Source of the DNA: Nitrospirota bacterium
Lineage (GTDB): Bacteria > Nitrospirota > Thermodesulfovibrionia > Thermodesulfovibrionales > Dissulfurispiraceae
Direction of reading: 5' to 3'
DNA: 36,313 bases
Assembly (NCBI GenBank): GCA_023476565.1
Contig: JAMCVZ010000005.1
Coordinates: forward strand, 1 to 36,313
Shown here: one piece after another, positions 1 to 36,313 of the stretch
Layout of the letters: each line of letters begins with the position of its first letter
Numbering within the stretch: the first letter of the stretch is position 1
The notes under the pieces: model-generated
The model's input: the letters and a program-made list of their open reading frames with translations, nothing else
Databases searched by the model: none
Told to the model about the DNA's origin: nothing
Translations under genes and position numbers: made by a program

Positions 1-292
1 CTCACGATATGGGCGGCTTCGTCTTCAGAAGGAAGGGTCTATGCATTGCTGTGCACTGATGGGAGCCGTTCTTCCCATATTCGGTTCCTCCATTCCCGTA
101 TTCGGCTCTTTTTAAATCCCGCCTACACTTACCGATCTGTCCTAACCCGTCATAATGGTATTTCTTTATTGCAGTGGCAACAAAGAGCTTGAATTCCGAT
201 CCAATTGTATGGCGTCACGGAGAATAGTTTTTATAATTGCAATTATATTTTTGAAAGAAGTATATTATCCGAGTGCTCGATCATCAATAAAT
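1..292. other. Left edge, no recognisable gene
   Basis: All six frames were read. Short open stretches exist at the extreme left, such as frame 2 to a stop near 121, but none resembles a protein family and none has a convincing start and ribosome site together. The stretch may be the tail of something outside the window or plain intergenic DNA. It runs into the REP-like hairpin at 293-387. Confidence 0.4.
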
Positions 293-387
293 AAATGGGA
301 CGGTTCTATTTAAATAGTATTTAAATCGTGAAACAAGGAAGTGTGCTCAAAAGGATAGGAAAAGAAATAAATAGAACCGTCCCATTT
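293..387. repeat. REP-like inverted repeat pair, 19-bp perfect arms
   Basis: Left arm 293-311 (AAATGGGACGGTTCTATTT) and right arm 369-387 are exact reverse complements, separated by 57 bases. The core GGGACGGTTC is AT-flanked. The arrangement resembles a REPIN, a pair of inverted REP sequences mobilised by a REP-associated tyrosine transposase. A transposase of that class begins at 36253, but its core repeat differs, so the link is only by type. Confidence 0.7.
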
Positions 388-419
388 AACATTTATGCAA
401 CAGGGGGCAGGGCTTTCGG

Positions 420-647
420 TTAAACAGCCTCCACGGACTTTACTTCGGGGATGCTCCTCTTCATCTCTGCTTCGATCCCGCCCTTCAGGGTCATCATGGA
501 CATCGGACAGGTGCCGCAGGCCCCTCTGAGTCTGACCTTCACCACGTTATCATCCGTAACTTCGACCAGCTCAACATCTCCCCTGTCCCTTTGAAGCGCG
601 GGTCTTATCCTGTTGATCACCTCTTCAACCTTTGTCTTATCAAGCAT
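420..647 (-). CDS. NifU C-terminal-domain-like Fe-S scaffold protein
   Basis: A 75-residue protein that matches the stand-alone NifU C-terminal domain (Nfu family), which assembles a transient [4Fe-4S] cluster at a CxxC motif and passes it to apoproteins in the cytoplasm. The motif is GACGTCP with Cys44 and Cys47, after a helix-strand region (EVINRIRPALQRDRGDVELV) typical of the family. An ATG at 647 is chosen because AGGAGG lies 5 bases upstream; the frame stays open further upstream but that stretch has no family likeness. It precedes a ferritin-like gene and a thioredoxin reductase fusion on the same strand, which fits Fe-S and redox upkeep. It could also assist one specific Fe-S enzyme. 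Confidence 0.9.
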   Translation of the reverse strand: MLDKTKVEEVINRIRPALQRDRGDVELVEVTDDNVVKVRLRGACGTCPMSMMTLKGGIEAEMKRSIPEVKSVEAV

Positions 648-802
648 ATCAGCCTCCTGTATGTTTACTCTCAAAATCAAATTCCGCTGTGTACGGTGTT
701 TGTCCTGATTCCATAATAATAGAAGCAAAATAGGGGAACCATGATTTAAATCATACTATGGCGCCTTATCTGTTTTACCCGTTTTCTTGTAAGCACGTGA
801 GC

Positions 803-1306
803 CTATGCCCTTCTCAAAGACCCCTCAATCTTCTGTTTCAGGCCCATAAGGTATTCAATGTGCTTTTGCTCCCAGCCCATGAGCTCTTCAAAAAGGACCT
901 TTGCATTCGTATCCTGCGCCTGGGATGAGAGCTTTTTGTAAAGATTGTATTCGTTGCCCTCAACCTTGAGCGCGAACATAATTGCACCGATATCATCAAG
1001 AAACGCATACTCCTCAATGCTCTCCTCAAGCTCCTTCATCGGCATTCCGCCTTCTGCGGTATCGGGTTTCGCCCTTGTTGCAAACTCGTTAAAAGAGAGC
1101 ATCTCCCTCTCATCAGTGAACGCCTGATAGAGGTGCTGCATGTACCGCATGTGCTCGGCCTCCCACCGGGCAAGCTCGCTGAAAGCCTTTCTCGCCTCAT
1201 AGCTATGGGCTTTGACTGACAGCTCAGTGTAAAACTGATTGATTCCCTTTTCCATCATATAAGCCTCTATCATGGCCGGGATGAGATCGTCCTTACCGGT
1301 AACCAT
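803..1306 (-). CDS. Ferritin-like / rubrerythrin-family di-iron protein
   Basis: A 167-residue all-helical protein with two ferritin-like half repeats. Each carries an ExxH iron-ligand motif: WEAEH (Glu49, His52) in the first half and WEQKH near the C terminus, plus upstream glutamates. Rubrerythrins of this kind reduce peroxide or handle iron in anaerobes. The C-terminal rubredoxin domain (two CxxC) of classical rubrerythrin is absent, so electrons must come from a separate partner; the neighbouring thioredoxin reductase fusion is a candidate. ATG at 1306 is chosen over the longer frame because AGGAGG sits 4 bases upstream and the upstream extension crosses a REP-like palindrome at 1364-1376. 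Confidence 0.85.
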   Translation of the reverse strand: MVTGKDDLIPAMIEAYMMEKGINQFYTELSVKAHSYEARKAFSELARWEAEHMRYMQHLYQAFTDEREMLSFNEFATRAKPDTAEGGMPMKELEESIEEYAFLDDIGAIMFALKVEGNEYNLYKKLSSQAQDTNAKVLFEELMGWEQKHIEYLMGLKQKIEGSLRRA

Positions 1307-1363
1307 AGTTCCTCCTCTTGTTGATTTCATAAATTGCCCCTCCATTATTGTATCACGTGCGCT

Positions 1364-1376
1364 GGGGACAGTCCCC
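1364..1376. repeat. Solitary GGGGACAGTCCCC palindrome
   Basis: A 13-base near-perfect palindrome (only the central base is unpaired) between the ferritin-like gene and the thioredoxin reductase gene. The same core occurs twice at 27021-27074 as an inverted pair, so this is a dispersed repeat of one family, here as a single copy. Confidence 0.6.
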
Positions 1377-1398
1377 TTACTCACTTTCACTTATGTAA

Positions 1399-3012
1399 CT
1401 ATTCCTTTTTCTTCCAGTACGGGCTCTCAAGGTCCTCAAAGGCTGTAATGGCCGCGACAGCCCCCTGCCCCACAGCGGTCGCTATCTGCTTGATACCGCC
1501 CGTCACGTCTCCAGCGGCATATACCATTCTCACGGACGTCCTCTGCTTGCCGTCCGCTTTGATATAACCTCCCCTGTCGAGTTTGAGACCGAGCATTTTT
1601 GCGATATCGTTATTCGGCGTATAACCGACGGCAATAAAAACGCCCTCGACGTCCGCCTCTTTTATCGACTTGTCTTTCAGGTTCTGGAGCTTTATCCTGT
1701 TGACGGTATCATCGCCGTTTATTTCCTTTATTACGCTGTTCCATAATACAGGGACATTCCTGTCCTCCAGGCTCTTCCTGAGAAACGCTTCAGCCCTTAA
1801 GGTATCCTTCCTGTGCACCAGGGAGACATCGGCGCCGATGCTGTGCAGGTAGAGGGCCTCGGTAACAGCAGTATTCCCGCCGCCGACAACGACCACTTTT
1901 CTGCCGTCTTTGAAAAAATACCCGTCGCAGGTGGCGCAGTAACTCACTCCCCTTCCGTAAAAAGTCCTTTCACCCGGTATCTTCAACTCCCTGTGCCCGG
2001 CGCCTGTGGCAATAATAATGCCCTTTGCCCTGTATGTTCTCCTGTTTGTCTTCAATTCGAATATATCATCACTCTTTTTTATATCGATAACGTCCTCACC
2101 CTCGGAAATCCGGGTATACTGGAGCGCCTGCTGGTACATGATATCCACAAGGGCCTTCCCGGCTATCCGGCTGAAACCCGGATAGTTTTCAACAACAGGG
2201 GTTATAAGCACCTGTCCCCCGACAGTCGCTTTTTCCAGGACCACATTCTTCAGGCCGCTCCTTCCGGCATACAGCCCCGCTGTGAGCCCCGCGGGACCGC
2301 CGCCGATGATCACCATATCCAGTTCGACGATATCTCCCGACAACGGAGCGGATACCCTGTCGGCGGGGGCAAGCGTGAGCACTTCCTCTGCAAAGAGTTC
2401 ACCGGGCCTGACACCGGCGCCGATAGGGACCTCGTTTATGACGGTAAACGGGACGGTCACTATATGGTATTTGTCGATAAAATCCCTGTTCTCATACATC
2501 TCGATCGTTTCCGCTGTTATCAGCCCGGGCAGCGCGACTGCCGCGGAGATCGCATTCAAAGCCTGCTGCGGACAATAAGGGCAGGTCGGCGTTACGAAAA
2601 CCTGGATACGGCGCGGATCTTTCAGCTCAAAAAGTCTTCCCAGTGCCGCATCCGAGAGGATTGAGCCGCTGGTCGAGGCTATCACGATGGCCATTATCAG
2701 GGTACGCGCCTCCTCCCCGAGCGGCGCCCCGATGTAACGTATCCTGTATTTGTCAGGGCTTATGAGAATAGCGGGCGACCTTGTAATGCCCCTCTGTTTT
2801 GCCTCAGCGCTGTCCAGCGCATAAAACTTCGGCTCTATTTCTTCGGTAAGTTCGGAAAAGACCTTTATTATTTCGGTGGCGGCCTCTGTATACCGGGTGC
2901 TCTCCTTGCCGGTAAACACCTCTATCAGCACCTTGTCCCTGAGCTGTTTAAACGTGTCCCGCAGGACCTTTTTCATCTCTTCCGGAAATTCCTTGCTTGC
3001 CTGTTTGTCCAT
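1399..3012 (-). CDS. Glutaredoxin-like domain fused to thioredoxin reductase
   Basis: A 537-residue cytoplasmic FAD enzyme. Residues 1-220 form a double thioredoxin-fold module like the protein disulfide oxidoreductase (PDO/AhpF N-terminal) type, with a CPYC active site at Cys144-Cys147. Residues 230-537 are a thioredoxin reductase: the FAD-binding GGGPAG at 237-242, redox CATC at Cys359-Cys362, and a GGGNTA NADPH-binding loop near 377. Electrons are expected to pass from NAD(P)H through FAD and CATC to the fused CPYC. Free-standing reductases are about 310 residues, so the fusion explains the length. ATG at 3012 has GGAGG 4 bases upstream. Position next to rubrerythrin-like and NifU-like genes suggests a peroxide and thiol defence group. 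An AhpF-like partner of a peroxiredoxin is an alternative, but no ahpC is nearby. Confidence 0.92.
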   Translation of the reverse strand: MDKQASKEFPEEMKKVLRDTFKQLRDKVLIEVFTGKESTRYTEAATEIIKVFSELTEEIEPKFYALDSAEAKQRGITRSPAILISPDKYRIRYIGAPLGEEARTLIMAIVIASTSGSILSDAALGRLFELKDPRRIQVFVTPTCPYCPQQALNAISAAVALPGLITAETIEMYENRDFIDKYHIVTVPFTVINEVPIGAGVRPGELFAEEVLTLAPADRVSAPLSGDIVELDMVIIGGGPAGLTAGLYAGRSGLKNVVLEKATVGGQVLITPVVENYPGFSRIAGKALVDIMYQQALQYTRISEGEDVIDIKKSDDIFELKTNRRTYRAKGIIIATGAGHRELKIPGERTFYGRGVSYCATCDGYFFKDGRKVVVVGGGNTAVTEALYLHSIGADVSLVHRKDTLRAEAFLRKSLEDRNVPVLWNSVIKEINGDDTVNRIKLQNLKDKSIKEADVEGVFIAVGYTPNNDIAKMLGLKLDRGGYIKADGKQRTSVRMVYAAGDVTGGIKQIATAVGQGAVAAITAFEDLESPYWKKKE

Positions 3013-3148
3013 AGCTCCTCCCGGGGATTGCAGCAGCGCTTACGTCCATATCTCAATTATATTAAATTATACCGGCATATTCCGAAAAGCACTTTATCCC
3101 CCCGCCTCCCCGCCCCTCGTGCATGTTTTCATCAACTGCCTTATAAGG

Positions 3149-3154
3149 TATAAT
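3149..3154 (+). promoter_or_regulatory. Candidate -10 box for a leaderless transcript
   Basis: A perfect TATAAT ends 5 bases before the ATG of the deacetylase-family gene, which puts the expected transcription start at or next to the start codon. No Shine-Dalgarno sequence is present in that space. The -35 region at 3126-3131 (TTTTCA) is weak. Confidence 0.45.
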
Positions 3155-3159
3155 AACGT

Positions 3160-4080
3160 ATGAAAAAAGTCGGCTTTCTCTATGATGATATCTTTCTCAA
3201 GCATGAGACCCCCCCGGGGCACCCAGAAACAAAAGAGAGATTGCTCTCCATTATCAGGAATCTTGAAAGCTCTTCCTTATGGAAAAGCCTTATGCATATA
3301 AAACCCCGCCCGGCTGATTTCGGCGATATAGAGCTCGTGCACACTGCCGGGTATATAAAAATGGTCAGGAATTTCGGCGCAGGATACCTTGATCCCGACA
3401 CCTATGCATCAAAAGACAGCCTTGAGGCGGCATTATACGCTGCCGGGGCGGTGATCGAGGCTGTGGAAAGGTGCAAGAGCGGCGGGATACACAATGCTTT
3501 CTGCGCGGTGAGACCGCCGGGGCATCACGCCGAGGCGAACAGGGCGATGGGCTTCTGTATATTCAACAATGTCGCGATCGGCGCGCGGTATGCGCAGAAG
3601 GCCGGATACAGGAAAGTTTTCATTATCGACTTCGATGTCCACCATGGAAACGGCACCCAGCATGTGTTTGAAGAGGACGATGCCGTATTTTATTTCAGCA
3701 CGCATCAGTATCCCCACTACCCCGGCACAGGAAGCGAGCTTGAGAAAGGCAAGGGCAAGGGAGAGGGCTTTACGTTCAATGTCCCCATGGAAGCAGGATC
3801 CGGGGATAAAGAATACTCATCCGTTTACAACGGGATACTTCCGGACCTTGTAAGGAAATTCGGCCCGGATATTGTCTTTGTATCCGCGGGCTACGATATC
3901 CATGCGCATGACCCGCTTTCAGGCATACGGGTCACGAACAAGGGGATACGCTCTGTCGTATCCGGGACTCTCTCGTCCCATGCAAACGTACCTTTCATTT
4001 TCGCCCTTGAAGGCGGCTATGATTTAACGGCCCTCGCCGAGTCGGTCGCAATCACGATCGAAGAGATGCTGAAAGATTGA
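3160..4080 (+). CDS. Histone deacetylase family hydrolase
   Basis: A 306-residue member of the zinc-dependent class II HDAC / acetoin utilisation (AcuC) / acetylpolyamine amidohydrolase superfamily. Visible motifs are RPPGHHA (tandem His122-His123), the DFDVHHGNGTQ loop with zinc ligands Asp159 and His161, and SAGYDIHAHDP carrying the third metal ligand region; the GGY near residue 287 holds the family tyrosine. The protein should deacetylate lysines or small acetylated amines in the cytoplasm; the substrate cannot be read from sequence. It lacks a ribosome-binding site and has a -10 box immediately upstream, so it may be leaderless. It is divergent from the thioredoxin reductase gene and about 125 bases before ilvC. 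Confidence 0.9.
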   Translation: MKKVGFLYDDIFLKHETPPGHPETKERLLSIIRNLESSSLWKSLMHIKPRPADFGDIELVHTAGYIKMVRNFGAGYLDPDTYASKDSLEAALYAAGAVIEAVERCKSGGIHNAFCAVRPPGHHAEANRAMGFCIFNNVAIGARYAQKAGYRKVFIIDFDVHHGNGTQHVFEEDDAVFYFSTHQYPHYPGTGSELEKGKGKGEGFTFNVPMEAGSGDKEYSSVYNGILPDLVRKFGPDIVFVSAGYDIHAHDPLSGIRVTNKGIRSVVSGTLSSHANVPFIFALEGGYDLTALAESVAITIEEMLKD

Positions 4081-4145
4081 TGTTTGTCGGCCCTCCCGCA
4101 CCGCAAACAGCGCGAATATGCCCTCTTTTCGGGAAAATATTTTGA

Positions 4146-5222
<1,077 letters not shown>

Positions 5223-5227
5223 ACAAC

Positions 5228-5317
5228 AGTAACGAGTTACAAGCAACAAGTAACGAGTTGAAAGACGATAAATCCGGCAAGTCTTTACTCGTCACCCGCA
5301 ACTTGTTACTCGTTACT
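5228..5317. repeat. Imperfect inverted repeat between ilvC and psd
   Basis: Motif AGTAACGAGTTACAAGCAAC at 5228-5247 is approximately reverse-complementary to 5298-5317, matching at about 16 of 20 positions, and a second left copy AAGTAACGAGTTG lies at 5249-5261. The unit is built of AGTAACGAGT blocks and can form a long stem. It fills almost the whole gap before psd and looks like another REP-type element. Confidence 0.55.
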
Positions 5318-5331
5318 TATGGTCTGTAACT

Positions 5332-5973
5332 ATGATAAAATTCGCACCCGAGGGCTATCCGTTTATCGCCTCTTTTGCAGCCATAACCATTATTGCGTTC
5401 CTGACAGGCGGGATATGGGTAACGGCAATCCCCTTTATACTCACCCTCTTCATGGCATTCTTCTTCAGGGATCCCGAAAGGACAACCCCCGAAGGAGATA
5501 ATATCTTTGTATCTCCCGCCGACGGACGTGTTATCCAGATACAGAATATCGTTGAAGAGCATTACCTGGAAAGCAGCGCCATTGAAATAAGCATCTTCAT
5601 GTCGCCGCTCAACGTCCATGTCAACAGGGCGCCCTGTGACGGGACAGTGGAATCCGTTGTCCATACGCCGGGCAAATTCCTGTCGGCCTTCAAGCCGGAG
5701 GCGTCCCTCAAGAATGAAAATATTGCCATGCTCCTGAAAAGTGATTATTATAGAGTACTGGTCCGCCAGGTTGCGGGGGCCGTCGCGCGGCGGGCGGTAT
5801 GCCGTGCGAAACCGGGGGATGTATTGAAAAAAGGCGAGCGTTACGGGGTCATAAAATTCAGCTCCCGGCTCGATATTTACCTTCCTGAAAAAACGGAAAT
5901 TAAAGTAAAATTAGGCGATAAGGTTAAGGCTGGAGAAACCATACTGGGGAGAATAAACAAGGAGAAATTCTAA
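5332..5973 (+). CDS. psd: Phosphatidylserine decarboxylase (short form)
   Basis: A 213-residue pyruvoyl-dependent decarboxylase that turns phosphatidylserine into phosphatidylethanolamine at the inner membrane. Two hydrophobic segments lie near residues 10-45, followed by SPADGRV (Asp64) and NVHVNRAP (His96), the Asp and His of the self-processing triad. The cleavage site region reads KFSSRLD at residues 175-181: Ser178 should become the pyruvoyl group, but the residue before it is Ser177 instead of the usual Gly in GS(R/T). The codons AGC TCC at 5860-5865 are clear. The gene is of the short archaeal-like class found beside pssA. ATG at 5332 has only a weak ribosome site, close to a repeat. 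Confidence 0.92.
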   Translation: MIKFAPEGYPFIASFAAITIIAFLTGGIWVTAIPFILTLFMAFFFRDPERTTPEGDNIFVSPADGRVIQIQNIVEEHYLESSAIEISIFMSPLNVHVNRAPCDGTVESVVHTPGKFLSAFKPEASLKNENIAMLLKSDYYRVLVRQVAGAVARRAVCRAKPGDVLKKGERYGVIKFSSRLDIYLPEKTEIKVKLGDKVKAGETILGRINKEKF

Positions 5974-6094
5974 ATTCGAAATGCTAAATCTTAAACAATA
6001 GCGAAATTCAAAATTCAAATAAGCGAAACTATTTTGAGTTTGGCTTTTGGTACCCGATTCTTGTTTAGGATTTAGATATCAGGCTTTAGAATTT
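5965..6094. repeat. Long inverted repeat between psd and pssA
   Basis: Left arm 5965-5998 and right arm 6061-6094 (34 bases each) are imperfect reverse complements with well-matched ends: AAATTCTAAA at the outside and CTAAATC(T/C)TAAACAA inside. The left arm overlaps the psd stop codon and the right arm overlaps the TTG start of pssA. The AT-rich element is unlike its GC-rich neighbours and looks inserted. Confidence 0.6.
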
Positions 6095-6932
6095 GTTTAA
6101 AACCGTGGCATTTAAAAAAAGAGACCCCGACAGGAAGAAGGATTCCGGCAGAAAACCGAAAAAGGGTGTATACCTGCTGCCGAACACCATTACCCTTTGC
6201 GGTATGTTCGCCGGTTTCTATGCGATCCTTTCGGCGATAAACGGGAACTTCCTTTACGCGGCATGGGCGATCATCCTGGCAAATATTTTTGACGGCCTCG
6301 ACGGCTGGATTGCGCGGCTTACCAATACCTCCACACGCTTCGGAATAGAGCTGGATTCCCTCTCAGACCTCGTGGCCTTCGGCGTTGCGCCCTCGGTAAT
6401 GATTTATAAATGGTCCCTTGTGCCCTTCGGCAGGCTGGGGTGGGCAGCGGCGTTTCTTTTCGTTGCATGCGGCGCCCTGAGGCTTGCCCGTTTCAATATA
6501 CAGACAGGGACACCGGGCTCAAAGGCCTTCAAGGGGATGCCCATACCCGGGGCGGCCACTGTCCTGGCCTCAATCGTTATCTACTATTACGAGTTCTGGA
6601 CGGGCCTTCCCGGAAAAAATGTTTTCTTCCTGGTAATCACCATCCTGCTTGCCCTTTTGATGGTCAGCACTCTGAAGTACCACGGGTTGAAGGAGATAGA
6701 CTTCAGGGAAAAGAAGCCCTTCTGGGTCTTGATCGTATTTGTTTTAATCCTCTTTATCCTATTCATACACCCGTCCACCGCGATCTTCATCTTTGCAATG
6801 GCATACCTCAGTTGGGGTATAATTGAAAATATATTTATCCTTATCAAAAGAGGAAGGCTGAAGCAGGCGGAACAGGCGCTATCTGAGGGAAAGCCTGCGG
6901 AGCACAGAGAGGTAAAAGATGAGAATCATTAA
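6093..6932 (+). CDS. pssA: CDP-diacylglycerol-serine O-phosphatidyltransferase
   Basis: A membrane protein of about 279 residues that joins CDP-diacylglycerol and serine, making the substrate for the Psd enzyme encoded just before it. The CDP-alcohol phosphotransferase signature is complete: Asp67, Asp70-Gly71, Ala74-Arg75, Gly84, Asp88 and Asp92, exactly spaced. About eight hydrophobic helices follow from residue 27 to 255, and the C terminus is charged. The 5-prime end is uncertain: TTG at 6093 lies in the arm of an inverted repeat and lacks a ribosome site; GTG at 6105 is an alternative. The 3-prime end overlaps leuA by 14 bases. Confidence 0.93.
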   Translation: MFKTVAFKKRDPDRKKDSGRKPKKGVYLLPNTITLCGMFAGFYAILSAINGNFLYAAWAIILANIFDGLDGWIARLTNTSTRFGIELDSLSDLVAFGVAPSVMIYKWSLVPFGRLGWAAAFLFVACGALRLARFNIQTGTPGSKAFKGMPIPGAATVLASIVIYYYEFWTGLPGKNVFFLVITILLALLMVSTLKYHGLKEIDFREKKPFWVLIVFVLILFILFIHPSTAIFIFAMAYLSWGIIENIFILIKRGRLKQAEQALSEGKPAEHREVKDENH

Positions 6933-8424
6933 AATATTCGATACGACACTGAGAGACGGCGAGCAATCACCCGGCGCATCCATGAATGTGGATGAAAAGA
7001 TACAACTGGCCAAACAACTCGTAAAACTGGGAGTCGATATCATCGAGGCCGGATTCCCTATCGCCTCGCCGGGGGATTTCGAAGCGGTCAAAAGAATAGC
7101 CGGCGAAGTCACCGGCGCCACTGTTGCCGGGCTTGCAAGGGCCAGGGAAGAAGACATCAAAAGGGCATGGGAGGCGATAAAGGATGCGCCGCAAAGGCGG
7201 ATACACACCTTCCACTCCACATCCGATATACATCTTAAATACCAGTTCAGAGTGAGCCGTGAGGAAGCCCTCAAGAGGTCCGTAGAGATGGTAAAGCTCG
7301 CCGGAAGCCTTGTGGAGGACGTGGAGTTTTCTCCCATGGACGCGACAAGAACCGAAATCCCCTATCTCCTTGATGTCGTCGAAGCGGTAGTAGGGGCGGG
7401 GGCCTCAACCGTGAACATCCCGGATACGGTCGGATATACCACCCCCATCGAATTCGGCGCAATGATAAAGGCCGTCAAGGAAAGGATAGGTGATAGAGCG
7501 GTGATCTCCGTACACTGCCATAATGATCTCGGGCTTGCTGTTGCCAATTCCCTTGCCGCTGTCATAAACGGCGCCGGGCAGGTCGAGTGCACCATTAACG
7601 GCATAGGTGAGCGCGCGGGCAATTGCTCGCTTGAGGAAGTTGTAATGAACCTCCATACCCGCAAAGACTTCTATAATGCCGGGACGAACATAAACACAAG
7701 GGAGATCATCCGTGCGAGCAGGCTCGTCACACGGATAACCGGGATACAGGTACAGCCCAACAAGGCCATAGTCGGGGCAAACGCCTTCGCGCATGAATCA
7801 GGCATACACCAGGACGGGCTCCTCAAAGAAAAGATGACCTACGAGATAATCCGCCCTGAAGACATCGGGCTTCAACAGACGGAACTTGTGCTCGGAAAGC
7901 ATTCCGGCAGGCACGCTTTCAAGGCAAGGCTCAAGGAGCTCGGCTATGAACTCAGCCCTGAGGAAATAGAGACGGCGTTTAAAAAATTCAAGCGCCTTGC
8001 AGACCAGAAAAAAGATATCTTCGATGAGGACATAGAAGCGCTGGTTTCCGAGGAGGTGTCGAAGATCCCCGAAGTCTACAGTCTCATGGACCTGTCGATA
8101 TCGAGCGGGATAAGCACCAGGCCGACTGCCGCGCTCAAGCTGAAAGTTAACGGCGCTGCCGTCGACAGGGTGGAGCATGGGGACGGCCCTGTCGATGCGG
8201 TGTACAAGGCTATCTCCGCTGTTACCCGGACGAAGAGCAATCTCCTCAAGTTTGAGGTCAAAGGCATCACCGGCGGGACCGATGCGCTCGGCGAGGTCAT
8301 CGTTACCCTTGAAGAAGACGGCAAGACCGTAAAAGGCAAAGGGGCGGATACCGACATTATCGTTGCCGCAGCAAAGGCATATATAACCGCGCTCAACAAG
8401 CTGGCTGCACGACAGAGGCAGTAA
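6919..8424 (+). CDS. leuA: 2-isopropylmalate synthase
   Basis: A 501-residue enzyme that condenses acetyl-CoA with 2-oxoisovalerate, committing carbon to leucine. The N-terminal TIM barrel begins with DTTLRDGEQSPGA (metal-binding Asp and catalytic Arg), followed by HCHNDLGLA and NGIGERAGN. The C-terminal LeuA dimerisation/allosteric domain, which binds leucine in the family, covers roughly residues 370-500. Length fits LeuA better than the longer homocitrate or citramalate relatives, although substrate choice in this superfamily cannot be fixed by sequence alone. ATG at 6919 overlaps pssA by 14 bases, with AGAGG upstream. The partner leuC lies about 20 kb away in this window. Confidence 0.94.
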   Translation: MRIIKIFDTTLRDGEQSPGASMNVDEKIQLAKQLVKLGVDIIEAGFPIASPGDFEAVKRIAGEVTGATVAGLARAREEDIKRAWEAIKDAPQRRIHTFHSTSDIHLKYQFRVSREEALKRSVEMVKLAGSLVEDVEFSPMDATRTEIPYLLDVVEAVVGAGASTVNIPDTVGYTTPIEFGAMIKAVKERIGDRAVISVHCHNDLGLAVANSLAAVINGAGQVECTINGIGERAGNCSLEEVVMNLHTRKDFYNAGTNINTREIIRASRLVTRITGIQVQPNKAIVGANAFAHESGIHQDGLLKEKMTYEIIRPEDIGLQQTELVLGKHSGRHAFKARLKELGYELSPEEIETAFKKFKRLADQKKDIFDEDIEALVSEEVSKIPEVYSLMDLSISSGISTRPTAALKLKVNGAAVDRVEHGDGPVDAVYKAISAVTRTKSNLLKFEVKGITGGTDALGEVIVTLEEDGKTVKGKGADTDIIVAAAKAYITALNKLAARQRQ

Positions 8425-8453
8425 CCGGATACCAACTGTATTCACGATAAACC

Positions 8454-9050
8454 ATGCCCCGGAAACCAGACCCAGAAAAAACCGTAAAGATACTGCTTGC
8501 CGGGAGCTCCCACACCCGGCTGTTTTATCCCTTTGTGAAAAATTCCCTGAAAGGCGCTGCGCACGTAAGCAAACTCCCTTACGATGCAGGACGCACCGAT
8601 GAAATATTGCAGTCAATAGCTGAATGGCCGCTGGAGGGACAGGATATTATTCATTTCTACGCAGGGCACCGGGATCTCATACTGAATGAGGAGGAACAAC
8701 CGTATATCAAGCCCGGACCATTTGAAAAAAACCTCCGGAAAATCACCGGCATACTCCTCGCCGGGACCTCCGCGATAATCGTCTTTTCAGATATCCCTCC
8801 TGTTTCGGAGAGGCTCCTCACCATCGATGCGGACTGGAACAAGCGCATCCTGCGCTACAACAGGATAATCGAAAAGGTTGCCGGAGATGCGCACATCCCG
8901 GTACACAGTTTCAGGAAGTTTATCCTCGCTTACGAAGGCGTGGAGGATGAGTATGTGGACGACCTCCATTTTACCAGAAGGGTTTACCGCGAGTTCGGGG
9001 AGGAACTGGCGGCCTTTCTGATAAAGCTGCCCTCGCCTGCAAAACCATAG
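8454..9050 (+). CDS. SGNH/GDSL-type hydrolase
   Basis: A 198-residue protein with the SGNH hydrolase layout: block I is AGSSHTR near residues 16-22 (nucleophile Ser19 expected, with GSS replacing GDS), block III is YAGHRDL (Gly with His where Asn is usual), and block V is DDLHF with the catalytic Asp and His near residue 172. No signal peptide is visible, so it probably acts in the cytoplasm. The family includes esterases, lipases and acetylhydrolases; substrate unknown. It starts 29 bases after leuA and may share its transcript. It converges with the sigma-54 regulator gene. Confidence 0.75.
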   Translation: MPRKPDPEKTVKILLAGSSHTRLFYPFVKNSLKGAAHVSKLPYDAGRTDEILQSIAEWPLEGQDIIHFYAGHRDLILNEEEQPYIKPGPFEKNLRKITGILLAGTSAIIVFSDIPPVSERLLTIDADWNKRILRYNRIIEKVAGDAHIPVHSFRKFILAYEGVEDEYVDDLHFTRRVYREFGEELAAFLIKLPSPAKP

Positions 9051-9123
9051 AACGAGAGCTTTAGAAAAGAAGGCAAGGTCTTTGAGAAACCCCACGAGGA
9101 TCTGCCTTCGTGGTGATGATATC

Positions 9124-10521
9124 TCACCCTCTGGATAGCTTGTATTTCTTCGTCTTCTCGTACAAAGTCGCCCTCGATATCCCGAGCAGCTTCGCGCTCT
9201 TCGCCATATTCCAGTTGTTTTCCTTGAGCGCAGAGAGGATCAGATTCTTTTCATTATGCGCAAGGGTCGATATCCGGGCCCCGCGGGATTCACTGCTGCC
9301 ACGGGATATACAATCAGCATCAGCGATAATCTCGGCCGGCAGATCGCAGATATCTATGATGTTTCCTTTGCAAAGACTCGCGGCGCGCTCGATCACATTC
9401 TTCAGTTCCCTGACATTGCCCGGCCAGTCGTATCCAATGAATGCATCCATCGCCTTACAGGAGCAGGAGACGTCGTATTTTCCAAGCCTGTCGAGAAAGT
9501 GCCGGACCAGAGCGGGGATATCCTGCATCCTGTCGCACAGAGAGGGGATCGTTATAATCATTGTATTGAGTCTGTAATAAAGTTCCTCCCTGAATTTGCC
9601 TTCACGCATAAGGGCCTTCAGGTCCCGGTTCGTGGCAGCGGTAAGCCGGAAATCAACTCTCCTGGGATTGGTGCTTCCCAGCCGGTACACGATCTTCTCT
9701 TCCAGTACCCTCAAAAGCTTGACCTGGGCATGCAAAGGCATGTCACCGACCTCATCAAGGAACAGAGTGCCTTTGTCAGCCAGCTCTATCTGACCTACCT
9801 TGCCGTCTTTCTGTGCCCCGGTAAAAGCGCCCGGCGCATAGCCGAAGAGTTCCGACTCGAGGAGGTCATGGGGAATGGCGGCGCAGTTGATGCTTACAAA
9901 AGGACCCCTGGAGCGCCGGCTCTCCAGATGCAGGGCATGTGAAAACAATTCCTTTCCCGTTCCTGTGGCCCCCAGTAACAAGACGGGAGAATCGGTCTTC
10001 GCATAATTCGCGATGAGTTCCTTGGCCTGGATAATACCAGTGCTTTCCCCCTTTATATCGTCGAGAGAGTATTTTGAAGACAGTACGCTCTTTATCTTTT
10101 CCCTGTAGGAATTTACTTTCTTTTCCAGCAGATCGAGCCGCTCGGAGAGGTCCTTCAACTCACCGATATCTCCGAAGAGGGATTGGGAAATCACCCCGAG
10201 AGCGGCCCCATTCTCCCCGAGCACCGGGATCCTGTTGACGATCAGGATTTTCTTTTCCTTCCCTTCTCCGACAGAGCATCGAAACCCAAGCTCGGGCTGC
10301 TTTGTTTCAAGGACATGCCGTATCCGCGACCCCGGAATGTAATCCGTGATGGGTTTCCCGATCACTTCTTCTTGATCCACGCCGAGATACTCCGCATACG
10401 TGCGGTTGATAAAAGTGATCATGCAATTATTGTCGCAGAAGATGATGCCGCTCGGAAGGTTATTGAGAATGATCTCGGGAATGTTGAAAAACTCAGCCGC
10501 CTCTTTTTGATGCAATGTCAT
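9124..10521 (-). CDS. PAS-domain sigma-54-dependent transcriptional activator
   Basis: A 465-residue NtrC-class enhancer-binding protein. Residues about 10-110 form a PAS sensor (IIFCDNNCMITFINRTYAEY), followed by a coiled linker. The central AAA+ domain has Walker A GATGTGKE at 184-191, the sigma-54-contacting GAFTGA loop at 231-236, and Walker B TLFLDEVGD near 252. A Fis-type helix-turn-helix ends the protein (NMAKSAKLLGISRATLYEKTKKY). It should drive sigma-54 RNA polymerase at the divergent -24/-12 promoter at 10734 and so switch on the 2-oxoacid oxidoreductase operon when the PAS domain binds its signal. The start at 10521 has AAGGGG upstream; the frame stays open for 81 more codons, but those lie in control DNA and resemble nothing. 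Confidence 0.92.
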   Translation of the reverse strand: MTLHQKEAAEFFNIPEIILNNLPSGIIFCDNNCMITFINRTYAEYLGVDQEEVIGKPITDYIPGSRIRHVLETKQPELGFRCSVGEGKEKKILIVNRIPVLGENGAALGVISQSLFGDIGELKDLSERLDLLEKKVNSYREKIKSVLSSKYSLDDIKGESTGIIQAKELIANYAKTDSPVLLLGATGTGKELFSHALHLESRRSRGPFVSINCAAIPHDLLESELFGYAPGAFTGAQKDGKVGQIELADKGTLFLDEVGDMPLHAQVKLLRVLEEKIVYRLGSTNPRRVDFRLTAATNRDLKALMREGKFREELYYRLNTMIITIPSLCDRMQDIPALVRHFLDRLGKYDVSCSCKAMDAFIGYDWPGNVRELKNVIERAASLCKGNIIDICDLPAEIIADADCISRGSSESRGARISTLAHNEKNLILSALKENNWNMAKSAKLLGISRATLYEKTKKYKLSRG

Positions 10522-10569
10522 GCACCCCTTTTGCATTAAAATAGCATAGCTGTATGTACTAAATCCAGA

Positions 10570-10612
10570 CATGTTCGAAAACAGGACATACACTTCCCCC
10601 TGCCGGAACATG
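10570..10612. promoter_or_regulatory. Candidate enhancer half-sites
   Basis: CATGTTC at 10570-10576 and its reverse complement GAACATG at 10606-10612 lie about 120-165 bases upstream of the sigma-54 promoter, the range used by NtrC-class activators. Only 7 bases match per arm, so this is a suggestion. Confidence 0.3.
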
Positions 10613-10733
10613 ATCCAAATTACAGAAAGGAGAGATCGGTTCCCTGTAAAATCACGCATTACATCTTGAATTTCATAATGATAGCGAACAGAGCGGCGCG
10701 CGCCCACGAGGGATGAAAAGTGAAAAAATCGTA

Positions 10734-10749
10734 TGGCATGCTCCTTGCT
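10734..10749 (+). promoter_or_regulatory. Sigma-54 (-24/-12) promoter
   Basis: TGGCATG-N4-TTGCT matches the consensus TGGCACG-N4-TTGCW at nearly every position, and the GG and GC pairs are spaced exactly as needed. The expected transcript start is near 10760, about 50 bases before the flavoprotein gene. A sigma-54 activator gene lies next door on the other strand, which makes the assignment coherent. Confidence 0.82.
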
Positions 10750-10810
10750 CTTATTGCGATACATATTTTTTCCTGATAAATAAAATCATTGTTAATGGAG
10801 GACAGTTCAG

Positions 10811-12448
10811 ATGCACAGTGATACGTGTTTAAGAATCGCTCGAAAACAGGCTGCCTGCCAGAGGGCATGCCCTGCCGGCATCGATGTGCCACGGTATATC
10901 AGGGCGATAGCGGCAGGGAGGTTTGATGAGTCTCTGTCTGTTATCCGGGAAGCGATACCCTTCCCATCCATCTGCGGCTATGCCTGCTTCGCACCCTGCG
11001 AGGTCGGTTGCGGCAAGGGACAATTCGATCAGTCCGTTGCCATCAGGGCATTGAAAAGGGCTGCCGCAGAAAAGGGCGGGGAGTCCTGGAAAAACAACCT
11101 CAACAAAAAGCCGGCCACGGGCAAAAAGGCGGCAATCATCGGGGCAGGTCCCGGCGGTCTCACTGCCGCCTATTATCTTGCCCTCAAAGGACACGGGGCA
11201 ACCGTATTTGAAGGCAGGAGCGAGGCAGGCGGCATGATGCGCTGGGCCATTCCGGAATACCGCCTTCCCCGCGAGATACTCAGCGCGGAAATCGACGAGA
11301 TCAGAAATCTCGGGGTGGACATTAAAACCGGCACGCCCGTGGGGTCCGTGCTGGAGCTGAAGCAATCAGGCTACCACGCCGTCTATATCGCCTGCGGCGC
11401 GCAGAAGAGCGCTCCCCTGGGCATTCCCGGCGACGGACTTGAAGGCGTCATCGGCGCCATAGACTTTCTGGGGGCTTTGAATTCAGGCAAGCCCTTCCCT
11501 GTCGGCAAGCGCGTGGCGGTAATCGGCGGCGGAAACGCGGCGATCGACGCTGCACGCAGCGCCGTCCGCCTCGGGGCGCGGGAAGTCAAAATGTTTTACC
11601 GCAGGACCAGGAACGAGATGCCCGCATATCCTGATGAGATCGATGCCGCTCTTGAAGAGGGGGTCAAGATCGAGTTCCTGGCCGCGCCCTCGATGATCGA
11701 GAAACAGGACAGGGGCCTGAAAGTTACCTTCGACTGCATGGAATTGGGAGCGCCCGATAAAAGCGGTAGGCCGAGGCCGGTTTGCAAGTTCGGATTCAAC
11801 TACAGTGAAATATTCGATAACGTCATCGCGGCAATCGGTCAGAATGTCGTGCTGGGCTCCGGCTTCGGCATCTCTCCCGACAGCAAGGGCCTTATCGGTG
11901 TCGACGGCTCCACCCTCTCGACCGGCGTTGACGGCATATTCGCCGGAGGGGATGTGGTAAAAGGCCCGGCATCGATCATCGAAGCCATCGCCCACGGCAA
12001 GCTGGCTGCTTCATCCATAGACAGATTTCTTGGCGGCGACGGCAACCTTCTCCTGTCCCTTGCGCCTGAAGAAAACGAAGTCTCCATAGGCTTTTACACC
12101 GAGGCGTCCGCAGCGCGCGTAGAGATCCCCTGCCTGCCTGCCGGTGCCAGGACCGGAAATTTCGAAGTCGTGGAAAAAACATTAAACGGTTACCTGGCGC
12201 GGAAAGAATCCGACAGGTGTTTATGGTGCGACTACCGGCAATTCAACGTGGAACTGGATTTCGAAGGCTGCAAGGAATGCGGGTACTGCATGAAGGTATG
12301 CAAGATGGGTGTTTTCTCCCAAGGCCCCCGTTTCAATGCAAAAGGGTACCGCTCCTTTGAGGTCAAAAACCCCCGGAATTGCGTCGGCTGCATGAAATGC
12401 TTCTACAACTGCCCTGATTTTTGCATAGAAATTAAAGGAGTGGAATAG
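10811..12448 (+). CDS. GltD-like FAD/NAD(P) oxidoreductase with ferredoxin domain
   Basis: A 545-residue electron-transfer flavoprotein. Residues 1-95 carry the GltD-type N-terminal Fe-S domain (Cys16, Cys20, Cys55, Cys59, Cys63, Cys67). The FAD loop GAGPGG is at 111-116 and a second Rossmann loop GGGNAA near 236 binds NAD(P). The last 90 residues hold two ferredoxin-type [4Fe-4S] motifs (CxxCxxCxxxC, in CKECGYCMKVC and CVGCMKCFYNC). It probably links the oxidoreductase encoded next to NAD(P)+, as PadH does in phenylglyoxylate dehydrogenase, with the ferredoxin subunit fused on. ATG at 10811 follows TGGAGG by 9 bases. First gene after the sigma-54 promoter; only 3 bases separate it from the alpha-subunit gene. 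Confidence 0.88.
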   Translation: MHSDTCLRIARKQAACQRACPAGIDVPRYIRAIAAGRFDESLSVIREAIPFPSICGYACFAPCEVGCGKGQFDQSVAIRALKRAAAEKGGESWKNNLNKKPATGKKAAIIGAGPGGLTAAYYLALKGHGATVFEGRSEAGGMMRWAIPEYRLPREILSAEIDEIRNLGVDIKTGTPVGSVLELKQSGYHAVYIACGAQKSAPLGIPGDGLEGVIGAIDFLGALNSGKPFPVGKRVAVIGGGNAAIDAARSAVRLGAREVKMFYRRTRNEMPAYPDEIDAALEEGVKIEFLAAPSMIEKQDRGLKVTFDCMELGAPDKSGRPRPVCKFGFNYSEIFDNVIAAIGQNVVLGSGFGISPDSKGLIGVDGSTLSTGVDGIFAGGDVVKGPASIIEAIAHGKLAASSIDRFLGGDGNLLLSLAPEENEVSIGFYTEASAARVEIPCLPAGARTGNFEVVEKTLNGYLARKESDRCLWCDYRQFNVELDFEGCKECGYCMKVCKMGVFSQGPRFNAKGYRSFEVKNPRNCVGCMKCFYNCPDFCIEIKGVE

Positions 12449-12451
12449 GCT

Positions 12452-13627
12452 ATGAAAAGATATCTTGAAACAGGAAATTTTGCCATCACGGAGGGCGCGA
12501 TCCTTGCGGGGTGCCGTTTTTTTGCCGGCTATCCGATCACGCCGGCAACGGAGCTCGCCGAGGCGATGTCCTTCCGTCTTCCCCAGGTCGGCGGCATGTA
12601 TATCCAGGGTGAAGACGAGTGCGCCGCGCTGCACCTCTGCATCGGGGGCGCGCTCGGCGGCTACAAGGCGATGACCGCCACATCCGGCCCCGGTTTTATC
12701 CTCTACGCAGACCCTTACGGCTGGGCCATAGGATGCGAAATCCCCCTCGTGGTCCTTAATTCAGGACGCGTAGGCCCGGTAAGCGGTATTACCGGGGCCC
12801 CGGGTCAGGGTGAATTCTACCTGACCCGCTATCCTACACAGGGCGGCAATTTCGAGACAATCGTCCTGGCCCCCAACTCAGCCCAGGAGGCCATGTCGGT
12901 TATTGTAGAATCTTTCTATCTTGCGGAACGGTTCAGGACGCCAGTTACCGTACTGGCCGACCAGCTTATCACCGATGGGTTCGAGGATATCAGCGTCCCT
13001 GAAAATGAGGGGGAGATGAAGGAAATGGGATTCAGGACCTGGCCGAGGAAAATCAACAAGGGCCCCGTGTTCTATCCGTCCACGGACGAAATCGATATCC
13101 CCCCGGTCGTCCTCGGACATAATACCGGGGCGCTCTGCTCCGACTGGACCCCGACCGAAGAGGGATATGATATCGAAGAGGTTGCCGCTCACCATAAGCA
13201 TGCGTACCGCCTGATTTACAAGGTCCGCAATCACAAGGAGCTCTTCAATAACCTGTATGAGAAGAATTTCATGGACGATGACCCCGAGCTGGTTGTCGTC
13301 TCCTACGGCACCCCGTCCCGCGTTGTAAACACAGCAGTCAAGAAAGCGCGTCAGAACGGTCTTAAAGTAGGCGCGCTCCGCCTGATCAACCTGTGGCCCT
13401 TCCCTGATGAACATTTCAAGAAAAAGACAAAATACCTTTCGGTGGAGCTGAACTGGGACGGCCAGTTGGTCAGGGAGGTGCAGCGGGCAGCCGGTAAGGA
13501 TTCCGAAGTCCACTTCATGGGAAGTTGCGGAGACCTGCCTACTGTGGCTGATCTGATCGAGACCTTTGAAAAAATTCTTAAGGGCCAGCCCCTCAAGCGC
13601 CGTGGCTGGGAATTGGAGGAATGGTAA
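12452..13627 (+). CDS. 2-oxoacid:ferredoxin oxidoreductase, alpha subunit
   Basis: A 391-residue PorA/KorA-type subunit. The N-terminal pyrimidine-binding domain has the FAGYPITPATELAE motif and GEDECAAL, where the glutamate activates thiamine diphosphate, then a transketolase C-terminal-like domain (residues about 260-390) that contributes to CoA binding. Together with the beta and gamma subunits it decarboxylates a 2-oxoacid to an acyl-CoA with release of electrons. KorA (2-oxoglutarate) is the closest family by look, but VorB and Pad-type alpha subunits are similar, so the substrate is left open. ATG at 12452, with AAAGGAG about 10 bases upstream, lies right after the flavoprotein stop. 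Confidence 0.9.
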   Translation: MKRYLETGNFAITEGAILAGCRFFAGYPITPATELAEAMSFRLPQVGGMYIQGEDECAALHLCIGGALGGYKAMTATSGPGFILYADPYGWAIGCEIPLVVLNSGRVGPVSGITGAPGQGEFYLTRYPTQGGNFETIVLAPNSAQEAMSVIVESFYLAERFRTPVTVLADQLITDGFEDISVPENEGEMKEMGFRTWPRKINKGPVFYPSTDEIDIPPVVLGHNTGALCSDWTPTEEGYDIEEVAAHHKHAYRLIYKVRNHKELFNNLYEKNFMDDDPELVVVSYGTPSRVVNTAVKKARQNGLKVGALRLINLWPFPDEHFKKKTKYLSVELNWDGQLVREVQRAAGKDSEVHFMGSCGDLPTVADLIETFEKILKGQPLKRRGWELEEW

Positions 13628-13628
13628 A

Positions 13629-14465
13629 ATGGATTATTTATCGAAAAAGTATTTAAGACCCAGAAAAATACCGAGCACCGCCTGTTCCGGCTGCGGGCTC
13701 GGAATGAATCATAAAGCCGTCGTGCAGGCAATATACGAGCTCGGGCTGGAAGTGGAGGATATCGTTTGGGGCACCTCCATAGGCTGCGCCGGTCGCCAGA
13801 CCTTCGGCACCTGGAAGGGTGACGGCTTTGCCGGAACGCACGGGAGGGTCTACGCAATCGCACGGGGACTGAGGCTTACCCTGCCCCCTGAAAAAAAGAT
13901 CATCCTTACTGTCGGTGACGGCGACGCCTTTGGTATCGGCCTGCTGCATCTCATTCATTCCGCCCGCTCCAATGCCGACCTCACCATTATCGTCAACGAC
14001 AACCTGGGGTACATGTCGACAGGCGGGCAATACGGTTGGACAACCCCCCACGGCAGCAAAACAGACAGCAGCCCTTACGGCATGTACGAGCACAACCTCA
14101 TGAGTGATGGAATGGATGTCCTCGGCGTGCTGAAGCATGCAGGGGCTACCTTTCTCGCCCGGCATGTAGCCATGGACGGTCAGAGGGCCGTCGAAAGCAT
14201 AAAGAAGGGAATCCGGAACAGGGGTCTGTCCCTGATCCACATGGTCTACCCGTGCCCTACGAATTTCGGCAGCAGGGAGCTCGGGACAAGGGATACGATA
14301 AAGATGTATGACTATATCAAGAGCCAGTCCGCGCCTATGGGCGAGGAGAAAGAAAACACCCTGTGGGCCACCGGCATCTACCACGATACCAGCGACAGCA
14401 GGCCGGAATTCTCGGAAAATATCCATAAGAATATCGAAAAAATAAGGAGGGCAGCAGCCGTATGA
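13629..14465 (+). CDS. 2-oxoacid:ferredoxin oxidoreductase, beta subunit
   Basis: A 278-residue thiamine-diphosphate-binding beta subunit. Cys residues in STACSGCGLG near the N terminus match the family, and the ThDP motif GDGDAFGIG ... NDNLGYMSTGG is complete (GDG to NDN, 27 residues between). TGGQYGWTTP is typical of KorB and related subunits. ATG at 13629 is used because GGAGG lies upstream at the end of the alpha gene; the frame is open 21 codons further but inside the alpha gene. It overlaps the gamma gene by ATGA. Confidence 0.9.
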   Translation: MDYLSKKYLRPRKIPSTACSGCGLGMNHKAVVQAIYELGLEVEDIVWGTSIGCAGRQTFGTWKGDGFAGTHGRVYAIARGLRLTLPPEKKIILTVGDGDAFGIGLLHLIHSARSNADLTIIVNDNLGYMSTGGQYGWTTPHGSKTDSSPYGMYEHNLMSDGMDVLGVLKHAGATFLARHVAMDGQRAVESIKKGIRNRGLSLIHMVYPCPTNFGSRELGTRDTIKMYDYIKSQSAPMGEEKENTLWATGIYHDTSDSRPEFSENIHKNIEKIRRAAAV

Positions 14466-15022
14466 GCACAAGAACTGAAATCCTCGCGAGCGGTTTTGGC
14501 GGACAGGGAGTCGTAAGGCTCGGTCAGATTCTCGGGGAAGCTGCTGTCAAGCAGGGCTACCGCGTCAGCATGCTCAAGAGCCATGGGACAGAGATGCGGG
14601 GAGGCTATGTGAGAAGCCAGATAGTCTTATCGAAAGAGCCTATTGACAGCCCCATGGTGGAGTCCCCGAACTATTTTGTGGCGCTCTCGCTTGCGGCATA
14701 TAAGGCGTTCAAACACCTGGTCAAGGACGGCATAATCCTGTACGATCCCGCCTTTGTAGTCGAGATCGATAAAGGCCTTGCCTGTGTTCAAAGGCCTGTG
14801 CCGGCAAAAGATACCTCAGTGGAAAACTTCGGCAGGCCTGTCTTTGCAAACACCATCATGCTCGGGGTCCTGTCAAGCATTGTCGGTGAACTTGATCCGG
14901 ACATAGTATTGGAAAGCATCCTGCATGTAATTCCCAAGTACCATGAGGAAAACAAAAGAGCCTTTGAAATAGGCTATGCCCTGCTCGGGAAAAGTGCAGA
15001 TGAAGTATTGCACAAGAGGTAA
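14462..15022 (+). CDS. 2-oxoacid:ferredoxin oxidoreductase, gamma subunit
   Basis: A 186-residue KorC/PorG-type gamma subunit. The start ILASGFGGQGVVRLGQIL and the SHGTEMRGGYVRSQIVLS stretch are hallmarks of the family, which completes the active complex and helps dock CoA. It overlaps the beta gene by 4 bases, so translation is probably coupled. The order flavoprotein-alpha-beta-gamma with no separate delta ferredoxin gene fits the ferredoxin domain being fused to the first gene product. Confidence 0.9.
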   Translation: MSTRTEILASGFGGQGVVRLGQILGEAAVKQGYRVSMLKSHGTEMRGGYVRSQIVLSKEPIDSPMVESPNYFVALSLAAYKAFKHLVKDGIILYDPAFVVEIDKGLACVQRPVPAKDTSVENFGRPVFANTIMLGVLSSIVGELDPDIVLESILHVIPKYHEENKRAFEIGYALLGKSADEVLHKR

Positions 15023-15039
15023 GGGAGGCGGGGACAAAG

Positions 15040-16752
15040 ATGAAGAAAAAACAAGACGCTTCAACTGAAGAAAGGCCGTGGTTCAAAGTATGGCCCGGCC
15101 ATTTGCCGAAAAACCTGGAATATCCGGAAGTGCCCGCATGGTGGATCATCGAACATAATATTGATCGTTTTGCCGGCAATACGGCGATCGTATTCGTCAA
15201 CCATGAGGACCTGGGCGAAATAGAACGCCTCTCTTACAAAGAGCTGTGGCAAAAGGCAAACTCCTTGGCGCACGGGCTCCGTGAGCTCGGAGTGAAAAAG
15301 GGCGACAGGGTAGCGACACTGCTGCCTAATTCACCGGCGATCATCATAAGCTATTACGGCATCTGGATGTCCGGCGCTTCGATCACCCCGTGCAACGCGA
15401 TGGCAAAAGAAAAGGAGCTCGAATACCAGCTCAAAGATTCCGGGGCGCGTATTCTCATTGCCGCAGATACGTTCGGTGCTATGGCGGCGCCGGTAGCCGG
15501 GAGCCTGGGAATAAAACTTATCCTTGCCTCTGTCGGAGAAAAAGCAGACACCGGCGCCATTAAAAACACACTTGATTTCCGGAAGCTGATCAGTAGCGGG
15601 AAAACACGGCCCACGGATTTCACCATTGATCCTGATGAAAACATGGCGGTCCTGCTGTATACGGGGGGCACGACAGGAGATCCGAAAGGCGCCATTCTGA
15701 CCCATCGCAATATTGTCGCCAATACCATGCAATTCGCCCACTGGTACGACTTCAAGCCCGGAGAGGAAGTCTCCCTCTGCACCATCCCCATGTCTCACAG
15801 CGGAGGCATGAGCGGCGTGATGAATGTGCCGCTCTATGCAGGGGCGACCCTTGTCGTCATGAAGCGGTTCTTCCCCGAGCCCGTGGCCAAAGCAATAGAA
15901 AAATACCGGGTTACCCGCTTTTTCGGCGTTCCGACCATGTATGTCGCACTCCTCAACAATGAGAACGCCAGGAAATGCTGCATGACCTCTCTTAAAGCAT
16001 GCCGCACCAATGCAGCCCCTCTTCCTGTCGCCGTTAAGCAGGCATTCGATAAATTTGTCGGAAGGGAAGTGCTTGTCGAGGGATACGGGCTTACCGAGAC
16101 CAGCCCCCTTACCCATGCCAATCCCCTGGAGAAACCGAAGGCCGGCTCCATAGGGATTCCCCTTCCCGATACGGACTGCAAAATTGTGGATATCCAGACA
16201 GGCGAAGACCTTAAAGAAGGCTGCGAAGGGGAACTCGCCATCCGCGGCCCGCAGGTGATGAAAGGCTACTGGAACAAGCCCGAGGCCACGGCAAAGGTCA
16301 TGGCAGACGGATGGTTCCGTACCGGGGATGTAGCATGCATGGATGAGGAAGGCTATTTCTTCATCATCGACCGGTTGAAGGACATGATCATCTGCGGAGG
16401 TTACAAAGTATGGCCCCGTGAGGTGGAAGAGGCCCTTTACAAGCACCCCCAGGTCCGTATGGCCATGGTGGTCGGGGTCCCCGATGATTATTACGGAGAG
16501 GTCCCGAAGGCCCTTATCGTTCTAAAGGACAACCCGGAGGGAAATATCTCCAGTGATGAGGTTATCGCCTTTTGCAAGAAGAACATGGCCGCATATAAAA
16601 TGCCGCGCATTGTTGAATTCTGTACCGAGCTGCCGATCAGCGCGGCCGGCAAGGTATTGAAACGCCTTGTCCGGGAGAAGGAAAAGGAGGCCCACCGGTC
16701 TTCAAAAGAGCCTTCAAAAGGCGACTGCGATGCCTACCGCAAAAAGCAATGA
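15040..16752 (+). CDS. AMP-forming acyl-CoA ligase
   Basis: A 570-residue member of the adenylate-forming enzyme family, which activates a carboxylic acid with ATP and then forms its CoA thioester. The phosphate loop YTGGTTGDPKG, the YGLTETSP motif, FRTGDVAC and the C-terminal lysine motif (PISAAGKVLKR) are all present. Length and layout match long- or medium-chain fatty or aryl acid ligases better than PaaK-type phenylacetate ligases (about 430 residues). GGGAGG lies upstream of the ATG. Being downstream of a 2-oxoacid oxidoreductase and upstream of a transporter suggests uptake and activation of one organic acid whose later 2-oxo intermediate feeds the oxidoreductase; this is inference. Confidence 0.88.
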   Translation: MKKKQDASTEERPWFKVWPGHLPKNLEYPEVPAWWIIEHNIDRFAGNTAIVFVNHEDLGEIERLSYKELWQKANSLAHGLRELGVKKGDRVATLLPNSPAIIISYYGIWMSGASITPCNAMAKEKELEYQLKDSGARILIAADTFGAMAAPVAGSLGIKLILASVGEKADTGAIKNTLDFRKLISSGKTRPTDFTIDPDENMAVLLYTGGTTGDPKGAILTHRNIVANTMQFAHWYDFKPGEEVSLCTIPMSHSGGMSGVMNVPLYAGATLVVMKRFFPEPVAKAIEKYRVTRFFGVPTMYVALLNNENARKCCMTSLKACRTNAAPLPVAVKQAFDKFVGREVLVEGYGLTETSPLTHANPLEKPKAGSIGIPLPDTDCKIVDIQTGEDLKEGCEGELAIRGPQVMKGYWNKPEATAKVMADGWFRTGDVACMDEEGYFFIIDRLKDMIICGGYKVWPREVEEALYKHPQVRMAMVVGVPDDYYGEVPKALIVLKDNPEGNISSDEVIAFCKKNMAAYKMPRIVEFCTELPISAAGKVLKRLVREKEKEAHRSSKEPSKGDCDAYRKKQ

Positions 16753-16887
16753 GCATATATCCAGCAAAAAAACGCAAGGGAGGCGCGCCATTGTGCTCAT
16801 ACCTGTGGCGCAAGGGATTTTTTTCAAACTCCGGAATTCAGTTCGGCTGTAAGGGAGACCCCTTCAGCAGGAGGAGGTAACAGAAGT

Positions 16888-17001
16888 ATGGCGCATTCAT
16901 ATGGGAAAGCAGACTTTGCATACGCAACCCGGTCTTTGCATCCCCTTCCCGCGGGTAGAGGAAGTATAAATGCAGGAAATTTTCACAGGAGGCGTTCATG
17001 A
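16888..17001 (+). CDS. Possible 37-residue ORF coupled to the transporter
   Basis: A short frame begins with ATG at 16888, 10 bases after a strong AGGAGGAGG, and its stop TGA overlaps the transporter start (ATGA). That geometry would favour translational coupling. The peptide is rich in Ser, Arg and Gly and resembles nothing I know. It could equally be chance reading within a leader. Confidence 0.25.
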   Translation: MAHSYGKADFAYATRSLHPLPAGRGSINAGNFHRRRS

Positions 17002-18341
17002 AAAAAATTAATCAAGATGATCCGATCTCCAGTAATGTTACCGTGGAAGGGGGAGCAAAAGCAGCAGTTCTCCCTTCCCGGGGCCGGATGATCAGTGCAA
17101 CGGCATGGATGACCATTATTCTCAGCTCCATGTACGGGATCATGTATTTAGACCGTGTCAACATCTCCATAGCCGCCAAAGATATGATGAAAGAATTCGC
17201 CCTCACCAACACCCAGCTGGGATTTGCCTTCTCGGCATTCTCCTGGCCCTATCTCATCGGGCAGCTCTTCGGAGGATGGTTTGCCAACAAAATCGGCTCC
17301 CGTCTGACCCTGGCCCTTTGCGGTCTCCTGGTCGCAGTCTCAACCATTGCAACGGGGTTCGTGACAGGACTCGTCAGCCTGTTCATCATGAGGCTGCTGC
17401 TCGGTATCGGTGAAGGTCCGTCCTTTTCCGCAGCCACCCAGGCAATGAGGCACTGGTATCCCGAGGAGCGTTTCGGGTTCATTCAAGGCATTACTCACAG
17501 CGCTGCCCGGCTGGGTGGAGCTGTGGCCCCTCCTATCGTGGCCTGGCTTATAGGCGTCGGGAGCTGGCGTTTGTCATTTTGGATTTGCGGTCTCGCATCC
17601 CTGCTGTGGGTTGTGATCTGGTTGCGGTATTTCCGCGACGACCCCAAAGACCATCCCGGCATCACCGAGATGGAACTGTCTAAATTGAAACCGCCTTCCA
17701 AGGCTGTCCGTCGTGCCCGCACCCCTTTCGGAGCGCTTGCCAAGCGGATCCTCCCGGTGACCGCCGTGGATTTTTGCTACGGATGGATGCTGTGGGTGTT
17801 CATTTCTTGGATACCGCTCTATTTCATGAAAAAGCACGGGCTGAATCTGAAATCTTCGGCCCTGCTGGCAGGTCTCACGTTCGGGGCCGGTGTCATCGGA
17901 GATACCATCGGCGGAACGCTTTCCGATTGGATGCTCGTGAAAACCGGGAATAAGCGCCTCGCCCGTAACGCATTTATCGCATTTTCTTTAGCAGTCTCCG
18001 GCGCCTTCCTGTACGCCACCATGCAGACCTCGAATATCACGCATGTTGCGCTTTTACTCGGAGGCTCGTTCTTCTTCCTTGAACTCGTGGTCGGGACGAT
18101 CTGGGCGATCCCCATGGATATAAGCCGGGAATATGCCGGCCTTGCAGGCGGCATGATGAACTTCGGGTTCGGACTGGCGGGAATCATTTCCCCGGTTGTC
18201 TTCGGTTTTGTCGTTGATCGTACCGGCAGTTGGGACATACCGTTCACGATCAGCGTGGTTATTTGTGTGATTGGGGCGTTGTTGACCGTCTTCATGCGCC
18301 CGGATCGGCCATTCATTCCGCCGCATGCGGTCGGTGAATAA
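16998..18341 (+). CDS. MFS transporter, anion:cation symporter type
   Basis: A 447-residue inner-membrane carrier with about 12 hydrophobic helices and a central charged loop near residues 215-245 (FRDDPKDHPGI). The first helix motif YLDRVNISIAAK and the following GGWFANKIGSR loop are typical of the ACS subfamily, which imports organic anions such as hexuronates, tartrate or aromatic acids with protons. ATG at 16998 has AGGAGG 6 bases upstream. A strong terminator follows at 18366, so it closes the sigma-54 operon or a transcript within it. The likely cargo is the acid handled by the ligase upstream. Confidence 0.88.
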   Translation: MKKINQDDPISSNVTVEGGAKAAVLPSRGRMISATAWMTIILSSMYGIMYLDRVNISIAAKDMMKEFALTNTQLGFAFSAFSWPYLIGQLFGGWFANKIGSRLTLALCGLLVAVSTIATGFVTGLVSLFIMRLLLGIGEGPSFSAATQAMRHWYPEERFGFIQGITHSAARLGGAVAPPIVAWLIGVGSWRLSFWICGLASLLWVVIWLRYFRDDPKDHPGITEMELSKLKPPSKAVRRARTPFGALAKRILPVTAVDFCYGWMLWVFISWIPLYFMKKHGLNLKSSALLAGLTFGAGVIGDTIGGTLSDWMLVKTGNKRLARNAFIAFSLAVSGAFLYATMQTSNITHVALLLGGSFFFLELVVGTIWAIPMDISREYAGLAGGMMNFGFGLAGIISPVVFGFVVDRTGSWDIPFTISVVICVIGALLTVFMRPDRPFIPPHAVGE

Positions 18342-18365
18342 AAACACATAGCCGCACCCGTACAA

Positions 18366-18398
18366 GGCTCAAGGGCTCGGCGCCCTTGAGCCTTTTTT
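18366..18398 (+). terminator. Rho-independent terminator after the MFS gene
   Basis: A perfect 11-base stem (GGCTCAAGGGC / GCCCTTGAGCC) with a 5-base loop is followed by six T residues. It is 24 bases after the transporter stop and ends the plus-strand operon. Confidence 0.93.
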
Positions 18399-18521
18399 GC
18401 TCTTCAGGCGGACACACTGCTACAGAGGAAAAGACGGCCACAATAATCAAATAAGAATCAGCCTTCATCGGGTTTTGTCCTGTTTAGAAATTGCGGTTCG
18501 AGCTTTGATTATTGCCTCGGT

Positions 18522-20219
18522 TTAAAGGGCCACCACCCGGTCCCTGCCCTCCTCTTTCGCCCGGTAGAGGGCTGTGTCAGCCGCCCGCAAAAGCTCATCT
18601 GCAGTCGTACCGTGTTCCGGAAAGGCGGCAACTCCCATAGAGACGGTGATGGCATCGAGAGATTTGCCGCGATATATTATGGTTGTATGCCCGGCCTCTT
18701 TCCGCAACTGCTCGGCCCGCTGCCGGGTGTTCTCCAGGGATGTCTCGGGCAGTATAATCACGAATTCCTCGCCCCCGTAACGGCAGGCGAAGTCCTCCTC
18801 ACGAATGCCCCTTTGGAGGCAAGCGCCGAGCTCACGGAGAAGCATATCGCCGGCCTCATGGCCGAAGGTATCGTTAAACCTTTTGAAGTGGTCGATATCG
18901 AGCATGATTATCCCGAGAGGATATCCCTTACGCGATATCCGGTGCAGTTCCCTCTCCAGCAATTGCTCCATATGGCGCCTGTTGAACAGGCCTGTAAGAG
19001 AATCATGTATGGACTGGCTGTACAGGATCTCACGCAACCTGAAATTTGCGAGCAGAAGCGCGATACTTTCCGCCACGGTAAGCGCCAGCCGCCGCTTGTT
19101 TTCTATTATGTGCTTCCGCACCTCTTCAGAATAACTGAACCAGTTTGAGTCGAAGAGCAAATGCAGCAGGCCTATGGTCTCATTCTGGGCCATCATCGGC
19201 ACGCAGAGGTAGGCGGCATCCAGCGCATGCTTTATATGGGGGCAGATCACTTCGGGACGGGTGGCATCCACCTGGTGTATCCGTCCGAGCCGCAGAGCCC
19301 AGCACTCATCCGTTCCCATCACCTGCTCCCCGGGCTTGATGTCTCCCCAGGAAACTATGGATTCCAAAGTGTTTTTCGGTTCATTGAGCAGGTACACTGC
19401 GCCCGATTCCTTTGAGAATATATCTTGAACGAATTTGGCGATAACGGTATGGGCTTCTTCAAAGGTGGCACTGGCCTGGAGCAGACTATCCATTTCGCTG
19501 AGCAGTTCAATCTCCCGGTTACGCTGTTCAAGCTCATTCACATAACTTGAAAGGTCTTTATTCGCCTTTTGCAATGCCTCTTCCGCGCGCTTGCGCTCAT
19601 GCATCTCACGGTTGAGCATGTAGAAGATCCCATAAAGTATGGTAAAACTCAGGAGAGTGCCAAGCAATTGTTTCGACATAAGGCCCTTTGCATTCTCCAT
19701 CGTTAGAAAACCGAGATGCGCCAGCGACGCCTCTTCCTCTTTAAACATCCTGTTTATCACATCATTTACGGCATTATGAATCTCCCTCCCCTCGGTAATA
19801 AGCCCGCTCTGTACCACAGCGTTCAATCCGCTTTTCTTCCGCAGTTCGATTGATTCCCGGAAATTGGCAAATCTCTTCCTGATCAAAGGCTCAAGGATAT
19901 CAAGCCTCTGCTGCTGGTCGGGCTTATCTGCAAATAACTTTCCGAGTCCCTCTAATTCCCCATCGACAGTTCTGAGCGCACCGTCGTAATACGGGACGAG
20001 GTAGTCCTCTTCTCCGGTTATAATATAATTGTTCTTATCGATCTCTGCCGAAGCAATCTGAGCTGACAGTGATCCAAGTCTCTCGATGGCGCTGAAGGCA
20101 CGCGATCGAAGCTTGCCGATAGTGGTAAGCTCAGCCATGCTTAAATAGGAAGATACCGTAAATACGGCAAAAATCAACAGCGCAAGCCCGAAACCGATAG
20201 CTGTCACATTCCTTTTCAT
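18522..20219 (-). CDS. CHASE3-GAF-GGDEF diguanylate cyclase
   Basis: A 565-residue membrane sensor enzyme that makes cyclic di-GMP from GTP. A transmembrane helix at residues 7-29, a helical CHASE3-like periplasmic domain (EIDKNNYIITGEEDYL near 58-73), a second membrane helix near 185-200, a coiled coil, a GAF domain (about 240-395) and a GGDEF domain follow. The active site reads YGGEEF, and an inhibitory I-site RxxD (REED) sits exactly 5 residues before it, so product feedback is likely. No EAL domain is present. It is transcribed away from the CBM48/sigma operon; the shared 360-base gap may control both. A role in surface attachment would suit the neighbours but is not shown. Confidence 0.93.
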   Translation of the reverse strand: MKRNVTAIGFGLALLIFAVFTVSSYLSMAELTTIGKLRSRAFSAIERLGSLSAQIASAEIDKNNYIITGEEDYLVPYYDGALRTVDGELEGLGKLFADKPDQQQRLDILEPLIRKRFANFRESIELRKKSGLNAVVQSGLITEGREIHNAVNDVINRMFKEEEASLAHLGFLTMENAKGLMSKQLLGTLLSFTILYGIFYMLNREMHERKRAEEALQKANKDLSSYVNELEQRNREIELLSEMDSLLQASATFEEAHTVIAKFVQDIFSKESGAVYLLNEPKNTLESIVSWGDIKPGEQVMGTDECWALRLGRIHQVDATRPEVICPHIKHALDAAYLCVPMMAQNETIGLLHLLFDSNWFSYSEEVRKHIIENKRRLALTVAESIALLLANFRLREILYSQSIHDSLTGLFNRRHMEQLLERELHRISRKGYPLGIIMLDIDHFKRFNDTFGHEAGDMLLRELGACLQRGIREEDFACRYGGEEFVIILPETSLENTRQRAEQLRKEAGHTTIIYRGKSLDAITVSMGVAAFPEHGTTADELLRAADTALYRAKEEGRDRVVAL

Positions 20220-20579
20220 TAAATCTCCAGTGGTATTGTGGTGAAGGCATGTAATGAATCTGCTTTCCTCGGCGCCTTTTGACAGACCTGCTATTTAAAT
20301 TATAGGGCTAATTTTTTGAAGTTGCACCGGATGGAATCGGTCCGGGCGCATAACCTCCAGGCACGGTATCCGCAACCCCTATGTCCCTTTCAGCCGTGGC
20401 GTGCAAAGACTTCACTTTCGAATAGATTTTCGATGAGGCAATTCGCATCATTGACAGTATTCGCTGCCGGTCATTATGATAGCTGAATCATGCCGGAAGC
20501 AAATACGGTCAAGGAGGGGGTCGCACTATCTTCACGCAGCCTGACCTTAATTCTTATGCAACGATAGGGTAGACCTTTG
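20220..20579. other. Divergent control region without a gene
   Basis: About 360 bases lie between the start of the diguanylate cyclase gene and the start of the lipoprotein gene. I see no RNA gene, no long ORF and no clear sigma-70 or ECF promoter by eye. A 25-codon frame at 20490 resembles nothing. Promoters for both directions are expected here. Confidence 0.4.
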
Positions 20580-20966
20580 ATGCAATCCCAAAAATATTTT
20601 GCCAATACCATAACAAGTCCCCCCGGCAAAGTTTTTTTATGGCTTTTTTTTGCTGTTTTTCTCTCCGGGTGCGCCCTGAAGAACCTGTCGCCCGAGATTG
20701 TCGAAGGCGGCGTAAGGTTTTCCATTAAGGCACCTGACGCAAAAAGGGTCGCCATTGCAGGAAGCTTTAACCGGTGGGACACTGCCAAAGATGCCCTTTC
20801 CGGTCCCGATGGTGACGGCGTATGGAGTATAACCCTGCCTTTAAAAGACGGCCGCTATGAATACCTCTTTCTCATAGACGGAGAAAAATGGCTGCCCGAC
20901 CCCTCTGTCCCGTCCGTGAACGACGAATTCGGCGGAAGAAATTCGGTCATATACATCCGGAGGTAG
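20580..20966 (+). CDS. Lipoprotein with CBM48/AMPK-type glucan-binding domain
   Basis: A 128-residue lipoprotein: a hydrophobic signal at about 17-30 ends in the lipobox LSGC, with Cys31 the lipidated residue. Residues 38-128 are one beta-sandwich like the glycogen-binding domain of AMPK beta and the CBM48 domain of branching enzymes. It has AGSFNRW and DGEKWLPDPS, keeping the two tryptophans that grip alpha-glucan in the AMPK domain. No catalytic domain is present, so it may capture or sense glucan at the envelope. ATG at 20580 is preferred to the TTG at 20577; the ribosome site is weak. It precedes a sigma factor and an anti-sigma factor that carries the same domain. Confidence 0.82.
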   Translation: MQSQKYFANTITSPPGKVFLWLFFAVFLSGCALKNLSPEIVEGGVRFSIKAPDAKRVAIAGSFNRWDTAKDALSGPDGDGVWSITLPLKDGRYEYLFLIDGEKWLPDPSVPSVNDEFGGRNSVIYIRR

Positions 20967-21014
20967 TTTCAGGGCCTGTAACCTTTTCGATTTCTCTTCG
21001 TCTTATATGTAGAA

Positions 21015-21581
21015 ATGAATGGTGATATGCAGGCAATTGAGGAATACTTGGTCATCAAACAATGCATGGACGGCAATGCAGAGGCATATGCCATTCTGGT
21101 CGAGAGGTATAAAGGCATGGTTTACAATATAGCATATAGAATGCTCGGAGATGCCGAGGCGGCAAACGATATAGCCCAGGAGAGCTTTATCTCCGCATAT
21201 GTCGGCTTAAAGGATTTCAAGCGGAGTGCGAAATTCTCCTCGTGGCTCTGCAGCATCGCTATCAACAAATGCAGGGATTATCTGAGAAGCAAAAAGGATA
21301 CCGTTTCAATTGATGAGATAGCAGAGGCGTCTGCCGCCGGGACGGCAACTCCCGAAGATGCAGCATGCAACAGGCAGATGGCGCAGGGAATACAAACAGC
21401 CCTCAATGAATTGCCCGAAGATTACTGCGAGGCAATTGTTCTGAAGCACATCGAGGGGCTGGATTACAAGGAGATGGAGGATATTTTGGGGGTCAGTGCA
21501 AATGTTCTCAAGGTAAGAACCCATAGAGGCAGGGAGATGTTGAAAAAACTCCTGAAGGAAGGGGGGGTTATCGATGAATAA
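21015..21581 (+). CDS. ECF-type RNA polymerase sigma factor
   Basis: A 188-residue alternative sigma factor of the RpoE/ECF group. Region 2 spans about residues 25-90 (ERYKGMVYNIAYRMLGD, ANDIAQESFISAY, FSSWLCSIAINKCRDYLR) and region 4 about 125-182 (ALNELPEDYCEAIVLKH, then the helix-turn-helix with LGVSANVLKVRTHRGREML). It should direct RNA polymerase to the genes of this operon or others when released by the anti-sigma factor encoded next, whose gene overlaps by 8 bases. ATG at 21027 is an alternative start with a somewhat better ribosome site. Target promoters were not identified. Confidence 0.93.
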   Translation: MNGDMQAIEEYLVIKQCMDGNAEAYAILVERYKGMVYNIAYRMLGDAEAANDIAQESFISAYVGLKDFKRSAKFSSWLCSIAINKCRDYLRSKKDTVSIDEIAEASAAGTATPEDAACNRQMAQGIQTALNELPEDYCEAIVLKHIEGLDYKEMEDILGVSANVLKVRTHRGREMLKKLLKEGGVIDE

Positions 21582-22227
21582 AGATATGGACATAATCCAT
21601 AGGCTGCTTGACGGAGAAGTGCCCGAAGAAGAAAAGAGAGAGATTTTGGACAGGATGGATTCCGACCCTGTCCTGAAAAAAGAGTTTAATGAGCTCGAGA
21701 AGGCTCTTTGCATGGTAAAAAACAGCGACAGGTTGGCCGTTCCCGAGTCCTTTACATCGGATGTGATGAGGAGATTGCCGGCATGCAGGGTTTCACCTGT
21801 GAAAAGGATCGGGGATTTTCTTTTCGAAGGCAGGATATTGAAATGGAATATGGCTGCCGCACTGGCAACGGCGTGTTTATTGATAATAGCCTTTGCAGGA
21901 ATTTTCCAGTCCTGGGAAAAACAACACCCGGTCTCATATATCAATGCTTCATCGGAGCCGACCGTTACGGTAAAGATCAACTTTTATGCGCCGGGGGCAA
22001 AGACAGTCTCCGTCGCGGGAAACTTTAACAAGTGGAAGGTTAATGAGAACGCCCTGAGAAAGCAGGACAACGGTGTCTGGACCATAGAGATACCTTTAAA
22101 ACCGGGAATATATAACTATATGTTTGTTGTTGACGGCAAAGTCTGGATGACGGACCCGAATGCCGAATCGTATCGGGACGACGGGTTCGGCTACAGGAAC
22201 GCTGTATTAAAGGTTGCTAAATTGTGA
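21574..22227 (+). CDS. Membrane anti-sigma factor with periplasmic CBM48-like domain
   Basis: A 217-residue single-pass protein. The cytoplasmic N terminus (1-75) has the short helices of anti-sigma domains (HRLLDGEVPEEE, LDRMDSDPVLKKEF), but no HxxxCxxC zinc motif. A membrane helix covers about 91-112. Residues 130-217 form a beta-sandwich like the AMPK/CBM48 glucan-binding domain: AGNFNKWK with Trp154 and DGKVWMTDPNA with Trp191. The simplest reading is that glucan binding outside changes the hold on the sigma factor inside. It overlaps the sigma gene and has a strong GGAAGGGGGGG ribosome site. The CBM48 domain may instead serve structural or cell-wall roles. Confidence 0.85.
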   Translation: MNKDMDIIHRLLDGEVPEEEKREILDRMDSDPVLKKEFNELEKALCMVKNSDRLAVPESFTSDVMRRLPACRVSPVKRIGDFLFEGRILKWNMAAALATACLLIIAFAGIFQSWEKQHPVSYINASSEPTVTVKINFYAPGAKTVSVAGNFNKWKVNENALRKQDNGVWTIEIPLKPGIYNYMFVVDGKVWMTDPNAESYRDDGFGYRNAVLKVAKL

Positions 22228-22238
22228 GGGCAAAGAGA

Positions 22239-23318
22239 ATGAGAAGGATCTTTTTATTCGTGACAATACTCGCTTTATTCGCGATTTGTGGAGCGGCAGG
22301 GGCCGAAACAGGACAGAAGGCCGCCGCTGAGATAAGGTCTTCTATCGAAAAGTCTGCATTTTCACAGGCAGCAAAGGAACTGCTCCTTAAAAAGGCATAT
22401 GATGCGGCGAACGCGGGCATACCGCCAGACGATGTCGCTATTGTTATCGATAGAGGTCTCAGGCAGGGCGCGGACAGCAGGACGATGGAAGGATTTCTTG
22501 ATACAGCCGTAAAAGTAAGAAAACAGAACCTGCCGGTCAGACCTGTCCTGGACAGAATACAGCAGGGCCTGTCAAAGGGTGTGCCTCCCGGGAGGATTCT
22601 TGATGTTACAGAACGGTTAGCGGAAAAACTGAACCGCGCCGGCACTCTTACCGGCAATCTCACGCAAAGCGGTGTAAAAGCGGATAATGACCGGGAAAAG
22701 GAAAATGCCATACAGACTGTTGCCAGGGCGCTGGAAAGGTCGATCCCTGAGAATGCCATTACACAGGCAGGGCTCAGAGTGAAAAAACATAATTACCCCC
22801 TCTCGATATTTGGCGGGGCAGTTGATATGATGACCAATCTCGTGGAAAGCGGCGTGTCAGTTGAGAGGGCGGCACGGCTGGTGAACAAGGCGCTGGATAA
22901 AGGCTATTCTGAAAAGGATATGTCGAGGATGGAGAGGGAAATAGCCGGTGAGCTTAGAGAAGGCAGGAGGATGGAAGACGCGGTAAAAAGGATGGAGTCT
23001 GTAATGGAGCGGGGCAGCTTTGGACAGGGCTACAAAGGCATGGACAGCGGGCAGATGCGTCCGGGTGGTGCAGGCGGCGGCCCGGGTATGGGCGGTTCAG
23101 GCATGGTCGGTCCGGGCGGTGCAGGCATGGTCGGTCCGGGCGGTGCAGGCATGGGCAGTCCGGGTGGTGCAGGCATGGGCGGTCCGGGTGGTGCAGGCAT
23201 GGGCGGTCCGGGTGGTGCAGGCATGGGCGGTCCGGGTGGTGCAGGCGGCGGCCCGGGTGGTGCAGGCGGCGGCCCGGGTGGTGCAGGCGGCGGCCCGGGC
23301 ATGGGCGGCAGGAGATAA
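22239..23318 (+). CDS. Exported repeat protein with Gly/Met-rich tail
   Basis: A 359-residue exported protein of no family I recognise. The start RRIFLFVTILALFAICGAAGA is a signal peptide with probable cleavage after AGA. Residues about 25-265 are helical with a loose repeat of the form G-(I/V)-P-x-x-x-V-x-x-x-(I/V)-x-x-G, for example AGIPPDDVAIVIDRGL and KGVPPGRILDVTERL. The last 90 residues are almost only Gly, Pro, Ala and Met, built of GGPGGAGM units. ATG at 22239 gives a cleaner signal peptide than the GTG at 22224, which overlaps the anti-sigma stop. Two relatives follow. A surface or matrix protein under the sigma factor is a plausible role, by inference. Confidence 0.72.
   Translation: MRRIFLFVTILALFAICGAAGAETGQKAAAEIRSSIEKSAFSQAAKELLLKKAYDAANAGIPPDDVAIVIDRGLRQGADSRTMEGFLDTAVKVRKQNLPVRPVLDRIQQGLSKGVPPGRILDVTERLAEKLNRAGTLTGNLTQSGVKADNDREKENAIQTVARALERSIPENAITQAGLRVKKHNYPLSIFGGAVDMMTNLVESGVSVERAARLVNKALDKGYSEKDMSRMEREIAGELREGRRMEDAVKRMESVMERGSFGQGYKGMDSGQMRPGGAGGGPGMGGSGMVGPGGAGMVGPGGAGMGSPGGAGMGGPGGAGMGGPGGAGMGGPGGAGGGPGGAGGGPGGAGGGPGMGGRR
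23059..23311 (+). repeat. In-frame tandem repeat coding GGPGGAGM units
   Basis: Near-identical 24-base units (GGTCCGGGTGGTGCAGGCAT plus GGGC) repeat through the region, then 18-base units (GGCGGCCCGGGTGGTGCA) finish it. The DNA copies are almost identical, which points to recent slippage or recombination. Copy number should vary among strains. Confidence 0.85.
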
Positions 23319-23334
23319 TAAGGAGTGCAAGATA

Positions 23335-23988
23335 ATGTTCAGAAGCCTCCCATTAACATTAATAGTAGCAGCGGCAAGCCTGCTGGCATTCGGGAGGATT
23401 TCAGATGCGACAACCCTTGATGAGGCCGAAGCACAGGTTGAAAAACAGGCTACGGAAAAGAGGTTAACTGTGAAGGAAAAGACAGAGGCGATTACCGTTT
23501 TGCAGAACCTGGTAGCAAAGGACGTTCCCGTCGGGCATGCTTACAGAGTGGTTGAGGCAGGCATCGATCAGGGGATCAAAAGCAAGGCGCTTGCCGGGAT
23601 AGCAAGGTCGATAGAATCTGTTGAGCCTAAGGCAAGGGGTGATGCAGCGTTTGTAGCTAAATGCACTATAAGCAACAAATACAATATTCGGGATACGGTA
23701 AGTTTAATGGCTATATTTAAGCAGAGTGTGAAGGCAGGAATTCAATCTGAGAGGGTCTCAGAAGTTATGACGAGATCAATAAACAAAGGTCTCAATGGCA
23801 ATAGCATTATGATTATTATGGAGAGGTATGCTGTTCATGTGAAATCAGGGATGTCTTCTGAGAGGGCAATGGAGCGAGCGTCTATTCCTGCGGAGATGAC
23901 CGGAGGGGGAATGGGTAGCAGCTTGGGAATCGGGTATGGTCGGGAATGGATAAAATCTCCGGCCGGGATGGGAGAGAACGGGTCTTGA
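23335..23988 (+). CDS. Exported paralog with short Gly-rich end
   Basis: A 217-residue exported protein closely related to the product of the gene at 24085. The signal peptide (LPLTLIVAAASLLAFG) leads into DEAEAQVEKQATEKRLT, almost the same as its neighbour, then a helical body with the G-(I/V)-P/Q-repeat pattern (KDVPVGHAYRVVEAGIDQGI; AGIQSERVSEVMTRSINKGL). The tail is short (TGGGMGSSLGIGYG) and ends SPAGMGENGS, so the long Gly repeat is missing or lost. ATG at 23335 follows AAGGAG by 9 bases. The frame continues upstream into the previous gene's repeat, which is a shadow. Function unknown; probably arose by tandem duplication. Confidence 0.75.
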   Translation: MFRSLPLTLIVAAASLLAFGRISDATTLDEAEAQVEKQATEKRLTVKEKTEAITVLQNLVAKDVPVGHAYRVVEAGIDQGIKSKALAGIARSIESVEPKARGDAAFVAKCTISNKYNIRDTVSLMAIFKQSVKAGIQSERVSEVMTRSINKGLNGNSIMIIMERYAVHVKSGMSSERAMERASIPAEMTGGGMGSSLGIGYGREWIKSPAGMGENGS

Positions 23989-24084
23989 TGAAAATTAAAC
24001 TTGATTAAGGAGGTGATAATAATAGAAGACACTATGAAGTCTCTTAGTTCAAGCCAGAAAAAATATAACGTGGAGGAGAAGACA

Positions 24085-24924
24085 ATGTTAAGGAAAATCT
24101 TATCAGTAACAATAGTGGCAAGCCTGCTGGCATTCGGGGGGATTGCAAATGCGATAACCTTTGATGAGGCCAAGGCACAGGTTGAAAAACAGGCTACGGA
24201 AAAGAGGTTAACTGCAAGGGAAAGGACAGAGGCGGTCACCGTTTTGCAGAACCTGGTGGAAAAGGGCGTTCCCGTGGAGCATGCGTCCAGAGTGGTTGAT
24301 GCCTGCATGGATAAAGGCATAAGGGGCAAGGAGCTTGCCAGTATCGCCCGCTCTATCGAATCGGCTACCCCTGATGCACGGGACGAGGCAGCCACAGTTG
24401 CTGCTGCTGCCGTTGCGCACAACTACAGGACAAGGGACGTGGTAAAGACGGTAGAGGCTGTAAATATCGCGGTAAAGGGCGGGGCGAAACCCGAGACCTC
24501 TGCTAAGGTGGTAACAAGAGGTATAGACAAGGGTCTAAGCGGAAACGCTATCAAAAAAGCGGCTAGAAACTATGGAACCGATATAAAAGAAGGTACACCT
24601 CCTGAAAAGGCAATGGAGCGTGCCACAAGCAATATGGACAGGATAGGTTCAGGAATCGGGCATGGCACAGGCATAGGTAGCGGTTCAGGTATGGGCAGCA
24701 GTTCAGGCACGGGCAGCAGTTCAGGCATAGGCGGCAGTTCAGGCATGGGCGGCGGTTCAGGAATCGGGCATGGCACAGGCATAGGTAGCGGTTCAGGTAT
24801 GGGCAGCAGTTCAGGCACGGGCAGCAGTTCAGGCATGGGCGGCGGTTCAGGCATGGGCGGCGGTTCAGGAATCGGGCATGGCACAGGCATAGGTAGCGGT
24901 TCAGGCATGGGCAGCCGCAGATAA
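24085..24924 (+). CDS. Exported paralog with Gly/Ser-rich tandem-repeat tail
   Basis: A 279-residue exported protein. After a signal peptide (LSVTIVASLLAFGGIANA) come the shared DEAKAQVEKQATEKRLT segment and a helical body with the same repeat pattern (KGVPVEHASRVVDACMDKGI; GGAKPETSAKVVTRGIDKGL). The last 95 residues are Gly, Ser, Met, Thr and Ile in GMGSSSGTGSSSG blocks broken by GIGHGTGIGSGSG. ATG at 24085 has TGGAGGAG just upstream; the 28 codons before it lack a signal peptide. The paralog at 23335 aligns along the body. Low-complexity tails of this kind occur in surface, fibre or matrix proteins of many bacteria; the function here is unknown. Confidence 0.78.
   Translation: MLRKILSVTIVASLLAFGGIANAITFDEAKAQVEKQATEKRLTARERTEAVTVLQNLVEKGVPVEHASRVVDACMDKGIRGKELASIARSIESATPDARDEAATVAAAAVAHNYRTRDVVKTVEAVNIAVKGGAKPETSAKVVTRGIDKGLSGNAIKKAARNYGTDIKEGTPPEKAMERATSNMDRIGSGIGHGTGIGSGSGMGSSSGTGSSSGIGGSSGMGGGSGIGHGTGIGSGSGMGSSSGTGSSSGMGGGSGMGGGSGIGHGTGIGSGSGMGSRR
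24646..24921 (+). repeat. Higher-order in-frame repeat coding a Gly/Ser tail
   Basis: An 18-base unit (GGCAGCAGTTCAGGCAYG-like) is nested in a longer repeat of about 108-111 bases that begins with GGTTCAGGAATCGGGCATGG; full or partial copies start near 24646, 24757 and 24864. The near identity of copies implies recent duplication. Confidence 0.85.
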
Positions 24925-25011
24925 ACCACATTTCATTTTAAGTATCTTGCAGGCTGTGACCATCAGGGAGGCGTATGCCTCCCTGCAATAATTTTTTGAA
25001 AAGGAGAGACC

Positions 25012-25791
25012 ATGCTGTCCGATAAGGTAATGAATTCAGTGATGTGCCTATTCATCGTATTGGTGTCCGGTCTTGTTGTCGCATCAAAGGCATCGGGTGG
25101 AGTAATCCTTGATGCCGGAATCAGGGAAACATATGAGGATAACCTCAACGGCTCTCCGGCGGACGCTGACAAGAAAGGAGATTTTTACACAACAGTATCG
25201 GCTTCTGCAGGCGGATATACAGAGGTCGTCGATGGCACGTACCTCTTTTTACGAGGCGACGCAGCAACCTATCTGTACAGCAAGTACAATGACCTTAATG
25301 CTACGCTTGGCGGCATCAGCGCCGGCGTGTATAAGGAACTGGGTGATGTATTTTCAGCCCAGCTTGCGCTGAAGGGTAAGTTAAAGAACTTTAAGGGAAC
25401 TCTGCGTGACAGCAGCGCCTATGGCGGAACCTTTGAGCTCAAGCAGCAGATTTCGCCTGACTTCTGGATAAAAGAGGGCTATGAATATGAAAAGAACGAT
25501 GCAGACTCCAGGCTCTTCAGTTACAACGGCCACTCGGTCGGCGTATGGTCGGGATACCTGATTACACCGAAGACCATGTTCAACCTCGGCTATAGTTATC
25601 TTACCCGCAAGTATGAGGATGCTTTTGGTTTCAGGACAAAATCCCATACAATCTCAGCGGGCATTGTGAGGGAACTTGTGAAAAAGGTATATGTCAATCT
25701 TGGCTACGACCGGCAATTTAATGATTCCAATGTTGCAAATACAGACTACAAAAATAATATTTACACCCTCGGTGTAACCTATAGTTTTTAA
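25012..25791 (+). CDS. Outer-membrane beta-barrel protein
   Basis: A 259-residue exported protein with alternating hydrophobic strands ending in aromatic residues and a C-terminal YSF, the Phe-ending signal read by the BAM complex. The signal peptide lies at about 8-30. Strand pairs such as GISAGVYKELGDVFSAQLALKG and YVNLGYDRQF are typical of small 10-12 strand barrels related to bacterial outer-membrane beta-barrel families. The ATG follows AAGGAGAG. It sits between Gly-rich exported proteins and could anchor or export them. No substrate can be named. Confidence 0.82.
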   Translation: MLSDKVMNSVMCLFIVLVSGLVVASKASGGVILDAGIRETYEDNLNGSPADADKKGDFYTTVSASAGGYTEVVDGTYLFLRGDAATYLYSKYNDLNATLGGISAGVYKELGDVFSAQLALKGKLKNFKGTLRDSSAYGGTFELKQQISPDFWIKEGYEYEKNDADSRLFSYNGHSVGVWSGYLITPKTMFNLGYSYLTRKYEDAFGFRTKSHTISAGIVRELVKKVYVNLGYDRQFNDSNVANTDYKNNIYTLGVTYSF

Positions 25792-25803
25792 AGGAGGTCG
25801 GAA

Positions 25804-26256
25804 ATGCGCGCATTAAAAATAGTATCTGTTTGTGTCTTCGCAGCAGCTATGCTTTTCTCTGGTATTGCGCTGGCTCAGGAGAGCAAGGGTGACAGGATGA
25901 AAGAGCGCATTACGGGTTTTGGAAGCGGCACCGGTTTTGGAAGCGGCGGGGGATTCGGGAGCGGCAGCAGGGCAGTAGACGGCTTCGGAGGCTCGATGAG
26001 TTCGAGGGGCTCGGTGAATACAGGCTTTGCTTTCGGCAGTGGATTTCAGCCGGATACCCGCAGCGGACCAATGAGCAGCGGCAATGCAGCGGCAACCGGC
26101 AATCCGGGAACCTCCGGCGGCGGATGGCCATCCGGCATGACGTCGGGAGGGGGATGGCCAACGGGCAGCACGGCAACCTCCGGCGGCGGGTCAATGAGCA
26201 GCGGTAATGCAGCGGCAACCGGCAATCCGGGAACCTCCGGCGGCGGGCAACGCTGA
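25804..26256 (+). CDS. Small exported Gly/Ser-rich protein
   Basis: A 150-residue protein with a clear signal peptide (VCVFAAAMLFSGIALA, cleaved before QESKGD). The mature part is low complexity: FGSG repeats, then two copies of MSSGNAAATGNPGTSGGG around residues 90-107 and 131-148. It shares no body with the three paralogs upstream but matches their style. AAGGAGG lies upstream of the ATG, 12 bases after the barrel gene, and a terminator follows, so it closes the operon. Function unknown. Confidence 0.75.
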   Translation: MRALKIVSVCVFAAAMLFSGIALAQESKGDRMKERITGFGSGTGFGSGGGFGSGSRAVDGFGGSMSSRGSVNTGFAFGSGFQPDTRSGPMSSGNAAATGNPGTSGGGWPSGMTSGGGWPTGSTATSGGGSMSSGNAAATGNPGTSGGGQR

Positions 26257-26270
26257 CAACTTTCCGGCAA

Positions 26271-26302
26271 GATGGGCAATGTACCCGTTGCCCATCCTTT
26301 TT
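26271..26302 (+). terminator. Rho-independent terminator of the surface operon
   Basis: Stem GATGGGCAA / TTGCCCATC (9 perfect pairs) with an 8-base loop is followed by C and five T residues, 15 bases after the last gene of the run. Confidence 0.9.
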
Positions 26303-26603
26303 AAAAATACATCTCTTTTAAATTTTAAATCCGTTCCCCCGTCCGTTGCAATTCCTCAACGAATAGTGGCATATTAATGCGAACAACTTCTTTGTTATTT
26401 TGGACTGACAGGCATTTTAAGGCGATATGATTTCTTTTGCAAACGCTTTTGAAATGGGGAATCCCGATCCTGGCCGTCCCGAACATTCTCTTTCTTACCG
26501 GCTTAGTCCCCGGCGCATGGGCAGGCAGCAGGATTCTCTCAACCGTGGCGATAGGAAATGAATAGTGGTCCGACAGGGCCGGCCCATTGCCGGAATCCTG
26601 AAA
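26303..26603. other. Intergenic stretch, possible gene debris
   Basis: One plus-strand frame near 26438-26560 would encode a hydrophobic, signal-like stretch (WGIPILAVPNILFLTGLVPG) and stops soon after. It has no good start and may be a remnant of a secreted-protein gene. Nothing else is recognisable here. Confidence 0.3.
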
Positions 26604-26864
26604 CTAAATCTTCATGAGACGATACACTTCCTCATACTGTGCTTCCATCTCTTTCCATTTTATCAGCGACTTGTAATTTTCGATCCAGGCGATAAAATCC
26701 TTGCCGTCTCTCATATTGCCTTTCTGAAATTCTTCCACAAATATTTCGGTTTTGAGGTTGTACTTGCATTCCATACCGGAAAGAATTTTCTCTAATTTCT
26801 GCACTTTTTTCCTGCAAAGATTCAATTCTCTCGATAACGTTATCCCATACTCATCCGTATGCAT
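26604..26864 (-). CDS. Small conserved protein of unknown function
   Basis: An 86-residue charged, helical protein with features I associate with a small uncharacterised family often found near PIN-domain genes: a heptad-like helix (LCRKKVQKLEKILSG), the segment FVEEFQKGNMRDGKDFIAWIENYKS, and an aromatic C terminus. ATG at 26864 has GGGAGG 8 bases upstream; the frame is open 45 codons further but that part looks unlike protein. It may act as an antitoxin or partner in a stress module, but no toxin gene adjoins it directly; the AbrB/PIN pair starts about 300 bases away on the other strand. Confidence 0.6.
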   Translation of the reverse strand: MHTDEYGITLSRELNLCRKKVQKLEKILSGMECKYNLKTEIFVEEFQKGNMRDGKDFIAWIENYKSLIKWKEMEAQYEEVYRLMKI

Positions 26865-27020
26865 TACCTGTCCTCCCGCTCCTTTCCCTTTTAGAAACCG
26901 GTCAGCTCCCTTTCTTTCAAAATTATCATAACAGAACTCATACAAGCGCAACAAACAAGTTGAAACCTTTACCGGCACGGCGGGGTTGTTTTGAAGCAAG
27001 GGTCTGCGACAAATGAGTAA

Positions 27021-27074
27021 GGGGACAGTCCCTATTCTACGACTTCGCTTCGTCCGTAAATAGGGACAGTCCCC
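27021..27074. repeat. REPIN-like pair of GGGGACAGTCCC palindromes
   Basis: GGGGACAGTCCCTATT (27021-27036) and AATAGGGACAGTCCCC (27059-27074) are reverse complements except at the palindrome centre, around a 22-base loop containing CGACTTCGCTTCGTCCG. Each arm is itself nearly palindromic. A single copy of the same core is at 1364-1376. Confidence 0.72.
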
Positions 27075-27115
27075 GGCGCAAATATTAAAATAAGATTATC
27101 AAGAAAATAATTTGA

Positions 27116-27145
27116 TTGACGCATAAAAGTAAGACTATATATAAT
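27116..27145 (+). promoter_or_regulatory. Sigma-70 promoter of the AbrB/PIN pair
   Basis: TTGACG at 27116-27121 and TATAAT at 27140-27145, spacer 18, lie 28 bases before the antitoxin start. The -10 region is inside a TATAT...ATATA dyad (TATATAATAGATCATATA), a likely site for autoregulation by the AbrB-type antitoxin. Confidence 0.75.
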
Positions 27146-27172
27146 AGATCATATAAAAAGATGAGGTGGCAC

Positions 27173-27415
27173 ATGAAGACACTTCTCAGCGAAAGAGGCC
27201 AGGTAGTCATACCCAAAAAGGTTCGGGAGGCTCTGGAGATCGAGAAAGGTGATGAGTTAGATGTGAAGGTGGTTGATAAAGCCATTGTACTCACCCCTTT
27301 AAAGAGATTCAAGGCCAATCGCTGGCAGGACTATGTGGGCATAGGCGAGGGAATTGTCGATGCTCACCTGAAAGAGAAAAAGGCTGAAAGGAAAAAGGAA
27401 GATGTTTATCCTTGA
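27173..27415 (+). CDS. AbrB/MazE-type antitoxin
   Basis: An 80-residue protein whose first 50 residues form the swapped-hairpin AbrB DNA-binding fold (SERGQVVIPKKVREALEIEKGDELDVKV), followed by a toxin-binding tail rich in Lys and Glu. It should neutralise the PIN nuclease encoded next and repress its own promoter. ATG at 27173 is preferred because GAGGTG sits 4 bases upstream. The gene overlaps the toxin gene by 14 bases. Confidence 0.9.
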   Translation: MKTLLSERGQVVIPKKVREALEIEKGDELDVKVVDKAIVLTPLKRFKANRWQDYVGIGEGIVDAHLKEKKAERKKEDVYP

Positions 27416-27809
27416 CAGCTATGCCCTTCTATGCCTTTTCGACCGCAAACGCAAAAAAGAGGGCCACATTGTCAAAAAGCATATGGAAGAGGCCGAGGCG
27501 GGGGGAAAACGTCTTCTGCTCAGCAAGATAAACGAGGGCGAGGTCTTTTATAAGCTCTACAAGTACTTGGGGAGCGGCATTGCCTACGGCTTCAGGGAAG
27601 ACCTGCGCCAGGGCCTAATCCCCGTGCAAGTAGTTTCGGTAAACGACAAAAGAGCGGAAGCCGCTTCAGAGATTAAGGCGAATTATCCTGTATCCTATGC
27701 GGATGCTTTTTGTATTGCGCTTGCAGTGGAGATGGGCATGCCGGTACTGACAGGAGATCCCGAGTTTAGGAGCGCTCAGGATATTATCGAAATTGTGGAG
27801 TTGGTGTAA
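27402..27809 (+). CDS. PIN-domain (VapC-like) ribonuclease toxin
   Basis: A 135-residue PIN protein. The metal-binding acids are in place: Asp5 in MFILDSYALLC, a Glu in NEGEVFY near 46, Asp101 in SYADAFCIALA, and the GDPEF aspartate near 117. VapC enzymes cleave specific tRNA or rRNA sites in a Mg2+-dependent way when free of antitoxin. The gene overlaps the AbrB antitoxin gene, so the two are made together. It lies in front of leuC, which has its own promoter. Confidence 0.9.
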   Translation: MFILDSYALLCLFDRKRKKEGHIVKKHMEEAEAGGKRLLLSKINEGEVFYKLYKYLGSGIAYGFREDLRQGLIPVQVVSVNDKRAEAASEIKANYPVSYADAFCIALAVEMGMPVLTGDPEFRSAQDIIEIVELV

Positions 27810-27961
27810 TAACTCCTAAAAAGAAGGCATGCATTGGCCGCGTTATTGCCTTACGCTGCTGCCTTCTTAGCGGACGGTGGGAAGACTTCCGGGAATATCG
27901 GTCATGCGCCTAAAGATATAGTACCAACAAATTTGACGTGCACCCGATGCAATTCGCTCCC

Positions 27962-27991
27962 TTGTCAAGCAATGTTTGATAGAGCTATAAT
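27962..27991 (+). promoter_or_regulatory. Sigma-70 promoter of leuC
   Basis: TTGTCA at 27962-27967 and a perfect TATAAT at 27986-27991 with an 18-base spacer. The start point would be near 27998, giving a leader of about 28 bases before the GTG of leuC. Confidence 0.7.
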
Positions 27992-28025
27992 ATCAATTCC
28001 AAGCTTATTACTTCTGGAGGACCCC

Positions 28026-29285
28026 GTGACTATTACTGAGAGAATTTTTGCAGCACACGCCGGGAAGAAAGAGGTTTCTGCCGGTGAATTGATAAATGCG
28101 AAAGTCGACCTCATACTCGCCAATGATATTACCGCCCCCATCGCCATACAGGAGTTTAAAAAGACGGGTGCAAAGGAGGTATTCAACAAGGAGCGGGTAG
28201 CCTTTATCCCCGATCACTTCGCGCCGCAAAAAGATATAAAGGCCGCCGAGCAATGCAAGATGCTGAAAGACTTTTCGAAAGAGTACCGTCTCGGCCTTTA
28301 TTTCGAAGTGGGCAGAATGGGTGTCGAACATGCGCTCCTGCCTGAACAGGGCCTTGTTGTCCCCGGCGACCTGGTGATCGGCGCCGACAGCCATACCTGT
28401 ACATACGGGGCGCTCGGGGCGTTCGCCACAGGGGTAGGCTCTACGGACGTGGCCGCTGCCATGGCAACCGGTGAATGCTGGTTCAAAGTGCCTGAATCCA
28501 TAAAATTCATTTATCACGGCACATTAAATAAATGGGTCGGCGGCAAGGACCTGATACTCCACACCATCGGCGATATAGGCGTGGACGGCGCTCTCTACAG
28601 GGCGATGGAGTTTGAAGGCGAAGCGATAAAAAATCTTCCCATGTACGGAAGGCTTACCATGTGCAACATGGCGATTGAGGCCGGCGGGAAGAACGGCATC
28701 ATCATTCCCGACAAAATGACCGAGGAATACGTAAAAGGGAGAGCGAGAAGACCCTACGTTTTTTATTCCTCAGATGCGAATGCGCACTATGTCGGGGTCA
28801 GGGAGTACGACTGCTCGAAAATTCCCTTAACCGTCTCGTGTCCCCATCTGCCCTCAAATACGAAGCCCGCAGCCGAGCTCTCGCACATCACCATAGATCA
28901 GGTGGTTATCGGCTCCTGCACCAACGGCCGGCTCGAGGATTTAAGAGAGGCTGCCCGGGTGATCAGAGGGAAAAAAGTGAATCCCAATGTGAGATTGATC
29001 GTTATCCCCGCTACCCAGCGGATTTACAAGGATGCGATGAAAGAGGGACTGCTGGACATTTTCATAGATGCAGAGGCGGTTGTCTCCACCCCTACATGCG
29101 GGCCGTGTCTCGGCGGACACATGGGAATTCTCGCCAAAGGAGAGAGGGCCCTGGCGACCACGAACAGGAACTTTGTAGGAAGAATGGGCCACCCCGAAAG
29201 TGAGGTATACCTCGCCAATCCCGCCGTAGCGGCGGCAACGGCAGTGCTCGGCAAAATCGGCGTACCGGAGGAATTGGGGTTATAA
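28026..29285 (+). CDS. leuC: 3-isopropylmalate dehydratase, large subunit
   Basis: A 419-residue aconitase-family subunit that holds the [4Fe-4S] cluster used to isomerise 2- to 3-isopropylmalate in leucine synthesis. Cluster cysteines are in GSCTNGR (near 300) and [10 protein letters not shown] (near 360); [14 protein letters not shown] near residue 120 is typical. Length fits the archaeal-like/homoaconitase-type class (about 420). The start is GTG at 28026, with TGGAGG 6 bases upstream; the frame runs 64 codons further but that part is promoter DNA. The small subunit gene leuD does not follow in this window; it must be elsewhere or the partner is shared. Confidence 0.94.
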
Positions 29286-29300
29286 TTACCGTAAAGCGTA

Positions 29301-29771
29301 ATGAGTGAAATGAAATCACCCGAAGATAAACTGAAAGAATTGCATATCAGCCTTCCCGGGGCCCCGAAGCCGCTCGGCTCTTATGTGCCGTGTGTCCAGG
29401 CGGGAAATCTTTTATTCCTGAGCGGGATGCTCCCGCTGCGGGACGGCAAACTGTCAAGGACAGGCAGGGTCGGTGAATCCGTGACCCTTCAGGAAGCGCA
29501 GGAAGATGCACGGCAGACTGTAATTAACGCGTTTTCGGTCCTTAAAGCGCAGATCGGAAACCTTGACCGGGTACGCAGGTGTGTAAAATTAAACGGCTAT
29601 GTAGCGTCCGGTCCCGGCTTCACAGAGCAGCCGAAAGTCCTGAATGCCGCATCGGACCTCCTGTTCGAGGTTTTCGGCGAGGCGGGCAGGCACGCGAGGG
29701 CAGCGGTCGGGGTTTATGTACTGCCGCTGAATTCCCCGGTAGAGCTTGACTTCATATTTGAAATAGCTTAA
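29301..29771 (+). CDS. RidA/YjgF/Rid-family protein
   Basis: A 156-residue protein of the Rid family, whose RidA members hydrolyse reactive enamines and imines released by PLP enzymes of amino-acid metabolism. The trimer-forming core SYVPCVQAGNLLFLSGMLP and the end region GRHARAAVGVYVLPLNSPVELD match; the Arg in RHARAAVG sits where RidA keeps its catalytic Arg. It is slightly longer than the typical 130 residues because of an N-terminal extension. It is only 15 bases after leuC, which fits protection of branched-chain amino-acid synthesis. Confidence 0.88.
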   Translation: MSEMKSPEDKLKELHISLPGAPKPLGSYVPCVQAGNLLFLSGMLPLRDGKLSRTGRVGESVTLQEAQEDARQTVINAFSVLKAQIGNLDRVRRCVKLNGYVASGPGFTEQPKVLNAASDLLFEVFGEAGRHARAAVGVYVLPLNSPVELDFIFEIA

Positions 29772-30350
29772 ATGCCGCAGCCCATATACAAAAGACTTTT
29801 ATTCAACACGATTTCTCTTTCCATTCTTTTTGTCCTGCCTTTAGCAATGCCCTTTGCTCACGCCGCGGCCCCGGCTGAATCGCCTGCCCCTGCTGAGAAG
29901 CGGCCCGATGATGCTACATCGTATTTTCTTCTCGGGTGCGAATACGACAGGGCCCAAAAATACGCCGGGGCAATAGAATCTTATAAGCAGGCATTGAGGA
30001 TCAAGCCCGACTATCCTGATGCTTATATCAGTCTGGGCATGGTCTATTATAAGCTCGGCAGGTATTCCGATGCTGTCGACGCATACAGGCAGGCCCTTTC
30101 AATCAGGCCGGATGCGCAGCCGGTCTACAACAAGCTCGGCACCGCCTATATCGTCCTGGGGGAATACCCGAAGGCCCTCGCCGCGCTCAAACAGGCGATC
30201 AGGCTTGATACCGGGAATCCCCTATCGCACTTCAGTCTCGGGGTTGCCTACCTGCTCAACGGAGACAGGGATAAGGCCATAAGGGAATATATCATTCTCA
30301 AAGGGCTCGACAAGGAGCGTGCGAACAGTTTGCTGGAGCTGATTTATTAA
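29772..30350 (+). CDS. Exported TPR-repeat protein
   Basis: A 192-residue protein that starts directly after the RidA stop codon. An N-terminal hydrophobic stretch (ISLSILFVLPLAMPFAHAAA) is a signal peptide, followed by a Pro/Ala linker and about four tetratricopeptide repeats from residue 50 to 190 (e.g. AIESYKQALRIKPDYPDAYISLGMVYYKLG). TPR stacks bind partner proteins; this one should sit in the periplasm. No enzyme domain is attached. Confidence 0.85.
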   Translation: MPQPIYKRLLFNTISLSILFVLPLAMPFAHAAAPAESPAPAEKRPDDATSYFLLGCEYDRAQKYAGAIESYKQALRIKPDYPDAYISLGMVYYKLGRYSDAVDAYRQALSIRPDAQPVYNKLGTAYIVLGEYPKALAALKQAIRLDTGNPLSHFSLGVAYLLNGDRDKAIREYIILKGLDKERANSLLELIY

Positions 30351-30523
30351 CACTCGAGATTCAAATCCACCGAACCAACGAATTGCACCCTTCATACCCT
30401 CTTATCTACCTCAACGTCAGGCTCTCTTTGGCATATTTGACAATCGGAGAGAGGAAGAACTCGATTATTCTCCTCTTATTTGTTTTTACTTCAACGGATA
30501 ATGCAAGCTAATGCAAGCTAATG

Positions 30524-30644
30524 GGGTCAGACTTGATTATTGACATTTCACCGCCTCTCTTTTATTACCTCAATCACTTCCTCTATTTCACTTCTCAAGT
30601 CATGCCTCTCTGCCATATTAAATGTCAATAGTCAAGCCTGACCC
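30524..30644. repeat. REPIN-like inverted repeat, GGGTCA(G/A) family
   Basis: GGGTCAGACTTGATTATTGACATTT at 30524-30548 pairs with 30620-30644 as reverse complement, 23 of 25 positions. A direct repeat ATGCAAGCTA lies just left, near 30501. The right arm abuts the GH94 remnant. Confidence 0.7.
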
Positions 30645-31011
30645 TGAACCCTGCCTTCCATATGCTGTCCCGCCGCACACCGGCCGCGGCGGATGGACGT
30701 GGTACACGGGGTCTGCCGGCTGGATGTACCGGCTTATCGTGGAATCGCTCCTGGGGCTGGGGCTTGAAAAAGACAAACTGCGTTTCGAGCCGTGCCTCCC
30801 TGCGGATTGGGAAACGTTCAAGGTGCATTACCGATACCGGGAAACTCTCTATCATATCACCGTCCGGCAAACGCCCGCCGCCAATAATAAGATGATCGGC
30901 GAGATGAGCGTGACCGTCGATGGCGTTGAGCAACACGACAAGGCTATTCCCCTTGTTGATGACCGTCAGGAACACTCGGTCGAGGTGAGGATGCCTGTTG
31001 CAGAGGGATGA
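30645..31011 (+). pseudogene. C-terminal remnant of a GH94 glycan phosphorylase/glucan synthase
   Basis: The frame carries the end of a glycoside hydrolase family 94 protein (cellobiose phosphorylase or cyclic beta-1,2-glucan synthase): VPPHTGRGGWTWYTGSAGWMYR, a hallmark near the catalytic barrel's end, then FEPCLPADWETFKVHYRYR and a short sandwich tail ending at the stop at 31009-31011. Complete members have from about 800 to over 2800 residues; here about 115 remain. Similarity begins some 15 bases after the REP right arm, which marks the break. No start or ribosome site fits, so it is probably dead. Confidence 0.72.
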
Positions 31012-31167
31012 GAAAAAATATGCTGAAATTCTGACCTAAGCGAACCAGGTCATCTATCACGCCAACCTCCTAATAGTAATGCAGTCCTATAATAACAGGC
31101 TATCAATAGTATTGCGATACTATTTTCTGACGAGCGTGACCCTGTCACTCCTATCTCGCGACAAGCA

Positions 31168-32577
31168 TCAGAAATCCAGCGGACTTTTCGCCTCTTTCAC
31201 TGTTCTGCCCGGAATGCAGTGGGTATAGATCATCGTTGTCCTGACATCACTATGGCCCAGCAGTGTTTGGATCGTACGGATGTCATAGTTGGCCTGTAGA
31301 AGGTGGGTGGCAAAAGAATGGCGGAAGGTATGCGCTGTGACGCGTTTTGTGAGTCTTGCACGCCCGACGGCCTCGTACAGCGCTTCCTGTACACGGCTCT
31401 CATGTAAGTGATAACGCCGCAGTTCATTTTTTGCCGGGACCGGAGTCAGCGCTTGTTGAGGGAAAAACCATTGCCAGATGAAATCTCTTGCAGCCCTCGG
31501 ATATTTCTTTTCGAGCAAATCATCGAGAAAAGCGCCTGAGTAACCTGCCTTGAGGTCTGCGTCATGCAACTTTCTTACGGTCTCAAGCTGTTCCAGCAGG
31601 TCAGGGGTTATTGTCTGGGGGATGGGCACAGTCCTTGACTTCTTTCCCTTTCCGTCCTGTATGTTCAGCATGCCGTCCTCGAAATTGAAATTCTGCACCC
31701 GCAGCTTGATGCACTCAAAAAGCCGCAGACCGCAGCCGTACAGCAATTTGACTACAAGATCATATGGATATGAAAGATGTTTCAATACGGCGTCGATTTC
31801 CCGCCTCGAAAGGACAACGGGGATATATTTCGATTTCTTCGCGCGGGGAATGTCTTTATGGTCGCCGAAATCCTTCTTGAGAATATGCCGGTACAGAAAC
31901 AATAAAGCGTTAAAAGCCTGGTTCTGCGTTGATGCGGAGACCTTGCAGTTCACTGCCAGATATGTGAGATACTCCTTCACATCGGTTTCCGACAACTCCC
32001 CCGGCAGCTTATCATGCAGGAAGCCCTGAAACTTGCGTATCCAGTCCCCATAGGCCTTTAATGTTTTTCTGGAATAGTGGCGGGTCTTGATCTCGTCGGA
32101 CAAATCGGAGACGACCTTGTCCCATGCCGGAGAACCGGAGTTCTCAAGGCATCGCCATTCATTATAACGGCTTTCATTGCGGAAGTGTGTTGCCGGCTCC
32201 GATACTTGCAGGGGCGCATCCAATGTATTTATCCGTTCCTGAACAGCAACGGCATATTTCCCCTTAATAGAGGGGGTGGCAGGAGTTGTTGTGAAAGACC
32301 TTGTCTCTGAATCCTGCATCTGAAAATAAAGCGAAACGGCATAGGCAGCCTGTTTTTGCTGCTCCTGCGATTGTTTTTTCTCCTTAAGCTTTTCGATAAA
32401 CAAACGTATCTGCTCGGACCTGGAATCCGGCGGATGGTATTTGGCAAGAAAGTCCCAAAAGTATAGAAACCACTTTTTAAGGTTTTCATGCTGCGAAACA
32501 TCCTTCACTTTAGCCTTAAGGAAGGCATCGTAACGGGACCAAATATCATATGGAACTTTTTGCATGGTATTAGTCAT
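31168..32577 (-). CDS. intI: IntI-type integron integrase with extra N-terminal domain
   Basis: A 469-residue tyrosine recombinase. The catalytic set is visible: Arg in GCGLRLFECIKLRV, HTFRH (His and Arg), the LLGH histidine and the MIYTH tyrosine. Between the boxes lies the IntI-specific patch: ARDFIWQWFFPQ ... RRYHLHES, absent from XerC/D and phage integrases, so it should recombine folded single-stranded attC sites with attI. Usual IntI proteins are 320-340 residues; here residues 1-135 add what looks like a second SAM-like core-binding domain before the normal one at about 150-245. It points away from the attC sites, the standard integron layout. The start may be 32577 or 32565. Confidence 0.92.
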   Translation of the reverse strand: MTNTMQKVPYDIWSRYDAFLKAKVKDVSQHENLKKWFLYFWDFLAKYHPPDSRSEQIRLFIEKLKEKKQSQEQQKQAAYAVSLYFQMQDSETRSFTTTPATPSIKGKYAVAVQERINTLDAPLQVSEPATHFRNESRYNEWRCLENSGSPAWDKVVSDLSDEIKTRHYSRKTLKAYGDWIRKFQGFLHDKLPGELSETDVKEYLTYLAVNCKVSASTQNQAFNALLFLYRHILKKDFGDHKDIPRAKKSKYIPVVLSRREIDAVLKHLSYPYDLVVKLLYGCGLRLFECIKLRVQNFNFEDGMLNIQDGKGKKSRTVPIPQTITPDLLEQLETVRKLHDADLKAGYSGAFLDDLLEKKYPRAARDFIWQWFFPQQALTPVPAKNELRRYHLHESRVQEALYEAVGRARLTKRVTAHTFRHSFATHLLQANYDIRTIQTLLGHSDVRTTMIYTHCIPGRTVKEAKSPLDF

Positions 32578-32584
32578 CTCCCGG

Positions 32585-32608
32585 CTAATATTACAATTGG
32601 AATATTAG
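32585..32608. promoter_or_regulatory. Palindrome upstream of intI
   Basis: CTAATATT and AATATTAG form a perfect 8-base dyad around ACAATTGG, directly before the integrase start. It may be an operator or part of the attI region; I could not locate an attI core GTTRRRY with certainty between it and the IS. Confidence 0.35.
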
Positions 32609-32639
32609 TCCGCAAGAGAATCTTAACCAAAGTAGATAC

Positions 32640-33147
32640 CCACGGGCAAGCCCGTGGCACTTTATAATTCAAGCTTCGCTTGTCCTAAATCCTGGCTCTC
32701 TTGCCATCTGACGTATTTAATTATTTGCTGCTCGTTCAATCCAATCGTTGATACAAAATATCCTGGCGACCATACTATGTTCTCATGCCAGTATACCTTT
32801 TTAAGCCATATGAACTTTTCCCTCAGTTTACTGGCGCTTTGGCCCTTGATTCTCCCTATCACTTCACTCACTGAATATTTCGGCGGTATTATCATAATCG
32901 TATGTATGTGATCTATCTGAATGTTCTGCTCTATAATTTCCACTCCAGGCATCATAGCCAGTATCTCTGGATAAACTTTTCCCAGATATCCTTGTACGCC
33001 AGGATTTAGGATTCGCCTCCGATATTTTGGTATCCAGACTACATGGTATTCAGTTCTATATACGCTGTGCCCTGATAACCTGTTTTCCACGATTATCTGT
33101 ATACCAAAATCTCTCCGGGCAGCATTCACCCACGGGCAAGCCCGTGG
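32640..33147 (-). mobile_element. IS200-like element with terminal hairpins
   Basis: Identical 18-base palindromes CCACGGGCAAGCCCGTGG lie at 32640-32657 and 33130-33147 and enclose a single HUH transposase gene. Subterminal hairpins and no terminal inverted repeats are the rule for the IS200/IS605 family, which moves as single-stranded DNA. No tnpB is present. Exact ends lie a little outside the hairpins. It splits the integrase from the cassettes. Confidence 0.85.
32662..33090 (-). CDS. tnpA: IS200-like HUH transposase TnpA
   Basis: A 142-residue Y1 transposase. The HUH histidine pair is in QIDHIHTIMIIPP, and the nucleophilic tyrosine in KYVRWQESQD near the C terminus. The start GHSVYRTEYHVVWIPKYRRR is typical of the family. 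GTG at 33090 gives the usual length; the frame is open to a GTG at 33129 beside the right hairpin. The protein appears intact. Confidence 0.9.
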   Translation of the reverse strand: MENRLSGHSVYRTEYHVVWIPKYRRRILNPGVQGYLGKVYPEILAMMPGVEIIEQNIQIDHIHTIMIIPPKYSVSEVIGRIKGQSASKLREKFIWLKKVYWHENIVWSPGYFVSTIGLNEQQIIKYVRWQESQDLGQAKLEL

Positions 33148-33242
33148 AACTCTGCTAATGCATTAGATAGTTGCGTCAAGAGATTTTTTTTATTTATCTG
33201 GACAGGAAGGAAATTTTCTGGTATTATCGGGAAAGTATCTAA

Positions 33243-33376
33243 TAACTGGTTCTCCCGCGCTCCGCGCGGAAGAACGCGGCAGTTGAGCCGGAACTCCTGG
33301 GGGAAACGCTCCGCGCAGGAGAACCAGGAGTTCGAAACCGATGGCCTCCGGCCACGGCTCAACTGCCGCGTTAAGC
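33243..33376 (+). repeat. attC-like site with internal fold-back (attC1)
   Basis: The site ends in GGCTCAAC-TGCCGC-GTTAAGC: an L-prime box, a 6-base spacer and an R-prime box that fits GTTRRRY exactly. The left end has TAAC (33243-33246). Inside, 33273-33290 is an exact reverse complement of 33355-33372 (18 bases), and 33291-33300 of 33324-33333, so the site is a long near-perfect palindrome without the extra unpaired base that orients normal attC sites. Bases 33307-33373 are identical to 36026-36092. Confidence 0.6.
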
Positions 33377-33407
33377 CAAATATGAAAACACCAATAGAGG
33401 CATAAAC

Positions 33408-34649
33408 ATGCTTGTTTTTTTGAGTTGGTCAGGCAACAAGAGTAGAGCAGTGGCTGAAACCCTGAAGCAGTGGCTCGTTCAAGTAATTCAGGCAGTTGAT
33501 CCGTGGATATCCTGTGATATCGCGAAGGGATCTCGTTGGAATTCTGAGGTGTCTGCAAAACTTGAGGCATCAAAGTTTGCCATTATCTGCCTTACCCGAG
33601 AAAATTTAGATGCGAGATGGATTCTATTTGAAGCGGGTGCGATTTCCAAACTCAATGATGCCTCAGTTTGTACTCTTCTGCTTGATATTACACCTGCTGA
33701 GGTAGAACAACCGCTAAGCCAATTTCAACATACTACAATTGAAAAGAGTGATTTCCGTAAACTTGTGCATACGATGAATGATGCTCTATCACGTGCAGGT
33801 GAGCGAGGACTCCCATCACAAACCCTGGATAGCATTTTTGAGACCTTCTGGCCACAGTTGCAAAATGAATTAGTTGAGATTAGTGAAACTCAGTACGCAG
33901 AAGAACACAAAATGCGTAGTGACCGCGCAATTCTTGAAGAAATCGTTGAAATACTTAGGAATCAAGAGCGACAGCAAAGTGGGAAAACAGGAGAAGTCCA
34001 CATCCGTTCACTTGACAATACTCAGACTTTCCCCGGCAGAGATGTTATTAAAGCATGGCTTGCACGAGGATTACACTCTTTCGAGTCAACATTATTTGGA
34101 GGGATTCTTAGATACAAGAAGTTCGATATGGAGAAAAAAACTTATGTGTTTGATAAATCGATTGCGGTACGGAATAGAGAAGGTATTTGGGTCGTAAAGG
34201 TCCGAAATTCGCAGATAGCTATTATCGACAATACAGGCAATACTTTAGATGCACGCACAGTTAATTACGGAGATAGGATTATGCTGCCCGACGGTAGTAC
34301 TGTAGAACCCGACCAAAAACTTGTGGAAAGGGACCCTCTCTCAATGCCAATCATAACAGAGGTGGCCGGAAAGGTCGCCTTTGGTGATATGATAGAAAAT
34401 ATGAGTTTTATACAAGAGACAGATACAGCTACAGGGCGTATATTTAAAATTATGATTGACTGGCCAAGCAATCTCAGGCCGCGTATCGCAATAAAAGACA
34501 AGAAAGGCCGAAGTGTTAAAATACCGGGGACAAACCATCTTGCCCGATATCTTCTACCTGCTGGAGCTATTATTTTAGTTGATAAAGGAGATGATGTGGT
34601 CCCGGGCGATGTGCTTGCAAGGATTCCGCTTGAGATCACTGAGGCTTAA
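33408..34649 (+). CDS. TIR-domain protein fused to an RNA polymerase beta-prime SI3-like domain
   Basis: A 413-residue soluble protein carried as an integron cassette. Residues 1-150 are a TIR domain of the bacterial TIR_2 type: VFLSWSGNKS, the DPWIS loop, FAIICLTRENL, and WILFEAGA with Glu75 at the NADase catalytic position. Residues 160-195 are a charged helical linker and 196-243 are unassigned. From about 244 to 413 the sequence reads as the SI3 insertion of the RNA polymerase beta-prime trigger loop: VRNREG, RDPLSMPIITEVAGKVAFGDM, ETDTATGR, LRPRIAIKDKKG, IPGTNHLARYLLPAGA, GDVLARIP. The trigger-loop sequences on either side (such as TKDITGGLPRV) are missing. AGAGG lies 7 bases before the ATG; the stop falls in the attC at 34644. 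Base composition is richer in A+T than upstream genes. Likely a defence effector. Confidence 0.85.
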   Translation: MLVFLSWSGNKSRAVAETLKQWLVQVIQAVDPWISCDIAKGSRWNSEVSAKLEASKFAIICLTRENLDARWILFEAGAISKLNDASVCTLLLDITPAEVEQPLSQFQHTTIEKSDFRKLVHTMNDALSRAGERGLPSQTLDSIFETFWPQLQNELVEISETQYAEEHKMRSDRAILEEIVEILRNQERQQSGKTGEVHIRSLDNTQTFPGRDVIKAWLARGLHSFESTLFGGILRYKKFDMEKKTYVFDKSIAVRNREGIWVVKVRNSQIAIIDNTGNTLDARTVNYGDRIMLPDGSTVEPDQKLVERDPLSMPIITEVAGKVAFGDMIENMSFIQETDTATGRIFKIMIDWPSNLRPRIAIKDKKGRSVKIPGTNHLARYLLPAGAIILVDKGDDVVPGDVLARIPLEITEA

Positions 34650-34709
34650 CAAGGCGCTCAAGGAGGACGCGGCATAAAGCCGCCGCGCCCCTTAGCTTGG
34701 TCGTTGGTT
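34644..34709 (+). repeat. attC recombination site (attC2)
   Basis: The parts are in canonical order: R-double-prime GCTTAAC, spacer AAGGC, L-double-prime GCTCAAGG, stem GCGGC-ATAAA-GCCGC, L-prime CCTTAGC, spacer TTGGTC, R-prime GTTGGTT. GCT(C)AAGG pairs with CCTTAGC leaving one extra C, the extrahelical base at the position known from the aadA attC. Spacers of 5 and 6 bases form the unpaired central spacer. GTTGGTT departs from GTTRRRY at one base. The stop codon of the TIR gene lies within the first box, as is common in cassettes. Confidence 0.85.
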
Positions 34710-34725
34710 CGGTATATAAGGACAT

Positions 34726-34890
34726 TTAGTCAGTATAACGTTGTTGCAAGGAGAGAACGGCTTTCTTAATAGCCATAGTTCCTTTTTTATAAAGGACAAC
34801 GGCAAGCAGTTCCTGATTTAGCCAAACTGCCCAGAAACGTGTATTTTTCCATCTGTTTATTATGATTTTCGTGTCAGAAATTTGATTCAC
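34726..34890 (-). CDS. Small conserved 54-residue protein on the minus strand
   Basis: The reverse strand has a frame from GTG (34890) to TAA (34726) encoding 54 residues with a real-looking pattern: NRWKNTRFWAVWLNQELLAVVLYKKGTMAIKK in two pieces around a hydrophobic centre. It resembles small uncharacterised proteins with the signature FWAV(Y/W)xxxxLLxVxxYKKG that I recall from cassette and accessory regions. It is inside the cassette that starts at 34704 and faces opposite to its neighbours, a known habit of some cassette genes with their own promoter. No strong ribosome site. It may pair with the XRE gene as a divergent module. Confidence 0.55.
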   Translation of the reverse strand: MNQISDTKIIINRWKNTRFWAVWLNQELLAVVLYKKGTMAIKKAVLSLQQRYTD

Positions 34891-34903
34891 AATAAAATAC
34901 TTT

Positions 34904-34955
34904 ACGCCCTATTATGCCGTGTTGTCAAGAATAATTTTACGGCATAATAGGGCGT
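34904..34955. promoter_or_regulatory. 17-bp perfect inverted repeat between divergent genes
   Basis: ACGCCCTATTATGCCGT (34904-34920) and ACGGCATAATAGGGCGT (34939-34955) are exact reverse complements with an 18-base gap. The right arm ends next to the XRE start codon and covers a CATAAT box; TTGTCA lies at 34922. A two-site operator for the XRE protein is the natural reading; a hairpin in the leader is another. Confidence 0.65.
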
Positions 34956-34956
34956 T

Positions 34957-35178
34957 ATGAATAAAAATCAAATCCAAAAAGAATTAAAGCGTTTCGGCGG
35001 AAATTTGCGTCGAGAAAGAACCACACGCAACATCACTCAGGAAAAACTCGCAGAGCTTACCTATTTAAATGTGAGAACCATTCAAAAAATTGAGGCGGGG
35101 CAAACCAATATTCTGATAACCACGGCAAAAAGGATTCAAAAAGCCATAGGTTGTCCATGGGAATCGTTATTGGATTAA
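34957..35178 (+). CDS. XRE-family helix-turn-helix regulator
   Basis: A 73-residue protein that is one Cro/C1-type HTH: LRRERTTRNITQEKLAELTYLNVRTIQKIEAGQ in two parts, with the IQKIEAG recognition-helix end typical of the XRE family. It lacks any other domain. It should bind DNA as a dimer, most likely the 17-base inverted repeat just upstream. Many such proteins are antitoxins; the minus-strand 54-residue protein would be the candidate partner, but no toxin fold can be seen there. ATG directly follows the repeat, so the transcript may be leaderless or start within it. Confidence 0.85.
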   Translation: MNKNQIQKELKRFGGNLRRERTTRNITQEKLAELTYLNVRTIQKIEAGQTNILITTAKRIQKAIGCPWESLLD

Positions 35179-35224
35179 AGCGAAGCCCAACACTGTGATC
35201 CATTCAACCAGCGCATGAGGGAGC

Positions 35225-35262
35225 GAGGGGCAGGGCGATGTTGCCACCCTGCCCCCTCTTTT
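35225..35262 (+). terminator. Rho-independent terminator after the XRE gene
   Basis: Stem GGGGCAGGG / CCCTGCCCC with an 11-base loop is followed by CTCTTTT, 50 bases after the XRE stop. Confidence 0.8.
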
Positions 35263-35266
35263 ATAA

Positions 35267-35295
35267 TTGACTAAGTCTGCTCTCGTCGGTAAAAT
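35267..35295 (+). promoter_or_regulatory. Sigma-70 promoter of the PF09720/ParE pair
   Basis: TTGACT at 35267-35272 and TAAAAT at 35290-35295 with a 17-base spacer. A short dyad AGACTTGGTCT follows near 35320, possibly the operator. It shows that this pair brings its own promoter, as many integron toxin-antitoxin cassettes do. Confidence 0.7.
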
Positions 35296-35361
35296 ATAGA
35301 CATAAACTGATGCTTCGATCAGACTTGGTCTATTTTCAAAACAGTAATAAGGAGTTTTACC

Positions 35362-35595
35362 ATGAAGTTAACTGTTGAACAAATCGCAGAAGAAGCTCTT
35401 TCTCTTCCCAGTGAAGCGCGCGCCCTTCTTGCCGACAGATTGGTGGAAAGCTTGGACCCGGCTGAAGACGAATCTATACGTCAACTCTGGCTAGCTGAGG
35501 CATGTCGCCGTCGTGATGATGTTCGCAGTGGCCGTGTTCAAACGATTCCCGGTGATGACGCCCTGGCACAAGTCAGGAAGGCCGTCACAAAATGA
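35362..35595 (+). CDS. Addiction module antitoxin, PF09720 type
   Basis: A 77-residue acidic protein matching the putative addiction module component family: KLTVEQIAEEALSLPSEARALLADRLVESLD is its hallmark start, then WLAEACRRRDDVRSGRVQTIPGDDALAQVR. It should bind and neutralise the ParE-type toxin encoded next. AAGGAG lies upstream of the ATG. Its stop overlaps the toxin start (ATGA). Confidence 0.93.
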   Translation: MKLTVEQIAEEALSLPSEARALLADRLVESLDPAEDESIRQLWLAEACRRRDDVRSGRVQTIPGDDALAQVRKAVTK

Positions 35596-35885
35596 AATTT
35601 GAATTTCATCCGGACGCACTGGAAGAATACCAAGAGGCAGCCCGATATTACGAGGGCTGCCAATCCGGTCTGGGTGCTCGTTTTATTGCAGCCGTCGAAC
35701 AAGCCATTCAGCATATCGTCGAAAAACCTGAACAATGGAAATCTCTTGAAAAGGATGTGCGCCGATATCTGACCCGCGTATTTCCTTATGCCATTTTTTA
35801 CTCCATCGAACCAGATTACATTCTTATCATAGCAGTAATGCATTGCCATCGGGTACCCGGTTACTGGCAGAATCGTATTCGATAA
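35592..35885 (+). CDS. RelE/ParE-superfamily toxin
   Basis: A 97-residue toxin with the ParE/RelE fold pattern: FHPDALEEYQEAARYYE helix, GARFIAAVEQAIQHIVEKPEQW helix, then the strand part RRYLTRVFPYAIFYSIEPDYILIIAVMHCHRVPGYW. ParE members poison gyrase and RelE members cut mRNA on ribosomes; the RVFPYAIFY and AVMHCHRxPxYW segments are common in the PF09720-linked ParE group. It is translationally coupled to the antitoxin. Such pairs stabilise cassette arrays. Confidence 0.92.
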   Translation: MKFEFHPDALEEYQEAARYYEGCQSGLGARFIAAVEQAIQHIVEKPEQWKSLEKDVRRYLTRVFPYAIFYSIEPDYILIIAVMHCHRVPGYWQNRIR

Positions 35886-36004
35886 GTGATCCTTGATGGC
35901 GATCATCAATAGCTGTCAGTAGTCTATTTCTTTTAAACTTCTTATTCTCTCAGCAGGACAAGTCTTCCAACAAATCGTTCAACTCCGACGCAAAGAAGCG
36001 CGCG

Positions 36005-36095
36005 GGTTAACTCGTCGTTCTCCCGCGCTCCGCGCAGGAGAACCAGGAGTTCGAAACCGATGGCCTCCGGCCACGGCTCAACTGCCGCGTTACTT
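36005..36095 (+). repeat. attC-like site (attC3)
   Basis: The site has GGTTAAC (36005-36011), a 5-base spacer TCGTC, a GTTC start of an L-type box, and at the other end GGCTCAAC (36075-36082), spacer TGCCGC and GTTACTT. Its 67 bases 36026-36092 equal 33307-33373. The inner stem is formed by GTTCTCC/GGAGAAC. The left half pairs poorly with the right half, and R-prime departs from GTTRRRY, so function is uncertain. It would close the cassette stretch that begins at 34704. Confidence 0.5.
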
Positions 36096-36160
36096 GCATA
36101 CGGTCGTAATATTGGGGAATACATGAAAATCAGGCTCTATGTAGATGACACGATAAAATA

Positions 36161-36210
36161 GGGATAAATAGGATAAATAGGGATAAATAGGATAAATAGG
36201 GACAGCGACC
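36161..36210. repeat. Tandem repeat ending in a GGGACAG core, upstream of a RAYT
   Basis: Two exact 19-base copies of GGGATAAATAGGATAAATA (36161-36179, 36180-36198) run into GGGACAGCGACC (36199-36210). Flanking CGATAAAAT (36151) and ATTTTATTG (36211) are near complements. The GGGACAG core recalls the GGGGACAGTCCCC repeats elsewhere in the window. Confidence 0.7.
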
Positions 36211-36252
36211 ATTTTATTGACATAAGTAGAATAGATGCTTTACTATTAGCAC

Positions 36253-36313
36253 ATGCCGAGAATAGCCAGAGCCGTTGCAGTCGGATTTCCACATCATATC
36301 ACTCAGCGGGGTA
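36253..36313 (+). CDS. REP-associated tyrosine transposase (start only)
   Basis: Only the first 20 codons are in the window. They begin MPRIARAV and include FPHHITQRG, the conserved start and histidine motif of Y1 transposases of the RAYT group (TnpA_REP). These enzymes act on short palindromic repeats as single strands. A full gene should be about 180-330 residues. It sits 43 bases after a repeat with a GGGACAG core, the usual link between a RAYT and its own REP. Confidence 0.85.
   Translation, partial: MPRIARAVAVGFPHHITQRG

Follow-up and report, generated by a model that had tools for sequence, protein, structure and literature searches.

Organization of the locus

The window, which is the entire 36,313-nucleotide stretch of Nitrospirota DNA analysed here, carries on its forward strand an operon that encodes an ECF sigma factor, a membrane anti-sigma factor with a CBM48 domain, a free CBM48 lipoprotein, and several secreted and outer-membrane proteins. 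The first gene (20577-20966; TTG start, with an ATG at 20580) encodes a lipoprotein with an LSGC lipobox and a free CBM48 domain (AMPK1_CBM, E = 9.4e-12; CBM_48, E = 9.5e-10), which is 46% identical to the CBM of the anti-sigma factor. The ECF sigma factor is encoded at 21015-21581, contains the regions Sigma70_r2 (E = 4.6e-20) and Sigma70_r4_2 (E = 2e-12), scores best against SigW models and is presumed to be the cognate sigma factor of the protein encoded next to it. The end of its open reading frame (ORF) overlaps by 8 bp with the start of the anti-sigma ORF (21574-22227; ATG start, 217 amino acids), whose stop is in turn overlapped by the GTG start of repA (22224-23318), a conserved operon member that encodes a secreted α-helical repeat protein with a Gly-rich tail. 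Two further secreted proteins, both related to RepA, are encoded at 23335-23988 (taken to start at Met 106 of the ORF as listed) and at 24085-24924 (repC; start inferred); the former is related to RepC, which is itself a repeat protein with a Ser/Gly-rich tail. An outer-membrane β-barrel protein of the BBP2_2 type is encoded at 25012-25791 (PF10082, E = 2.3e-8, with weak TIGR03016 and EpsL matches).

The repA gene lies downstream of the sigma/anti-sigma pair in both lineages that we compared. A model of RepA (pLDDT 89) is entirely helical, with 12 helices, and a fold search returned no natural relative: the best Foldseek E value was 5e-3, the matches being mostly designed helical repeats, and the best VIA Z score was 10.1, at a root-mean-square deviation (rmsd) of 6.5. 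The operon contains no glucan enzyme, and a GT2 glycosyltransferase gene was seen next door in just one relative (L144).

Elsewhere in the window, a CHASE3-GAF-GGDEF diguanylate cyclase is encoded on the reverse strand at 18522-20219, divergent from the operon. A short ORF at 30622-31011 resembles only the C-terminal end of GH94/GH65 phosphorylases and is an apparent remnant; next to it are encoded an integrase (31168-32577) and a transposase of the IS200 type (32662-33129). Adjoining these two genes, a 413-residue protein with an N-terminal TIR domain (33408-34649) is possibly defence-related.

Domain architecture of the anti-sigma factor

The protein encoded at 21574-22227 comprises a cytoplasmic anti-sigma domain (residues 1-85; 21574-21828), a transmembrane helix (residues 92-114; 21847-21915) and a periplasmic CBM48/AMPK-type domain (residues 129-217; 21958-22224), the last assigned from Pfam matches, a structural model and alignment with AMPK. 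The cytoplasmic domain is RsiW-like. As a single-sequence query, residues 6-70 matched RsiW (5wuq) with an E value of 1.4e-6, and a 21-row family profile matched it over profile positions 6-74 with an E value of 1e-11; together with the overlap between the two genes, this bears out the original prediction of an anti-sigma factor. The transmembrane helix coincides with a Kyte-Doolittle maximum of 2.44 at residues 93-111 and with a model helix at residues 89-117. Only about 15 residues separate it from the CBM, the position at which RsgI factors have an autocleaving periplasmic domain, and this stretch has no Pfam match.

The motif check found no Hx3Cx2C zinc motif in the cytoplasmic domain of any of the 31 aligned Nitrospirota anti-sigma-CBM48 proteins, the present one included. 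The absence reported in the original prediction thus holds throughout the family, but the motif cannot be called usual: among membrane-bound anti-sigma factors of class I, about 48% carry it and about 52% do not (PMC7406223). The missing motif therefore carries little weight. That such zinc-less domains are common had been overlooked, as had the adjoining gene for the free CBM48 lipoprotein.

Full-length relatives with the same architecture number 60, in 59 of 395 sampled Nitrospirota genomes, which argues that the fusion did not arise by chance, and an ECF sigma gene adjoins the anti-sigma-CBM48 gene in all 20 relatives retrieved. The assignment of the protein, from its sequence, as a class I anti-sigma factor (ASDI) fused to a CBM48 domain is thus well supported.

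Fold and ligand positions of the CBM48 domain

The outer domain passed the cut-offs of both relevant Pfam families, scoring 49.9 bits against AMPK1_CBM (E = 3.6e-13; cut-off 26.8) and 46.5 bits against CBM_48 (E = 4.7e-12; cut-off 22.4). In an AlphaFold2 model built with the family alignment, the CBM has a pLDDT near 92; the overall pTM is low (0.41), as expected because the domains are flexibly linked. Superposed on the glycogen-binding domain of AMPK β1 (1z0m_B), the predicted CBM gave a Z score of 14.0 and an rmsd of 1.4 Å with 81 of 81 residues aligned. The possibility, raised with the original prediction, of a fold unlike CBM48 was checked on this model, which turned out to be of the AMPK type. 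The predicted CBM48/AMPK fold of the outer domain is therefore well supported.

Ligand contacts in AMPK include stacking on glucose by Trp100 and Trp133, hydrogen bonds from Asn150 and Lys126, and hydrophobic contacts by Leu146 and Thr148 (PMC9788615). The alignment places W154, W191, N209, M183, F205 and Y207 of the anti-sigma CBM at the positions of AMPK W100, W133, N150, K126, L146 and T148, respectively, so that the two tryptophans originally proposed to grip glucan correspond to those that stack on sugar in AMPK. We counted the residues at these positions in 31 anti-sigma CBMs drawn from two lineages and in 28 free CBMs. Both tryptophans are present in all 31 anti-sigma CBMs, and among the free CBMs the equivalents of W100 and W133 are Trp in 28 and 27 of the 28, respectively. 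Across the anti-sigma CBMs, the equivalent of N150 is Asn in 30 of 31 and that of L146 is Phe or Leu; the K126 equivalent is Met or Ser, and the position of T148 is variable.

Two groups of CBM48 domains served as controls. A CBM48 family in Elusimicrobia retains FNxW and lacks the second Trp throughout, and that residue is therefore not a requirement of the fold. These Elusimicrobia proteins (L068, L070, L071, L073 and most loci up to L102) are short, about 154 residues, and membrane-bound or secreted, with DGQDVLDP in place of DGxxWxxDP. In the alignment with the anti-sigma CBM, the feruloyl-esterase (CE1-linked) CBM48 of 6rzn lacks both tryptophans; CE1-linked CBM48 domains have no affinity for the glycans tested and clasp each other in a crystal dimer (PMC8040265). 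Set against these Trp-lacking controls, the anti-sigma CBMs look like the binding type, and sugar binding by them is plausible from their sequences. The CBM tree did not separate a single from a double origin of the anti-sigma CBM.

Conserved linkage and distribution

A free CBM48 gene lies within 3 kb and on the same strand for 53 of the 60 full-length anti-sigma genes, and several of the remaining seven sit at contig ends. This proximity argues that the free CBM48 lipoprotein belongs to the system, and the protein encoded at 20577-20966 is likely to be a partner or co-sensor of the anti-sigma factor. The free CBM48 gene is upstream in 18 of the 53 cases (none in family f29, which may be Nitrospiraceae) and downstream in 35 (every one of them in f29), so that the linkage has been kept through rearrangement. 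The recurring Nitrospirota set thus consists of a free CBM48 protein, an ECF sigma factor, an anti-sigma-CBM48 protein and a secreted helical-repeat protein, usually next to a gene for an outer-membrane barrel. The barrel is of the BBP2 type and is encoded downstream in most loci of the window's lineage; at one locus of family f29, a different outer-membrane barrel precedes the sigma gene.

Outside Nitrospirota, there was at least one match among those listed, in Fibrobacterota (L042, 315-965). This protein combines a zinc-type anti-sigma domain (HIEACEHC), a transmembrane segment and a CBM48 domain. Its gene sits at the end of a contig, the 314 bp that precede it show no sigma gene, and the secreted protein encoded after it has no detectable relation to RepA.

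The CBM48/AMPK1_CBM domain also occurs at the C terminus of ParA/Soj-type ATPases in Planctomycetota and Omnitrophota (L043, L044 (498-1595), L046, L055 (4711-6261), L061, L063, L064, L066, L074 (4152-5276), L078, L080, L085 and L094), the fusion being confirmed with Pfam for L044, L055 and L074. These are possibly ATPases for the positioning or partitioning of glycogen granules.

Promoter-like elements

A sigma-70-type promoter-like site (TTGACA-18 nt-TATGAT; 20451-20480, forward strand) precedes the free CBM48 gene by about 100 bp and matches 11 of 12 consensus positions; since a consensus scan of the region found 3 such sites against 2.9 expected, it is weak evidence. In family f29, bipartite-word counting at seven loci identified an ECF-type motif, TTTAC-N16/17-CGTC, upstream of sigma in 6 of 7 genomes against 0.07 expected (shuffled sequences gave at most 3 for any word), although these genomes are related and do not represent independent cases. 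Neither the window nor the upstream regions of its lineage contain this motif. A longer form, TTTACYTTT...CGTC, has 14 matches in ten genomes, as compared with 7 for the reversed control, and 8 of these are no more than about 6 kb away from the operon, where they precede a small conserved lipoprotein and an Asp/Arg/Gln-repeat secreted protein. This placement hints at a regulon of surface proteins that is local and subject to autoregulation.

The small lipoprotein, of about 145 residues, is encoded at L150 (3079-3519), L151 (from about 1034) and L155 (1723-2145), and is followed by a DUF5666 protein in L151 and L155. The repeat protein, with DRRADRQ repeats, is encoded at L150 on the reverse strand (8230-8622). 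Each of the two lies behind a TTTACYTTT...CGTC promoter-like site. In the window's lineage, 11-bp direct repeats of TTCAYA precede four to six free-CBM genes against 0.2 expected; as the pattern had been chosen from the same sequences, this excess does not amount to a fair test. At L031, L032, L040 and L145, these repeats take the form TTCAYA-N5-TTCAY at -29 to -39 of the free CBM48 gene, near -10-like sequences, and resemble OmpR/PhoB-type operators, a likeness noticed after the fact.

Sigma factors and proteases in the genome

The genome, which is 96% complete, encodes four Sigma70_r2 proteins, among which only that of 21015-21581 is of ECF size, and a search of the same assembly with this sequence found no second ECF sigma factor. 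Its candidates for regulated proteolysis include an RseP-type site-2 protease (M50 with a PDZ domain; G000:C34:14258-15253) and several HtrA-like ORFs with two PDZ domains; the site-1 protease PrsW (PF13367) had no match in this genome at E values up to 1e-3. CBM48 occurs elsewhere in the genome in a 753-residue ORF on contig C8, which is probably a branching enzyme.

Comparison with known regulatory systems

The RsgI anti-sigma-I factors of cellulolytic clostridia carry CBM3, CBM42, PA14 or GH10 sensors (PMC12203970). Like the protein described here, RsgI is an anti-sigma factor that crosses the membrane once and carries an outer, carbohydrate-related domain at its C terminus. However, its partner is SigI, whereas here an ECF sigma factor scores best against SigW models; it uses CBM3 or CBM42 rather than CBM48, and it serves plant polysaccharide breakdown, whereas the present genes form an envelope set. 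As originally proposed, the protein is built differently from RsgI: the RsgI Pfam domain has no match in it at E values up to 1, its partner is an ECF sigma factor and its CBM is different, so that the likeness is one of outline and not of membership. RsiW of Bacillus subtilis, known from the SigW-RsiW complex (5wuq), has a homologous anti-sigma domain and a corresponding partner, but in the present system the zinc motif is absent, a CBM48 domain has been added and PrsW was not found in the genome. The AMPK β glycogen-binding domain (1z0m, 1z0n, 4yee) shares the fold, both tryptophans, the Asn150 equivalent and a hydrophobic residue at Leu146, whereas the domain described here is on the periplasmic side, has Met at K126 and a variable T148, and contains one extra residue in the loop before the second Trp. 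RseA and RseB of Escherichia coli, an anti-sigma factor with a periplasmic binding protein, may offer a parallel, for which we claim no homology; the companion here is a CBM48 lipoprotein. Our search of the open-access literature, which covered sources other than the main ECF classification paper, found no report of a CBM48 anti-sigma factor.

Proposed mechanism and alternative explanations

Most likely, the protein is the predicted inhibitor of a one-ECF envelope circuit and would be gated by glycan through its CBM48 domain. More specifically, we propose, at about even confidence, that it is the single-pass anti-sigma factor of the adjacent sigma factor, senses glycan through CBM48 and is removed by proteolysis; the binding of sigma and of glycan, the identity of the ligand, the sign of the response and release by proteolysis are steps that we infer. 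The RsiW-like cytoplasmic domain would hold the ECF sigma factor encoded just upstream at the membrane, and the periplasmic CBM48 domain would sense a glycan by stacking of sugar on Trp154 and Trp191. The ligand may be a periplasmic or surface glycan, most simply an α-glucan-like polymer that belongs to the envelope or matrix of the cell itself, and the free CBM48 lipoprotein could act as a co-sensor, compete for the same ligand or contact the anti-sigma CBM directly. When ligand occupancy changed, the anti-sigma factor would become accessible first to a periplasmic protease and afterwards to a site-2 protease of the RseP type, and the freed sigma factor would raise expression of the operon, with its secreted repeat proteins and outer-membrane barrel. 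The overlapping genes, the RsiW homology, the CBM48 matches, the AMPK fold, the conserved tryptophans, the linkage of the free CBM48 gene, the ECF-type promoter in f29 and the RseP-like and HtrA-like proteases all favour this reading. Against it stand the change of K126 to Met and the variable T148, the CBM48 domains that bind no tested glycan (PMC8040265), the operon without a glucan enzyme, the failure to find PrsW, and the absence of the ECF-type motif in the window's lineage.

The main rival, which we consider a serious possibility although short of probable, is that the CBM48 domain is a protein-docking module for the free CBM48 lipoprotein, the repeat protein or an outer-membrane protein, so that envelope or lipoprotein-export stress would be sensed instead of sugar, by analogy with the binding of RseA by RseB. 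The constant linkage of the two CBM48 proteins, the outer-membrane barrel and secreted proteins that adjoin them, and the loss of AMPK K126 and T148 are consistent with docking, as are the CE1-linked domains, which clasp each other and have no glycan affinity (PMC8040265). However, the sugar-stacking Trp pair is invariant in the anti-sigma CBMs and is accompanied by the N150 and L146-like positions, the free CBMs keep these residues too, and other CBM48 families lose W133 yet keep the fold. CBMs commonly act as anchors, and we regard it as improbable, but worth weighing, that this CBM48 domain does nothing else, tethering the anti-sigma factor and the lipoprotein to a matrix or envelope polysaccharide with a mechanical or proteolytic signal that has no ligand specificity; the secreted Gly-rich repeat proteins and the lipoprotein encoded in the operon would suit such a role, although anchoring predicts the same sequence picture as sensing. 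Very unlikely, in our judgement, is a relic that has kept its fold while the anti-sigma factor responds otherwise, for example through its transmembrane segment. CBM48 domains without a known ligand do exist (PMC8040265), but here the tryptophans at the ligand positions are strongly conserved over proteins that are about 45% identical and come from two lineages.

Possible implications for envelope regulation in Nitrospirota

The free CBM48 lipoprotein as a part of the system, the recurrent Nitrospirota gene set, the lone ECF sigma factor and the ECF-type promoter in family f29 are new here. If the CBM binds sugar, the glycan-sensing reading would mean that anti-sigma factors able to read carbohydrate arose independently a second time and, judging from the open-access literature, that this is the first for an ECF sigma factor with CBM48. 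The conserved second CBM48 protein, the lipoprotein, makes the glycan-sensing idea directly testable. We suggest tentatively, as a possibility that we hold to be somewhat unlikely in its full form, that the membrane anti-sigma factor and the lipoprotein form a two-CBM48 device by which a Nitrospirota ECF sigma factor responds to a glucan-like envelope polymer, matching outer-membrane and matrix proteins to polysaccharide status, as an ECF checkpoint gated by carbohydrate, with an origin separate from that of RsgI. Nitrospirota include nitrite oxidizers and many uncultured subsurface lineages. As the sole ECF switch found in its genome, and one that recurs across the phylum, this system could account for the way in which such bacteria monitor their envelope.
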